Assembly: GCA_027046245.1 (NCBI GenBank)
Contig: JALTZJ010000009.1
Coordinates: 21,596 to 85,595, forward strand
Length of the DNA: 64,000 nt
DNA from: Acidilobaceae archaeon
GTDB lineage: Archaea > Thermoproteota > Thermoprotei_A > Sulfolobales > Acidilobaceae
Direction of reading: 5' to 3'
A model generated the notes under the pieces. That model worked only from the letters and a program-made list of their open reading frames with translations, searched no databases and was not told where the DNA came from. Each line of letters starts with the position of its first letter. Position 1 is the first letter of the stretch. Of the stretch, positions 1-64,000 are shown piece after piece. The translations under genes were made by a program, and so were the position numbers.

Positions 1-197
1 ATTCCCTCATCCAGTAGAATCTCTAAGGCTTCTATTCTCTCGCCAGCGGTGAGCGGATTTTCTAGTGTGAATGACTCCTGAGCGGAGCCAACAACCACGT
101 ATACACGCCTCGCTCTTTCCAGAGCCTGCTCTATCAAACTAAGATGACCCTTATGTGGAGGCTGAAATCTTCCGGGTACTACCAAGGCCTCTAGCAT
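1..197 (-). CDS. nadM: Nicotinamide-nucleotide adenylyltransferase, archaeal NadM type (partial at window edge)
   Basis: Reverse-strand reading gives MLEALVVPGRFQPPHKGHLSLIEQALERARRVYVVVGSAQES..., with the GRFQPPHxGH nucleotidyltransferase motif. Confidence 0.85.
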   Translation of the reverse strand, partial: MLEALVVPGRFQPPHKGHLSLIEQALERARRVYVVVGSAQESFTLENPLTAGERIEALEILLDEG

Positions 198-290
198 CTT
201 CCCCTTCACTCCGCACGCCACCTCGCAATGTTTTTAACGGGCTTTAATTCCTATCCCCGGTTGTATGGAGTGACGTTGACTCCGCTCTCT

Positions 291-1319
291 TTACTTGCTC
301 AGGATTCCCGAATCCTCGACTACAATACGGAGAATCCTTATTGCGTCGCTTCTTTCTATAGCGCTCATGGAGCCGGCTAGCTTCACTCCGTGTAGCGATT
401 CCACAGCTCTCCTTGCCTCCTCTAGTCTATCCCTACTCGCGGCGTCTGCCTTGTTGATAGCCACGTAAACGGGCTTCCCCGACACCAGCTTCTTCACGGT
501 TTCCTCAAGGAGCTTTACCTGTCTTTCAAGGGGCATATACGCCTTCTCCGTAGGGTCTACTAGAAACAGTACCACACCGGGGAGGTGCCTTAGAGCGGCC
601 GCTGCTCTCCTCTCCACAATATTCATTTCATCCACAGGCCTGTCCAGGATTCCAGGAGTGTCTATAACCTGTACTACATCTTCCCCACCTAGATTCACGT
701 GTCCTATGTGCACGGTTTTCGTGGTAAACGGGTACTCAGCCACCTTGGGTTTAGCTCTTGATACCGACCTTACAAAGCTACTCTTACCGCTGCTAGGAGG
801 ACCCGCCACTATGACTGTAGGTAGTTCGGGGTCTATGCCCGGCAAGTGCTGAATGAATACTACGAGGCTTCTAAGCAGGTCTAGGTCGCGCGAGCACCTC
901 TTGTAGAGACTTAGTATTCTCCCCCTAGCCTCCCTTGCCACACGCTCAAGCTCTCTCCTATCTTCGGCAGCCATCAAATGAAACCTGTATTTCTCGAAAA
1001 GCTCGTCAGTTAGCTTTCTCGCCCTGCTTATACAGCTAATAGACTTTCTTATCCTTGCCCTCTCGAATTCGACCTCTATAAGGCTCCAATAGAAGGGGTG
1101 CAGGTTATCTAACAGTCTTACCAGGCTCCTTATGAAGTCTGTCTTGCTTATTACAATATCTCTTACTGTCTGAAGCCTAGCGATTTCCCTCTCCCAAGGC
1201 CGCATTTTACCCTTCTTAGCCGAGAACCTCCTTCCTATTCTCTCGAGTATCTCATCGTACGTCGGCACATGTATATGCTTAGCCTCCTCCGCCGGGTCTA
1301 CTAGCTTTCCTCCCGACAC
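291..1319 (-). CDS. NOG1-family GTPase
   Basis: Walker A GPPSSGKSSFV, DTPGILDRP, NKAD; N-terminal helical region typical of NOG1. Confidence 0.85.
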   Translation of the reverse strand: MSGGKLVDPAEEAKHIHVPTYDEILERIGRRFSAKKGKMRPWEREIARLQTVRDIVISKTDFIRSLVRLLDNLHPFYWSLIEVEFERARIRKSISCISRARKLTDELFEKYRFHLMAAEDRRELERVAREARGRILSLYKRCSRDLDLLRSLVVFIQHLPGIDPELPTVIVAGPPSSGKSSFVRSVSRAKPKVAEYPFTTKTVHIGHVNLGGEDVVQVIDTPGILDRPVDEMNIVERRAAAALRHLPGVVLFLVDPTEKAYMPLERQVKLLEETVKKLVSGKPVYVAINKADAASRDRLEEARRAVESLHGVKLAGSMSAIERSDAIRILRIVVEDSGILSK

Positions 1320-1879
1320 CCTCTTTGTACCCTTACCGCTATATCATCTAGTAGAGGGCTATATTCGGCTGCGAGTACCCTGAGCCTCGACACGCTAGCC
1401 CCAGACTTGTTTGAAGCCTCTCTTACGCACCGCTCCTTCCCCTTACCCTCCGCCCTACAAAGAACGTAGAGAGCAAGGCCTACAGCGACTCTCGAAGTCT
1501 TGCCTTCAAGCACGCCTGCATCCTCTAATAGCTTCCTAGCAGCTGCTACCCTTTCCTCTCCTCTAGATATCCTCTCGGCCTCCAAGTCCAACAGCGACAC
1601 TACCTTCCTTTTCTCATAGTCGTACACGCCGCCAACACGGAGCACCCTCCTGTATATTGCTCTTAGCGTTGACGGGTGAAGCGCGCTCCTCCTCCTAAAA
1701 GGTCTGCCTCTACGCTTCGCACCCCGATTCTCCGGCTCGCCCCAGCTATACATGCCTACTACATCCTCTATTACATCCTCGCTAACTACGCTTCCACACG
1801 ACATACAGACAAGCATGCCCTCAGGGTTCCTGGCAAGCCTGAAGGAGCCGCAATGACTGCAATGAAGGCCCGCCTCCAC
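1301..1879 (-). CDS. Short TFIIB/TFB-like protein: N-terminal zinc ribbon plus about one cyclin-like region
   Basis: CSHCGSFRLARNPEGMLVCMSCGSVVSE zinc ribbon; only 192 aa. Confidence 0.6.
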   Translation of the reverse strand: MEAGLHCSHCGSFRLARNPEGMLVCMSCGSVVSEDVIEDVVGMYSWGEPENRGAKRRGRPFRRRSALHPSTLRAIYRRVLRVGGVYDYEKRKVVSLLDLEAERISRGEERVAAARKLLEDAGVLEGKTSRVAVGLALYVLCRAEGKGKERCVREASNKSGASVSRLRVLAAEYSPLLDDIAVRVQRGCREES

Positions 1880-2037
1880 AAGCGCCCACCTCCCCCTCTC
1901 ACCATAGTTCTAGAAGGGGTGCCGGAGGGCTGCATGGAGTCTAGGAGCTACTGCATACCGTAGGGGGAGGCCCCGAGGCGCGAAAGTAACTGCACCTGAG
2001 TGCATGTGAAGGCGGTGCGTCAATAGCAGCTGGTTAT

Positions 2038-2706
2038 ATGGGCTTACTAGGCGCAGGAGTCCCTAGCGGGATCGGGGGAGGTGCCTGCTGGGCCTTGTCG
2101 CTGTATGTGGGCGGCACTGCTATAGGGTTGAGGGTCTCTAGCGGTGTTGTTCTTGCTACTGACAGGCGCATGAGCTATGGCAGCTTTATCATGAGCAGAA
2201 ACTTTAAGAAGGCATTTAAGATTAACGAACGCATTGCCGTCGCCTTCACCGGGCTTTACGGCGACATGGGTGGGCTTGTGAGGTTCCTTGAGAGCCAGGC
2301 CAGGCTCTATGAGAACGAGCGCGGTAAGCCTATGCCGGTCTATGCTGCAGCTAAGCTTCTGAGTAACTTACTCTACTCCTATAGGTTCTATCCATTCCTT
2401 GTAGAGGCGTTAGTTGGCGGGGTGGAGGCGAGCGGCGAAGCCAGACTCTACGTTCTTGACCCCCTGGGCAGCATAATAGAGGAGGACTACGCAGCAGCGG
2501 GTACCGGAGCGACTATGGCATTCGGTGTTTTAGAGGCGGGATACCGTAGCGATCTGTCCCTCGAGGATGCTGAGAAGCTAGCAGTCGACGCTATGAAGGC
2601 TGCTGTGGCTAGAGACGCTGGTAGCGGCGATGGCGTAGATCTTATAGTGGTTTCGCGGAGCGGCGTCTACGAGAAGAGCGTTAGATTTAGAGTTGTGAGC
2701 GAGTAG
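2038..2706 (+). CDS. psmB: Proteasome beta subunit
   Basis: [23 protein letters not shown] with Thr nucleophile after a propeptide; GDMGG, AAGTGA motifs; true start may be internal. Confidence 0.9.
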
Positions 2707-2713
2707 CAGAGCC

Positions 2714-3430
2714 TTGGCATGCGGCTTCAATGTTTCTAAGGCTGAAAGAGCGCAGAGAATACTCTCACGTAGAGTTACTCTAAGAGACAACTACCCCCCG
2801 CTTCACAAGGTTGCAGGCCTGGATGTCGCCTACGCTAAACGCGGAGAAGACATCATCGGGATTGGTGTCGCAGTCCTGCTAGAGTACCCGTCGATGAAGG
2901 TTAGAAGTTGCACTGTATACTTAGATAAGGTTTGCGTGCCGTATATTCCGGGCTTTCTCGCCTTTAGAGAGATGGCTGTGCTAGGCCCTGCTATAGCTAA
3001 GCTCGAGAAGCCCGACCTGGTGGTTGTCGACGGTCATGGTATCGCTCATCCCAGGCGATTCGGCATAGCTAGCCATGTCGGCGTAGTTACAGGTCTTCCT
3101 AGTATAGGGGTTGCTAAGCGCCGCCTAACCGGGGTTGAAGTCGAGGATCGCAGCAAGATTTACATAGTACATGGCGGCGAGAAGGTGGGCGTCGTAATTA
3201 GACGCGGTAGGAGTAGGATCTATGTCAGTCCAGGGCATCGAGTTAGCGTTGACGGGGCAGCCCGATTAATCGAGTCGATGACACTTGGAGCGAGAAGGCT
3301 GCCTGAGCCCACGAGAGTTGCCGACAGTATTAGTAAGATAGTGAGACGAGCTGTATCTGCTGGCGGCGTTGAGAGGGCCTTTGAAGCTGCCAGTATCTGC
3401 CGGGTTTACTTATCTAGGAGCCTGCAGTAG
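2714..3430 (+). CDS. nfi: Endonuclease V
   Basis: AGLDVAY, YIPGFLAFRE, VVDGHGIAHPRRFGIASHVGV motifs; TTG start. Confidence 0.92.
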   Translation: MACGFNVSKAERAQRILSRRVTLRDNYPPLHKVAGLDVAYAKRGEDIIGIGVAVLLEYPSMKVRSCTVYLDKVCVPYIPGFLAFREMAVLGPAIAKLEKPDLVVVDGHGIAHPRRFGIASHVGVVTGLPSIGVAKRRLTGVEVEDRSKIYIVHGGEKVGVVIRRGRSRIYVSPGHRVSVDGAARLIESMTLGARRLPEPTRVADSISKIVRRAVSAGGVERAFEAASICRVYLSRSLQ

Positions 3431-4146
3431 CTGCCACTGCACACTTTCCGGAGTATGTCGCTACTAGATCTCATGCCTCCTGCAAAGACTCGTTTCTCCT
3501 CGAATCTAACTACTTCGGGTCTATAGCCTAACTCCTTCTCCACCTCAGCCGCTAATCTATCCTCTTCAAAGGGTTGATCGGGCCCCAGGAAGATTATGTC
3601 AGGTTTAACCCGCGCTACACTCTCCATGAAGCTTTTTTCACTCCCCAGAAAGGCCTCGTAGACGTAGCGTATACTTCCCACAACAGCTAGTCTAGCCTCC
3701 TCGGGTAGAACGGGCTCTTTGCCCTTGATCCTCTTTACAGTAGAGTCCCTGGCGACTACGACGTACGGCTTCCCAAGCGTACTAGCCGCTCTAAACAACT
3801 CTATATGACCCGGGTGAAGTAAGTCGAACGTGCCTCCCAGGAATACGCGGCGCTCGAGAAGTCTCCTCTCGGGCCATCGGGGCTCAACGACGCCAAGATA
3901 CTTCAAGGCGTCTATGAGGCCCTCAGCATAGCTCGCTGCAGCCAATGCAGTCGCATAGTCGCCCCTAGCATAATAATACTCTGCATCTCCTACGTACCTT
4001 TTAGCGGCATCCAGCAGAGCGTCTACATCAAAGCCTGATACACGTATATCCTCTTTTTCCAGACCCTCAAGTGCCCGTTTAGCTCCTGCTATGTAGACCC
4101 ATACTCTCTCCTTTAACTCCAACTCTAAGTGCCCCCAAGGTAGCAC
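3406..4146 (-). CDS. DUF357-like helical domain fused to cytidylyltransferase-like domain (RibL/CoaD-type nucleotidyltransferase)
   Basis: GGTFDLLHPGHIELF motif in the C-terminal part; N-terminal ~90 aa all-helical. Confidence 0.75.
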   Translation of the reverse strand: MLPWGHLELELKERVWVYIAGAKRALEGLEKEDIRVSGFDVDALLDAAKRYVGDAEYYYARGDYATALAAASYAEGLIDALKYLGVVEPRWPERRLLERRVFLGGTFDLLHPGHIELFRAASTLGKPYVVVARDSTVKRIKGKEPVLPEEARLAVVGSIRYVYEAFLGSEKSFMESVARVKPDIIFLGPDQPFEEDRLAAEVEKELGYRPEVVRFEEKRVFAGGMRSSSDILRKVCSGSYCRLLDK

Positions 4147-4283
4147 AGCTTGGCGCTACTAGCGCCTTTGAGCGACCAAACACTTAACTCCCTAGACGGG
4201 GGGTATCCGCGTGTAAAGGCTGATTCTATGATGTAGGAAGAGAGGTAATAGGGAGGAGCCCTCATGCGCTGGGGCTAAGGGTG

Positions 4284-4398
4284 TGGCGGGCCCGCCGGGA
4301 TTTGAACCCGGGACTTCCGCCCTCCGCGGGGCGGCCAGGCGCCCGTGGTGGTCTACGGGTTAAGAGCCCGCCGCTCTACCAGGCTGAGCTACGGGCCC
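4284..4398 (-). tRNA. tRNA-Lys(CUU) with an insertion/intron between anticodon arm and T arm; CCA encoded
   Basis: Acceptor GGGCCCG/CGGGCCC, D arm GCUCAGCCUGGUAGAGC, anticodon arm GCGGG-CUCUUAA-CCCGU, T arm CCGGG-UUCAAAU-CCCGG. Confidence 0.8.
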
Positions 4399-4449
4399 GC
4401 GGCCCTGCAGGAGTGATCACTGGGGCCGGGCCTATTAAAAGTTGAGTGT

Positions 4450-5838
4450 CTATGCGAGCATTAGGTCCTTGTATTTCTCCACTAGTCTAACGCTCCTCTT
4501 GAGGTCGGCGAAGAGCTTTTCTGCTTCCTTAACGTCTTCGACTTCCACCTTTGTTGATCCTCTCCTCAACGCTACTATCCTTGATGGTTCTAGGAGTTGT
4601 ATAGCGTATCTTAAACTCTTATTGAATCCTATCTCCGTTAACGTCTCAAGGGCTTCCTCTGAGAGTGCAACCTCTTCTTCGTCGGCTCTTATCCTTAGTA
4701 TTTCTTTTATCTCTTCCTTTGTGTATGGCCTCGTAGTTATTATGAGTAACCTGTCTAGAAGGTCTCTAGGCATGCCATGGGGGCTCTCTATATCTGTCCC
4801 CCTTATCTTCGTTATGCCCCTGTTCGTTGCTAGTACTATTACTGGAGCGAACTCGCTTTCCATCGCCTTTGTGAGGAAGGCGAAGGACTCTAGATCCAGT
4901 AGGTGGGCGTCATCTATAAACATTACTCCGGCTACTATCTCTGCCTTGCCCTCGTCAATCCACTTCTTTACTAGCTCGTCGGCCCGCTTCCTATCTTCGC
5001 TGGTTATCCCCCTCTCCGCCTCGAAGAAGCTTATGAACCCTGTGAATGCTACTCTCTGAGCCGCTATAGTCATGTCTATGTCGTGGAGTGATATAACCCT
5101 TGTGAACTCCCTTCTCTTCTTAACCCTGCCTTCAGGGATCTCCACCTCTCTTATGAGGCTTAGATCGAACCTTCTCTTGGCCCTGCCGCGGCCCCTGCCA
5201 AGTAGCCTTACAGCGCCGGTCTCAGCGTCTATTGCTATTACATCACCCTCCCTTATTCTAAGCTCGTATAGCTGAGCAGCTATCTCGGGGCCCACCGTCA
5301 ATGTTAGGCTCTCATCGGTGGTTTCGAGGGTGATCCGTGCACCCTCTATCACGGGATAGGGATGAATAGGCGTCTCCTCTCGGAGGAATTCAAGTTCTCT
5401 AACTACGCCTTCATACACCTCTCTTACTTCCCTTATCCTAACGCCGATAGCTTTCCTGAGAGCCTGCATAAGCCTCTCTATCTTATCGCCACCGAAATAC
5501 AGTTCGCCTGCGTTTATGGCTACAAACGGTGTGTCCTCACCCAGCTCTCTAGCCATGGCTAGCGCTATAGCAGTCTTGCCCGTGCCCGGCGGCCCTACTA
5601 TGAGTACACCACGACCGCCTAGCTTGCCCTCGCGAACCATCTCCACGATAACTCCAGCAGCCTCCCTAGCTTCCTCTTGCCCTACTAGCCCGTCTGCTAC
5701 CTTCCTGGCCTTGCCGTTTTCGTCAAGACCCAAGCCGCGTATGTGACTATGAGCATGGGCCCTTGATGGCCTAGGAGCAGCCACTCTTATCTCGACCACG
5801 CCTCTACACCTCCTCCCCCGACTGAGACTTTCCCGCAC
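4450..5838 (-). CDS. TIP49/RuvB-like AAA+ ATPase
   Basis: GLVGQEEAREAAGVIVEMVREGKLGGRGVLIVGPPGTGKTAIA, long inserted OB-like domain II, DIESPHGMPRDLLDRLLII. Confidence 0.92.
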   Translation of the reverse strand: MRESLSRGRRCRGVVEIRVAAPRPSRAHAHSHIRGLGLDENGKARKVADGLVGQEEAREAAGVIVEMVREGKLGGRGVLIVGPPGTGKTAIALAMARELGEDTPFVAINAGELYFGGDKIERLMQALRKAIGVRIREVREVYEGVVRELEFLREETPIHPYPVIEGARITLETTDESLTLTVGPEIAAQLYELRIREGDVIAIDAETGAVRLLGRGRGRAKRRFDLSLIREVEIPEGRVKKRREFTRVISLHDIDMTIAAQRVAFTGFISFFEAERGITSEDRKRADELVKKWIDEGKAEIVAGVMFIDDAHLLDLESFAFLTKAMESEFAPVIVLATNRGITKIRGTDIESPHGMPRDLLDRLLIITTRPYTKEEIKEILRIRADEEEVALSEEALETLTEIGFNKSLRYAIQLLEPSRIVALRRGSTKVEVEDVKEAEKLFADLKRSVRLVEKYKDLMLA

Positions 5839-5968
5839 GCCGTTCTCATCTAAGATTGAAGCGGAAGGCGATCCCCCAGATTCTTAGCAGAATGTAGTCT
5901 AATCGCCGGAATTAAGGCCTAATGCGTGGATCTGTCTTGTTTACAGGAGAAGAGAAAAGTAAAATCTT

Positions 5969-6463
5969 CTATTCCTCGTCTTCAATTTCATCCTCTTCAT
6001 CGCTCCGTGTAGCCTTCCTCGCTAGTACGTATACGCTCTCAGCTATATACTTTAGAGCCGCCCGGACCTTCAAGTGCTCTATCGTGGTATGAAGCCCTTC
6101 TACCCTTATTTCCCTCCCCCTAATATCAAGCTTAATCGCCTCCTCAGGTGGAATACCGCTAGCCAGCTGTCTGTCCCTGATTTCACTTACAATCTCTTCT
6201 AGATACGTTGTTAACTCCTCTGGAAGAGGCCAGTTACCTTCAAGGACTAGCCTTAGATGCTTTTCTCCTCTATATAGTTTTGCAACCTTTCTCCTGCCTA
6301 CTTTAACATCCTCCACCCTTTCATCTATCGAGGGTCTGGGCACTCCCTCCAGCTCAGCCATTATCCTCTTGAGTATTGCTAGCTCTTCTTCTAGCTCCTC
6401 GATCCTCCTCTTAACCCACTCAAGCGCTTCCTCCCGAGTCCTCTCTATACCCCTAGCTCCCAC
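5969..6463 (-). CDS. Conserved archaeal hypothetical, coiled-coil N-terminus, acidic C-terminus
   Basis: Uninterrupted ORF, good codon pattern, no recognised motif. Confidence 0.5.
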   Translation of the reverse strand: MGARGIERTREEALEWVKRRIEELEEELAILKRIMAELEGVPRPSIDERVEDVKVGRRKVAKLYRGEKHLRLVLEGNWPLPEELTTYLEEIVSEIRDRQLASGIPPEEAIKLDIRGREIRVEGLHTTIEHLKVRAALKYIAESVYVLARKATRSDEEDEIEDEE

Positions 6464-6581
6464 GAGGAGCCCCTTAGAAAAACTTGTGACTCAAGGCGAG
6501 AAGAAGGGTGTAAGGTTTAGTAGTAGCTCGGTAATACCTGTGAACCGACTTGACTAATGGAACTAATGTCGACTCTGCTCT

Positions 6582-7019
6582 CTATATGGACATGCTTGAG
6601 CCGCGGCCTTCCTCTCTCTCCCTTCCTAGGTCTCTTAGGTGAGAGAGTAGAGGATTGAGTTTTCCTTCCCTACTTTTCTCCTCTATTATGTCCTTAACAC
6701 TGCTAGTATGTCTTATATCGAGTTCTAGTAGCAGCTCCATCATCTTTAGGGTCGTATCCCATACATCTATTAATAGTTCTCGGGGTATGTTGCTTGATAT
6801 GAATGGGTCTTGGAGCCAGTCGTCGAACGCCTTTAAGGTTCTTATCATGTGATTAAATGCTATCCTCGTGTGTATGATTATGTCTAGTCTGTCACTCTCT
6901 CTAACTTGGGGGTCGAGATCGCGGAACATCTCTAGTATTGAACGCTGCAGTTGAACCCATCGCTCAAGGCTTCTGACAAACGCAGCCACATCGACCGGCC
7001 TTGACATAGCTCTGAGCAC
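6582..7019 (-). CDS. Hypothetical helical protein (DUF2153-like)
   Basis: Helical ORF; family assignment from memory of similar crenarchaeal proteins. Confidence 0.45.
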   Translation of the reverse strand: MLRAMSRPVDVAAFVRSLERWVQLQRSILEMFRDLDPQVRESDRLDIIIHTRIAFNHMIRTLKAFDDWLQDPFISSNIPRELLIDVWDTTLKMMELLLELDIRHTSSVKDIIEEKSREGKLNPLLSHLRDLGREREEGRGSSMSI

Positions 7020-7090
7020 CCCACAGTTATCCTAGATTAGCGGGGTCACCCTATATTCTATGGCTACTATGGCTCGTTAGGGGATGCTCG

Positions 7091-7507
7091 CTACTTTTGC
7101 TGACTCTGCGTCTCTGCTTCTCCGCTCGTTAGCGGTGGAATCTTCATGTGCCTTGCCACCCATTCCGGCAGCCTCTCCTTATACTTTTTAATGAAGTCTA
7201 GATACTTCCGGTCATCACGATATTTATCGTCGAGCATTACTACTATCCCTTCCGTTATCGGGTACCATCGGCCGCAGACGGGGCAAACTATTATGCCCTC
7301 CTCTATCTCGCGGCTCATACATGTCGATACGCAGCTCTTCAACGGCACGGAGGATGCCTGCCTATCGTATAGATAGCACCACCTTCTGCACTTCACTTTC
7401 TCCGGGCTTCCAGGGAGTTCGGCTTCCTTCTCCTTGAAGGGGTAGATGATGAGTCTCGTGTTACCGCATGCAGGGCACGCTAGTAACTCGGCGTGGAACC
7501 ACCGCAA
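7091..7507 (-). CDS. Trm112-family zinc-binding protein
   Basis: LLACPACGN...CPVCGRWYPITEGIVVML. Confidence 0.75.
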   Translation of the reverse strand: MRWFHAELLACPACGNTRLIIYPFKEKEAELPGSPEKVKCRRWCYLYDRQASSVPLKSCVSTCMSREIEEGIIVCPVCGRWYPITEGIVVMLDDKYRDDRKYLDFIKKYKERLPEWVARHMKIPPLTSGEAETQSQQK

Positions 7508-7513
7508 CGATTT

Positions 7514-8887
7514 TCACCCCTCACTTGCGCATTCCTCTCGTATAGCCTTTACAGCCTCCTCCGCTATCTTCCGGGCCTCATGAAGGCTCCTAGCCTCTGC
7601 CATCACCCTTATCACCGGCTCGGTGCCGCTCTTCCTTACCAGTATCCAGAATCCGTCCCCGATTATCTTGATACCGTCTATCTCGATTAGCCTTCCCTTG
7701 AACCTGCTCTTGACCGCCTTTAAGGCGCATTCAGCGCCTGCTGCTGGTATCGGTATCTTCGTCTTATATGCCTCGTATCGGGGTAGGGAGTCGTAGAGAG
7801 CTGCGAGTCCCCTCTCGCGGGCGGCCAGCTCTAGGACCAGTGCCAGGGTCATGGCGCCATCCCTTACATACTGGTGAGGCGGGTGCATGTAGCCGCCGTT
7901 CTCCTCAAAACCCGCTATTCCCCCCTCCCTCTTCAGTAGATGACTTATAACGACGCTGCCTACCGGAGTCCAGACCACCTCTATTCCCTTAGGCCTGAGA
8001 TACTCCTCTACTAACACGCTGCTCGAAACGCCTGTGTATACCCTGCGCGGTGCTAGTCCGCGGGTCTCCGCTGTGTGAAGCGATAGTAGAGCCCCGGTTC
8101 TGTCCCCCCAATGGGGGCGTCCCTCCTCGTCTATAATTATAGCCCTGTCTGCATCGCCATCGTGTCCTACGCCTGCAACCGCCTTTACGGTTCTCACTAA
8201 AGATGCAGCCTCTGTAAGCGAGTGAGGGGTCGGCTCGGGCTCCCTTGCCGAGAAGAGTGGGTCGGGACTACAGTTTAGAGTAACCGGTTTAAGGCCCAGC
8301 CCCTTGACTACTTCGGGAGTCGATTTCCACGAGGCTCCCCCTCCACAGTCTGTTACGACTCTAGACCCACCTAGCCTACTCCTTATGAGTTCTTTGTCGA
8401 CCCCGCCTATGACGCCGTTAACGTAGAAGTCCAATGCATCGTCAAGCCTAGTAGGCTCCCCTAGGAGACCCCTCCAATCGAGGCCCCCAAACCTGCCTTC
8501 AAAGAACAACTCTTCGATCTCATTCTCAGCTTCCCGGGGCACCTCGACGCCGTCCCCACCTATCAGCTTCAACCCGTTATACTCTGCCGGATTGTGGCTA
8601 GCGGTGATCATCACGCCGCCATCGAAGCCCCTACGAGCAATATTGTATTGCAGAGCCGGAGTGGGTAGAACGCCTGCTAGCACGGGCTTAACCCCTTCAA
8701 ATAAAAGGCCCGCAATAACCGCGGCTTCAAGCGCGGCGCCCCCGCTTCTCGTGTCTCTCCCCACTAGCACCCTAGAACCTCTTCCTAGCCATGCAGCGAA
8801 GCTCCTTGCCAGACGTAAGGCTAGATCAGGCGTCATATCACGGCCTAGAACCCCCCTGACTCCGTCGGTACCGAAGAGCCTGCCCAA
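7514..8887 (-). CDS. glmM: Phosphoglucosamine mutase/phosphohexomutase
   Basis: LFGTDGVRG, MITASHNPAEYNG, GVGHDGDADR, RKSGTEPVIRV. Confidence 0.93.
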   Translation of the reverse strand: MGRLFGTDGVRGVLGRDMTPDLALRLARSFAAWLGRGSRVLVGRDTRSGGAALEAAVIAGLLFEGVKPVLAGVLPTPALQYNIARRGFDGGVMITASHNPAEYNGLKLIGGDGVEVPREAENEIEELFFEGRFGGLDWRGLLGEPTRLDDALDFYVNGVIGGVDKELIRSRLGGSRVVTDCGGGASWKSTPEVVKGLGLKPVTLNCSPDPLFSAREPEPTPHSLTEAASLVRTVKAVAGVGHDGDADRAIIIDEEGRPHWGDRTGALLSLHTAETRGLAPRRVYTGVSSSVLVEEYLRPKGIEVVWTPVGSVVISHLLKREGGIAGFEENGGYMHPPHQYVRDGAMTLALVLELAARERGLAALYDSLPRYEAYKTKIPIPAAGAECALKAVKSRFKGRLIEIDGIKIIGDGFWILVRKSGTEPVIRVMAEARSLHEARKIAEEAVKAIREECASEG

Positions 8888-9030
8888 CCCGACACTCAGC
8901 CTCCAGGAGAATAAGCCTTACTATCTGCCCGAGGTGAAAGGAGTTAGCAGCGCTTCCCCCGGCAACTGCAAGCTAATATAGGGCTCAGAGAGTTCCAGGG
9001 ATTGAGCCTGGGAGAGCCAGGTGGAGCCGG

Positions 9031-9747
9031 ATGGGTAAAAGGCTGAGGCAACAGAGGGCTGGGAGGGGGTCGCCGACATACAGGAGCCCCGACCACATAC
9101 ACGTGGGCCCGGCTAAGTATCCGCCTCTGAGTAGCGATACCGTTAAGGCGAAAATCGTTGATCTACTCCACGATCCCGGCCGCTATGTTCCCCTAGCACG
9201 GGTAGTCACTGAGAAGGGAGAAGAATTCCTAATGCCGGCAGCAGAGGGAATGTACGTCGGTCAGATAATAGAGATAGGCCCTGAGGCCAAACCAGAGCCC
9301 GGTAACGTTGCTCCAATAGGAAGCGTTCCCGAAGGAACCGAGGTGTTTAACATAGAGCTTAGACCCGGAGATGGAGGCAAGCTTGCGAGGCAAGCAGGTA
9401 GCTACGCGCTCATAGTAGGTAGGACGGGCGACAAGACCATAGTCAGGCTGCCCAGCGGTAAAGAAAAAATGATTCCCAATGATTCGAGGGTTACGATAGG
9501 GATCCCTGCTGGGGCGGGACGGGTAGAGAAGCCCATAATGAAGGCTGGCAATGCATTCCACAAGTGGAAGGTAAAGGCTAGGAAGTGGCCCAGAGTCAGG
9601 GGCGTAGCTATGAACGCTGTGAACCACAAGTTCGGAGGCGGCAGCCACCAGAGAAGGAGTCATCCAAGCACGGTAGCCAGAGAGGCGCCGCCTGGAAGGA
9701 AGGTCGGCCATATAGCAGCTAGGAGAACAGGAAGAAGAAAGAGGTAA
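9031..9747 (+). CDS. rpl2: Ribosomal protein uL2
   Basis: MGKRLRQQRAGRGSPTYRSP; C-terminal RGVAMNAVNHKFGGGSHQ. Confidence 0.97.
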   Translation: MGKRLRQQRAGRGSPTYRSPDHIHVGPAKYPPLSSDTVKAKIVDLLHDPGRYVPLARVVTEKGEEFLMPAAEGMYVGQIIEIGPEAKPEPGNVAPIGSVPEGTEVFNIELRPGDGGKLARQAGSYALIVGRTGDKTIVRLPSGKEKMIPNDSRVTIGIPAGAGRVEKPIMKAGNAFHKWKVKARKWPRVRGVAMNAVNHKFGGGSHQRRSHPSTVAREAPPGRKVGHIAARRTGRRKR

Positions 9748-9932
9748 GCCGTGGTCAGCTATATCCTTCATCACATCTCCACATAGACATCCACGTAATA
9801 TAATATACCCTTTAAACGGGATCCCATCTATCTGCTAATAACGCCGCGTATCGACTTATTTGTCTACCTCTTATACATTATAACAGCTTATACTCCCCAG
9901 CCGAGATATACCTATTCTTTAGAGACTGACGG

Positions 9933-12900
9933 GTGTGCAGTGTGAACCGCTACCTGCTGTTGATTGTACTGATTTCAATGGCAACAGCAGCATCGGCAGA
10001 AGTAGCATCAGCTTTACTTACTACTAACCCGGAGGATCTACTCCTATGGAGGAGCCCAGACCTAGGCGGCGACGTGCTTAGTGTTGCTTGGAGCCCGGAC
10101 GGAAGCATGATTGCAGTAGGCAGCCAATCAGGTGAGCTATTCGTTTTCAGCAGTTCAGGGGAGATCTTGTGGCGAGCTAGGCTAGACGGCTACGTCGAAA
10201 AGGCTGAATGGAGTCCAGATGGTAGCATGGTCGTAGCCGGCATTTCAAACTTCACCTCTTCAAGCCTCTACACTAGAATCTATGTATTTGATTATAGCGG
10301 AACCCTTTTATGGCAGAGCAGAGATCTTGACGGATACATAACAGATCTAAAGTGGAGTCCCAGCGGAGACGTTATTGCCGTGAGCACCAGCAGCGGCCTC
10401 GTTTATGCGCTCTCCGCTAACAGCGGTAACCTCCTATGGCAGAAGACCGTAGACGGCGCCGTGACTAGTATAGACTGGAACCCCGAGGGCTCTAGGCTAG
10501 CTGTGGGCAGCCAGTGGTGGGACAGCTCTACAGGAGCCCATGGATTCGTCTACGTGTACAGCAGCGGGGGAACACTGATCTGGCAGAGCGATGACCTATC
10601 CATGCTAGTCTACGAAGTTGACTGGAGCCCCAACAGCTCTTCTATCGCGGTCACCTTAATAACATTTAATGATAATGGGACTCCCTTCAGTAAAGTATAT
10701 GTATTCAGTGACGAGGGAGACCTACTCTGGGAATCCGCGCTAATAGAGGAATTCTACGTAAACGATGTAGACTGGAAACCTGATGCCTCGGAGCTGGCTA
10801 TCGTCCTAGCCAGTAGTCAACGAGACTTGTCTTACGTATTTATAGTAGCTCTCAGCCAAAGCGGAAGCGACTGGGCCTTAGGAATATCCACTATAATCTA
10901 TAAGGCCGCGTGGAACCCAGAAGGCGATAGTATAGCTCTAGGCACCAATTTAGGCCGCATACTCTTAATAATACAGAACGGTTGGCACGGCGAAGTGATC
11001 TGGACTAGCGGCGACCTAGGCGGCCCCGTATTTACTCTTTCCTGGAACTCCGACGCATCAACGCTCGCCACAGCCGCGAGCTCTAGGATGTACGTATTCA
11101 GCATGCACTTTGGAGTTATGCGTATACAGGGGGAGCCAGGCACGGTTATCCATGCAAAGGGTCCTGGCGGTTCAACAGTGTTTACGCTGCCGACGACGGG
11201 CAGCATTGAGGTCTATGCCGATCCAGGCGTCTACTTGTTAAGCTACGAGCTGCCCAAGCCCGAGAACTACATTGGCGACCCCTCGGCGCTAGTTGGCTCC
11301 CTAGACGCTCAAGTTCCTAAGAGGGCATTCAATAACGTATCTCTTCCATCGATAGACGATGTTCTTGGTCTACTTAGAGTACAAGCGCCCATGGATACAG
11401 GTGCGTCTGTTAATATAGCTTGGAGTAGCGGTAGCATAGATCTAGAGCTTCAGCCGTTCGAGGCTCCATTGTTCTATGCCGCTCCAGGAGAATACGTAGT
11501 GTCATACCAGCTACCCATACCCGATAACTACATAGGGGACCCGGACGCGCTAAAAGGTAAGATGAGTGTAACAGTTGATAGCGGTGAATACCAGTCAGTT
11601 TATATTCCAGGATACTCTAGCCTCACAGGCAGACTAGTGATACTTGTCGGCGATGCACCAGCAGAGATTAAAATATCGTGGCCTGGCGGATCCAAGACGC
11701 TCCTGGTCGATCCTAATACCGAGCTTGAATTCATAGTGCAGCCTGGAACTTACAGGATCTCATATGAAATTATAGTGAATGCTGACTTCATAGGGGATCC
11801 AGACGCAGTGAGAGGATCAATAAGCGTATCCGCGAAAGCAGGGTTTACCTATGAGGTTGAAGTGCCGGGATATAGCGATATACTCGGCGTATTAAGACTT
11901 GAATCTGGAAGTGAAGTTGAGACTAGTGTCTCAATCTTATGGGAGGGAGGCAGCAGAATTGTACGATTATCACCAGGCGAGGTAGTCGAGTTCTTCGCGT
12001 CACCTGGAAGGTATATTATCGAGTACTCGTTACCGGCACCAGCTAATTATATCGGAGATACAGGAATATTCAATGAGAGGGTCGAGTTCGACATCAAAAA
12101 CGGCTCTGTAATAAGCTATAAGATTCCCGGATATAGGGATATACTTGGTTATTTAATAATTGAAGCTGCTAGTGATGTCGATGCCTCGCTTTTAATAGCC
12201 TGGAACAACGGCTCCAAGAATATAGAAATTAAGGCGGGAGAAGTTCTCGAGTTCTGGGCATCTCCAGGAGAATACACGATTACCTACAATCTTCCGGTGC
12301 CAAGTAACTTCGTTGGGAACACGGAAATCCTGACTGGTGAGAAGATAGCCAGGGTCGATGCGGGCAGCTCCATTAAAGTGTGGCTCCCAGGCTACAGAGA
12401 GCTGCTGGGCCTCTTGGAGGTGAAAGCGTCAGACGACGTCTATGCCTACGTATCAATAACTTGGATCGGCGGCAGCGAGGACTTCACGCTTGATCCCGGC
12501 GAGATTGTAGAACTATGGGCTGCGCCAGGAGAATATAATCTAGTATACACTTTACCGGAGCCCGCGAACTTCGTCGGCGACACTGCCGTCCTAAGCGGTT
12601 CGACGTCTCTAGTGATATCAGAGGGATCAAAGACTAGCGTAGCGATACCCGGATACTCTGATCTCTTGGGAGTTTTAATTGTTAGAGCACCTGAGGATGC
12701 CCGTGTTAATGTGGACATATCCTGGGGCTCGGATAGCCTTCAAATCACACTGGAAAGAAGCGAGGAAATATTGTTCCAAGCCGCACCCGGCGTGTACCTA
12801 GTTTCCTATGCTTTAACAGTTCCTGAGAACTACGTTGGCGACCAAAGCATACTAGAGGGATATGTGGAGTTAGAAGTCGCCATAGGTCAACCCGTTATAT

Positions 12901-15230
12901 TAGATATCCCTGGTTATGACGCAGTAGTGGGTACAATAATTATAGAGGCTGCCGTCTCGGGCACGCATGTATTGATCTCGTGGAGTGATGGATCGAGAGA
13001 GTTTACAGTAAGTAATGACAGAAGGCTAGAGCTTGCAGCGGCCCCCGGATTCTACATCATAGCTTACAAGCTGCCAGAGCTAGAGAATTACATAGGAGGC
13101 GATGAAGGCCTTACAGGGACGCTAAAGGTAGAGGTCGAGGCTGGCAGTAGTGCACAGGCAGTATTGCCGGGCTACCAGGATCTACTAGGCACAGTCTATA
13201 TCAGTGCCCCAAGAGATGCGGCCTCTATAATCACTATTTTCTGGGAAGGAGGCTCCAAATCCATTACTCTCGAAGCTGGTAGTGTCTTAGAGCTGCTTGC
13301 AGCGCCTGGCAATTACAAGATAGCCTATGAACTCCCGGAGCCAGAGAATTATGTAGGCCCCGCTACTGCGCTCTCCGGCGAGAAAGCAATTTCCGTGGAG
13401 GCAGGCGATAAGACTAGCGTCTCACTCCCTGGTTACGAGAATCTTCTAGGCAAGATCAAGCTGACAGCAGGTGTCAGCGGGACACTAGTAGAGATAAAGG
13501 GGGCCTGGGGTTCTAGAGAGGTAACCTTGAGGAGCGGCGATGGCATAGTTTTGAACGCCGCGCCGGGAGAGTATAAAATCCTCTATAGGCTTCCAGAACC
13601 GGAAAACTACGTGGGCTCGGGTATCGGGCTAAAAGGTGAGATTACCGTATCTGTCGCTGCTGGCCAGATAGTATATGTAGAGGCGCCAGACTACCATGAG
13701 ACCCTTGCTGTGGCGGTAATCAAGGCTCCCGAAGGTTCCACAGTTACATTGGAGTCAGAGACTGTTAGAGTAAGTTTCGAATTAAAAAGTAGCGGCAATA
13801 TATCATTGTTTCTAGACCCAGGCAAGTATACACTAATAGTAACATACATGGACGCCACCGTCACTAAGGAGGTGGACGCAGGTAAGGGTGGTAAAATAAC
13901 GCTTGAGTTTAGACGGAAGGACTTCAGCGAGAAACTTAGTGCTGGCGGGCCTGGAGATAATGGCACGGCAAATAGCGGAAAACAGGATACGAGTACGGCA
14001 TCAGGATTACCGGGCAATACGGGAGAGGCTCTCGACGCGGAGAACGACGGAACGGAAGGCGGGGATCAAGTCGTATATGCTCCCCCGAAGCCTACTCAGC
14101 AAGACTCTATAGACGGTAGTACATTGATGGTGGCGCTATTAGCGGCATCGGCTAGCGTAGCATCAATATTACTAGTACTTGCTAGGAAGAGGGCTACGCC
14201 CCTCACTCTTCGTTTACCTATTAGTAGAGAATCGTACTCGACCGGCTCGAGAAGCAGTGAGAAGGAAGATGCTCCGCCTATGAGGCCTCCAAGCCTTGCG
14301 GAGATAGAGAGGCTGCTTGGAGTTAAAATCACGGATTTAAAGAGTGGCATAGCTCTATGTGAAGGCGACTATAAGATAGTTAGAATGGATTCTAGCATAG
14401 CACCCGAGGGCTATGAGGGCGAGTGGCGCTGCTGCAAGCTGGGCTGCGGCGGCTGGGGCTGCGCCTACCGCTGCCAGAGACCCTATGACGGAGAGCCCGT
14501 CGTGTTTAAAGTGCCTCGGGGCCTTGAGGTCCTGGTAGAGAAGGGTGTTAGCCCCACTCTAGATCCAAGTATCGTTGAAAAGGTTAGTAGCGAAGCTGAG
14601 GCTGTGGCTAGGCTTAGCCATGAACACCTTGCAAGGCTGTTGGCTTACAGTAAATCGGCGCCCTTACTCGTCTACGAGTACGCTGATGGAGGCAGCCTTG
14701 AGGATCAGGTCGCCAAGGGGTGGAAGCCTAGTATAAGGGATGCACTACTTATAGCTCTCCAGCTGGGAGACGCTCTACGATATATTCATAGTAGGGGAAT
14801 GTTGCACGGAGACGTTAAGCCTAGCAACATACTAGTTAAGGATAGAGTTGTTAAGCTAGGCGACTTTAGTAGCCTAGTGAGGCTCATTGCATTCACTAGT
14901 AATGCTAAACCAGCATTTACTCCCGGATGGAGAGCGCCCGAACACGCTAGCAGCGATCTTTGGGATAAGGCTAGGAAGAGAGGGCTAGAGAATAGAATAG
15001 ACGTGTACCAGCTAGGCAATCTGCTACTCTACTTAATCACCGGGTCTACTCTAGACGGGGCCGAGGTTAGTGATAAGGAAAAGGTCGCCGAGAAGCTATC
15101 CCTGGTTAGCGACGAGAAACTACGCGGCTTGCTAAGAGAGATGCTTAGCTATGAGCCGTGGAATAGGCCTAACATAGAGAAGGCGTTAGAAGAGCTAATC
15201 AACCTATATAAGTCATACGAGCGAACATAG
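9933..15230 (+). CDS. Receptor-like transmembrane protein kinase: signal peptide, WD40/PQQ-like propeller, PEGA-like repeats, TM helix, Hanks-type kinase
   Basis: VxWSPDGSxxAVG blades; 87-aa repeats ending PGYxDLLG; TM TLMVALLAASASVASILLVLA; HGDVKPSNILV, GDFSS, APEH. Confidence 0.93.
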   Translation: MCSVNRYLLLIVLISMATAASAEVASALLTTNPEDLLLWRSPDLGGDVLSVAWSPDGSMIAVGSQSGELFVFSSSGEILWRARLDGYVEKAEWSPDGSMVVAGISNFTSSSLYTRIYVFDYSGTLLWQSRDLDGYITDLKWSPSGDVIAVSTSSGLVYALSANSGNLLWQKTVDGAVTSIDWNPEGSRLAVGSQWWDSSTGAHGFVYVYSSGGTLIWQSDDLSMLVYEVDWSPNSSSIAVTLITFNDNGTPFSKVYVFSDEGDLLWESALIEEFYVNDVDWKPDASELAIVLASSQRDLSYVFIVALSQSGSDWALGISTIIYKAAWNPEGDSIALGTNLGRILLIIQNGWHGEVIWTSGDLGGPVFTLSWNSDASTLATAASSRMYVFSMHFGVMRIQGEPGTVIHAKGPGGSTVFTLPTTGSIEVYADPGVYLLSYELPKPENYIGDPSALVGSLDAQVPKRAFNNVSLPSIDDVLGLLRVQAPMDTGASVNIAWSSGSIDLELQPFEAPLFYAAPGEYVVSYQLPIPDNYIGDPDALKGKMSVTVDSGEYQSVYIPGYSSLTGRLVILVGDAPAEIKISWPGGSKTLLVDPNTELEFIVQPGTYRISYEIIVNADFIGDPDAVRGSISVSAKAGFTYEVEVPGYSDILGVLRLESGSEVETSVSILWEGGSRIVRLSPGEVVEFFASPGRYIIEYSLPAPANYIGDTGIFNERVEFDIKNGSVISYKIPGYRDILGYLIIEAASDVDASLLIAWNNGSKNIEIKAGEVLEFWASPGEYTITYNLPVPSNFVGNTEILTGEKIARVDAGSSIKVWLPGYRELLGLLEVKASDDVYAYVSITWIGGSEDFTLDPGEIVELWAAPGEYNLVYTLPEPANFVGDTAVLSGSTSLVISEGSKTSVAIPGYSDLLGVLIVRAPEDARVNVDISWGSDSLQITLERSEEILFQAAPGVYLVSYALTVPENYVGDQSILEGYVELEVAIGQPVILDIPGYDAVVGTIIIEAAVSGTHVLISWSDGSREFTVSNDRRLELAAAPGFYIIAYKLPELENYIGGDEGLTGTLKVEVEAGSSAQAVLPGYQDLLGTVYISAPRDAASIITIFWEGGSKSITLEAGSVLELLAAPGNYKIAYELPEPENYVGPATALSGEKAISVEAGDKTSVSLPGYENLLGKIKLTAGVSGTLVEIKGAWGSREVTLRSGDGIVLNAAPGEYKILYRLPEPENYVGSGIGLKGEITVSVAAGQIVYVEAPDYHETLAVAVIKAPEGSTVTLESETVRVSFELKSSGNISLFLDPGKYTLIVTYMDATVTKEVDAGKGGKITLEFRRKDFSEKLSAGGPGDNGTANSGKQDTSTASGLPGNTGEALDAENDGTEGGDQVVYAPPKPTQQDSIDGSTLMVALLAASASVASILLVLARKRATPLTLRLPISRESYSTGSRSSEKEDAPPMRPPSLAEIERLLGVKITDLKSGIALCEGDYKIVRMDSSIAPEGYEGEWRCCKLGCGGWGCAYRCQRPYDGEPVVFKVPRGLEVLVEKGVSPTLDPSIVEKVSSEAEAVARLSHEHLARLLAYSKSAPLLVYEYADGGSLEDQVAKGWKPSIRDALLIALQLGDALRYIHSRGMLHGDVKPSNILVKDRVVKLGDFSSLVRLIAFTSNAKPAFTPGWRAPEHASSDLWDKARKRGLENRIDVYQLGNLLLYLITGSTLDGAEVSDKEKVAEKLSLVSDEKLRGLLREMLSYEPWNRPNIEKALEELINLYKSYERT
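11106..13915 (+). repeat. Protein-coding tandem repeats: ten ~87-aa PEGA-like modules plus one degenerate module
   Basis: Consensus xLxIxAxxDxxxxVxIxWxGGSxxxxLxxGExLExxAAPGxYxIxYxLPxPENYVGDxxxLxGxxxxxVxAGxxxxVxIPGYxDLLG. Confidence 0.85.
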
Positions 15231-15914
15231 TTAAATCAAAGATGCGGTCCTCTCTAAAGCATAGATCAGGCGCCCCACTACTCCCCAGGTTTTGAGTTGA
15301 ATGCCACCCATTATCCTGTAGGCCTCCCTAGCTTTCCTCAGCGTGCTCTTCTTGAAGTCGCCTCTGGGAAAAGCCCCCACTCCTAGAGGGTACCCTGTCA
15401 CTATGGCCCTTGATAGTATAAACGTGGGAGAAGCGCCTCTCCCCTTCTCCCAGAGGAGTATCAAGCCGCCCCGTTCTCTCACGTAATCCTTCAGGCTATC
15501 GTATTCCTGCCAGATTAATGACTCTCCTTCGGGAGGCACTCTACCCTCTCTGAGCAGCTGTGCCATGAGACCCTTGAATCTCTCGTAGTTCTTGGGGATC
15601 CTAACGCTATCCGCGAGCCTGAATATCCGGCCATCATAGCTCTGGAAGTATATTCGTAGTAGACCCTTCTCCCTTAGCGGCGTGTCTGTAGCTACGAGGA
15701 GCGAAACGTGTAGTATGTCAGGCCGTCCACGCTTCCACTTTTGAGAGAGCATTGACATTGCATTGTAGTGAAGGCTTTTGTCAAGTATTAACTCGTCGGG
15801 CTCCACCTCGTAGCGCCTAGCCGTCTTCACGACCTGCGGGTGACTACGTATTTCCCGGGGCACAAGTTCTAGTGCTGCTTCTAGTAGTATTAATTCTATC
15901 CTGGTTTTCGCCAC
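15231..15914 (-). CDS. 16S rRNA pseudouridine N1-methyltransferase Nep1/Emg1
   Basis: LILLEAALELVP, ILDKSLHYNAM, KRGRPDILHVSLL. Confidence 0.9.
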   Translation of the reverse strand: MAKTRIELILLEAALELVPREIRSHPQVVKTARRYEVEPDELILDKSLHYNAMSMLSQKWKRGRPDILHVSLLVATDTPLREKGLLRIYFQSYDGRIFRLADSVRIPKNYERFKGLMAQLLREGRVPPEGESLIWQEYDSLKDYVRERGGLILLWEKGRGASPTFILSRAIVTGYPLGVGAFPRGDFKKSTLRKAREAYRIMGGIQLKTWGVVGRLIYALERTASLI

Positions 15915-16783
15915 AGTTCCTTCCTCCTCGCTTCGAGAAGCCTAGGCTTCACGCCCATGAACTCAGCTGCTGTAAGCACCTCTACTCCGATGTCTGCAGC
16001 CTTTCCTCTTATCGCGTTCAAGACGGCTTCGTAATTTAAGTCTCGAAGGAGGTGGTGATCTACTATTAGCGTGCGGGGTCTGGCTTCTAGGGTTAGGAAC
16101 TCTAGGTTTCTTATCCCGGACTCTACTGCTTCCCTGGAAACCTTGTAGCCTGCGAAGTAAGTTGGGGGACCGCTGATAATTAGAATCGCGGGGTTGCGCC
16201 ATTCAAGTAATCTTGCTAGCGCTTCCATGTTTCCCGGTCCTTGCGTGTCGCTGGCATATACTAGGCTCTCTCCCTCGCACGAGATTCGAGCCATGAGTAC
16301 TTTGCCTAGCTTTGTTCCCGGCTCGCCGTGCCATACTGGCTCGCTAAATTCGATCTCCAGTCCTCCTGGGAACCTGAAAATCGATGAATCCGCGAATCTT
16401 ACATCTGCTTTTTCCCTTAGCCCCGTCTTTACTAGGAACCTGTGACCTCTAATTGCTTGGCTCCTGTTTATCTCTCTTCTTATATCCTTGACTAGGAGGG
16501 TTTTACCCTTGTAGAGCTCTGCATCGTCCTTTAGATAGTGATCGTAATGATAGTGCGTCACTATTATGATGTCGGACTCCTGTACTAGTCTACGGGCCTT
16601 CTCTACGGCTCGTTCAAGCTCTTTTAATTCAAGCTCGTGTGGCGGGAGCCCGTACCGGCGTGGCGCTATGCTGGCGCCCAGATCTATCCCTATACTATAG
16701 CCGCATGCCTCCACGTGAACCGCTAGGCTTCTTACTCCTAGACTGTCAGCTGCTACTATTCTAGTCTTCACTGGGAGGCTCAC
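15896..16783 (-). CDS. Metallo-beta-lactamase-fold hydrolase (UPF0282-like)
   Basis: IIVTHYHYDHYL; SGPPTYFAGY; VDHHLLRD. Confidence 0.82.
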   Translation of the reverse strand: MSLPVKTRIVAADSLGVRSLAVHVEACGYSIGIDLGASIAPRRYGLPPHELELKELERAVEKARRLVQESDIIIVTHYHYDHYLKDDAELYKGKTLLVKDIRREINRSQAIRGHRFLVKTGLREKADVRFADSSIFRFPGGLEIEFSEPVWHGEPGTKLGKVLMARISCEGESLVYASDTQGPGNMEALARLLEWRNPAILIISGPPTYFAGYKVSREAVESGIRNLEFLTLEARPRTLIVDHHLLRDLNYEAVLNAIRGKAADIGVEVLTAAEFMGVKPRLLEARRKELWRKPG

Positions 16784-17828
16784 CCGTTATTCGCGCTCTA
16801 GCCCTTGAGGCCGCTAATCTAAAGGATTCAGGATCAATTGGTAGCCATTTTTTGAGGCTCCTGTAGAGGTCCCAGGAGACTACGAGGTGCCCGTTTTCTC
16901 TGCGGCCATGCCTAAGTATCTCTATGTAAGCTCTAGAGACTACGTCTTTCTTCGTCATAGTAGATATTATAGCTTTCTCTACGTCTCCAGCGTACTCGTA
17001 CCTTGCCTTTAATAGTATCTCTACTATCCTGTTTATCCTCTCGGGGACGCCGACTACGCTGCCCCTTAGTTCTATCTTTCTAGGAACCCCCCAGGGGACT
17101 AGGTTATCTAGCATCCTGCTGATTCCGGGCCTCGGTATTCTGTCAACTACTCCTCCTATTAGGAATGCGTCAGCCGTCAGTACGTCTGCGCCTGTTAATG
17201 GCTGAGCAGCGTCAGGCCTTAGTATCACTACTTTATCCGCATCCATGCTCCAAAGGAGTTCGCTGGGCTTGCCTTGAACCATAGTAACCTTGTTTTCTCC
17301 TAGGACTTCGCTGAGCCACTGCGCTGTGTGGGGGTCTATGCTTGTAAGGGCTAGGTGTGGGTCCCAGAGGTAGCGGCGCACTACATTTAGGCTTACTGAT
17401 ATCTGGAGGCGCAGCTTGCCTAGCTCCTCTTCGGTGTGCATAAACTTCATTCCGAGATCTACTACTATAACCGGCTTGGGGGGATTTGGGAGTATCTCTT
17501 CTAGGTCGCGCCACGTGAAGACAGTCTCTGTAGCCCTGGATCGAGGTACAACGCTGGCCTCCACTCTTTCTTCTCCAGGCCCTAGTACTATCCTGTAGGT
17601 GCCGCCCCTGTACTTCTTCTCATAGATAGTCGAGCCTCTGTATTCCCTGTCCCATGCCAAGCTTAGCTCTTTAACTAGCATCTCTACAGCGAGATACTGG
17701 AAGCCTTGCTCTTTGACCTTATTTTTCTGAAGCCAGACCCTTGAGCCCACTACCTCGACTCCACGGCTTCTCAGCAGCTCTAGCATCGCCTTCTCGGGCC
17801 GCTCTTCCGTGCCTAAGCCTCTCATCAC
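16761..17828 (-). CDS. Archaeal Trm10-like tRNA (purine-9 N1)-methyltransferase
   Basis: VVDLGMKFMHTEEELGKLRLQISVSLNVVRRYLWDPHLALTSID SPOUT pattern. Confidence 0.78.
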   Translation of the reverse strand: MMRGLGTEERPEKAMLELLRSRGVEVVGSRVWLQKNKVKEQGFQYLAVEMLVKELSLAWDREYRGSTIYEKKYRGGTYRIVLGPGEERVEASVVPRSRATETVFTWRDLEEILPNPPKPVIVVDLGMKFMHTEEELGKLRLQISVSLNVVRRYLWDPHLALTSIDPHTAQWLSEVLGENKVTMVQGKPSELLWSMDADKVVILRPDAAQPLTGADVLTADAFLIGGVVDRIPRPGISRMLDNLVPWGVPRKIELRGSVVGVPERINRIVEILLKARYEYAGDVEKAIISTMTKKDVVSRAYIEILRHGRRENGHLVVSWDLYRSLKKWLPIDPESFRLAASRARARITGEPPSED

Positions 17829-17861
17829 AGCACCCTACCCCCCGGGGGGCTTGTTGGGGTT

Positions 17862-18557
17862 TCACCCCAGGTAATCCTCTAAAGTCCTGAGAGGCCTTAC
17901 CTTACTCTTCCTTTTCCACGGGCCCCCTAGCCTCTTAACCGTCGACCAAGTGTACCTTATTATTGGAGGCGTTTCTCCCTTATTGAATACCTCGCGGAGC
18001 CAGGACTCGGTGTCTGGGTCGCTAGGGTAGCCGCTTCCCCTCACTCCATATAAGCTACGGAGAACTTCTATTCTCTCGTCTCTTACGTGTTTTGCAACTA
18101 TGCTTGCAGCGGCTACTACAGGGTAGCGTGCGTCAGCTTTCTCCTCAACTCTTATTTCTGCCCGTGTGAGCCCTGTTCTACGAAGAGCGGCCTTCACGCT
18201 TCCCGCATCACCGAACTTATCTACAATTACCAGCGACACTTTCTCGGGGCCTCCTATCACTTTGAGCAGCCTTGCAACGGCTAGCCTTACTTTTCTCGCC
18301 GTCACTCTATTCAAGTTCTCGCTATCTATCTCCTGCGGCGATGCCGAGGCAACAGTGAAAACCCCTATGCTAGCTATTTCCTTATATATGCGTGCCCTCG
18401 CCTCTCGCGTGAGCTCCTTGCTATCTCTAACCCCAACGTCCTCGAGATCCACTATTCTGGCTTCATCTACAGCGAAAGCAGCTACAATCATGTCACCTAC
18501 AATACTACCCCTCCCGGCTTCATCGACTCCTAAGAGTATGTATCCTTTCGATGCCAG
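17862..18557 (-). CDS. rnhB: Ribonuclease HII; N-terminus extended to an in-frame CTG because the catalytic GVDEAGRG motif lies upstream of the track ORF
   Basis: In-frame extension LASKGYILLGVDEAGRGSIVGDMIVAAFAVDE; downstream DSKELT, AASIVAKHVRD. Confidence 0.88.
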   Translation of the reverse strand: MASKGYILLGVDEAGRGSIVGDMIVAAFAVDEARIVDLEDVGVRDSKELTREARARIYKEIASIGVFTVASASPQEIDSENLNRVTARKVRLAVARLLKVIGGPEKVSLVIVDKFGDAGSVKAALRRTGLTRAEIRVEEKADARYPVVAAASIVAKHVRDERIEVLRSLYGVRGSGYPSDPDTESWLREVFNKGETPPIIRYTWSTVKRLGGPWKRKSKVRPLRTLEDYLG

Positions 18558-18669
18558 TGTTCTCTCCCCGAGAGTGTATGATGTCTATTTGTCCCAAACC
18601 TTTAGGTTTAGATAGGGCTTGATGTGTTACCCTCGAGAAAGGTATGTGCGGGATTAGTTTAGGAGGGGA

Positions 18670-19662
18670 GTGCTAAAGGCCTTGCCCGACCCGTTCAGCG
18701 ATGTTATAGATAGATTTGTTGCTGCCTTCAGGCCTAGAGGTAAGCGGCTCATCGAGGAGACTGAGAGAATTAGGGCTCAGCTTCACGCTCTCGATCCTGA
18801 CGTTATCCACGATATGATAGCAAGCGCTGTTCTAGAGGAACTTGAATCTATTAGGGGTAGAAGGAGCGCTGCGACTCTAATCGAAGCTATCGAGAGATCT
18901 ATCAATGGTCTGAAAATCCCGGGATCCGTGTCTGCTATCTTGGAGATGGCTCGCCTTGTTGTCGAGCGTGTCGCTCGGGGTGACATAGATTCTGGCGAAG
19001 CTTATAAGATCCTTGTTGATTCGTACCAGGAGTTTAAATTAGACTTTGAGTCTTCTATTAGTGCCGCTGCGGCGGAGGTTGAGAGGCTGCTAGGCGTTGC
19101 GGGGCCCTCTACGGTCGCTACTATAAATTATGCTACTACGCTTTACCGCGCGCTTCTCACTAGTAGAAGCAACATCGCCAAGCTGCTGGTAGTTGATCTA
19201 GCTCCTGTGTATTCTGGTAGGAGGCTCGCGGTGACGCTAAGAAAAGAAAAGATGAACTCCTACTATCTACCGGATACTCATGTATCTTGGGCAGCTAAGG
19301 AGAGCGAGGCCGTGGTTGTTTACGCCCTTGGGGGAAGTGAAGGGTTCATAACTGGCGATATGGGGGTTTATGCTCTAGCTTCTGCAGCCAAGGCGTATGA
19401 TGTCCCGGTTATCGTTGTTGCTCCCGAGTTTAACTTTTACGGTGCTGATGAGTCGCTGGATCTCGAAGATTATAAGGTCAGCTTATCTGGATACGGCCGT
19501 CTATATGATACAGAAGCAGATCCGCTTGAAATGATAGATTATGATTTAATAGATCATCTAGTTGCCGGGGGCACCGTCTATTCTCCCCCCACCAAAAGTG
19601 ATCTCGTTACTCTCGCCTCTAGCCTTAAGGAGAGGCTCCTTCGCTACATCTATCTCGACTAG
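18670..19662 (+). CDS. eIF2B/ribose-1,5-bisphosphate isomerase-family-like protein
   Basis: Helical N-term plus ESEAVVVYALGGSEGFITGDMGVYALASAAKAYDVPVIVVAPEF. Confidence 0.65.
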   Translation: MLKALPDPFSDVIDRFVAAFRPRGKRLIEETERIRAQLHALDPDVIHDMIASAVLEELESIRGRRSAATLIEAIERSINGLKIPGSVSAILEMARLVVERVARGDIDSGEAYKILVDSYQEFKLDFESSISAAAAEVERLLGVAGPSTVATINYATTLYRALLTSRSNIAKLLVVDLAPVYSGRRLAVTLRKEKMNSYYLPDTHVSWAAKESEAVVVYALGGSEGFITGDMGVYALASAAKAYDVPVIVVAPEFNFYGADESLDLEDYKVSLSGYGRLYDTEADPLEMIDYDLIDHLVAGGTVYSPPTKSDLVTLASSLKERLLRYIYLD

Positions 19663-20979
19663 ACTATGGAACGGCTCAACAATGACTTTAGTTGGTCTTC
19701 CGGCGCTATATCCTCTTACAAGAACTGCATGGCCGGGAGGCATTGTTTCAAGGCTTATACCGTTAAGGCCGAGTTTTGATGCCTCCTCCAAATAACCTTT
19801 CCAGGGCCCTCCGAATACCAGGAATACTCCTGTATTGGATAGCACCGTGTCTCCTAGATCCCTTACAGATTGCGTAGCGTATACCGTGTATAGGCCGAGG
19901 CTTCTACCCAGCCTTACTGCTTTTTCAACTGCCTTAGGCGTCCTCCAAGCTTCGTCAACTACTAGAAGCTTAATTCCCGGCCTTGCTAGCAGCTTTTCTA
20001 CTATAGATGAAAGTATAGTTTCTAACCTGTCCTCGTCTAGGCCACGCGCATCTATTAATGTTATATCCTCCAATGGTAAGGGCTGCCCCCTTTCGGCTAG
20101 CCAGAAGGATTTTCTGGCTTCAATTATGATGCCATAGCTTTTTAGCATGTTAATTAGATCTCCCTTCGGGTCGAACACAACTATCTTAGTACCTATCCTG
20201 AGCGACGCTTGGACTGCTATGCCTGTAAGGAGCACCGTTTTCCCTTGGCCTGTAGGCCCGACGACACCCACGTGTCGCTCAAAGTCGCGAGGCCATTCTA
20301 GCGTTATTGGCCTTCCCTCAGGAGTTCTCCCTATAAGTATACCGTCGCTGCTAGGAGCCCATGGCGGCGGTGCCACCTTTGGAGGCGCACGGGCCGGATA
20401 AAGAAGGCCAAGCATATCGCTTAATTCCGGCCTCTCCTCCACCTCCCATAGCATACCTGTTTCCAGCTCGAGGATGCCTTTAGCCGCCCTAGCAACGTCG
20501 CTCCCTTGCCCCTTAACCCAGAGAGTTACAGCTACTCCATATAGGACGGGCTCTCTAACGGACGCAACAAGAGCGTAGAGGCGCCTAGCAAAGTCGAGTC
20601 TAGCCTTGAGTGAGGGGAGCTTCACAACGTTATAAACCGTCTCGAGCTTAGCTATATCACGTTCAAGAGAAGAAATTATTCTTGCTCTACCTAGAGGAGC
20701 CACAGTGAAGGACAGCGTGAATGGCGTTCCCAGAGCCGAAAGAGCCTTAGCTAGCCTCTCACCGTCAATCCCCCTTTCTAGCGGCTCGGTAGCGAATAAC
20801 ACGATAGCGTTGCGTCGTTCCCCGGCGATTTCTGCCTCCACCGCTTCCCCTTTTTCTATCCTAATCCGTGAACCTAAGAGTAAGGCCCCGCTTTGGCGAA
20901 GCAATATTACTATAGATGCTATACCGGCTACGGCCATCGCGAGTATTAAGACGTCTATAATGCTAACCACGTTTCTCAC
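19558..20979 (-). CDS. CedB-like VirB4/HerA-type DNA-import ATPase with N-terminal TM
   Basis: N-terminal TM; Walker A GVVGPTGQGKTVLL; FDPKGDLINMLKS; LLVVDEAW; adjacent to CedA-like membrane protein. Confidence 0.82.
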   Translation of the reverse strand: MRNVVSIIDVLILAMAVAGIASIVILLRQSGALLLGSRIRIEKGEAVEAEIAGERRNAIVLFATEPLERGIDGERLAKALSALGTPFTLSFTVAPLGRARIISSLERDIAKLETVYNVVKLPSLKARLDFARRLYALVASVREPVLYGVAVTLWVKGQGSDVARAAKGILELETGMLWEVEERPELSDMLGLLYPARAPPKVAPPPWAPSSDGILIGRTPEGRPITLEWPRDFERHVGVVGPTGQGKTVLLTGIAVQASLRIGTKIVVFDPKGDLINMLKSYGIIIEARKSFWLAERGQPLPLEDITLIDARGLDEDRLETILSSIVEKLLARPGIKLLVVDEAWRTPKAVEKAVRLGRSLGLYTVYATQSVRDLGDTVLSNTGVFLVFGGPWKGYLEEASKLGLNGISLETMPPGHAVLVRGYSAGRPTKVIVEPFHSLVEIDVAKEPLLKARGESNEITFGGGRIDGAPGN

Positions 20980-20994
20980 CCTTTAACCGATTTA

Positions 20995-22428
20995 CTATTT
21001 AATTCTAAACGGTATCCTCCATGACCCTCCTAGAACCTTGGCTACTCCCGCAGTTGCTCCGAATAACATAGCTACATAAGCGGAGGGGGCCACGAGATAG
21101 ACTATAATGAGGCTTGCTATGTACTCTGGGTCCCAGTATTTGGATATCGTTTCATAAATCGTCTTCCTGCCTAGATAATCGGGGTAGTCCTTTGCAGCGC
21201 CGCGGGCATCAGTCCATTCGCATTCTTCTATCCAAGCCTCTATCGTGATCTCTCCTCCACTGGGAAGAACAAGCCTATACCCCTTACCCCTAACACCGGC
21301 GAAGGTAAAACTCCTCTCTTCTATCCTAGCGTCACTAGGAGCCTCTTCTACAAAGTAGCCCGCCGTGCACCCGTCTAGTACAGCTAACTCTATATATCCT
21401 CGCCCCTCAATTGAGTATCTAGCTTTTACTCTTTCGAGACCAGCTTCGAAGCTTACTGCAGGCTCTGTAGAGTAGAGTAGTACACCCTGGTGGGGATTCC
21501 ATGTCACCCAAGGCAATTCTATATTTAAAGACTCGAATACATTTCTACCTGTTATAGAGGCGTTTTCTGGTATGAAATAAGCATCCATATATTTTATTCT
21601 TAGATAAGAGGCACTGCCGGGCACAACCACAAGAGGCATTGTCTTGTCGCTTGCAACTGCTACTCCATTAAGCACTTCATAACCAGCTACAAGGTTTCCC
21701 TCTATATCTAGGAACTCCACTACGCCCCACTGCAGCGGGCCCGACGCGCCTGAAACGTTAATCACCGCTACACCATCGTTTAGCTCCCCGGGTTCTATTG
21801 CACCGCTTATAAGACCCAGAAACACCGGATAAAGCGGTAACCCTATCATAAATACTATATAAAATGCTATTAGCCATGATCCTACTGCTCTCGTGACTCC
21901 AAAGGGGGCCGTATAAAGGGCTAGGCCTAGCCCCAGTATCTTACCTCCCGCAACAAGTATTATGTAAGCAAAGCTAGCCATTAGCGACAAGACTCCTATT
22001 ATTACCGGTATTGCCTTGTCGAGAAACTCAGCAGCTACAAGTAGTTTAGTGAATACTATGCCGATCGCAGTGAGTTTCTCATAAGCGAGAATAAGTGCTT
22101 TAACAGCAGCTTGTATCGCCATTACTAGGCTAATCTGCTCTAATATCCAGACTAGGAATGTTTCCCAGGTGGCGCCAAGTAATAAGCCGAGATGAAACGC
22201 TCCGTATATAAATACGGCGAAGCCTATGCTTAATGCTGATCCTATTATTCCGTCTCCAATAAGTTTTGGTGCCCATCTTTTTAGAGGTGACCAAGGTATT
22301 GGCAGCGAATATATAAGTACTCCTATATAGAATGATAATACGCTTAATTTGAAAGCAAGCAATGCAAACCATAGCGCATCATTATAATGATATTCCAAAA
22401 CGTCTACTCTTCTCTCCAATATATTCAC
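20995..22428 (-). CDS. CedA-like polytopic membrane protein (VirB6-like position)
   Basis: Multiple TMs, ~230-aa soluble domain, C-terminal TM; next to CedB-like ATPase and small two-TM protein. Confidence 0.72.
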   Translation of the reverse strand: MNILERRVDVLEYHYNDALWFALLAFKLSVLSFYIGVLIYSLPIPWSPLKRWAPKLIGDGIIGSALSIGFAVFIYGAFHLGLLLGATWETFLVWILEQISLVMAIQAAVKALILAYEKLTAIGIVFTKLLVAAEFLDKAIPVIIGVLSLMASFAYIILVAGGKILGLGLALYTAPFGVTRAVGSWLIAFYIVFMIGLPLYPVFLGLISGAIEPGELNDGVAVINVSGASGPLQWGVVEFLDIEGNLVAGYEVLNGVAVASDKTMPLVVVPGSASYLRIKYMDAYFIPENASITGRNVFESLNIELPWVTWNPHQGVLLYSTEPAVSFEAGLERVKARYSIEGRGYIELAVLDGCTAGYFVEEAPSDARIEERSFTFAGVRGKGYRLVLPSGGEITIEAWIEECEWTDARGAAKDYPDYLGRKTIYETISKYWDPEYIASLIIVYLVAPSAYVAMLFGATAGVAKVLGGSWRIPFRIK

Positions 22429-22679
22429 CCACCAAATACTGCGGACGTAACTATATTAACGAACATAACGATAGCTTTGAACACCGTGGAACCGAGAGCT
22501 AACCAGAAAGCCGCCCATACGGCATCTTCGACCATACTAGTACCTATCTTTTTCACTTTACTAGATGGAATAGGACTGCCTTTTATAGCCCATCCTATAC
22601 TCCACGTTAACAGGAATAGCGCCCAAGCTATCGCAGTCACTCTACTAGTCCAATAATCTATTAGTTCTATTAGATCCAA
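22425..22679 (-). CDS. CedA1-like small two-TM (pilin-like) protein
   Basis: 84 aa, two hydrophobic segments (AIAWALFLLTWSIGWAIKG; AVWAAFWLALGSTVFKAIVMFVNIVTSAVFG) with short basic loop; overlaps CedA-like start. Confidence 0.68.
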   Translation of the reverse strand: MDLIELIDYWTSRVTAIAWALFLLTWSIGWAIKGSPIPSSKVKKIGTSMVEDAVWAAFWLALGSTVFKAIVMFVNIVTSAVFGG

Positions 22680-22827
22680 CCCCCACGCCCCATCGGTCTA
22701 GAAATCGCTTCAAGCCGCGCAGAGAGGCTCTACAGTGCAAGTAACTAAGCGTGACCGAAAGAGGAAGGAAGGTCTCCAACTACGGGAAGAATGGATACGG
22801 GAATGCCCCATCATATTCTATAAATAC

Positions 22828-22930
22828 AGCCCCTCCCGAGAAGGCGTCATAAGACCCGTTACTCTCCATCCACCCTCCATGTAGGGGTGTCTAGCTGCAG
22901 AGCCCATTCATCGCCTTCTCGGGAGGGGCT
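22828..22930 (-). ncRNA. Candidate structured RNA/long hairpin downstream of rpoG
   Basis: Perfect 19-bp inverted repeat agcccctcccgagaaggcg / cgccttctcgggaggggct flanking a 65-nt internal region with further pairing; TATA-like AT tract on either side. Confidence 0.45.
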
Positions 22931-22966
22931 ATGCTCTACCTTTATCTAATTAATTAATGCTTACAG

Positions 22967-23305
22967 TTAAATCTTCTTTATGCAGACATAGTATTTTACA
23001 TTGTCTTTAAGGCCTAGTGGCGGCTCGAACACAAATACTATACCCCACATTGAAAATATTTCTTTTTCGTCTGTAGATTTTACTAAGTATCCGTGGCCGC
23101 AGAAGTCGTAGGGGTCCAGGTTGTCTGGCTTTGATTCCGTCACTGTAATCTCTATTGCATCTCCCGTTTTTAAGGTTAGGAGTCCTTCTATAACATCGAA
23201 AACTACTTTTTCTGAGCTGGATTTAGCTGTGGCTATCTGCTGACCCTTAAGCTTTCCCGGCTCAACCTTTTCTACTATTAGCTTCATTGTTCTCTCAAAG
23301 GCCAC
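22967..23305 (-). CDS. rpoG: RNA polymerase subunit RpoG/Rpb8
   Basis: Small OB-like protein with DFCGHGYLV; crenarchaeal RpoG pattern. Confidence 0.75.
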   Translation of the reverse strand: MAFERTMKLIVEKVEPGKLKGQQIATAKSSSEKVVFDVIEGLLTLKTGDAIEITVTESKPDNLDPYDFCGHGYLVKSTDEKEIFSMWGIVFVFEPPLGLKDNVKYYVCIKKI

Positions 23306-23399
23306 TATTCCTCACCCTGGGGTTTGCTGGTGGTTAAGGGAGGGGAGTATTAAGGGTATCACGATGTCCTGGTTCTCTGTTGATGGGTGGCGTTGACTG

Positions 23400-24935
23400 A
23401 TGGTGGGCGTCGGCTTTGAAATCAAGGATGTTGATCTTGCTGGCCGCGTCGGCCTGCTAAGGACTAGGCACGGCGTTATAGAGACTCCTGCGTTCTTTCC
23501 TGTTGTAGATGTGGCTAGGCAAGAGGTGAATGTGTCTGAAATCAGAGAGGCTGGATTTACTCAGGTAATCACTAATGCGTACCTTTTAATGAAACGGTAT
23601 AATGGATTAGTTATCGAGAAAGGAGTTCACAAGTTCCTAGGCTTTGACGGCGCTGTTATGACAGACAGCGGCGCTTATCAGATACTTGAGTATGGCGGTA
23701 TAGATACAAGCCAATCCGAGATCATTGAGTTTGAGAAAGCGATTGACAGCGATATAGCTGTTATACTTGATATCCCTACCGGTGATGTGAATAAGCAGCG
23801 AGCTAGGGAGAGCGTTGTAGAGACTCTAAGACGGGCTAAGGAGGCCTTGGACCTCATAGATCCTGAAAACAGGTTCTGGGTTTTGCCTATCCAGGGTGGG
23901 CGCCATCTTGATCTTGTTGCTTTTAGTGCCCGTGAAGCCGCATTAATGCCCAAATACAACATGTACGGTATTGGCAGTCCCACGGTTTTCCTTGAAAGAT
24001 ACAAGTATGACATAGTGATTTCTATAGTTGCTCGCGCCAAGCGTTATCTTAAAGGAGGCTTGCCTGTCCACCTCTTTGGCGCGGGCCATCCTCTCATAAT
24101 ACCTTTCGCTGTAGCGTTAGGCGTTGACACCTTCGACTCGGCGAGCTATATACTCTATGCCAGGGACGATAGGTACATCACCGAGTGGGGCGTCTACCGG
24201 CTGAACGAGCTTGACTATTTCCCCTGTAACTGTCCGGTATGCTCCAGGTATTCGCCTAGGGAATTAAGGGAAATGCCTAAAGAGACGCGTACACGTTTGC
24301 TCGCGCTGCATAATCTTTACGTTATACGACGGAGCATAGAGAGGGTTAAACAGGCTATAAGGGAGGGTAGGCTTTGGGAGCACCTTGAAGAAGTGGCGGC
24401 GCGCCACTTCAGTTCTAGAAAAGCCCTAGACATGCTAATAAGGGATGGATACTCCTTCATAGAAGAGTCTTCGCCTCGAGTCAAGGGCATCGTGAAAGGA
24501 GCAAGGGCTTTCTCTAGGGATAGTATGTTTAACCCTAAGATAGCCAGGTTTAGAGATCGCACTACAACTCGGCTACTGGAACTAGTACCAGAGGAGGTCA
24601 GAGTAGTTCTAAGGCCTCTCGCGGGTAAGCCTGACCCCTCTAGCTGCGTCTCTAAAGGAGAAGAATATGTAGTGTTCTATCAGCCCTTCACAGGCCTTGT
24701 TCCTGAGGATCTTTGCGGAGTTTATCCTACTATTCAGATTGATCATCCTGACGATTATGTACCACTAGAGGTTCTAGAGGATTTGAGTGCTAGGGTGCGT
24801 TATGCCTTCGACGTGTTAAGGACTAATGGCCGCGAGGTATATATAGAGTATTGTAGTGAGTCGCCTTGGAGCCTCAAAGTTCTCGAGAACGCAGGGTTGA
24901 GTGAAGTGGCTAGGGACGCCTGCGGATCCCGGTAA
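23400..24935 (+). CDS. tgtA: Archaeal tRNA-guanine(15) transglycosylase
   Basis: TDSGAYQI, LPIQGGRH, PVHLFGAGHP, CNCPVCSRYSP zinc site. Confidence 0.93.
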   Translation: MVGVGFEIKDVDLAGRVGLLRTRHGVIETPAFFPVVDVARQEVNVSEIREAGFTQVITNAYLLMKRYNGLVIEKGVHKFLGFDGAVMTDSGAYQILEYGGIDTSQSEIIEFEKAIDSDIAVILDIPTGDVNKQRARESVVETLRRAKEALDLIDPENRFWVLPIQGGRHLDLVAFSAREAALMPKYNMYGIGSPTVFLERYKYDIVISIVARAKRYLKGGLPVHLFGAGHPLIIPFAVALGVDTFDSASYILYARDDRYITEWGVYRLNELDYFPCNCPVCSRYSPRELREMPKETRTRLLALHNLYVIRRSIERVKQAIREGRLWEHLEEVAARHFSSRKALDMLIRDGYSFIEESSPRVKGIVKGARAFSRDSMFNPKIARFRDRTTTRLLELVPEEVRVVLRPLAGKPDPSSCVSKGEEYVVFYQPFTGLVPEDLCGVYPTIQIDHPDDYVPLEVLEDLSARVRYAFDVLRTNGREVYIEYCSESPWSLKVLENAGLSEVARDACGSR

Positions 24936-24952
24936 AATCAGGAGGAGTCATG

Positions 24953-25675
24953 TTACATGTACATTCCTCCTTCCTCTCTCTCCTTCTCAGCTACGCTTTT
25001 CTCCTTTAGCATACTCTCGATCATTTCCATCGCTTCTCTCTGCATCTCAGCTATCTTCTCTACATCCCCTAGGTCAACTTTTATTTGAAGTATACTGTCA
25101 CCTATTATTTTTAATCCTTTTATGGCTGCTTCATAGTCAGCTCTATCGGCTGCCGTGTATGGTAGAATCATTACTGCGGGAACCTCGTTAATATCAGCAT
25201 ACATGTATAATAGTGCTAGTGGACCCACAACTGCTAAGCCCTGCTCCATGGTTGGAGCATCTAGGTCTACTTTGGCGTATTTATTAGCTATCCACCTGTA
25301 TCCGTGCTTCTCGTCCTCGGGCATGAAGTCGCTATTTAACCCACCTACTAGAACCATGAGTGCTATTCCGTTCCTTCTCGCCCATTCAGCTAGAGTTCTC
25401 ACATAGCTGTCCTGCACTTCTCTTTCGGGATTCTGCCTGTGAACTATCACTACGAGCTTCTTACCGTTTTCGAGTTTCTTATAGTATATCTCGAAGGGGT
25501 ATCCGGGCCCATCCTCTTCTATTAACACTACCGGGGGCATTAGATCCGTTAGAATGTACCCCCTTTTCTCGGCTCCTAGGCTCAGCGCTAGATGCTTAGT
25601 AACGATATACCCTACCATTCCAAAGCCTCGAAAGCCTGTAACTAGAATTGCTCCCTCAAGTTCCTCTCTTTTAAA
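24953..25675 (-). CDS. PAC2 (proteasome assembly chaperone) family protein; N-terminus extends beyond the track ORF
   Basis: Extension gives LNGVLILGDFKREELEGAILVTGFRGFGMVGYIVTKHLAL; exact start unresolved (candidate CTG upstream). Confidence 0.82.
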   Translation of the reverse strand, partial: FKREELEGAILVTGFRGFGMVGYIVTKHLALSLGAEKRGYILTDLMPPVVLIEEDGPGYPFEIYYKKLENGKKLVVIVHRQNPEREVQDSYVRTLAEWARRNGIALMVLVGGLNSDFMPEDEKHGYRWIANKYAKVDLDAPTMEQGLAVVGPLALLYMYADINEVPAVMILPYTAADRADYEAAIKGLKIIGDSILQIKVDLGDVEKIAEMQREAMEMIESMLKEKSVAEKEREEGGMYM

Positions 25676-25723
25676 GTCGCCGAGTATAAGTACTCCGTTC
25701 AGAGCACGACACCCCGCTTGGTC

Positions 25724-26221
25724 CTACTTCAGCCTTACAACTTCTCCTCGCGAGAGGCCATTAATCATATTAGCAGGTACTCTGACTCTTCCCACTCCTA
25801 TTAAGATGTCATTGTCATCTACTACGATTGCCTCGTCTCCCGGTCTGAGAGCGGGGTCCATTGCTTTAACGTAGCTAGCGAAGACACTGCCCTTGATCTC
25901 GCCTCGTTTAACTATTACACGGTACCTCGGCGGGTCCGTAGCCTTTCTAATTATATCGCCTGCAGTTATTGTTATCGAGAATAAGCCATCTCCCGGGCGC
26001 AGGGTTAGGATAAGATTTCCATCTAAGTATACATATCTTATCCGTCTCTTAGATCCGTAACCAACCTCTACGTTACCACTAAGGAGGGCGCTAGCTACTT
26101 CCCCGTCAAACTGCCACGTCAACCTAGCCCTTATCATTCTCAACTCGCGGAGAGTAGGCTTTCTCCGCGCCATAACACGCGGCCACCCTCTACAACCCGA
26201 CGCGTTATGCCTGCAAACCAC
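25724..26221 (-). CDS. PUA-domain protein
   Basis: DPALRPGDEAIVVDDNDILIGVGRVRVPANMI PUA signature; likely start at internal MARRKPTLRELR. Confidence 0.75.
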   Translation of the reverse strand: MVCRHNASGCRGWPRVMARRKPTLRELRMIRARLTWQFDGEVASALLSGNVEVGYGSKRRIRYVYLDGNLILTLRPGDGLFSITITAGDIIRKATDPPRYRVIVKRGEIKGSVFASYVKAMDPALRPGDEAIVVDDNDILIGVGRVRVPANMINGLSRGEVVRLK

Positions 26222-26296
26222 CGAGGGTAATCACTACTTTCGGGCTAGCCCCCCGGTGCCTCTTAGTTATTCCTAGTAGAGAAGGGCCTGAGAGCC

Positions 26297-27889
26297 GTGT
26301 TATCACGATTAAGCGAAGCGCTAGATAGGGCTCCTTTAAGGGTGAGACTTGGATTCACAGCATTAGGTATCGGAGCGTTAGCGTATAGCCTAGGGATGAA
26401 CCCGATATTCTTTGGAGTAGGCGCGGCGGCCGCTCTTGCTAGTATAGCTAGCATATCTAGCTTAAGACTGGGAAGACTGCTCAGGCATCGCAGCGTCGAG
26501 GAAGAAGGTTCCATTAGGGTATTTGAGGTTGAAATCGAGAACGACGACTCCGCCAGGATGCTCGCAGCTCTAGTAGATGAAAGGAGTAGAGTTGGAAGAG
26601 GAAGGTATGTAGTGGCATCTATAAGCGACGCCGGCGCTTCTAGGGTGCTCGTCGCTATCTTCGCTCACTCTCAGGAGGATGCGTCAGTCGAGGCAGAGGT
26701 CTTTAAGACCCTTGTAGCCGGATCAGTCGAAGGAGTTAGGCTGAATCCTGCTCCTCCTTCCTCGTACGCTCCTCTCGCCGATCTAGCTAGGCTGGGGCCC
26801 TCTAGAAGTGGCGGTCGGGTCGTCGTTGCTCCTACTACAAGGATTGAACGGGGTGTAAGCAGTGGTGCTACGGACGGCATACGACTAGGGGTTAGAATAG
26901 ATACCGTTCTACCCGAAGATGTTGTACTCACACCTGAAGATGTTAGAGGCAATATAGGCGTGTTTGGCTCTACCGGTGCTGGTAAGTCTACAACGCTTTC
27001 AGTTATAGCCTCTGAGGCTCTTAGAGCTGGATTCAAAGTCTACATAATAGATTGGGCCGGCGAATACGAGGAGAAAATAAGAGAAGTAGATGCTAACTAT
27101 GTTATAATCGATCCTATTAGGGATGGCGGAGTAGATCCCTTGAAAGCATTCGTAGACACCGAGGAAGCCGTCTCGGCTCTCTCGTCGAGCCTAGATCTAA
27201 CCGAGCCCCAAGAGTTCATGCTACAAAGGGTTCTTGAAAAGGAGAAACCATCTAGTCTTCCCGAACTCGTAGAGGCTGTAGAGTATCTAGAGGAGAACTC
27301 CAGGTGGGACAAAGAGGTTAAGAAAGGACTACTTAGGAAACTAGGAATACTTATCTCCGGCAGCTCTGTGAGCGCCTTCAGCGGCACTGGCGAGAGCTTC
27401 CCGAAGCACGGGTTAGTTATCGTAGACGTTTCTAGGATACGTGTCGTGACCGCCAGGAGAAGCTTCATTAATGTACTACTATCATTCATAGATAACAGTG
27501 TCGAAGGAGAGAAGATCGTTATCGTCGATGAGGCTCATAATCTGCTGCCAGGTGGCGACGGCTACCTGGCACTGTTAATGAGTGAAGCCAGAAAACGTGG
27601 TCTTCACTTCGCGATCGCGACCCAGAGCCCCAGCCTGCTAGGGGCGCGAGTTCTGACTAACACCAACGTTAAGATAGTCCATAGGATAACAGGATCAAGA
27701 GATATAGAGGCCCTTCGCGACTCAATGTATCTCGATAAAGGATTAGTAGAACAGCTACCTACTCTCCCCACCGGCACTGCTGTCGTACAGGCTCCAAGCA
27801 TGCCTAAGCCTGTACTCGTGAGGGTTAAAACTAGCAAGGAGCCTGGTAACGTAACTGGCGACCTCGTCGAGGCTAAGCCAGTCTATTAG
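26297..27889 (+). CDS. HerA-like/DUF87 FtsK-HerA superfamily ATPase with N-terminal hydrophobic segment
   Basis: GVFGSTGAGKSTTLSVIA, YIIDWAGEYE, VIVDEAHNLLP, GLHFAIATQSP. Confidence 0.85.
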   Translation: MLSRLSEALDRAPLRVRLGFTALGIGALAYSLGMNPIFFGVGAAAALASIASISSLRLGRLLRHRSVEEEGSIRVFEVEIENDDSARMLAALVDERSRVGRGRYVVASISDAGASRVLVAIFAHSQEDASVEAEVFKTLVAGSVEGVRLNPAPPSSYAPLADLARLGPSRSGGRVVVAPTTRIERGVSSGATDGIRLGVRIDTVLPEDVVLTPEDVRGNIGVFGSTGAGKSTTLSVIASEALRAGFKVYIIDWAGEYEEKIREVDANYVIIDPIRDGGVDPLKAFVDTEEAVSALSSSLDLTEPQEFMLQRVLEKEKPSSLPELVEAVEYLEENSRWDKEVKKGLLRKLGILISGSSVSAFSGTGESFPKHGLVIVDVSRIRVVTARRSFINVLLSFIDNSVEGEKIVIVDEAHNLLPGGDGYLALLMSEARKRGLHFAIATQSPSLLGARVLTNTNVKIVHRITGSRDIEALRDSMYLDKGLVEQLPTLPTGTAVVQAPSMPKPVLVRVKTSKEPGNVTGDLVEAKPVY

Positions 27890-28408
27890 CACACCCGTTC
27901 TCCACTCTCTTACTAAATCAAGTATCCTTGCAACCGCTTCCTCAGCACTAGTATTAGTTGTATCGACCTCAAACACAGCGTCGAACCATGCAAGACCCTC
28001 TGCATACTCTCCAAACGCCTCGGCAACTACATTCTCAACTATCTTATCTCGAGGCCAGCCCCTTTTAGATAGACGCTCCTCTAAGACAAGCGGGTTACAC
28101 CGTAAAAGCGCTACAGCAGCCACGTACTCGTCAACAGCCTCCAACCAGATTCCAGGGGTTGGCGTGGCGACTACCATGCAGCGAGAGAGCCTGGACACGA
28201 GTAGCCTAGCAGCGCTAACAGCTTTATCCTCATCGAGCACCATTGTATCCCTCATAGTAGAATCAATCCTGGCTGCACCAATACGCTGAAAGAATGCACT
28301 AGACTCCATGAATCCGCAGTCAAGCTCCCAAGCGAGTAACCTGCCTATGCTACTCTTACCCGTACCCGGAGCACCAGTTACAATCACTAGGTAAGGATCG
28401 CCAGCCAC
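27755..28408 (-). CDS. Fap7/AK6-like adenylate kinase
   Basis: VTGAPGTGKSSIGRLLA; EERLSKRGWPRDKIVENVVAEAFG. Confidence 0.8.
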   Translation of the reverse strand: MAGDPYLVIVTGAPGTGKSSIGRLLAWELDCGFMESSAFFQRIGAARIDSTMRDTMVLDEDKAVSAARLLVSRLSRCMVVATPTPGIWLEAVDEYVAAVALLRCNPLVLEERLSKRGWPRDKIVENVVAEAFGEYAEGLAWFDAVFEVDTTNTSAEEAVARILDLVREWRTGVLIDWLSLDEVASYVTRLLASFNPHEYRLRHAWSLYDSSAGGESR

Positions 28409-28642
28409 TACCTACGAACCTCCCCCAGCGAAAAACCGGGATCCACGCCGAGAGTTAAGCGTTGAAGTATAAAATCCTAGCTACTCAATACTACATTCAA
28501 TAATTAAGGGCTAGCTTAGAGAGAAACAAAAATGACCCACACGCGAAAACCGTTTCAACATAAATTTAGAAGCTAATAGTTTAATAATTTAAATTGTGGG
28601 TTTCCTCTACTATATTTAAAAAGTTGGGCCTAGTTTGCCTGG

Positions 28643-30307
28643 TTACTCTTCCTCTTCGCCTCCCTCCTTGCCCTTCTTCTCTTCCTCTTCTTCCTCGCTC
28701 TTTCTAGCTGCGATGATATCGTCAATTCTTAGTATCATTGTAGCTACTTCGGTGCCTGCCTTGAAGGCGTTAGCCTTGACTCTCATAGGCTCTATTACTC
28801 CCTTCTCCCACATGTTTACGATCTCGCCAGTGTCTATGTCAATGCCGTACCACTTGTTCTCCGGGTTCTCGTGCGCGCTCCTTAGCTTGACTAAGACTTC
28901 GATCGGGTCGTGGCCTGCGTTGTAGGCTAGGGTCTGTGGCAGGCTTTCTACTGCTCTGGCGAATGCCTCTACTGCTAGCTGCACTTTGCCTGGTAAGGTC
29001 TTGGCGTAGCTGTATAGGTTCTTAGCTACCTCGGCTTCAACGGCGCCGCCGCCAGCGACGATCTTACCGTCCATTACTGCATCGGCTACAGCGCTCAGTG
29101 CGTCGTGTAGGGCTCTCTCAGCCTCGTCGACTAGCCTCTCGAAGCCTCCTCTTATGAGTATGGTGACGCTCCTCGGGTTCTTGGCGCCCTCGATGAAGAC
29201 CATCTTGTCCTCGCCGACCCTTCTCTCCTCTACTAGCTCGGCCTCGCCGAGGTCTTCAGGTGTTAGATCCTCTATGTCTGTTACTATCCTAGCGCCGGTG
29301 GCCTTTGCAATCTTCTCTATGTCGCTCCTCTTGACCCTCCTCACTGCTAGTATACCCTTCTTGGCTAGGAAGTGCTGCGCTACGTCGTCGATGCCCTTCT
29401 GGGTGATCACCACGTTAGCGCCGGTAGCGGCGATCTTCTCGATCTTCTCCTTTAGTATCTTCTCTTGCTTCTCGTAGAGGAGCTTAATCTGCTCGGGACT
29501 GGTTATGCTTATCTCAAGGTCTATCTCGGGCTTCTCTATCTCTAGCGGCGCATCTAGCAGGGCTATCTTAGCGTTCTCAACCCTTCTAGGCATGTCGGGA
29601 TGCACTACCTCTTTATCTAGCACTATGCCTCTGATTAGCTGCGTGTCCATTAGGCTGCCGCCGTGCTTCTTTATTATCTGCACATTGTTTAGGTCGACAT
29701 ACCACTTGTCGCCCCTCTTCTCGGCTATGGCTCTAACCGCTTCAACGGCGAGCTTTGCGAAGTGGTCGTGGGCCTCTTTTACGGCCTTGCTGTTTAGGCT
29801 AGTCTTTGCTACTAGCAGCAGCTTCTCCGTGTCATCGATGCTTACGGGCTCGGCTATGTCCTCGATTACCTTCACAGCCCTCTCCAGCGCCCTCTTATAA
29901 CCCTCGATTATAATTGTTGGGTGAATGTTCTTGTCCAGCAGCTTTTCCGCCTCTTTTAGGAGCTCGCCAGCGAATATGACGGTGGTCTTGGTGCCGTCAC
30001 CGGCTTCCTCGTCTTGGCCCTTGCTTATCTGGACGAGCATCTTCGCTGCAGGGTGCTGTACATCCATCTTGTCTAGTATCGTGGCGCCATCATTGGTTAT
30101 CGTTATGTCGCCTAGACTGTCCACTAGCATCTTGTCCATGCCTTTGGGGCCGTAAGTGGTTTTCAAGATCTCTGCTATTGCCCTTACGGCCATTATGTTT
30201 GCTCTTACGGCTTCGCGGCCGTAGGTTCTCTGGGTACCCTCCTTTAGTATGATCACGGGGATGCCTACAGGCTCTGTAGTGCCAGGCATTGCCGCGGCCA
30301 TCACCAC
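28643..30307 (-). CDS. Thermosome (group II chaperonin) subunit
   Basis: [34 protein letters not shown]; acidic/Gly C-terminus. Confidence 0.97.
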
Positions 30308-30495
30308 TCACCCCGTTACCCGGAGCCTCCTCAGCCTCCGAGACACTAACGTACACACACTTCTATATAAATGTTTCGCTAGCGTTAATCCTAGCCCGCG
30401 CTGCGACAAGGGTTAACTAGCTCCCGAAGACCAAAGAATACATGCTATCTTAAAGCCGCTGAGACTCCGTAGATACCGGCCGCGGGTGTAGTGGT

Positions 30496-30714
30496 ATGGG
30501 CAAGGTAAGGACTACCCTAGTGAAGAGAACGGCTAGAAAGCTACTAGAGATGTATCCAGAACTCTTTACCGGCGACTTCGAGCACAACAAGAAAGTAGTA
30601 AGCCAGCTGATAGAGTATAGGAGTAAGAAACTGAGGAACCAGATAGCAGGATATATAACTCATCTCGTGAACGCCGCCAAGAAGCGTAAGAAAGAGGCCG
30701 AGACGAGATTCTAA
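30496..30714 (+). CDS. rps17e: Ribosomal protein eS17
   Basis: MGKVRTTLVKRTARKLLEMYPELFTGDFEHNKKVVSQL. Confidence 0.95.
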   Translation: MGKVRTTLVKRTARKLLEMYPELFTGDFEHNKKVVSQLIEYRSKKLRNQIAGYITHLVNAAKKRKKEAETRF

Positions 30715-30880
30715 TAGGCCTTCAAGCTTGTCCACGGCTGCTAGCGGGATTATTACTATATGTTATAGATACTACTTGTTAGGCGTAGTGCTCGGCCCGC
30801 GTCATCATTGTCTACGCGAAGCACACTACTTTCTCTTAAAAATGCTTCGCCGCCCCGTCTTTCTTCATGGGGGCCAAGAT

Positions 30881-31639
30881 ATGGGTAGGGTTAGGATTAA
30901 GCTGCTGGCAGGCCTTAGAGAGTCTACAGGTAAATCAGAAATAGAAGTTGAGGCTAGTGACTGGAAGGAGGCTCTTATTAAAGCGGTAAAAATGGAGCCT
31001 GGATTGAGGACTGCTATTACGGATGAGGGAGAGCCGCTACCAGGATACCTAGTCTTTGTCGACGGGGTAGACTCTAGGCTTGCCGATAAGGGTCCTGCCA
31101 GGGAGGTCGTTGTACTTCCGGTTAATCATGGCGGCTCGCGTGAGGTGCAGTTACTCAAGATAAGCTGGGAGGAGATAGTAGATACAGTGAGAGAAGTTGC
31201 GCGTTCCATAGAGAATAGTGGGTTTAAGCCGGACATGATCGTAGGCATACTAAGAGGTGGTATAATCCCTGCACGGCTTCTCGCTGACGAGCTTGACGTT
31301 GAAGACTTGGGGTTTATAGAGATAAAATTGTATACGAGCATTGGAGCTAGAAAGCCTCAACCCTACCTTAGGCAGCCTCTTATACTACCAGCCACTGGTA
31401 GGCGCGTTCTTGTCGTTGACGATGTAAGCGATACTGGGCTTACTCTCCAACACGCTATTGAAGCAATAAGACTGTATAACCCGTTAGACGTGAGGACCGC
31501 TACTCTCTACGTTAAGCCCTGGACAAAGCTAATGCCGGATTATTACGCGCGTATAGTCAACGAGTGGATTGTATTTCCGTGGGAGTACAGGGAGGTAGAA
31601 CGCGAGCTTGGAAACCAGAAAAGCGACAGGGAAGGCTAG
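30881..31639 (+). CDS. MoaD/SAMP-like ubiquitin-fold domain fused to phosphoribosyltransferase
   Basis: MGRVRIKLLAGLRESTGKSEIEV...VVVLPVNHGG then PRTase with GILRGGIIPARLLAD and RRVLVVDDVSDTGLTL. Confidence 0.85.
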   Translation: MGRVRIKLLAGLRESTGKSEIEVEASDWKEALIKAVKMEPGLRTAITDEGEPLPGYLVFVDGVDSRLADKGPAREVVVLPVNHGGSREVQLLKISWEEIVDTVREVARSIENSGFKPDMIVGILRGGIIPARLLADELDVEDLGFIEIKLYTSIGARKPQPYLRQPLILPATGRRVLVVDDVSDTGLTLQHAIEAIRLYNPLDVRTATLYVKPWTKLMPDYYARIVNEWIVFPWEYREVERELGNQKSDREG

Positions 31640-32084
31640 GCTCTACATTGCAAGGATAGGCAATGATTTGAGCCTCGTAATAGCTAGGATAGAAGGGCCC
31701 CATAAACCTGAGCGTATCGCCGAAGCAGGCAGGAAAGCCTTCATAGCAGGATTCCCAGGAGATCCGGGGCCGTGTGTAGTTGCAGTAGCTGCACTACACG
31801 CTGCAGAGGAAAGGATGTCGAGCGAGGCTAGGGTCAGGAGCCCGGGTCTCCACCTTAGAATGGCGGCTGAAGGCGTGAAGCAGCTACGCGACCTACCGGA
31901 TCCTCCTGAAGTATTCCCTGTAGCCTATCTAGTGGCTAATAGCTATGACGAAGTATTAGATCTCTGTGAAAACCTGCTTGGAGTGGACTGCAGCGGAGCC
32001 CCTACAGAGCCCCTCGTATGCCGAAGAGATGATCTTGTAAAGGCGTTTAAAATCGCTGTTAAAGGGCGCGTTGACAGGCTCTAG
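31608..32084 (+). CDS. Hypothetical protein (weak resemblance to KEOPS Cgi121)
   Basis: ORF overlapping the PRTase 3' end; SPGLHLRMAAEGVKQLRD segment; assignment weak. Confidence 0.45.
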   Translation: METRKATGKARLYIARIGNDLSLVIARIEGPHKPERIAEAGRKAFIAGFPGDPGPCVVAVAALHAAEERMSSEARVRSPGLHLRMAAEGVKQLRDLPDPPEVFPVAYLVANSYDEVLDLCENLLGVDCSGAPTEPLVCRRDDLVKAFKIAVKGRVDRL

Positions 32085-32127
32085 AGATTCGCGCAGAAAA
32101 CCATGCCTTCTCAGCATGTCGCTATTT

Positions 32128-33552
32128 TTAGAGTGCGTGGCTATAGTCTCCAGGGATCCTAGGGGCTTGACCTGCAAGCTTGATTGCAGGCTCTTCGAAG
32201 CCTCTGGCTAGTTCTTCGAGAGCGTTAACGGCGTCTTGCACGTCATCAAACGAGATTTTCAGCTTGGATCTTCTCCTATCGTCGAGAATGTACGGTCTCA
32301 CCTCGAGGCTCGACTCTTTTACTTCCCTGGCTCCCACGTAGACTAGCACTGCTGGCTTAACCGTTGACTCGATAATTCTCACGTCGCCTGACAAGCCTGT
32401 TTTATTCGACTCCTTCAGTCCGACCCTGAATCCCTTCTTCTTTAGCTCTTCCTTCACATGCTTTGCCACACCTAGTATCTCCCTGTCGATTTTTTCGTCC
32501 CCTGTTTTTATCGCCAATATCGCGAATTGAATTGGCGCGAGTACAAAGGGTAGCCTGCCCCGGTAATGCTCTAAGTATGCGCCTAGGAAGCGCTCCACGC
32601 TTCCTAGCAACGCTCTATGTATTATATAGACCTCGTCTATCCCGTAGACATCCTTGACTAACTGGTATAGCCTGAATCTCCTAGGCAGATTGAAGTCGAA
32701 CTGAATAGTTCCCATTTGCCACTCCTTCCTATGACCTGCCTCCTCTACTACCATGATAAAATCTATTTTAGGACCGTAGAACGCTGCCTCACCAACGCCT
32801 ATCGTGTAGTCGATACCGTACCTCTCATTTATAACCTTAGCCGCCCCTTCTAGCGCTGCTTCTGCACCCCTCCACTCCTCGACGGTTCCCATGAATTCCT
32901 TACCTATCTCATTTGGATCAGCAGCACTTAACCTGGCTTTCAGAGTCTCCTTATTAACGGGGAGTCTGAACAGCTCCTCTAGAAGCATCTTCATTTCTTC
33001 GAATACACTTAGAACTATTTCCTTGGCGTTCTCTCCCGGCGTTATTATGTGGGCATCGTCCTGGGTAAACCCTCTTACCCTTAATAGACCGTAAATACTG
33101 CCGCTCGGCTCATACCGGTGTACCCTCCCAAATTCGAATATCTTGAATGGGAGGGGCACCCTACTCCTATACTTGGCTACCTGACTCATGAAGATCAGTA
33201 TATGGTAGGGGCAGTTCATAGGCTTCACTGCAAACTCGTGACCCTCTATATCGAAGAGGTACATGTTCTCTCTGTAGAAGTCGAGATGTCCTGATACCTT
33301 GAAGAGCTCGGAGCTAGCAATGATGGGCGTCTCTACGACAAAGTAGCCCCGCCTGGCATGGAATTTAGCTAGGATCTCTGAAAGCGAGTAGCGTAGAGGC
33401 CCTCCTCCTAGACTAAATAATGGTACGCCGGCTCCGCTAAACGCGCCGAATGGTCTATTGAATAGTGGTGCGTCGACATCGCTTCTAACTATTATGTCTT
33501 CCTCGTATGCATAGTCGACATGGGTCTTATTGGCTTCCCTACCCCCCTGCAG
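32128..33552 (-). CDS. thrS: Threonyl-tRNA synthetase, catalytic form without editing domain; N-terminus extended to a candidate CTG
   Basis: Extension QGGREANKTHVDYAYEEDIIV...VETPIIASSELFKVSGHLDFYRENMYLF joins MNCPYHILIF, RVHRYEPSG, class II motif 3, anticodon domain. Confidence 0.88.
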   Translation of the reverse strand: MQGGREANKTHVDYAYEEDIIVRSDVDAPLFNRPFGAFSGAGVPLFSLGGGPLRYSLSEILAKFHARRGYFVVETPIIASSELFKVSGHLDFYRENMYLFDIEGHEFAVKPMNCPYHILIFMSQVAKYRSRVPLPFKIFEFGRVHRYEPSGSIYGLLRVRGFTQDDAHIITPGENAKEIVLSVFEEMKMLLEELFRLPVNKETLKARLSAADPNEIGKEFMGTVEEWRGAEAALEGAAKVINERYGIDYTIGVGEAAFYGPKIDFIMVVEEAGHRKEWQMGTIQFDFNLPRRFRLYQLVKDVYGIDEVYIIHRALLGSVERFLGAYLEHYRGRLPFVLAPIQFAILAIKTGDEKIDREILGVAKHVKEELKKKGFRVGLKESNKTGLSGDVRIIESTVKPAVLVYVGAREVKESSLEVRPYILDDRRRSKLKISFDDVQDAVNALEELARGFEEPAIKLAGQAPRIPGDYSHAL

Positions 33553-33774
33553 GTCTAGCGCACCTCCTCCCTTCCCGCCTATGACGCTAATTGAGGAGGC
33601 ACGTACAGTTATACTCTTTACACGCTCCTAGAATAAGCTAACGAATCTCGATGCTCTCTAGTAAGGGAACCACCACAGGCTTCGGGCAAGAGGGGGAATA
33701 TCTCTACCCCGAAAATAATTGATCGTTAAAAACTAGTGGATATAGAGTTTGTAGTGGTCTTATCTGTGGAGGGT

Positions 33775-35409
33775 TTAGTCCACTCCCATGTATGGTCTAC
33801 GCCAGTCCTTGGGCGGTACTAGCAGCTCCTTGATTGTCCTCGGTGTCAGCCAGCGCAGTAGGTTCGTGAACCATCCTGCCTTGTCGTTTGTTCCGCTCCA
33901 CCTGCTTCCTCCGAAGGGCTGCCTAGCTACTATTGCCCCAGTGGGTTTGTCATTTATGTAGAAGTTGCCAGCCGCGTATCTCAATATCTTCTCTGCTTTT
34001 ACTATTGCCTCTCTATCCTTTGCGAATATGCTTCCTGTCAGTCCGTATGGCGCTGCTTTGTCGACCACCCAGAGCGTCTCTTCATATTTATCGTCGTCGT
34101 AGATGTAGACTGTTAGTACGGGGCCGAAGATCTCCTCGGTCATTAGCTTGCCCTTGGGGTTATTTGTTAGTATTACTGTTGGCCAGATAAAGTATCCTTT
34201 ACTCTTATCGTATTTACCTCCATAAATTATCTGATACTCCTCTGGATGCTGCTTCGCATATTCTATATAGCTTACTATCTTATTGAATTGCTCCTCGTTT
34301 ATTATTGCTCCCATAAATACTGAGAAGTCTTCTACAGGTCCTACTTTCACCTTTTCTAGCTCTGCCTTCATCGTCTCCCAGAACTTGGGCCATATGCTCT
34401 TTGCTACGAAGAGCCTGCTGGCTGCGCTACATTTCTGTCCTTGGTATTCGAAGGCGCCCCTTATGGTAGCTACTACTGCTTCTTTTATATCAGCACTGTT
34501 ATGTACTACTATGAAGTCCTTTCCTCCGGTTTCTCCCACTATCCTCGGGAAGTTCCTGAATTTATCTATGTTTCTGGATATTATTTTCCATAGCCTGACG
34601 AATGTCGCGTAGCTGCCGGTGAAGTGGAGGCCGGCGAAGTCTGGGTGGCTGAATAGGATCTCTGCGTGTCTGTTGGGGAACGGCACGAAGTTCACCACGC
34701 CCGGTGGCAGGCCGGCTTCCATGAGCACCTTCATTATGTAGTAGTTGCTGAACAGCACCCATCTACTCGGTTTCCATATGCTTACGTTACCTACAAGAGC
34801 GGGAGCAGTGGGCAGGTTTCCTGCTATGCTGAAGAAGTTGAATGGCGATATAGCTACTATGAAGCCCTCCAGCGGCCTCCAGTCAACCCTGTTCATCTCA
34901 CCCGGATATTGCTCGGGTTGCTGCTCGTAGATGAAGCGAGCGTAGTAAGCCCCCCATCTCCAGAAGTCCACTAGCTCCGCTAGGTCGATCTCGGCCTCCC
35001 ATGGAGTCTTGCTCTGGTTCAGCATTATAGCTGCAATTGCTTCGAACCTGTATGGTCCTGCTAGAAGGTCGGCTGCTTTCCTGAAAACAGCTACTCTATG
35101 GTACCAGTCCATCTCGCTCCACTTAGTCCAAGCGTCTAGAGCCTTCTCGACTGCTTCCCTAATCTCGTCGGGACCCGCCATGTGAGCTATAGCTATGACT
35201 TTCTCTTTATCATGCGGTATCCTAATTTCTACAGTGTCGCCAGTTTTAACCTCCTTACCGCCTATAATCAGCGGTATCTCGACCGTCTTCTCACGTAACT
35301 CTTCAAGCTTCTTCTTGAGGATCTCTCTCTCCTTAGTCCCAGGCTCGTACCCTATGAACTTCTCTGTTTGCGGCTTCTCTATACTCCAAAGGGACAAGAC
35401 CCGCCACAC
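33775..35409 (-). CDS. 1-pyrroline-5-carboxylate (L-glutamate gamma-semialdehyde) dehydrogenase
   Basis: ALDH: VGETGGKDFIVVH, FEYQGQKCSAASRLFV, EEIFGPVLTVY; P5CDH-like ISPFNFFSIAGNLPTAPALVGN. Confidence 0.9.
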   Translation of the reverse strand: MWRVLSLWSIEKPQTEKFIGYEPGTKEREILKKKLEELREKTVEIPLIIGGKEVKTGDTVEIRIPHDKEKVIAIAHMAGPDEIREAVEKALDAWTKWSEMDWYHRVAVFRKAADLLAGPYRFEAIAAIMLNQSKTPWEAEIDLAELVDFWRWGAYYARFIYEQQPEQYPGEMNRVDWRPLEGFIVAISPFNFFSIAGNLPTAPALVGNVSIWKPSRWVLFSNYYIMKVLMEAGLPPGVVNFVPFPNRHAEILFSHPDFAGLHFTGSYATFVRLWKIISRNIDKFRNFPRIVGETGGKDFIVVHNSADIKEAVVATIRGAFEYQGQKCSAASRLFVAKSIWPKFWETMKAELEKVKVGPVEDFSVFMGAIINEEQFNKIVSYIEYAKQHPEEYQIIYGGKYDKSKGYFIWPTVILTNNPKGKLMTEEIFGPVLTVYIYDDDKYEETLWVVDKAAPYGLTGSIFAKDREAIVKAEKILRYAAGNFYINDKPTGAIVARQPFGGSRWSGTNDKAGWFTNLLRWLTPRTIKELLVPPKDWRRPYMGVD

Positions 35410-35638
35410 CCCCAGAACATGAGCCTCTACAGGGCTACCTTGAACCCCGGACCCCCCGTGAGCCTGCTAGACTCTCGCTCCGCGGGGGGCTTCCATCCGT
35501 TACTATTCTTCTATCCTGTGAGGGGGTTGAGTTATTCAAGGGCGTCGGTAAGTATTCCGGTGCGAGTCTTGGTGTTACTTGGCTGGCCCTACTAGCGGCT
35601 AGCCCCCTTTAGAATATTTTTATATCGGGTGTGTTTGG

Positions 35639-36748
35639 TTGGGTGGCGTTGCTGGGCTACCGCCTCCTCCTAGAGGCGTTGATGGGCTTAGCGTTAGGGA
35701 AGCTGGTGAGGCTTTCATTTCGGCGTTAACGGTTTCGGGTATGAGCTTGAAGAGCTTGAAGGTTTACAGGGCGGCTTTGAGGAGTTTCTGGGAGTTTATA
35801 GGAGTAGATACTAGAGTTGGAGCGCTAACTCCCGAGGTTTACGTTGAGTGGCTTAGGTGGCTTAGAGGGAGAGTTGATTCTGGGCTGGTTTCTCAGAGCA
35901 CCGCGCACTATTATAGCGTGATGGTTCGTCGTTTCCTGGCGTGGCTCGGTTTCGACGTGTCTAGGCTTCCTGCACTACCTAGAGGGCGTAGAAGCTTCTC
36001 AGGAGCGCTTAGCTGGAGCGAGGTTGAGGCGTTATTATCAGCTTCCAGGGACTTATTTGACGCTATTATTGTTGCGTTCATGAGCGAGTCTGGAGTTAGA
36101 GTGGGAGAGCTTCTTGCCCTCACCTGGAACGACGTCGATTTGGAGAGGGGTGAGGCTCGTGTTAGGGGTAAGTATGGTAAGGAGAGGATTGTTGTTCTAG
36201 GCCCGCTTACGAGGCTACTACTAACTGAGGCCCGTGCCAGGATGACGCCCTCTCCTAGCGACAGAGTGGTGCCTCTCAGCTATAAGGCTGTATACAAGAG
36301 GCTCAAGGCACTTGCGAGGCGTGCTGGTCTCCCGGAGGAGAGGGTTAGGCCTCACGTGCTCAGACACACCTTCGCGACCGAGGCATTAAGGAGGGGTATG
36401 AGCCTTGCTAGTCTGCAGAGGCTTCTAGGCCATAGCAGTATACGTATAACGGAGCTGTACCTACACTTGACGGGAGAGGATGTTAGAAGGGAGTACGAGC
36501 ATGTCTGGATGCATGCTTCCCATCAGCCCGGCTATCCCGCTCAATATACGTGGCATCAGCAGGGCCCCTATCCTCCCCCGGGCTACTCGCCGCAGACGGC
36601 GGCTCCCGCGAGCCATCAGGCCGCCTCAGCCTGGCACGGGCCCGTGCCTGCACCGCAGGCCTATGCACCGCCTCCCGGCCCGGGGGCTATCCCAGGGTGG
36701 AGCGGATCCAGTCAGCAAGCTCCTCGGCAGTGGCGTAGCCGACCCTAA
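35639..36748 (+). CDS. Xer-family tyrosine recombinase (XerA-like) with a long Pro/Gln/Tyr-rich C-terminal tail
   Basis: Catalytic RxxxELLALTW, HVLRHTFATEALRRG, LLGHSSIRITELYLHL; ~80-aa low-complexity tail. Confidence 0.88.
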   Translation: MGGVAGLPPPPRGVDGLSVREAGEAFISALTVSGMSLKSLKVYRAALRSFWEFIGVDTRVGALTPEVYVEWLRWLRGRVDSGLVSQSTAHYYSVMVRRFLAWLGFDVSRLPALPRGRRSFSGALSWSEVEALLSASRDLFDAIIVAFMSESGVRVGELLALTWNDVDLERGEARVRGKYGKERIVVLGPLTRLLLTEARARMTPSPSDRVVPLSYKAVYKRLKALARRAGLPEERVRPHVLRHTFATEALRRGMSLASLQRLLGHSSIRITELYLHLTGEDVRREYEHVWMHASHQPGYPAQYTWHQQGPYPPPGYSPQTAAPASHQAASAWHGPVPAPQAYAPPPGPGAIPGWSGSSQQAPRQWRSRP

Positions 36749-37757
36749 CGTCCACCACTCGGCCATCTTTTATGGCTATGAATCCCGGCGTGCCGGTTAC
36801 ACCCAGTTTCCTGGCAAAGTTCACTGCCCATGTTAACTCGTCTTGGGGAGTTAGGCCTCCAGCGTTGATTGCATATATTTTCACGTCTACCATAGTGCTT
36901 AGCTTTAGCAGGTGCTCCCAGTCCTTCTGGCAGTAGGGGCACGTCTTGCTCAGCACCATGAATACTATTGTTTCACTGTCTACGGCTTTCCTCACCGTGT
37001 CCAGGTCAACCTTGTAGACTTTCCCGTCCCTCAATTCTATTAGGCCCTCCGGGGCGTAGCGTATGTCACTGTATACTCCATCTCCACACGCCCAAGGAGC
37101 CGTTACGCTCTGACTTCTAGCTTCCTCGAGTGATACCTTCGCCTCGTATATTATTCTGCCGGCCTGGGGATCCTCTAACTCTATAACTATTCTATCTATC
37201 ACCCCGTCGCCTCTATAGGCAGCCTCGACCTTTACAAGGGTAGACCCTACTACCTCTTCTCCTCTATAGACGAGTAGCCCTCCCTCCTCGGCGAGGAGGG
37301 ATTCTATGCAGATCGTCGCGTCAGCAACCGGTATATACACAGGTAGACCCAGCTTGCTGCTACCCAGAAGCTCACCCGGGAGTCCTAGCATGGCGAAAGG
37401 CAGGATGCCTTGATTCTCCTCTCCCCCGTCACGAGTATACGTTATCCTTGCATGGGGCCACTCATAACCTTCCACCTTAAAGCTCAGGGTACCGCTGTCT
37501 TCCCTTGACTCGCCCTGCACCTTTGACTCCACGTAAACGCGAAATTCTATCGTGCCGTTGCTGCCTTGACCTACGGGTAGCGTGAACTCTCTCGGCTGAA
37601 AGAACACGTTTGCCCCGGCTTCTGTCACCATGTTCCCCTGCTCGCCGCCTGAAGGACTGCTTATTAAGGATGAGCCAAGGGTTACCACGGCACCCGCTAT
37701 GACGACTACAGCTAGTAAAATGCCGACAAGTATCCTTGCATTCAAGCTAGCCCTCAT
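36687..37757 (-). CDS. Membrane-anchored thioredoxin-fold protein
   Basis: N-terminal TM/signal; FMVLSKTCPYCQKDWEHLLKLS; VTGTPGFIAIKDGRVV. Confidence 0.78.
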   Translation of the reverse strand: MRASLNARILVGILLAVVVIAGAVVTLGSSLISSPSGGEQGNMVTEAGANVFFQPREFTLPVGQGSNGTIEFRVYVESKVQGESREDSGTLSFKVEGYEWPHARITYTRDGGEENQGILPFAMLGLPGELLGSSKLGLPVYIPVADATICIESLLAEEGGLLVYRGEEVVGSTLVKVEAAYRGDGVIDRIVIELEDPQAGRIIYEAKVSLEEARSQSVTAPWACGDGVYSDIRYAPEGLIELRDGKVYKVDLDTVRKAVDSETIVFMVLSKTCPYCQKDWEHLLKLSTMVDVKIYAINAGGLTPQDELTWAVNFARKLGVTGTPGFIAIKDGRVVDVRVGYATAEELADWIRSTLG

Positions 37758-37821
37758 AACATGCCTACCCCGGTAAGGCTTAGTTCCAGCCAGTTATCCC
37801 CTCAGCCGTCCCTCGGGGTAT

Positions 37822-38877
37822 TCAAGTCTTTGTAATACTTTTCACGGCTCTGGAGGCGATGAAGTCCAATAGTACTTCCCTTGCTCCTTCTCCTATGTCT
37901 AGGACTCGAGCGTCCCTGTGCATGCGTTCCGCTTCTCCCCACATTTCTAAGCCCCTCCCACCCATGACTTGCACTGCGATCCATGCTGCCTTCCCTGCCA
38001 GTGTCGCCCCTAGGATCTTGGCTTCCGCTGCTAGCAAGGGGTCAACCGCGTCGGGGCTCCCGCCACCGTCTGTAAGCGCGCGGGAGATTAGCGCTTCCAA
38101 GGCGTCACTCAGTATCTTAAGCTCTGCTATCCTCCAGCGGAGACCCTGATACTCTATTAGCTTCCTACCCATAACAGTCTTCCTCGATGCGATATCAACG
38201 GTGATCTCCAGGGCCCTATCGGCTATGCCTAGTGCTATTGCCGCGTAGCCAAGCCTACCCACATTTATGCTCTTAAGAGCTACCCTAACGCCGTCGACCC
38301 CCCGCTTAGTCACTCTACTGCATTCAGCGCCCTCGTAGAAGACTCTGCCCACGCCAGCGCCCCTGAAACCGCTAAGGTCGAGAGGCTCCACCCTGATGCC
38401 CTCGCCCCTAGGACACTCGAAGAGGGACGGCGTTTCCTCCTCGTCGATCGCTAGCACCAGGAAGCGGTCAGCGTAGAGTGCGTTGCTTGTGAAGAGCTTC
38501 TCCCCGTATAACCTGTAGGCGTCCTCTTTGGGCTCGGCGCGGGTGCGCAGGTTCCTCCTCATATCAGTTCCGCCGCCGGGCTCGGTGAAGCTAACTGCTA
38601 TAATCCCCTGCCCTCCTAGGAGTAGATACGCGCTGCCATGAACTAATGCTACATGCGCTACCCCGCGGCTCCAGCGCGACAGGTAACGCACCACCTGCAA
38701 AAGACAGTTTACATCGCTAACGCTAAACGCTCCAAGCCTATCTAGACCCTCAAGAACTGTGTCAGGAATCATGTTAACCTTGTCGATCTCTCTCGCGGCG
38801 CCAGCAATCTCAGAATCTATAAACGAAGCCAGATCCCCGCTTAGGCAGCCCCCGGAGGACGGCACGACAGACACCAT
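37822..38877 (-). CDS. Acyl-CoA dehydrogenase-family protein
   Basis: VSFTEPGGGTDMR, GEKLFTSNA, QVMGGRGLEMWGEAERMHRDARVLDIGEG. Confidence 0.82.
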   Translation of the reverse strand: MVSVVPSSGGCLSGDLASFIDSEIAGAAREIDKVNMIPDTVLEGLDRLGAFSVSDVNCLLQVVRYLSRWSRGVAHVALVHGSAYLLLGGQGIIAVSFTEPGGGTDMRRNLRTRAEPKEDAYRLYGEKLFTSNALYADRFLVLAIDEEETPSLFECPRGEGIRVEPLDLSGFRGAGVGRVFYEGAECSRVTKRGVDGVRVALKSINVGRLGYAAIALGIADRALEITVDIASRKTVMGRKLIEYQGLRWRIAELKILSDALEALISRALTDGGGSPDAVDPLLAAEAKILGATLAGKAAWIAVQVMGGRGLEMWGEAERMHRDARVLDIGEGAREVLLDFIASRAVKSITKT

Positions 38878-38955
38878 AGTAGAGACTCGGGATCCAGCCT
38901 AGAAAGCTAAGACCATCACACGCTAACAATAGGGCAGAACTCGGAGAACCAGGGT

Positions 38956-39043
38956 GCGGGGGTGCCCGAGCCCGGCCAAAGGGGGCGGGCTTAAGACCCG
39001 TTGGCGTAGGCCTGCGTGGGTTCAAATCCCACCCCCCGCACCA
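38956..39043 (+). tRNA. tRNA-Leu(UAA), CCA encoded
   Basis: GCGGGGG acceptor, anticodon arm GCGGG-CUUAAGA-CCCGU, long variable arm, T arm GUGGG-UUCAAAU-CCCAC. Confidence 0.92.
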
Positions 39044-39497
39044 CTTGACGCCTTCGGCACCATCTCCTCAACACCTCCTTTATCACCATCTGTAGTGATA
39101 CGCAGGTTATCCTCCTCTCCTCTTTCTCCTTGTAATTCCTCGAACACCACGTAATAGTATAACTAGCATGCCCTGCCGTTCACGTACAAGTTACGAGCCG
39201 CCAGTTGCAAGAGCTATATGCGCCTCTCTTGGAGACCTGTTAATCACGGCAACATGCCCCTCCCAAATCGCCGCCTTCAAGGGATGCCAGCGCCTAACCT
39301 TCAAAACTGCTTAGATAACTGCTCGCCCCTTCTAAAGAGATCGTAGAGCTTTGCTCCTAGACAGGTTCCCTCCGCGAATCCTCATCGCGCCTAAACCGGG
39401 TGGCTGGTCTTAGTTCTGGAGGTTGTCAATGGCGGCATCAAAGATAGAGGCCGCGTTCCGCTACCTGAGATAGACCCGAGGTCTAGGGCTAGCGTGG

Positions 39498-39689
39498 GTG
39501 TCTCACTTGGAGCTCAGAAGGGTGGTTAAGCTGAGGGTCCAAAAGGGGAAGTACGGGCAGAGCCTCAGTTACACGGTGACCCTCCCCAAGGACTATGTGG
39601 AGGCCTTGGGCTGGGAGCCAGGCGATAGGCTAGAAGTGGTGCTAGACACGGTGAACGGGGAGATCAGGCTGAGGAGAACAGCCTCCTGA
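39498..39689 (+). CDS. AbrB/SpoVT swapped-hairpin DNA-binding protein
   Basis: VTLPKDYVEALGWEPGDRLEVVLDTVNGEIRLRR. Confidence 0.75.
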   Translation: MSHLELRRVVKLRVQKGKYGQSLSYTVTLPKDYVEALGWEPGDRLEVVLDTVNGEIRLRRTAS

Positions 39690-39790
39690 GCCATCCAAAG
39701 GTGCTTCGTGTATACTCCCCTTTGACTTCCAGGCCTGGTCTCTAATTTTATCTTCTCTAGACGCTACTTTAATGGAGTTCGGGGTTTCTA

Positions 39791-41173
39791 GTGGAATCGT
39801 GTAGTGAACTATTGAGTGGTATCGTGGAATCGCTGCCGTCCAGCGAGTTTCTCGTAGCGTCTCGTGGCGATAGGCCTGAGGCTGGACTGTTAATTAACGG
39901 GTCTTGGACTCGTGGTAGGAGCTTCTTTAGGGACAGGTGTCCGTTGAGGGGGGAGCCTTTGGTTTCGGTTGCTAGTAGCGGGCCTATAGATCTTGTTGAG
40001 GCGGTTTCCTTCCTGAAGAGCACTGGCGGTCCTAGCGGGTGGGAGGCCGAGCTTTTGGCCGAGGTTGGCGACCAGCTTGATAGCTACATAGACGAGTTCG
40101 CCCGCCTTGTAGCACTTGATACTGGTAAGGTCTTCAGAGAAGCGAGGGACGAGGTTTCCCGCGCTTCTTCTCTGGCTACAGCTGCTGCAGCGCTAGCTGA
40201 GATACAAGGGTTGGGAGCTGGCGGTGGGCCTCTTGTAGCGCTTCTCAGCGCTTCATCCCCTCTTTACACCGCTGTTCATGCATTAGCGCTCGCCCTGCTT
40301 AGGGGCAGGCCTGTCGTGTTGAAGCCGCCGAGCAGGGCGCCGATAGCAGCTCTAGCATTGGCTGGGCTAGCCTCTAGCATTGGCATCAAGTCGATTGCCG
40401 TTCTTACTGGGAGTGGTGCCATTATCGGCGGTGCTGCAGAGCGCATCGAAGCGGAGAAGATAGTATACGGCGATCCGGGGCGCTGTGATAGCTGCAATAA
40501 CGGTTTCTGCCTTGGCCGCTCCCTCGCTCTCGTAGATCCTGGAGAGGCTGGCCGTAAATGGGAGGAGGCTTTTGCTTGGCTCCGTCTACTTCATTCTGGC
40601 CAGGCATGCGGTAGTCTGGCATGGATCGTCACGATAGGAAGGCATGATGCAATGGCGGCTAGTATAGCTGAGTTCATGTCTACAGCCCGCTTAGGCGACC
40701 CCTTGGATCCCGAGAGTGACGTGGGCCCCCTTATCGAGGAGGGAAGGGTCCACCTAGCTTCTAGGCTTGTCGACGACGCGCTGAGTAAAGGCGCCATGCT
40801 AGTTAGAGGAGGCATACCCTTGAGGAGGCGCTTCTACGAGCCTACAGTGCTTGCTAGAACCCCTAAATCAGCTGCGGTCTTATGGCGCGACTTGCCCGTG
40901 CCTATACTCCCACTCTCTACGGCTGGTGACTGGAGGGAAGCCGTGAAGATCGCCAGGCAGCTCAGAGCTACACAGGCTATAGTGCTTGGTGCTCCTGGAT
41001 GGGCTGCTAGAGAGCTTGAAGCCTCCGGGCTCACTGTATACATAGATCCGGAGCCTCCTGCCTCTCCGAGCCAGCCACGCGCCTGTCTATTACACGAAAG
41101 CGTGATTACCGCATCTCTCGATAGGACTAATCCGTGGCCTGAGGAGTTCGCCGAGACCGTGGAGATGCAGTAA
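39791..41173 (+). CDS. Divergent aldehyde dehydrogenase-family protein
   Basis: VLKPPSRAPIAAL, LHSGQACGSLAWIV catalytic Cys region. Confidence 0.78.
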   Translation: MESCSELLSGIVESLPSSEFLVASRGDRPEAGLLINGSWTRGRSFFRDRCPLRGEPLVSVASSGPIDLVEAVSFLKSTGGPSGWEAELLAEVGDQLDSYIDEFARLVALDTGKVFREARDEVSRASSLATAAAALAEIQGLGAGGGPLVALLSASSPLYTAVHALALALLRGRPVVLKPPSRAPIAALALAGLASSIGIKSIAVLTGSGAIIGGAAERIEAEKIVYGDPGRCDSCNNGFCLGRSLALVDPGEAGRKWEEAFAWLRLLHSGQACGSLAWIVTIGRHDAMAASIAEFMSTARLGDPLDPESDVGPLIEEGRVHLASRLVDDALSKGAMLVRGGIPLRRRFYEPTVLARTPKSAAVLWRDLPVPILPLSTAGDWREAVKIARQLRATQAIVLGAPGWAARELEASGLTVYIDPEPPASPSQPRACLLHESVITASLDRTNPWPEEFAETVEMQ

Positions 41174-41214
41174 TCCGGTTACCTGGAATGTGTAGGGGCC
41201 TAGATGCCCTGCTT

Positions 41215-41754
41215 TTATAGCTCCTCGAGCGCCCCAGCTTTCCTAGCAGCGTGCACGGCCATAGCGAATAGGGCATCACTAGCTCTATTTACAGCCTTCA
41301 ATAGCACGGGCTCTACTTTTACGCCGTTCTCCATAGCAGCCACTAGCCTCCTCTCAGCCCTTCTAACTACCGTTCTAGCTATGTGCAGCTGCGCTGATGC
41401 CTTAGTGCCTCCCGGCAGTATGAAACGGCGTAGCGGCTCGGCATAGTATTTGTCGGTTATCTCCTCAAGCTTTTTTACATCGTCTTCCCCGATTTTTGGT
41501 TGCCCTGCTAGACTGAATCCTATGTTGAATAGTAGCCTCTGCATCCACGCTAGATCCTCTGCTACATCGTGTAAACCCTCCTCTAACGAGTACACCCTTG
41601 CCAGTCCTATGTGGCTATTAGCCTCGTCTAGAGCCCCTAGGAATTCTATTATGGGGTGACTCTTACTCACTCTAGCGGGTTTCCCGCCTTCTCCTAGTGC
41701 GAAGCACAGCGTGGTGCCGGCGTCGCCTGTCCTCGTGTAGAGGCGCCCGCCCAC
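41215..41754 (-). CDS. Cob(I)alamin adenosyltransferase, PduO type
   Basis: GGRLYTRTGDAGTTLCFALG; FILPGGTKASAQLHIARTVVRRAERR. Confidence 0.9.
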   Translation of the reverse strand: MGGRLYTRTGDAGTTLCFALGEGGKPARVSKSHPIIEFLGALDEANSHIGLARVYSLEEGLHDVAEDLAWMQRLLFNIGFSLAGQPKIGEDDVKKLEEITDKYYAEPLRRFILPGGTKASAQLHIARTVVRRAERRLVAAMENGVKVEPVLLKAVNRASDALFAMAVHAARKAGALEEL

Positions 41755-41896
41755 CCGCTTCCACCTCCACTATCATAGCTTTAACGGTCTTCTCTAACCT
41801 GTTTACTCTTTACGAGTCCACGCCAGAGACTTAGACTCGCATCACAGTTGGATAAGAGCAGAGCCTCCTCCTCTCTTCCCCTATCAATGCTGGGAG

Positions 41897-42781
41897 TCAT
41901 AGTATTGACGCTGCTAGTATGCCCAGCAGAGCTGCTAGCATGTAGAGTAGTACCCTGTTTTTATGGCGCAGTGCCTCCTCTCGGGTTACTCCTCTCCATA
42001 ATAAAATGGCCTCTCTAAGCATTAACACGTCTAAGACAGCTACTACTATAATGTAGATGGTCTTGTTTATCCCGTCTGGTAGGAGAAGCGGCGTGGGACT
42101 AGCCGCCATCGCTGCTAAGTATAGTATAGCTGCTATTCTCGCTGCTTTGAGGGGGCCTAGCGTTACCGCTAGTGTTTTCACGCCAGCTCTCCTGTCACCC
42201 TCGACGTCCGCTATACCCTTTACAATCTCTCGGGCTAACACGCTGAGGAATACCAGTGCTGTTAGTGTGGCAAGGAGAGGAGTTATCCTGCCTGTGAGTA
42301 AGCCTGCGTAGATGAACGGCGAGGCTGTGAGGCCAGCTACCATCAAGTTACCCGGAAGCCCCGTCTTCTTGCCCCATACGTTGTAGAGAATCCCGGCAGC
42401 TGTTACGAAGGCGTATGCTGCAGCTGTTAGGGGCCCTTCTATTAGGGCAGCCGCGGCTCCTAGGAGTGATATCGCTGCTGCTGCTCTAAGCGCGTCCTCC
42501 CGGCTTATCCGCCCCGATGGTATCGGTCTCTGGGGAGCGTTTACAGCGTCTATCTCAGCGTCTACGACATCATTTACTATCATAACCGTGGCTGTGGCCA
42601 TGAACCCGGCAAGGTAGACAGCTAGTATCTCGTGGGGTGATAGGGGCTCGAGCGAGCCTCCAGTGGCTATCGCTAAACTGACTATCACGGCGAACGCCGT
42701 CATAGCACTGTTTAGGGGCCTACTCATCTCGAGTACAGCTGTTATCTTCGTCGTGAAGGACGATCTTGTATTCCCATCCAC
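41897..42781 (-). CDS. UbiA-family prenyltransferase (DGGGP synthase-like)
   Basis: NDVVDAEIDAVNAPQRPIPSGRIS; KGIADVEGDRRAGVKTLAVTLG. Confidence 0.88.
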   Translation of the reverse strand: MDGNTRSSFTTKITAVLEMSRPLNSAMTAFAVIVSLAIATGGSLEPLSPHEILAVYLAGFMATATVMIVNDVVDAEIDAVNAPQRPIPSGRISREDALRAAAAISLLGAAAALIEGPLTAAAYAFVTAAGILYNVWGKKTGLPGNLMVAGLTASPFIYAGLLTGRITPLLATLTALVFLSVLAREIVKGIADVEGDRRAGVKTLAVTLGPLKAARIAAILYLAAMAASPTPLLLPDGINKTIYIIVVAVLDVLMLREAILLWRGVTREEALRHKNRVLLYMLAALLGILAASIL

Positions 42782-42902
42782 TGCTCCACGTCACCCCTAC
42801 AATGGCCGTTCTCGCTTCGAGGAGGGGTGAGCGCAGGGTTGAAGACTTACCTGCCGGGTTCACGTTATTGGGGGTTAGGCTGATAGGGGTGATGGCTAGG
42901 CC

Positions 42903-44552
42903 TTGGCTGTTCACTGGCTAGACAAGCTTGTAGGCGAGCTTGAGGAGAAGCTCAAGAGTAGGGATAAGGATGTACTCGTGTTCAATGGCGGTTTGAGTGT
43001 TAGCGGGTTGCAGCATATTGGTAGGCTTCGCGGCGAGGTTCTCATTCCTGAGGCTGTTAGGAGGGAGCTTGAGAAGAGGGGGTTCAGGGTACGCCAGCTT
43101 TTGACTATCTACACTCAGGACCCCTGGAAGGGTAAGAAGGAGCAGCTGCAGGCGTTCAGGGATCCCGAGGAGGCTAAGCAGTATACTGGGTGGCCGTTGA
43201 TCAGGGTTCCGGACCCTGAGGGGTGCCATGATAACTGGGTTGAGCACTACTGGAGCGATTTCGGCCCCTACCTGAAGGAGTTCACCGACGGCAGGATAGA
43301 GTTTGTGACCACGACTGACCTCTATAGGGGGAAGCTGAAGGAGTTTACCCTCCGCCTTGTGATTCCCCGTAAAGAGGAGGTTAGGCGGGTCATTAACAAG
43401 TATAGGGGTAGGAAGCCCTATCCGCCCGAGTGGATACCCGTTGAGCCGATATGCGAGAGGTGCGGTAGGATAGACTCCACCGAGGCCCTAGAACTTCTAG
43501 ACGGCGGGGAGAGGGTTAGGTATAGGTGCAGCCACTGCGGCCACGAGGGGGTAACGAGGATAGAGGATTCAAAGCTGAATTGGAGGCTCGAATGGGTAGG
43601 AGTATGGTGGAGTCTCGGCGTCGACTTCGAGCCATACGGTAAGGATCATGCGACGCCTGGAGGCAGCAGGGACTCATGCAACGACCTGGCCGTGAATGTC
43701 TTCGGCTTCGAGCCTCCCGAGGGCCTGCCCTACGAGTGGGTAGCGGTGAGGATAGGAGGTAGGGAAGCTGATATGACGAGCAGTGGCTTCGTGGGTGTGA
43801 CCCCCAGGGAATGGCTCGACGTCGCCCACCCGCAGGTGCTCCGCTTCCTCTACTTCCTCCACCCGCCGATGAAGAAGGTCGTCGTCGATATGACGGAAAT
43901 CCCGTCATACTACAGTCAGTACTACAGGGCTGAGCGCATCTACTTCGGCCTGGAGGAGGCTGAGGGAGAGGAAGGCGAGATCCTAAGAAGGACGTACGAG
44001 TTAAGCCACCCAGCTGCACCGCCTAGGGAGCCTCCTAGCCAGCCGCCATACGGCCACGTAGCTATCATAGTACAGGTTGTACCCCGCGAGAAGCTCCCAG
44101 AGGAGGCTCTTAGGAGGCTCAAAAGGGCAGGCCACCTAAAGGATGACGAGTACAGTATAAGATGGGCAACCGAGCTGGTGTGGAAGGCGCTCAACTGGGT
44201 AGAACGCTACGCACCCGAGAGACTTAAATTCACGATACCCCAGGAGGTGCCCGAGGAGGCAGCCAAGGAGATACGAGACCCTGAGAGGCTCGAGGCTGCA
44301 GCCAAGGCCCTTGAGCCCCTAGAGGAGTGGGACGAGGAGACCGTGAGGGACGCACTGGTCAAGTTCGGAGCAGGCATGAGCGGTAGAGAACGAAGAGAAT
44401 TCTATAGGGACTTCTACCTGGCATTCGTAGGCAGGCCCTACGGCCCCAGAGCAGCACCCCTCCTAGCAGTGCTCGGCAAGGACTTCAGCGTAGCCAGGCT
44501 CAGGGAGGCTGCCGAAAAGGCTAGACTGATGAAGGAGCGAGCAGATACCTGA
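42903..44552 (+). CDS. lysS: Lysyl-tRNA synthetase class I
   Basis: GLSVSGLQHIGRLRGEVLIPE; zinc CERCGRID...CSHCGH; ASP-type KDHATPGGSRD. Confidence 0.9.
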   Translation: MAVHWLDKLVGELEEKLKSRDKDVLVFNGGLSVSGLQHIGRLRGEVLIPEAVRRELEKRGFRVRQLLTIYTQDPWKGKKEQLQAFRDPEEAKQYTGWPLIRVPDPEGCHDNWVEHYWSDFGPYLKEFTDGRIEFVTTTDLYRGKLKEFTLRLVIPRKEEVRRVINKYRGRKPYPPEWIPVEPICERCGRIDSTEALELLDGGERVRYRCSHCGHEGVTRIEDSKLNWRLEWVGVWWSLGVDFEPYGKDHATPGGSRDSCNDLAVNVFGFEPPEGLPYEWVAVRIGGREADMTSSGFVGVTPREWLDVAHPQVLRFLYFLHPPMKKVVVDMTEIPSYYSQYYRAERIYFGLEEAEGEEGEILRRTYELSHPAAPPREPPSQPPYGHVAIIVQVVPREKLPEEALRRLKRAGHLKDDEYSIRWATELVWKALNWVERYAPERLKFTIPQEVPEEAAKEIRDPERLEAAAKALEPLEEWDEETVRDALVKFGAGMSGRERREFYRDFYLAFVGRPYGPRAAPLLAVLGKDFSVARLREAAEKARLMKERADT

Positions 44553-45459
44553 CCCTGCTGCCATCCGGCGCCTTGAAGACGAGTTCAAGTGGCTTGTCAC
44601 TGCTGAACCTTATATCAACGCTTTCCGCTATCTTAGCTAGGTTAAGCACTTTCTTGAGATAGTTTACGTCGTACCTGCTGGAAGCAGGGCTAGAAACCTC
44701 TAGGAATAAGAGGGCCGGGCTATCCCTCGTCAGCCTCGCCTCGGCACGGCTCCTGCCCTCGCCGAAACTCCTGATAGTGAGGCTGTCCTCGTCGGCCTCG
44801 AACTCGGCCACGTCGCCAACCAGCTCTATATCCTTCAAGGCCTTCTTAACAACATCGCTTATCACGCTAGCCTGCACGTCGAAGTCAAGCTTAATCTCCT
44901 CCGGAACATCAACCATCACTTCAAGGTTAGGCAGTAGATACCGTTTCACCACCGAACTCTCTATCTTTAAGTAGACCCTCTCCGTCGTAACCCTAACTTC
45001 AAGCTGCTCCCCCTTCTTACCCCTTTTAACAGCATTCTTCAAAGCCTCAAGATTAACACCCATCTCGACCCTCTCCCCGCCACGATAATCAAAGTCTATG
45101 AAAGCCTCGGAGGGAAGCGTGAGCTCAATCAACGCTATCTTAGCCGGATCCATACCCACAACCCTAACACCATCACCAGTAATCACGAATAGAGCCTCAT
45201 CCAGAATCTTACTCACACCATCAACCATCTCTCTAAACAACTTAGCATCATACCTAAACATAGCATCATACTCCTGAACCTCACTCTCAATACCAACACT
45301 CAAACCGCACAACCCCCAAAATAAGACAATGAGGGAAAACACGGAAATATAAGAGGGGAGAAAGGGGGAGGCACCCCCTAAACTGCTAACAATAAGCCAC
45401 CTAAAGGGAGAACACAGACATAGAGAAACACCGTAAGAAGAAATTACATTACCATGCAA
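44521..45459 (-). CDS. pcn: DNA polymerase sliding clamp (PCNA); true start probably internal near MFRYDAKLFREMVDG
   Basis: PCNA fold sequence KLFREMVDGVSKILDEALFVITGDGVRVVGMDPAKIALIELTLPS...SPASSRYDVNYLKKV. Confidence 0.9.
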   Translation of the reverse strand: MHGNVISSYGVSLCLCSPFRWLIVSSLGGASPFLPSYISVFSLIVLFWGLCGLSVGIESEVQEYDAMFRYDAKLFREMVDGVSKILDEALFVITGDGVRVVGMDPAKIALIELTLPSEAFIDFDYRGGERVEMGVNLEALKNAVKRGKKGEQLEVRVTTERVYLKIESSVVKRYLLPNLEVMVDVPEEIKLDFDVQASVISDVVKKALKDIELVGDVAEFEADEDSLTIRSFGEGRSRAEARLTRDSPALLFLEVSSPASSRYDVNYLKKVLNLAKIAESVDIRFSSDKPLELVFKAPDGSRVRYLLAPSSV

Positions 45460-45481
45460 GCCCCTCTAGACCAAAACTCTA

Positions 45482-45567
45482 TGGGGGCCGATGACTTATA
45501 CGCCATCGCCCGACAAGGCTCACCTCACAACAAAAGTGGGGAGAGCCCGTCCCCCAAGAGGCCCCCA
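45482..45567. ncRNA. Candidate structured RNA in the PCNA-upstream gap
   Basis: 8-bp closing stem tgggggcc/ggccccca enclosing hairpin CGATG/CATCG and a 31-nt hairpin GGCTCACCTCAC-AACAAAA-GTGGGGAGAGCC. Confidence 0.35.
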
Positions 45568-45870
45568 CGAAACAGCGATCAAATGCCACACTACACTACG
45601 CTTTTTATTATTCTCTATTGACTATACAAAACAAATACTAAGCGACTATTAAAAATCTTTAAAGTAGTATGCTTTTTCTCCCGTTTTAATTTAAACACAT
45701 ATATTGAAAATGAAAATCTAGGGACGTTAGGGTGAATCAACGATAACGGTAACATTTATCACAATGATGATCGCGATCCATAGAGACTTTGACCACGCAC
45801 ACAGACCCCGAAACTAGATTGACCGCAATCATCAGTCGCTTCAACATAGAACTCACTGACCACTTCGTAG

Positions 45871-45919
45871 ATGGAGCCGCCGGCGGGATTCGAACCCGCG
45901 ACCACCGGCTTACAAGGCC
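45871..45919 (-). repeat. Partial tRNA-Thr 3' half, perfect 49-bp direct repeat (att copy)
   Basis: Identical to 46628-46676 (atggagccgccggcgggattcgaacccgcgaccaccggcttacaaggcc); diverges 5' of the anticodon stem. Confidence 0.92.
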
Positions 45920-46083
45920 AGAAAGTATAAATACTACAGCTTTAGTGTGTTATGAGAATCTGAAACGATTATAGAGAATGTAGTGTTCAAAATGATATTC
46001 ATTAATGTAAGCTGAAACATCTGCAGGTTGCCAAGGATTTTTATCCTGGGAGCGGATTATAGTTTTAGGGGCGATGCCCTAGG

Positions 46084-46320
46084 ATGCGCGTAAGAGTCAT
46101 TGTTTGGCGCGATGAGGACATGTATGTTGCTAGAGAGGTTGTTACAGGGGTTATCAGCCAAGGCAAGACTGTTGATGAGGCCGTCATGAATCTCCGAGAG
46201 GCACTAGAGCTGTACCTGGAGGAAGCTCCTGAGGCGCTGGAGAAGCTAGAGCAACTCGACAGGGGCATTGTTGGTGTGCTAGAGGTTGAAGCAGAGGCTC
46301 CCAAGACTGTCAGGGCGTGA
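46084..46320 (+). CDS. hicB: HicB-like antitoxin
   Basis: MRVRVIVWRDEDMYVAREVVTGVISQGKTVDEAVMNLREALELYLE. Confidence 0.82.
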   Translation: MRVRVIVWRDEDMYVAREVVTGVISQGKTVDEAVMNLREALELYLEEAPEALEKLEQLDRGIVGVLEVEAEAPKTVRA

Positions 46321-46531
46321 AGTTGTAGAGCTACTCGTCAGAAAATTCGGATTTACCTTGAGAAGACAACGTGGGAGTCACGTAGTCCTAGTCAAGTACA
46401 CCGGTGATAGGAAGATTGTAACTGTCGTGCCACTTCACCCAGAGCTAAAGCCTGGCACTCTTCTCGGAGTACTTGAACTAGCGGGGATAGATAGAGAGGA
46501 ATTCTTGAAGGCGTATGAAGAAGACTGCTAA
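46286..46531 (+). CDS. hicA: HicA-like mRNA interferase toxin
   Basis: LSGREVVELLVRKFGFTLRRQRGSHVVLVK...VVPLHPELKPGTLLGVLELAGI; conserved GSH. Confidence 0.85.
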   Translation: MKQRLPRLSGREVVELLVRKFGFTLRRQRGSHVVLVKYTGDRKIVTVVPLHPELKPGTLLGVLELAGIDREEFLKAYEEDC

Positions 46532-46628
46532 AATGAACCTTGCTACTCAACGACTGCATAGAGCTAGCCGGTTATTGACACTTTAAGCAATTACATTCTA
46601 TACGATGTGTAAGACAACAAGAAATGTA

Positions 46629-46723
46629 TGGAGCCGCCGGCGGGATTCGAACCCGCGACCACCGGCTTACAAGGCCGGCGCTTTCGGCCCCGCGCAGGGG
46701 TCTGCCAGCTGAGCTACGGCGGC
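46629..46723 (-). tRNA. tRNA-Thr(UGU), CCA encoded, ~19-nt intron in the D arm
   Basis: GCCGCCG acceptor; GCCGG-CUUGUAA anticodon region; CCCCUGCGCGGGGCCGAAA inserted between GGCAGA and GCGCCGG. Confidence 0.9.
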
Positions 46724-46759
46724 GCCCCTGTTTCCCTTCTCTCGTCGCGCTGGGGTTTT

Positions 46760-47833
46760 TCAGTGTTCAGGTTTCCTGAAAACTATTATGTCGACCCAGA
46801 GGTCTCCGTGACGCACTCTTCGAGTGTGCTCCTCCTTGAGGCCGGCTTTCTCGGCGGCTTGCCTTAGGTAGCCTGGCTCCGCGGTGATTATCGCTGCAGT
46901 GGCGCCGGGCTTCATTATCTTGGCTGATTCCGGCATGAACCTGCGGTATAGTATTCTCACGTCTATGGGGTCTCCTAGTCTTATGCCGTAGGGGGGATTG
47001 CTGATTATCCTGTCTACGCTCTCTTCCTCTAGGATGCTTGAGAGCTTGGTGGCGTCACCGTGTATTACCTCTACCCTTCTGGCGACCCTGGCGCTCCAAG
47101 AGTTTAGTAGTGCCCCTTCGGCGTGCCTCCTGTTTAGCTCTACGCAGATGAGCCTAGCTGTGGGGAAGAGGAGGGCTGCCTCGATCGCTACGGTTCCGCC
47201 GCCGCACATGGGGTCTAGTATTACCTCGCCGTCTCTGGCGCCTGCGAGGCGTAGCATGGCGTAGGCTAGTGTAGCCTTTAACGCTGCCGGGTGGTCGTAG
47301 ACCCTGTAGCGGCGGCGGTGCCTGCTCCGCTCCCCCGTGACCAGCGGGCCCACCATCAATTGATCATGGTCTAGGTACGCCTGTATGACTACAGTAGGGC
47401 TTGATAAGCGGACCATGGGGACTACTCCTTCCTCCTCTAGGGCTCTCCTCTGGACGGCGTCGCCAACCTTTGCCGCTAGCTCCACGCTAGTGTATTCATG
47501 CCCCTCTCCTACTCTGACTCCCTCCACGGCGAAGGCGCCGTTGACTGGTATGTAGCGGTGGAGCCTCGCTCCGTAGGCTATACGCCATGCATCGTCTAGG
47601 CCCGCTCTTGATAGCCTAACGCTTCCTTCTCCTACCACTATAAATGCGCTGTGTATGCTCCTCAGCTGCTGGATCTGGGCTAGGACTAGCCAGTCCCTCG
47701 TGCTCTTAGCCTCGAATACTACCCTGCCTCTACCATCCTTAGCCTCTACTATGCTCGCCCCGTCTACTTCCCACTCTATCTCCTCCGCTACTATGTCCTC
47801 GGTGCCCGGGTTGCAGGTAGCGACTAACTTCAT
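46760..47833 (-). CDS. THUMP-domain tRNA guanine N2-methyltransferase (Trm14/Trm-G10 family)
   Basis: DPMCGGGTVAIEAALLFP, IISNPPYGIRLGD. Confidence 0.88.
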   Translation of the reverse strand: MKLVATCNPGTEDIVAEEIEWEVDGASIVEAKDGRGRVVFEAKSTRDWLVLAQIQQLRSIHSAFIVVGEGSVRLSRAGLDDAWRIAYGARLHRYIPVNGAFAVEGVRVGEGHEYTSVELAAKVGDAVQRRALEEEGVVPMVRLSSPTVVIQAYLDHDQLMVGPLVTGERSRHRRRYRVYDHPAALKATLAYAMLRLAGARDGEVILDPMCGGGTVAIEAALLFPTARLICVELNRRHAEGALLNSWSARVARRVEVIHGDATKLSSILEEESVDRIISNPPYGIRLGDPIDVRILYRRFMPESAKIMKPGATAAIITAEPGYLRQAAEKAGLKEEHTRRVRHGDLWVDIIVFRKPEH

Positions 47834-48524
47834 CGCTGCAGCCCAGCGCTCTGCATGCCCTACTCAGGAGGTATAGAAGGTTCTCTGCCTCTCTAGGGGC
47901 TATGCAGGGTTTCCCCGCTATCCTCCTTAACGTTAGGATTAGCTCCTCTACCTTCTCCCTGTGGGCTAGTCTGGGGGCGAGGGCCCTGGTGTAAGCCTCT
48001 ACCAATAACAGCTTCTCGGGGTCTATAGGCTCTCCTCTAGCGGGGCCGTGACGCGCCTTGTACAACTCGTATAGGTATATCGCGGTGGCGTTTGCCAGGT
48101 TGAGTACAGGATATGCGGGGCTCGCTGGTATCGTGCTTAGCAGGGTGCAATGGGCGATCTCCCTCCTGGTGAGACCCACGCTCTCCCTCCCCATTACCAG
48201 CGCTACGGTACCTGGAGTCCTCGCAGCGGCTTCGGCGGCCTCCCAGGGCGCTACAGGTATCCTCAGGGCGTCTCTCTCGCTTGAATGCGCGCTGGTGCAT
48301 ATACTTAGAGACACGTCTTGTAGGGCCTCTGCTATATCGCCTACGATCACCGACTCGTAGAGCCTCCTAGCTGCTCTAGCTGCATACCTCTCTGCCTCAG
48401 CTATGCTAGCCTTCGGGGCCACTAGGTATAACTCGTCTACGTCGAAGTTGTCTGCCAGCCTAGCTATCATACCCAGGTTTATGCTACCCTCGACCCCTAC
48501 TAGGACTAGCCTCAGGCGGTCCAA
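47739..48524 (-). CDS. SpoU-family RNA 2'-O-methyltransferase (TrmJ-like)
   Basis: VLVGVEGSINLGMIARLADNF; ALVMGRESVGLTRREIAHC; NLANATAIYLYEL. Confidence 0.88.
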   Translation of the reverse strand: MDRLRLVLVGVEGSINLGMIARLADNFDVDELYLVAPKASIAEAERYAARAARRLYESVIVGDIAEALQDVSLSICTSAHSSERDALRIPVAPWEAAEAAARTPGTVALVMGRESVGLTRREIAHCTLLSTIPASPAYPVLNLANATAIYLYELYKARHGPARGEPIDPEKLLLVEAYTRALAPRLAHREKVEELILTLRRIAGKPCIAPREAENLLYLLSRACRALGCSDEVSRYLQPGHRGHSSGGDRVGSRRGEHSRG

Positions 48525-49152
48525 TCCAAGCCACCCTCAACGTCTCCATGAAGAAGCTGGCCTCGGCCATCACCATGTATGGGCGGCCCGCCTCCTTAGC
48601 CATAACTAGGGGGTCAACAGGGCTGAGGCTAGAATACACTATGACGACTTCGCGGGCGAGTCTGAACGCCTGTCTAACCATGGCCTCCATAACGCCGCCT
48701 GAACCGCTCCACCAGCCCTGTATAGCGTCTTCACCGCAACTATAGGGCTTAGCCTCCTCTGACGGCTCCTCGGGTAGGTAGGGGGGATTCAGAACCGCTA
48801 GATCCCATCCCGGCTTTAGGCACCTACACGAGTCGCATATAGCATAGAGGCATCTTCCCTCACCTATGGCGGCTCGAGTAGCAGCTACCGGGCAGTAGAA
48901 GAGGTCGCAGCATGCCTGCCTCGAGGGCTTGAATATCTCGGCCGCCGCGGCGCTTATCGCCCCGCTGCCTACTCCTATCTCGACGATTGAATCGTAGCTA
49001 CGCCCAGAGTCTCTAAGGGCCGCCAACGCCTCTATTAGCAGCTCCGTGTCGTCTCCAGGTGGGTAGACGCAGCCGCCTGCATAGACCCTTATATAGAGGT
49101 CTCCGGCCTCAACGTAGTGCTCCTCTAGGTCTCCACAGCCTTTAGGAAGCAC
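48484..49152 (-). CDS. HemK/PrmC-like class I methyltransferase, Cys-rich
   Basis: YPPGDDTELLIEAL; VEIGVGSGAISAAAAEIF; AVLNPPYLPEEP. Confidence 0.85.
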   Translation of the reverse strand: MLPKGCGDLEEHYVEAGDLYIRVYAGGCVYPPGDDTELLIEALAALRDSGRSYDSIVEIGVGSGAISAAAAEIFKPSRQACCDLFYCPVAATRAAIGEGRCLYAICDSCRCLKPGWDLAVLNPPYLPEEPSEEAKPYSCGEDAIQGWWSGSGGVMEAMVRQAFRLAREVVIVYSSLSPVDPLVMAKEAGRPYMVMAEASFFMETLRVAWIGPPEASPSRGRG

Positions 49153-49898
49153 TCGGGCTCCACCCCCCTAACTCTTGCACTTGGCGCCAGGCACGGCAGC
49201 CTAAGCCTCCTGCCCAGGCACTCCTCCAGGACGCGCACTGCAAGTTTATTCCTCCGGGTGAAAGCGCATCGCGCAAGGCGTAAAGCTTCCTCTACCCGGC
49301 TACTCCACCTCCTCCTCCGCACTAGCCTGACTACGGAAGTCCACACCTCAGGCCTTGGATAGTACCACCATGGAGGTATAGCACCCACTACCTCCACAGT
49401 GAATAGGAGCTGGGCTAGAACACTAAGCCGCCCATAATCACTGCTACCCGGCTCAGCAGTGATCCTGGCAGCGACCTCCCTTTGAACCCCCAGAACCGCG
49501 GTCGCAAGCCTATTATTCCTGGCAGCCGCCTCTATTATCTCACCTGTAAGGTTGAACGGCGTATTACTATATACAAGTTCGACGGGCCATTTCTCTAATG
49601 CCCTTACCCCGTCGCCCATTACCAGGGCTACATTGCCGGGAAGCACTCCTCTAAGCGTCTTCACTATTCTAGGGTCCGCCTCTACAGCCACTATCGAGGG
49701 TAATACACGAGAAGCCGGAAGGGTTATACTACCCAGGCCGGGGCCGATTTCAAGCGCGCTTCTAGCGCCTGGGGGGAAGGCTGAGAGGAATACGCGAGGC
49801 CCCCTCTCGTCTACCAGAAAATGCTGGCCTAGCCTACGGCTAGGCCTTACCCCCGCCTCTCTCGCCAGCCTTAACACCAGCTCCCTTAGCCTTGGCAC
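49125..49898 (-). CDS. ksgA: rRNA adenine dimethyltransferase KsgA/Dim1
   Basis: RLGQHFLVDER, LEIGPGLGSITLP, YSNTPFNLTGEI. Confidence 0.9.
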   Translation of the reverse strand: MPRLRELVLRLAREAGVRPSRRLGQHFLVDERGPRVFLSAFPPGARSALEIGPGLGSITLPASRVLPSIVAVEADPRIVKTLRGVLPGNVALVMGDGVRALEKWPVELVYSNTPFNLTGEIIEAAARNNRLATAVLGVQREVAARITAEPGSSDYGRLSVLAQLLFTVEVVGAIPPWWYYPRPEVWTSVVRLVRRRRWSSRVEEALRLARCAFTRRNKLAVRVLEECLGRRLRLPCLAPSARVRGVEPECFLKAVET

Positions 49899-50889
49899 GC
49901 CTGGCCCTCGCCTCCCACATCAGCTTCAGATACCCAAGGTACGGCTTGTAGGGGTCACATGGCTCTATGAAGAGGAAGTACTTTACATCATCACAATCCT
50001 CAGGCATTCTGCCATCGCGGCCGCAGCTATAGCCGCATTCGATCTCTCTTAGCAGCCTCTCTGCAATCGCCTCTGCAGGATCTATCTTAAGGATCTTCTT
50101 AACCTCCTCGTAACTAGTGAAGGGCTTCTCCTCCCTCTTCCTGAGAAGCGTTCTCAGCGTCTTCTTGCCGACGCCTCTAAGCAGCTCTATGGCGTGGAGC
50201 CTTATGTTTATAGAGGCAGCCACGTTAAAGAACTCTACGAAGAGATCTTCCCGCTCCTTAACTACCTGTACAACGGCGTCTCTCAACGTGTCCCTAGCTA
50301 TATTAGTTAGATCACGGTAGCTTATCGGGTCCTTCGGAGTGCTAATTATCTTGCCTGGCTTCCCCTGAGCCTCGGCCACTCTTGAAAGCTCCTCTGGCGA
50401 GTTAACTAGCACATAGTTACCCTTTTCCTGTCTAAGAACCTCTCTGAGGCTCTCCTCTACCGCTGGATCGAGAGGCTCTACAGGGTAACAGTAAATCCCT
50501 TTTTCTCCTTCACTGCTTGAGCCAGGAATGCACGCCAGCCTAACACTGACGCTCCTAGCCTTCCTGACTCCCCCGGTGGGGAGCCTAACATATATTGGGA
50601 CCTCGTATGAGACCTCCCTAGCCAGAGTAACCTTATCGAGGAGATCTACATCGGTAACTGGTATTCCGTCGACTAGGTGGAAGTGCCTAAGACCTAGAGC
50701 CTGAACTACAGGCCTACTCCTGTGCTCCCTATGAGGATCGCTGGCAAGCCCGCCAGGTATATAATCTAGCACTACTGCTTCAACTTCCACGGCCGCGATA
50801 TGAGGGGCCTTACCCCTCCCCGGCCTCCTCTCGCCGCCCCGGGGCCTGGCCAAAGCGTACCTCCTCCACGTCCGCCTAAATAGATCCAA
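49840..50889 (-). CDS. DUF655-family protein with HhH region
   Basis: VLDYIPGG; LHAIELLRGVGKKTLRTLLRKREEKPFTSYEEVKK; position beside ksgA and rpoF. Confidence 0.8.
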   Translation of the reverse strand: MDLFRRTWRRYALARPRGGERRPGRGKAPHIAAVEVEAVVLDYIPGGLASDPHREHRSRPVVQALGLRHFHLVDGIPVTDVDLLDKVTLAREVSYEVPIYVRLPTGGVRKARSVSVRLACIPGSSSEGEKGIYCYPVEPLDPAVEESLREVLRQEKGNYVLVNSPEELSRVAEAQGKPGKIISTPKDPISYRDLTNIARDTLRDAVVQVVKEREDLFVEFFNVAASINIRLHAIELLRGVGKKTLRTLLRKREEKPFTSYEEVKKILKIDPAEAIAERLLREIECGYSCGRDGRMPEDCDDVKYFLFIEPCDPYKPYLGYLKLMWEARARRAKAKGAGVKAGERGGGKA

Positions 50890-50986
50890 CCACTACAGAG
50901 ATAGAGAAAACCTCCCTATTAACCTGGGGGTATACTGTCGACTCCTACCTTACCGCTTCTACGATAAAGAATAAAACAATTAGCTA

Positions 50987-51364
50987 CTAAGCCTTACAAT
51001 ACTTCTCGACTACTTCATATAGTTTCTCGAACTTATCGATGTCGCTTAACACTTTAGAATAGTCATAGCCTGAGAAGCTCCTGACCTCGCCCCTACTCTT
51101 CGGACATATACTAACTATGTTAGCAGCTAGTACTGCTGCAAGCTCCCGCAACTCTTCAGAGGACTCAATTCCCTCTAAAAGGACCCTATATACCTCCTCG
51201 TAGAAGGCCTTGGCCTTCTCTGCATCCATAATCCCGAACCGTTTTAGATAGTCCCAGGTCCTAGCTTGTAACTCGCTGAGCTCGCCCTCAGCTACACGGG
51301 CCTCCATCTCGGCTCTGGCTTCGTGATAGCTTATAGGCCTACGCGAAATTATTCTCCGCTCCAT
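50987..51364 (-). CDS. rpoF: RNA polymerase subunit RpoF/Rpb4
   Basis: Helical Rpb4-like ORF adjacent to eL21. Confidence 0.8.
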   Translation of the reverse strand: MERRIISRRPISYHEARAEMEARVAEGELSELQARTWDYLKRFGIMDAEKAKAFYEEVYRVLLEGIESSEELRELAAVLAANIVSICPKSRGEVRSFSGYDYSKVLSDIDKFEKLYEVVEKYCKA

Positions 51365-51547
51365 AAACCGCCACCCCCTCTCATTTAACTCCCGAGCTAC
51401 ACAATGATAGTCAGCCTGGGGATCGTGTTAAAGACCTATCCTCCCAAGGTATTTGATGTTTATACCTCGCCAGACCACTCTAGGTTTAGATAGATGCCTT
51501 CTACCCGTCGGAATCTTCATTCGTTACCTGCATCCTCGTCGAGGGCG

Positions 51548-51892
51548 CTACTTCTTCTGGCTTGACTGCTGCGTCACAGCTTTTTCTATGGGTCTTAGAT
51601 GTACTGGGGGCACGTAGAGTATCTTCTTCTTCCTGCCCAGGTATACTTCTACCTCGTACGCCTCTCCCCTCTTGCCGGTGACTGTACCTGTAAGCCCGTG
51701 GAACCTCCTGTGGGGCATGCCCCAGTCTGGGAATGAGGGATCTATTATGATTGCAACCTTGTCGCCGGGCTTGTAGGCCCTTAGTATGATGCTGGCCTTG
51801 GGTACTGCACCCTTAGCTCTTACATGCTTCCTTAGCAGCTTCCTTGTGCGGTGCCTGTAGCCTCTGGGAGCCCTTACCATTACCTGGAGCAC
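51548..51892 (-). CDS. rpl21e: Ribosomal protein eL21
   Basis: GYRHRTRKLLRKHVRAKG; PHRRFHGLTGTVTGKRGEAYEV. Confidence 0.95.
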   Translation of the reverse strand: MLQVMVRAPRGYRHRTRKLLRKHVRAKGAVPKASIILRAYKPGDKVAIIIDPSFPDWGMPHRRFHGLTGTVTGKRGEAYEVEVYLGRKKKILYVPPVHLRPIEKAVTQQSSQKK

Positions 51893-51922
51893 CCCCGGTA
51901 GCCCCTGGAATTGCTGGTGGTA

Positions 51923-53245
51923 TTAAGCTTCGCCGCTGCTCTCCCAGGGCTCCTCGACCATTAGAACGTCTAGTTCTAAGCATACAGCATTTCTGCCTAT
52001 TATTTCGGATATGCTAGGCGTTGTGCGGCCGTCATCGCCGCTCACAAGCTCTTTAATGTAGAGCCCTCCCTCAGCCCTCACCATGCACTCGGCTAGTCCC
52101 GCCTGCAAGGATTTACATGAGATCTCGAACACTCTCCTCCTTCTGAGTATATCAGGCCTCCTATGGAGCACCCGCTTTGGTGTCCGCTGTAGGATTACTC
52201 TACCTCTCAGCTCTTCCTCTACTCTTCTCAACTCTTCCTCGCTGACTCCTCCATCTACATGGATTAAAGCCCTATAGACTTTAGTTAGGCGGGCGTCTTC
52301 GGACTTGTACTCGCTTACCTCTCTCCTACGTGCATAGCCTTCGAATTTGAATTCTACTAGGCCTCGCCCGCCTCGATTAGCTTCCGCCTCTAGCTTCTCC
52401 AATGGCACCCGTCGTTTACGTGGTACCTTAACTTCTACGATGAGGGGTCTGCCTCGGCCTAGCATCCTCGCATCTACATCCTCTCTTCCCGCAGCGTGGA
52501 TAACTACTCTTTCGCCGCCCGTTACCGAGAGTATCGGCGTTAGCGCCTCTTCTATGCTGAAGTACCTAGGTCCTTCTGGACCGGGCCAATACGCTTGACT
52601 TATGTTCCTAGCCAGCTTCCTGTATCTTCCCTTGACTAGCAGGCTGTTAACCTGTATATCTACCTCCCCGCTTGGAAACTCTACTATGATCATAGCCTCT
52701 GGATCGTCGAAATCGACTTGAGCGGCGCCACGGGCCTGTAGCGTTTTGCCCAGCTCTCTTCTGATCTCGCTCTTGATGCTCTCGCCGTAAGGGAAGCCGG
52801 CGACCCTCTTTACCTCCTCTTCCCTCTCAGCAACGTCATTTGACAGTCTAACTCCTACTACGAACTTCCTAATGTCGAAGGCCTTTAGCAGCGCCTCTGC
52901 ATCCTCTATAACATTATCTAGGAATCCGTCGAGGATGTTGCCACAGATGTAGCAGTCTCTCGCTTTTAAATCCTCTCCTGTAATCTTCCTGTAGAGTCCT
53001 GCTGCTTGTGACCCTATGTTAGGCGCTATCTCTACAAAAATCTCCTTGGATTTGTCGTCACCTTCCCGGATTTTCCAGTGGAGATGCATAATTATGAATC
53101 TTTTGATTGCATCGCCTCTCTGAGAGTTGCTCCAGCCGTAGCCTAGGCGGGCCGTCATACGGCCTAGGCATCTATCGCAGAGGGGATACTTCTTTATGGC
53201 TGTCAATACTGTTTTTAACAGTTCCGAGTCGCTGCTTGAGTCCAT
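51923..53245 (-). CDS. pus10: tRNA pseudouridine synthase Pus10
   Basis: CDRCLGRM...CYICGNIL; YFSIEEALTPILSVTGGERVVIHAAGREDVDARMLGRGRPLIVEV. Confidence 0.9.
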   Translation of the reverse strand: MDSSSDSELLKTVLTAIKKYPLCDRCLGRMTARLGYGWSNSQRGDAIKRFIIMHLHWKIREGDDKSKEIFVEIAPNIGSQAAGLYRKITGEDLKARDCYICGNILDGFLDNVIEDAEALLKAFDIRKFVVGVRLSNDVAEREEEVKRVAGFPYGESIKSEIRRELGKTLQARGAAQVDFDDPEAMIIVEFPSGEVDIQVNSLLVKGRYRKLARNISQAYWPGPEGPRYFSIEEALTPILSVTGGERVVIHAAGREDVDARMLGRGRPLIVEVKVPRKRRVPLEKLEAEANRGGRGLVEFKFEGYARRREVSEYKSEDARLTKVYRALIHVDGGVSEEELRRVEEELRGRVILQRTPKRVLHRRPDILRRRRVFEISCKSLQAGLAECMVRAEGGLYIKELVSGDDGRTTPSISEIIGRNAVCLELDVLMVEEPWESSGEA

Positions 53246-53295
53246 TCTAGTCTCGCCCTCTGTGATCGTGATAGGGTGAGGTAATAGTATCGGGG

Positions 53296-53997
53296 GTGTA
53301 TAGTTTAAGGCGATCGAGGGCTTTTCTGAATGGCTGTGGGCGATGCATGGAGGGCAACGGTGTATACGTTATAGGCTCTGATAACCCCCTGGCTCGTCAT
53401 GTTCTACGCGTCCTTAGGGATAAAGAGACTGGGTTCGTGGAGTTCCGCAGGTACCTGCGTATTGCTGGCTCCATACTAGCAGTTTACTCTCTGAGCGAGG
53501 CCTCATGGAAAGAGACGAAGGTAATCACGCCCCTTGACGCTGTAGCGGTAGAGTTGGAGCCTGAAGCTCCCGTTTATGTAGTTGGAGTTCTTGGGGCAAG
53601 TTTACCGCTCTTGGAGGGGTTTACCGAGGTCGCTCCTTGGGCTAGGGTAGGGCTTGTAGCTGCTAAGCGAGTTGAGGAGAAGGGGGGACCCGTTAGGACG
53701 GAGGTTTACTATGTGAGGCTGCCTAGCAGGGTCGACGGGCCCGCCTTCGTTGTCGACCCGATGCTAGCTACTGGAGGCACTGTTGAAGCAGCCGTCTCCA
53801 TTCTAAAGGAAAGGGGGGCGCAGAAGGTTACCGTCGCAAGTGTTATAGCGGCGATGCCTGGCATCGAGAGGCTCCGAAGGATGCATCCCGATGTCAAGAT
53901 CTATACCCTAGCAGTAGACCCTGAACTCGATGATAGATTCTTTATAGTGCCCGGCCTTGGAGACGCTGGCGACCGCGCTCTCGGGGTCGAGGCGTGA
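53296..53997 (+). CDS. upp: Uracil phosphoribosyltransferase-like (start possibly internal at 53344)
   Basis: VVDPMLATGGTVEAAVSILKERGAQKVTVASVIA. Confidence 0.85.
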   Translation: MYSLRRSRAFLNGCGRCMEGNGVYVIGSDNPLARHVLRVLRDKETGFVEFRRYLRIAGSILAVYSLSEASWKETKVITPLDAVAVELEPEAPVYVVGVLGASLPLLEGFTEVAPWARVGLVAAKRVEEKGGPVRTEVYYVRLPSRVDGPAFVVDPMLATGGTVEAAVSILKERGAQKVTVASVIAAMPGIERLRRMHPDVKIYTLAVDPELDDRFFIVPGLGDAGDRALGVEA

Positions 53998-55142
53998 AGT
54001 GCAAGCACTAGCAGTACTACATTAGATGCGAGGAGTAGGAGGCTTGCAGCCATCATAGGTGCTGCAATGCTGCTGCTATTGTAGAGTGGCGAGGAGAACG
54101 CTGCTATCAAGCCACTGACGCTACCCGAGAAGTTTATCACGCCTGCAGCAGTAGCTTGCAGTCTTGCAGGCATCCTAGTTGATACCATTAGAGAGAGCGC
54201 CACGTCTCTAAAGGGATAGATTGGCGCCGCCCAGGCCAGCGCTAGTACTATTGAGGACGTGGTATAAGCGAATATGAATGCTTCCATAGCGTACGCCGCG
54301 TTAGTGACTGAGAACAGTCTCTCATGGCCCACTGCATCGCTAACTCTTCCCGCGACAGGCCTGACTAACGCTCCAAGGGTTGCTGGTAGCGTCGTTAGTA
54401 GAGCCCCATAGAGTAGGTCGCTTTCAACTATACTACTTAACCTTACACTAGCAGCACCATAGAATATTGAGAGGCCTGCACCCCCAGCTATAATCGCTAT
54501 CACAGGAACAGCTACGTGGCGCAGCGCGGCTACCAAATCACTAGCCCTGAAACCGCCAGACACGCTACTAGGCCCCCAAACCATCGCCACTAAGTATCCG
54601 GCTGCTAGTAGAAGTCCGCTGACTAGGAAGGAGTAACGCCATAGCGCCTCCAGCGCTGCACCACCTACGAGGCCTCCGAGGGCCCAGCCGGCGCTTCCAA
54701 ATGCTGCAATCATGCTGTAGCGAAAACCGCTCCCACTACTGTACTCTAGCACCATGCCCATCAGCGAGCTGTAGGCTAGGCTAAAGGCGAGGGCGGCTAA
54801 CGCCACCGGTACTAGCCAGACATCAACGGGTAGAAATGCAAGCACAGCGACGCTCACCGCCTCGATGAAGCCGAAGACTAGAACCCTCCTCCTACCTAGA
54901 TAGTCCGCAGCAGCACCTAGAACTATGCTAGCTAGAAGCGGCGCTTCCTCCACCCCTGTTACCAGCACCGCAAATGAATACGCTTCTCCGAGCTCTGCCT
55001 CTATTACCCGGCGCGAGGCAACATAGTACACTGAGAATCCTGTCCAGAATAGCAAGTTAGCAGCTGCGAGCGCCGCGAACTCGCGGGCAACCCTCATCGC
55101 TTCTTCATCCAATATGAGAAGAGACGAAGAACACACAAACAC
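53901..55142 (-). CDS. Major facilitator superfamily transporter
   Basis: 12-TM-like hydrophobic profile; ADYLGRRRVLVFG; RPVAGRVSDAVGHERLF. Confidence 0.85.
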   Translation of the reverse strand: MFVCSSSLLILDEEAMRVAREFAALAAANLLFWTGFSVYYVASRRVIEAELGEAYSFAVLVTGVEEAPLLASIVLGAAADYLGRRRVLVFGFIEAVSVAVLAFLPVDVWLVPVALAALAFSLAYSSLMGMVLEYSSGSGFRYSMIAAFGSAGWALGGLVGGAALEALWRYSFLVSGLLLAAGYLVAMVWGPSSVSGGFRASDLVAALRHVAVPVIAIIAGGAGLSIFYGAASVRLSSIVESDLLYGALLTTLPATLGALVRPVAGRVSDAVGHERLFSVTNAAYAMEAFIFAYTTSSIVLALAWAAPIYPFRDVALSLMVSTRMPARLQATAAGVINFSGSVSGLIAAFSSPLYNSSSIAAPMMAASLLLLASNVVLLVLALHASTPRARSPASPRPGTIKNLSSSSGSTARV

Positions 55143-55148
55143 TATTAA

Positions 55149-55574
55149 CTAGGGCTTCGATGCTTCCTCGCCCTTCGAGACCCCCAGCCCGGCCTCCTCC
55201 TGTTCTAAGAGGAGAAGATTAATGACTTTCTCGTATAGCCCATCCTTCTTAAGCCCCCTTTCAAGCCTGTAGAGCTGCTCCGCCGCTACACCGTATTTCT
55301 TGGCAACCTTGTAAGGCGCGATGTTATGCCCACGTGCATATAGCAGTAGGAGAAGGCTCCTGATAGCTCCTGGATGAGCAAGCCTAGACCTGAACTTGTA
55401 ATGCGTTATAACTTCCTCAAGTATCCTCCTCGCGACCCTACTACCCTGAAGCCATTCTACGACTTCGCTTGGCAGCTCGAGGGTCTTCGGCTTGCCTATA
55501 CCATTAATCACCACTTTACCGTCACCAACGAATTCAATTATGTCTGTAACGAAGGGCGCCCTCGCCATATACAT
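55149..55574 (-). CDS. Hypothetical DNA-binding-like protein
   Basis: HTH-like APYKVAKKYGVAAEQLYRLERGLKKDGL. Confidence 0.5.
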   Translation of the reverse strand: MYMARAPFVTDIIEFVGDGKVVINGIGKPKTLELPSEVVEWLQGSRVARRILEEVITHYKFRSRLAHPGAIRSLLLLLYARGHNIAPYKVAKKYGVAAEQLYRLERGLKKDGLYEKVINLLLLEQEEAGLGVSKGEEASKP

Positions 55575-55838
55575 GCACCGTTGACGCTTTCCATGACCCC
55601 GAACTATTAAACCTTAACGCACTCGACCCGATTTAAGCACTCCAATTAATAATCATAGCCAGATACCATTTCATCAGGTCGAATTTAGAGACTACAATAA
55701 ATTTAAACATAATTTAGATATCGTTCAATCGTAGCTCTTCTAGCCTAGCAACTAAAACTGTGTAATACAATAAATATTGCCCCCATAGACTTCATGTAAA
55801 GTAGAGACGCACAGGGAGATACCTGAGTTTAAGTGGAG

Positions 55839-55916
55839 TGGCGCCGCGGCCGGGATTTGAACCCGGGTCACGGGCTTGACAGGCCCGCATACTAGTCCAG
55901 GCTATACTACCGCGGC
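55839..55916 (-). tRNA. tRNA-Asp(GUC), CCA encoded
   Basis: GCCGCGG acceptor; anticodon loop CUGUCAA; T loop UUCAAAU. Confidence 0.92.
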
Positions 55917-55985
55917 GCCTCAGACCCCACTCCCTCCCAGGGGAGTGGGGGCGTATTTGCGCCCCGCTGGTTGGGGTTCTAGTGG

Positions 55986-57158
55986 TTGGGGGCTAAAAGC
56001 TTGACGGGTAGGGTTGAAAGTGGCTTCTACAAGGTTCGTGGCCCTGGTTTTGTAGAGCCTGTCGAGGGAAGTGTTGAGGCGCTAGGTGCGCGTGTACAGG
56101 ACAAGCTAGTGGTGCCGGCGGGCCGCACGCTGCTTGTCCGCGTCGATGGAACAGCTATAGTAAATGGACAGGCAATCGACCCCATGAAGCCAGAGGAGTA
56201 CGAGCTCCTGGACTCTATTGCTAAGGATCTAGCAGTGAGGGGTCGTGTTGCTCTTGTAGGGCCTAGTGATACGGGTAAGAGCACGCTAGCCTCTTGGATT
56301 ATAAATCGCATGAATGGGGGTTGGCTACTTACTGTTGATGTTGGGCAGAACGAGGTATTTGCCCCTGGATTCTCCTCTTTAGCTCGTGCCTCGCCTCCTG
56401 CGGTGCCGGGATCCTCTAATAGCTACTCCTCGATTAAGCCGTGTTTCGTTGGCGCGTTCTCCCCTAGTGTAGCTCTTTCTAGCTATCTTCGTTGCGCTTC
56501 ATCACTATCTAGGCTAGCAGGAGGAGGGCTTGTCGTAGATACTGACGGGTGGGTTGAAGCCTGGGAGGGGCTTGAAAGCAAGGTGGCCGTATCTTTAGCT
56601 ACTAGCGCGAAGGTAATTGCCGCTGTTGGTTTACCAGGGTGGAAGGCTAGGTACCTGGAAGACTACTCGGGCATCGAAGTAGTGTCCCTGCCTAGGTTGG
56701 CTAGTGAGGGAGGGAAGAGCGGCGAGGAGAGGAGGCTGCATCGTGAAAGGCTATTAGCTCAGCGCCTTCTTGGCGCTAAAGAGAAACCTGTGAAGCCGGA
56801 CTCTACTACTGTAATAGGGCTACCCGTTTTCAAAGGCGAACCCGTGCCAGTAGATACTGTTAAATCGCTTGTGCCTGGTGCTCTTTATGCCGAGAGCAGC
56901 GAAGACGGCTTAGTAATAGTGGCGTCCAGAAGAGTTAGGCCGCAGGGAGTAAAGGCAAAAGTGCTGTACGCAGGAAACCTTGAAGGGTTACTGGCCGCGG
57001 CTCATTGGAGAGGGATGGTTGAGGTAGCCATAGTAACCAGGATCAACTTTAAAAGCATAACTATTAATGTAGCTACTAGGCTCGATAATATTGATAAGCT
57101 TGAGATAGGGCGCGCCAGGGTCGACGCGTCGTCCTTGTTGGGCCGGGCTAAATGGTGA
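55986..57158 (+). CDS. Clp1/Grc3-type polynucleotide 5'-kinase
   Basis: VGPSDTGKSTLASWIINR; VDVGQNEVFAPG; VDTDGWV. Confidence 0.88.
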   Translation: MGAKSLTGRVESGFYKVRGPGFVEPVEGSVEALGARVQDKLVVPAGRTLLVRVDGTAIVNGQAIDPMKPEEYELLDSIAKDLAVRGRVALVGPSDTGKSTLASWIINRMNGGWLLTVDVGQNEVFAPGFSSLARASPPAVPGSSNSYSSIKPCFVGAFSPSVALSSYLRCASSLSRLAGGGLVVDTDGWVEAWEGLESKVAVSLATSAKVIAAVGLPGWKARYLEDYSGIEVVSLPRLASEGGKSGEERRLHRERLLAQRLLGAKEKPVKPDSTTVIGLPVFKGEPVPVDTVKSLVPGALYAESSEDGLVIVASRRVRPQGVKAKVLYAGNLEGLLAAAHWRGMVEVAIVTRINFKSITINVATRLDNIDKLEIGRARVDASSLLGRAKW

Positions 57159-57257
57159 GAGATAATATATCCTAGCAGTGCTTCTCGGTCTTTTATTTTT
57201 GACTATTACTAGAGTAGATCATGCTATAAAAGCTACCGTATTATTAGAATAATGTTT

Positions 57258-57575
57258 TTATATTTTTACTCCGGCTGCCCTGAGCTTCTCTACGAACTCT
57301 TTCAGAGCGTTAACGTTCCATTCATGAACGGTTTTCCTCCTCTTGTCGACATATACGCCTAGTTTTATTGCTTTCTTGACGTCGAGGCCTGCGGCTTTCA
57401 GCTCTCCTAGGCTGAAGCCTCGTCCCTCTCTTAATCCTGGATCGATAGGGCCAAGTTTCCTGAGGCGTGGCTTCTTAACTATAGCCTTAGGGGGTGTTAT
57501 ACCTTCAGGTAGCGTAATTCTCTTAGTCCTACTCATTCCCGAGTCCACCTCCCTTCTTCCGAGCTTTGTATGCAC
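57258..57575 (-). CDS. rpl13e: Ribosomal protein eL13
   Basis: [54 protein letters not shown]. Confidence 0.85.
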
Positions 57576-57579
57576 CCCT

Positions 57580-58614
57580 TCAGGCTTCTCCTTCTGCGAG
57601 TACCGGTTGCGCTGGGACTGATAAAGTCTTGAGTCGGAGCGGCCTAGCTTTGGCGTAGAGTGGCCGCTCTATCCCTGCTTCGTCAAGTATCTCGCATAGC
57701 TTGCATAGGCTCCTCTTAGGACTAGTTATCTCGCCGCATCGTTTACATCTTCCTAGTTTTTCGGGTTTAAGCTGTGATACTAGGGGCGCTAGGGCGTGGT
57801 CTAGCGCCTCCATCATGCGAAGCAGTGTGCCCGGTCTCTCCTGCTCTACTTTGTAAAGCGCCTCTCTCACTGCTGCTCTTAGTGTGGGCCTCATATTTAT
57901 GAACATGCACTCCGTCTCTTGTAGTGGATATCCTTTTAGTAGTGCGTAGCTTGCGGTTTCCCATTCGTAAATCTTCCTTAGAAGTTTGATCCTGGGAGCG
58001 GCTATCTCCGGATCATCGACGCTCCTAAAAAGTGGATGCATCTTCACGAGGCCTAGGACATCGCCTCTTACGAAGTTAACTACCGCTGTTTGTGCTTCGT
58101 CGTCGAGGTTATGACCGGTTGCTACCTTGTTTGCCCCATATATTCTAGCGTAGTAGCTCATTATCCTTCTCCTGCTTATGCCGCAGTATGTGCAGGCGGC
58201 ATGCCTAGCACCACGGCGTACCGCCCTGATGTACGTTTCGTATAGACTATGTCCAATATATTCCCTTATACTCGTTACTACTACGTCTACTCCTAGATCT
58301 TTGGCGATAGCTACTAGCTTTTTAACATCGTCCTCCCTGTTGTAGCCTGGTATTCCCTCTATTATGCTTAATCCGAAGACCTTGTCGGATCCTATCAACT
58401 CTACCGCTGCTTCTAGTAAGAAGTAACTGTCCTTACCGCCGCTAAGGGCTAGCATTACTCTGTCTCCTGGCTCTATCATGTTCCACTTCTCTATTTCGTT
58501 CTTCACACGCTCAATCATATCTCTCCTGAAGCAGTCTAGGCAGAGCGCTCTTCCAGTATGGCGCTGGTATACTACTGCTCGTTTAACGCCGCAGGCATCA
58601 CATTTCTTAGCCAT
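57580..58614 (-). CDS. tRNA 2-thiolation enzyme, TtuA/Ncs6 family
   Basis: [45 protein letters not shown]...CKLCE. Confidence 0.9.
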
Positions 58615-58783
58615 TACTAGCTACCCTTTCCTCCTCGCACTAAGCGGTATCAAGGTATCCGGGCTAATCCTGCTGTATGGGAGGAGGCATAACCTCTCTT
58701 CCAGTGTAAGAGCGGTAAGCCAGTGATGCTATTAGTTTCCCTTAGTTTATTGCAGAGATTAGTGGTAATGCTATGCTTGGAGG

Positions 58784-59269
58784 ATGTACGCTGCGATGCA
58801 TGACTATGATATTGATTGTCTAGTCGCCGTGTTTGACGTTGATGGTGTGCTATTAGAGTCTGACTGGTATCACGGCGTTAGGCCTAGGGAAATCGGTGTC
58901 AACGTGCTTAGAGAGCTTCTAGCCAAGGGTTACAGAGTCTATATCGTGTCCGGCAGGCCCGAGGCTAGGCGCGGTGAGACCTTGGATCAACTGAGAAAAG
59001 CTGGTATCCCTATTGAGAGGCTTGCAGGCGTTATGCTAGATCGCTGGGGCGTTGGTGAGAGAGCTTCTAAGCTTCGTAATATTGAGGCTATCATGCTGCG
59101 TGAGGGGTGCATAGGAGAGGTGCACGATGATAACCCTGAGGTCTTATCTTCGGTTGGGAGGCGCGCACACGCATTGATCCTTCATGGGCCTTGGGGGTGT
59201 GAAGCGGTTAAGGGGCATAGTGCATCTACGGCTTGCATGGGCAGTAAGCCCCTTAGAGCCCACTGGTAG
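58784..59269 (+). CDS. HAD-superfamily protein
   Basis: VFDVDGVLLES; VYIVSGRPEARR; EVHDDNPEVL. Confidence 0.75.
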   Translation: MYAAMHDYDIDCLVAVFDVDGVLLESDWYHGVRPREIGVNVLRELLAKGYRVYIVSGRPEARRGETLDQLRKAGIPIERLAGVMLDRWGVGERASKLRNIEAIMLREGCIGEVHDDNPEVLSSVGRRAHALILHGPWGCEAVKGHSASTACMGSKPLRAHW

Positions 59270-59802
59270 ATGCGGCGTAGCACTCTGAGCGTGAAGCCCC
59301 ATAAGGGAATAGAGCTTATGGGAAGCGGGATTCCTAGGACGTAACCTCTTGCAGGGTGAAGAACTAGTCTCGTGTTTTCTTCTACTATGTGTAGGGGGAG
59401 CCAGATTGCAGCTTTTGCTTCGGGGCCTGGGCGAAGCTCTAATGGGATCCTTGCGCTGGCTATGACTATTGAGACTTTGATTCTGCCTGCTAGTGTAGTC
59501 TCGGTGAAGGCTTCTCCATAGACTTTGATCGCAGACGCCGGTATATGGGCTTCCTCCCATGCTTCTCGGAGAGCAGTTCTTATGGTGTCCTCTCCCGGCT
59601 TTATGTGGCCTCCTGGAAGTGCTGGATCGCATCTCCATGGGTCGTCGGGGCGGCACGGTCTGAGGATTACTGCCACTTTGAGCGGGCAGCCGTAGAGTAG
59701 TGCTAGCACTGCCGCATCTGGGGGGCCTAGCCTGCGGGCCTTGTCTCCACCCCCGGCTAGGGCCGGGTCAGACCCGGGTTCACCTTGGCTAGGTGTGGCC
59801 AT
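59182..59802 (-). CDS. NUDIX hydrolase (CoA pyrophosphatase-like)
   Basis: ALPGGHIKPGEDTIRTALREAWEEAHI Nudix box. Confidence 0.85.
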   Translation of the reverse strand: MATPSQGEPGSDPALAGGGDKARRLGPPDAAVLALLYGCPLKVAVILRPCRPDDPWRCDPALPGGHIKPGEDTIRTALREAWEEAHIPASAIKVYGEAFTETTLAGRIKVSIVIASARIPLELRPGPEAKAAIWLPLHIVEENTRLVLHPARGYVLGIPLPISSIPLWGFTLRVLRRIYQWALRGLLPMQAVDALCPLTASHPQGP

Positions 59803-59970
59803 CGGCCCCCACTTCGCCTTCCTTTATAATGGATAAGCGGATCTTAATAGGCTAGTGCCTCAGCGGTTATGGGCTACTCTTGCCTATGAGGGCTAGCGCT
59901 TAGATGCTCTATCGGAGCCCTTGATGCCCCTCTTGGGCAGTTATCCGGGGGGCTGGGAGGTTGATTAGTT

Positions 59971-61263
59971 ATGGAGGCTGTAATAGCCACGGTTTTGTTC
60001 CTGATAGCGATTGCAGCGATAGTTCTGAGATTAGTAGATGAAACGGTAATTGTTCTCGCTGCTATATCGTTAATGGTGATACTCGCCGGTTACGAGCCCG
60101 CTGCAGCTTTTAAGGCGGTCGACTGGAATGTCATCATGATTCTTCTTGGCATGTGGTTGCTTACCGGGTATTTAATAGAGGCCCGTATTCCTGAGTGGAT
60201 AGTAGCTAAGCTTGCCTCGAGGGCTCGAAGCTATGGCGCCTTTATGCTCTCAATGCTCATAGCTAGCGGCTTCCTTAGCATGTTTGTAGATAACGTCCTG
60301 GTTATTCTACTTCTGGGAAGTCTCGTCGCTGATGTAGCTATTAGGAGCGGGCGTGACCCTCTACCTCCGGTAATGCTAGTCGGTCTCTCCGCTAATTTCA
60401 TGGGGACGGCTCTTCTTATGGGAGACTTACCTCCTCAGCTACTTCATGGCGTCACCGGCGTCGAGTTCCTCGATTTCATCGTCTTCATGGGTAGGCCTAG
60501 CAGCTTTCCTCTTCTAACTATAACTTTCATAGTAGTAACGCTGCTCGCCTATAGGATTTACCTTAGGGGGTCCTCTAGGATAGAGACTCCTAGTAAAGAG
60601 GTTAAGCTAGGCCTCTTGGCTTACATTGCGATCTTCTGGTTCGTGATAACGGTTATCGGCATGGCGGTGAGGCCGCTACTTGGCTATGAGCTAGGCTTCA
60701 TAACCATGGCTGGTGCTAGTCTTGCCGCTCTTACTATAGAAACTCTCAGGAGAGCTGGTGTCAAGGGTCTTGTTTCATTCGAAGAAGCATTTCGCCACGT
60801 AGAATGGCGTGCTCTTATATTCTATGCCGGCTTATTTAGCCTGGTGGGTGGCCTTAAAGAGGCTGGCGTGCTAGTTAAGGTTGCCGAGTCCTTAGCGCCC
60901 CTACTACAAGAGGATCCCCTACTCTCCTACACTGTATTCTACTGGATCGTCGGCATCCTGTCTACATTTATAGAGCATGACGCGCTATTACTGGTCTTCC
61001 TCATTGTAGTTAAGGAGGCCGCCACTCTTCTCGGCGTCGAGCCTTGGGGGGTATACTGGGGGATCGCTTGGAGTGCAACGCTAGCTAGCAATGCCACGGT
61101 GGCTGCGGCTCCTGCACTCTACGTGGCCCTCACCATAGCTGAGGAGAAGCGTGGTAGGCGTGTGGCGCCCAGCGAGCTCCTACGGATAACTGTTCCCTAT
61201 GCTCTCGTAAGCCTTGTTATACACTATCTAGTAACCCTACCGTTCTGGGGCACAGGTTGGTGA
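59971..61263 (+). CDS. Ion transporter superfamily permease (ArsB/NhaD/SLC13-like)
   Basis: Polytopic; FVDNVLVILLLGSLV; GLSANFMGTALLMGDLP. Confidence 0.85.
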   Translation: MEAVIATVLFLIAIAAIVLRLVDETVIVLAAISLMVILAGYEPAAAFKAVDWNVIMILLGMWLLTGYLIEARIPEWIVAKLASRARSYGAFMLSMLIASGFLSMFVDNVLVILLLGSLVADVAIRSGRDPLPPVMLVGLSANFMGTALLMGDLPPQLLHGVTGVEFLDFIVFMGRPSSFPLLTITFIVVTLLAYRIYLRGSSRIETPSKEVKLGLLAYIAIFWFVITVIGMAVRPLLGYELGFITMAGASLAALTIETLRRAGVKGLVSFEEAFRHVEWRALIFYAGLFSLVGGLKEAGVLVKVAESLAPLLQEDPLLSYTVFYWIVGILSTFIEHDALLLVFLIVVKEAATLLGVEPWGVYWGIAWSATLASNATVAAAPALYVALTIAEEKRGRRVAPSELLRITVPYALVSLVIHYLVTLPFWGTGW

Positions 61264-61269
61264 CGGTGC

Positions 61270-61959
61270 ATGCATTGCCCCATTATTATAGGCCACCGCT
61301 GCAATAGTGCTAGAATAGCGTTACTCTATAGGCTACTAGGCGTTGACGCCGTAGAAGTTGATGTAAGGCGCGGCGATACTGGGGAAATCATCGTAGGTCA
61401 TGGAGGCTCCTGGGTCGTCCGCCCTAGCTTAATTGGGAGAGCAGCGTCAACCTTGGACTATATACTGTTTAGCCGAGACCCGCTAATAGCTAGAAAACGC
61501 CGGCTCTCTAGCTGGCTTTCGACACTTACCTGGACAAGACATATATTGATAGACTTAAAAGACCGAATCGAGATAGACAGCCTCGCTAGCGAAATACGTG
61601 CGAGCACCGCAGTTAACGCATCCTTAGCCTTCTCGACTCCCCGCCACGACGAAATAGAGCATATAAAACGGGCGCTGCCTGGATCCACAGTGCTTGCTAC
61701 TATCAGAGATGCCGTCGTAAACCCGGTAAACTACCTAGACAGTATCAACGCTGATGGTGCAAGCATCCCTCTACCTCTAGCCCTGGAAGGCTATGGAGTC
61801 CTGCTCAGGGAAGCAGGCTTCAAAGTATACGTGTGGACTATTAATGATGAACACCAACTCTCGCATATTTATAAAGTTGCCGACGCTATAATTACTGACG
61901 CTCCTTGGAAGATTCGTTCTCACCTTTACCGCTTGTGCCGCACTCATGAACAACATTAG
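61270..61959 (+). CDS. Glycerophosphodiester phosphodiesterase-family protein
   Basis: IIGHRCNSARI, VEVDVRRGDTGEIIVGH, VYVWTINDEHQLS. Confidence 0.85.
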   Translation: MHCPIIIGHRCNSARIALLYRLLGVDAVEVDVRRGDTGEIIVGHGGSWVVRPSLIGRAASTLDYILFSRDPLIARKRRLSSWLSTLTWTRHILIDLKDRIEIDSLASEIRASTAVNASLAFSTPRHDEIEHIKRALPGSTVLATIRDAVVNPVNYLDSINADGASIPLPLALEGYGVLLREAGFKVYVWTINDEHQLSHIYKVADAIITDAPWKIRSHLYRLCRTHEQH

Positions 61960-62141
61960 GGCTCTCCCAATCCCATACCGCTTCTCTATGATCATTCTTC
62001 CTCTCTTCTTCTGCACCGGATAACCGGTTCCTAGAAGGGGAGGACATAGCAAATACCCACCCGCGACTAGCCACCGCCATATTAAAGAAGTGGCGAATCA
62101 CAGCCAATTTAAGTAGCAATATGTAGGGGGCCTGGGAGCTG

Positions 62142-62276
62142 TGGTGCCGCCGCCGGGATTCGAACCCGGGACCCCCGGATCTCCCAGGCCCCCCGGGTCC
62201 CCTCTGTCGCTTTCGACTCCGGACACCGGGGCTGGCCGTATGAGTCCGGTGCTCTGCCAGGCTGAGCTACGGCGGC
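62142..62276 (-). tRNA. tRNA-Met(CAU) elongator-like with ~58-nt intron at 37/38, CCA encoded
   Basis: Acceptor GCCGCCG/CGGCGGC-A73; CCGGA-CUCAUA | intron | A-UCCGG; T arm CCGGG-UUCGAAU-CCCGG. Confidence 0.88.
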
Positions 62277-62285
62277 ACCCAGCGT

Positions 62286-62582
62286 TTAGGGGCTTTGGAG
62301 TTCGGGGGTTTTGTCGTTTTCCCTCGACTTAGGGATGCTCAGTATTACTGCTGCCATCTCTATAGCTGCTTCGCGTATGAACTCGCTTCTGCTTTTTCCT
62401 AGCCGTCTAGCTGCTTCATCGATTGTCCTTAGTTCTTCCTCTGACACCTTGAAGCTCACTGTTTTCCTCTTTGCATCGGGCGTCGATCCCCCGTAGGTTA
62501 CCGTGATTCCATCTATAACTATGCTAGTCTCGGTTGCCAACGATGCCACCATTACTACGGAATGGTGGCATCCTTCTTTCAT
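62286..62582 (-). CDS. Ribbon-helix-helix (CopG-like) DNA-binding protein
   Basis: KRKTVSFKVSEEELRTIDEAARRLGKSRSEFIREAAIEMA; likely start at internal MVASLATET. Confidence 0.8.
   Translation of the reverse strand: MKEGCHHSVVMVASLATETSIVIDGITVTYGGSTPDAKRKTVSFKVSEEELRTIDEAARRLGKSRSEFIREAAIEMAAVILSIPKSRENDKTPELQSP
62542..62572. promoter_or_regulatory. Perfect 12-bp inverted repeat across the probable RHH gene start
   Basis: gatgccaccatt-actacgg-aatggtggcatc. Confidence 0.6.
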
Positions 62583-62644
62583 ACTGCGCTGATTAATCAG
62601 CTGTTGGGGGGTGGGCGTAACTTGTATTTAGAATACCGAAGGTA

Positions 62645-63424
62645 TTATTGAGTTCTGAGCGATACCAGTTCCCATGATACTGTTTCTTCACCGGTTTCTT
62701 GTATAACAGTGTACTGGAATTTTACTGCTACAGGCAGACCACCTATCTTTGCGGCATCTATAACTATCGGACCGAGCCCCCAGTTCCCTAGAGGCGTGAA
62801 AACCGCTAACGGGCCCTGGCCTTGAATAATTATTCTCGCCCCGAAATACGATCCAGCTTCGCTGCTCACCCTTACATATTGCACGTTAACATTTACGGGG
62901 GGCGCTACGCCTCTAGGTTCTAATAGTTGTGGCCAATCTACTCCTATGACACCCTCTAAGTAGTATAGTATATATACGGGGCCTACCCCGGGGAAGCCTC
63001 TTACTTGGGTTATCCCGGCGTCGGGCTGTACCTCGAATCTCACACTAGTTAAGAATGCCTCTTCAAAGTCCACGGGATCCAGGGCTTCTCTCTGCTCGCC
63101 TACTTCTCTTTCAAGTCTGATAAGCTGGTTATTCCCGTATTCATAGTAGTATTTTTCTACTAACTCCCCTTCTTTGTAGACTTCTATAGTGCCTGTCCTA
63201 GTAGCTGGATCGTTTGAAACCTTCACAGTGTATGTGCCTGTTGGATCCTCTAATTTATATTCGAGACCCGAAATCCTATCCAAAACGTCTCCTAGCTGCG
63301 GCTGTCCTCCTAGACTTTTCAGAACACTAACATGCATATAGTAAACTGCTAGGCCTGACAGCGCGCTTACAACCATTAAAGCGAGGCTAACCCCTATTAT
63401 AGTCTTATAGCTGAACAAGCCCAA
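62645..63424 (-). CDS. Membrane-anchored extracytoplasmic hypothetical protein
   Basis: N-terminal TM TIIGVSLALMVVSALSGLAVYYM followed by soluble beta-rich sequence. Confidence 0.6.
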   Translation of the reverse strand: MGLFSYKTIIGVSLALMVVSALSGLAVYYMHVSVLKSLGGQPQLGDVLDRISGLEYKLEDPTGTYTVKVSNDPATRTGTIEVYKEGELVEKYYYEYGNNQLIRLEREVGEQREALDPVDFEEAFLTSVRFEVQPDAGITQVRGFPGVGPVYILYYLEGVIGVDWPQLLEPRGVAPPVNVNVQYVRVSSEAGSYFGARIIIQGQGPLAVFTPLGNWGLGPIVIDAAKIGGLPVAVKFQYTVIQETGEETVSWELVSLRTQ

Positions 63425-63507
63425 ACCGCTTCGCCCCCTCGCAACCCCTAGAAACTGTAGGATTTAAACCCATCCGAGCGCGTGGGTCCCTTGAGGGTGA
63501 GTTACTA

Positions 63508-63771
63508 GTGACCGTGGGACTGAACAAGGGCACTAGCGGGCTAGGTCACATAGGCTGGGTTTCAGTTAGGTGCCGGATCTGCGGCACCTATCTAGACCTT
63601 ACCGGCCAGCCGCCCGGAGCCAGGAGAATAGACATTGTTTATGCGTGCCCCAAATGTGCCAACGATTACGGTGCATTCTTCTGCAGGGCCGACGCTAGAA
63701 GAGTCAAATACACCTGTCCCTTCTGCGGTAGCCGGCTAGTAGTGGTATCGCCTGTCTTCAGCGAAGCATAG
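63508..63771 (+). CDS. Small zinc-ribbon protein
   Basis: CRICGTYL...CPKCANDY...CPFCGSRL. Confidence 0.65.
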   Translation: MTVGLNKGTSGLGHIGWVSVRCRICGTYLDLTGQPPGARRIDIVYACPKCANDYGAFFCRADARRVKYTCPFCGSRLVVVSPVFSEA

Positions 63772-63791
63772 CATATGAAAGGGGTATCATA

Positions 63792-64000
63792 GTGATAGTA
63801 GAGCACTGGATAACGCCTCACCGAAGAGCTATCATAATAGAGCAAGAAGGCAAGAGAGTCTACAGTATAGACGCATACCTTAACCTCACTATTTCATCCC
63901 TAGAAGGATGCCATGAGGGCCCCTCCACGGGGAATGCCAGCCTTTGCTACATAGGGGACCAAGCCTGCGAGGCTATAGTTAGCGTTACACCAGGCTACAC
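63792..64000 (+). CDS. Partial hypothetical ORF running off the window
   Basis: GTG-started open frame VIVEHWITPHRRAIIIEQEGKRVYSIDAYLNLTISS... Confidence 0.4.
   Translation, partial: MIVEHWITPHRRAIIIEQEGKRVYSIDAYLNLTISSLEGCHEGPSTGNASLCYIGDQACEAIVSVTPGY

Follow-up and report, generated by a model that had tools for sequence, protein, structure and literature searches.

The window analysed here, a stretch of 64,000 nucleotides from a 76% complete MAG of a hot-vent archaeon of the Acidilobaceae (contig JALTZJ010000009.1), carries at positions 9933..15230 of the + strand, on which all the features described below also lie, a gene for a protein of 1765 aa with a GTG start and no internal stop. 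An in-frame GTG also occurs at 9942 and, as read from the sequence, a start there would still retain the signal peptide. Pfam profile search indicates a real coding gene, with a Pkinase match of 5e-28 at aa 1502-1753 and matches to WD40-type models to 2e-22, and the base composition of the gene is ordinary for its contig. Upstream, on the same strand and after a gap of 185 bp, lies uL2, while nep1 is convergent and abuts the stop of the gene; both flanking genes, already named in a preliminary description of this DNA, were confirmed by profile search. A conserved locus comprising uL2, the large gene and nep1 was considered and ruled out, since uL2 and nep1 are apart in five genomes of the same genus: in the two single-contig ones they map at 167 and 351 kb (G002) and at 158 and 348 kb (G004), at a distance of about 180-190 kb in both, and in the remaining three (G001, G003, G005) they are on separate contigs. 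As the two genes are not adjacent in these genomes, the position of the large gene is uninformative on its function. No conserved ligand-pathway neighbour was found beside it, and single-chain receptors of this type have no recurrent neighbours across genomes, except for one family of unknown function common to two of them (L061 and L080). Elsewhere in the window, Rfam tRNA matches occur at 4287-4398, 45875-45940 and 62145-62276, all missed by ARAGORN; the first and the last are longer than usual and perhaps contain introns.

The protein begins with a predicted signal peptide (aa 1-22, 9933..9998), MCSVNRYLLLIVLISMATAASA|EV, in which, in line with the earlier proposal, a hydrophobic N-terminus is followed by an A-x-A cleavage site (A-S-A, with cleavage predicted before Glu23); both this element and the transmembrane (TM) helix described below were assigned by hydropathy and direct reading of motifs. 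It is followed by a WD40-type beta-propeller (aa 23-395, 9999..11117), to which seven blades had been attributed and which actually has eight, as judged from eight W-S-P-type motifs, eight blade HMM hits and the AlphaFold model of aa 22-644 (pLDDT 90.9, from an 11-sequence alignment). In this model, the propeller consists of seven four-strand blades and a three-stranded eighth blade, which the N-terminal strand is read as completing, and repeated small beta modules come after it. The profiles of WD40 (PF00400, 40.4 bits vs a cut-off of 27) and ANAPC4_WD40 (79.6 vs 22.9) both recognize the domain, and WD40 propellers were matched in the fold search against the PDB, among them the WD40 domain of the bacterial kinase PkwA (5yzv), which is similar in sequence as well as in fold.

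The stalk that follows consists of nine tandem modules of 86-87 aa (aa 478-1258, 11364..13706), free of cysteine, beta-rich in the model and recognizable by the signature APGxYxIxYxLPxPxNYxGD...PGYxxLLG, with 35-48% identity to the first of them, flanked by a divergent first module (aa 396-477, 11118..11363) and a divergent last one (aa 1259-1330, 13707..13922). Altogether, 11 module HMM hits were obtained in the range of aa 393-1309, which agrees with the approximately 11 tandem beta modules initially reported. The PEGA-like nature ascribed to these modules did not hold, as PF08308 reached 19.7 bits on the whole protein vs a cut-off of 20.8 and the modules scanned singly matched no Pfam family, PEGA included; the likeness to PEGA is a resemblance only. 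A true PEGA domain (136.5 bits) occupies the corresponding place in the relative L080.

A low-complexity Gly/Ser/Thr/Asp linker devoid of Arg (aa 1331-1397, 13923..14123) leads to a single TM helix (aa 1398-1416, 14124..14180), both of which had been anticipated, the helix falling inside the predicted span of ~14118-14187. Next comes the sequence ARKRATPLTLR, positively charged and assigned to the cytoplasmic side, at the start of a juxtamembrane segment (aa 1417-1475, 14181..14357) that is partly disordered in the model. A hydrophobic peak at aa 997 was examined as a possible second TM and rejected, as it falls in a stalk repeat and is read as a beta strand. In 24 TM proteins, comprising those of the family and propeller relatives, the comparison of the 15 residues before the TM with the 15 after it gave a mean net charge of +0.17 outside vs +3.08 inside (p = 7.5e-5), and the charge of the inner flank was the higher one in 20 of the 24. 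Together with the N-terminal signal, whether it is cleaved or not, this positive-inside bias places the propeller outside and the kinase inside, that is, on opposite sides of the membrane, which bears out the topology first suggested. The kinase is devoid of glycosylation sequons, of which the ectodomain and linker together contain eight. Cysteine is lacking from the 1375 aa of the ectodomain that follow the signal peptide, and every cysteine of the protein except Cys2 belongs to the kinase. By hydropathy, signal peptide and charge, the protein thus has the layout of a receptor-type TM kinase, with a folded ectodomain, one TM and a kinase across the membrane.

The C-terminal domain (aa 1476-1765, 14358..15227) is a Hanks-type protein kinase according to Pfam (Pkinase profile, 98.7 bits vs a cut-off of 31.7), motifs, AlphaFold (pLDDT 90.4 and pTM 0.87, from a 39-sequence alignment) and fold comparison, the best PDB match being PknB of M. 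tuberculosis. The catalytic set is complete and comprises the ATP-anchoring Lys1526 (14508..14510; Lys in 37 of 39 sequences), Glu1554, the residues Asp1627, Lys1629 and Asn1632 of the catalytic loop HGDVKPSN (aa 1625-1632, 14805..14828), Asp1644 of the metal-binding DFS motif (aa 1644-1646, 14862..14870; Asp in 39/39) and APE, so that the HGDVKPSNIL and APE motifs noticed earlier are both present. When the catalytic residues are aligned across the 39 sequences of the family, the sites are near-invariant save for the alpha-C Glu, kept in 29; the preliminary description had regarded an inactive domain unconserved in relatives as evidence against a receptor, and the kinase was found to be conserved and complete in them. 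The retained catalytic residues indicate that the window kinase is apparently active. As in most of the family, it is of the non-RD kind, with HGD in place of HRD and DFS in place of DFG.

A feature new in this analysis is the cysteine-rich glycine loop of the kinase (14424..14474), which contains Cys1500, Cys1501, Cys1505, Cys1510 and Cys1514, with Cys1476 as a sixth, and has in the family the signature W-x-CC-x-LGCGGWGC-[AV]-Y-x-C, with Ala at the variable position in the window protein. The cysteines come and go in pairs: of the 39 sequences, 36 have both Cys1505 and Cys1510 and three have neither; for Cys1476 and Cys1501, 26 sequences contain the two and six lack them, with no case of a single one; and for Cys1500 and Cys1514, the corresponding numbers are 27 and five, with one sequence retaining only one of the two. 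This all-or-none behaviour is the pattern expected from disulfides, with at most three independent changes per pair, which in a phylogenetic test falls short of significance. Most likely, the pairs form cytosolic disulfides that stabilize the glycine loop; a redox switch is possible. Since disulfides are abundant inside the cells of Crenarchaea (PMC3177088), a structural role is taken as the default and a switch as the bolder proposal. A wider, speculative and improbable version would make the protein the founding example of a redox-gated archaeal receptor family, in which the pairs 1476-1501, 1500-1514 and 1505-1510 clamp the ATP loop and the receptors signal to the soluble propeller kinases. 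If this were true, kinase output would follow the surface signal plus the thiol state of the cell, within a small kinome made up of one family.

The source MAG encodes four Pkinases above the cut-off, all of this family, two with a TM (the window gene and C12, of 1026 aa) and two without (C48, with a propeller, and C62). A single FHA domain was found in the MAG (G000:C1:6513-6737, L247), a possible phospho-reader for the family kinases. In the order, 21 of 214 genomes, belonging to 15 of 78 genera, encode the kinase subfamily, which gave no match in the complete single-contig genomes of the genus, G002 and G004, so that it does not serve a core function. The genomes of the same genus include an Aeropyrum sp. 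MAG (G001), whose TM relative of 544 aa has no recognizable propeller and in which a TGA-interrupted propeller fragment (C81:1176-1562) lies beside a kinase at a contig end (L055:1-471), a broken copy or an assembly error; the same applies to a TGA-interrupted family kinase in G017 (C18, L071:6798-7541). A pattern-based scan of 84,980 bacterial and archaeal species, of which the best 80 matches were kept, returned among these 80 close relatives from Desulfurococcales-type Thermoproteota and one Thermocladium, the bacterial matches being generic kinases at about 30%. The family is patchy and found almost only among uncultured relatives. In other parts of the phylum, the long kinases sampled (G188, G335, G370 and others) have no such propeller, stalk module or receptor layout; the rarity initially claimed for Archaea in general stands for the Thermoproteota as sampled. 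In the literature searched, no description of an archaeal protein with propeller, stalk, TM and kinase was found, absence there being no proof.

In the tree of kinase domains, the window kinase is sister to a paralogue from its own genome (support 99/94), and both group with two propeller receptors of G012 and G017 (support 96/95). The two paralogues are 66% identical in the kinase vs 31% in the propeller, which suggests a conserved output with a changing input. Across the wider tree, receptor, soluble and split forms are interleaved, which indicates that the layouts changed repeatedly. The full succession of signal peptide, propeller, stalk, TM and kinase, for which a survey of related genomes had been recommended, is shared by the own-genome paralogue and by proteins of G012, G033, G018 and G034; the number of stalk modules, 11 in the window protein, is two in the paralogue (L058), L061 and L069, three in L065 and six in L074. 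Receptors of G017 (L062) and G086 (L080, with a stalk of PKD and true PEGA) have the same layout without the window-type module. Soluble propeller-kinases are also found (L060, from the same genome, L073, L075, L038 and L091), and since in L060, L073 and L075 the propeller is carried by a soluble kinase without a signal peptide, a propeller alone is no proof of an outside sensor. The protein L074:5850-9956 of G034, with eight blades, six stalk modules and a TM, ends in a kinase of another class (HRD, DFG; Pkinase 8e-53), so that ectodomain and kinase have recombined.

Besides the fused forms, sensor and kinase occur as split pairs, in which a kinase gene is separated by 25-87 bp from a gene for a propeller with a signal peptide, a TM at the C-terminus and a short basic tail (G017, G025, G070); in further pairs of G017 and G025 the two are about 1 kb apart with one gene between. 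Four of the eight strong unfused propeller genes, from eight genomes, are within 3 kb of a kinase vs 2% expected (p = 9e-6), a value obtained with distance and E-value limits set post hoc and becoming 3e-4 if the expectation is raised 2.5-fold. That propeller and kinase are fused in some genomes and adjacent in others is the strongest evidence that they work together. Only the split loci retain their neighbours, within closely related genomes: in the genus g13, the pairs at L097:4063-7614, L100:1-5595 and L101:4219-10168 adjoin an AsnC/Lrp-like gene and biosynthesis genes of the lysX, argC/lysY and argB/lysZ types, named by eye, which hints at an amino-acid-related signal for this sub-branch. 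Related propeller-stalk-TM proteins without a kinase exist as well; the longest, of 1808 aa (L051:6896-12322, G036), has a signal peptide and may be a surface protein or the partner in a split receptor. In the single-contig genome G037, an ORF of 1967 aa (L064:12369-18272) with a weak kinase match, Pkinase being over the cut-off, follows a soluble kinase of the family about 1 kb downstream. The window gene is not a lone curiosity; it has a family around it, in which the kinase loop is distinctive and split versions occur.

These observations are best accounted for, with a probability of about 80% in our estimate, if the product of the gene is a one-component receptor protein kinase of type I (N-out, C-in). 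The one-component surface receptor put forward in the preliminary description is supported by computation at the level of anatomy, topology, kinase conservation and linkage of sensor and kinase. In the proposed mechanism, the propeller would bind a ligand or a partner at the cell surface, held off the membrane by the 11-module stalk, which presumably reaches into or past the S-layer; binding would gather or reorient receptors, whose kinase domains could phosphorylate one another before acting on substrates in the cytosol, for which the genome's two soluble kinases of this family and the only FHA protein found in it are likely candidates. A non-RD (HGD) kinase such as this probably does not need the customary phosphate clamp on the activation loop in order to be activated. 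That a TM kinase may act on other kinases has a precedent in Sulfolobus, which is counted in favour of the receptor reading (PMC5682000).

The same anatomy could also serve for attachment, and it is conceivable, though rather doubtful, that the protein is fastened to the S-layer or to a neighbour by its propeller and stalk, the kinase being constitutive or responsive to tension in membrane or wall. The freely variable length of the stalk (0, 2, 3, 6 or 11 modules), the lack of any conserved ligand-pathway neighbour found at the window gene and the kinase-free propeller-stalk-TM relatives, expected of surface building blocks, would all fit a tether; a sensor is however better suited to the repeated linkage of propeller and kinase, fused or adjacent, and to the faster divergence of the propeller. 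It is very unlikely that the signal segment is unused for export and that propeller and kinase are both cytosolic, with the TM as a plain anchor. Soluble propeller-kinases in the same genome and in relatives are in keeping with such an arrangement, as is the occurrence of predicted disulfides in the kinase of a protein whose ectodomain is without any cysteine, but intracellular disulfides are normal in Crenarchaea (PMC3177088), the signal peptide with its A-S-A site is clear and recurs in other receptors, the positive-inside bias C-terminal to the TM is strong, and even an uncleaved signal would leave the propeller outside.

Equally little favours a decaying or pseudo-kinase receptor, whose function would be fading after duplication and to which we give a marginally smaller chance. 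The window kinase sits on a longer branch (0.48) than the sister from its own genome (0.21), has changed at five out of 76 conserved positions, with APEHA in place of APEQV among the changes, and has broken, TGA-interrupted relatives (the G017 kinase and G001 propeller fragment mentioned above); yet the 1765 codons are read without interruption, no catalytic residue has been lost and, in comparison with the same-genome paralogue, the kinase has a dN of 0.26 and a dS of 1.77, with a dN/dS of about 0.15 to be read with dS near saturation. Least probable of all is a defence kinase sensing viruses at the surface and related to MAD6 or PD-T4-6. The PADLOC models mad6 (1.6e-33) and PD-T4-6 (3e-21) do match the kinase, but the matches are confined to the generic kinase fold (aa 1489-1763), which many kinase models match alike, and the gene is flanked by uL2 and nep1 with no defence partner seen, which does not make a MADS or PD-T4-6 system; the patchy occurrence is compatible with defence, yet unspecific.

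Crenarchaea are often devoid of histidine kinases, and how archaea sense their surroundings is a long-standing question; to our knowledge, few signals have been identified for the known archaeal Hanks-type kinases. If the receptor reading is correct, the receptors of this family combine in one chain an obvious sensor module with a stalk of variable length, and two-gene versions exist in which sensor and kinase can be tested separately; as all four Pkinases of the MAG above the cut-off are in the family, the signalling set may be so small that it can be mapped completely. The window protein is one long archaeal chain that resembles an animal-style surface receptor, with a propeller sensor, a stalk, one membrane crossing and a kinase inside.

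Among the systems known so far, the Sulfolobus-type kinases form a different subfamily, as the 414-aa kinases of f11, which we take to be the Sulfolobaceae, match A3 at about 1e-30 only. In bacteria, AfsK of Streptomyces begins with the kinase and ends with the propeller, an order that is reversed in the window protein. Both join a Ser/Thr kinase to a beta-propeller, of PQQ type in AfsK, but the AfsK model (NCBIfam NF053615) matches only the kinase part, with 31.8 bits vs a cut-off of 1300, and the protein is thus not an AfsK. PkwA of Thermomonospora curvata also combines a kinase with a WD40 propeller. Its kinase is N-terminal, its propeller C-terminal, and there is no stalk; PMC5587647 cites its description from 1996. 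The PASTA kinases PknB and StkP and the mycobacterial PknD are, like the window protein, receptor Ser/Thr kinases with one TM; in these an N-terminal kinase lies inside and a C-terminal sensor outside, and the sensor is PASTA or NHL in place of WD40. The PASTA-kinase model scored 62 bits vs a cut-off of 450, and PASTA is absent among the families listed for the protein, which sets it apart from that group. The order of the window protein is rather that of eukaryotic type I receptor kinases (RTKs, PERK, IRE1), in which an N-terminal sensor, outside or lumenal, is followed by one TM and a C-terminal kinase. The kinase similarity to these is generic and the likeness one of layout, with no sign of a common descent of the architecture; the shared layout bears on how often such a solution arose. 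In a 2005 survey of kinase architectures in prokaryotes, OSGP is the main partner domain described for multidomain kinases of archaea (PMC1262709), and a 2017 survey counted 63 archaeal WD40 proteins and reported links of WD40 with kinases in cyanobacteria and planctomycetes (PMC5587647). The closest archaeal counterparts in terms of a Hanks-type kinase with a TM segment are SiRe_0101 and SiRe_2056 of S. islandicus; the available portion of the report on them names TM, TPR and wHTH as accessory domains of the ePKs, with no mention there of a propeller or tandem stalk, and relates that its authors proposed outside sensing for the two TM kinases and that the catalytic domain of SiRe_2056 was able in vitro to phosphorylate every other ePK tested (PMC5682000).
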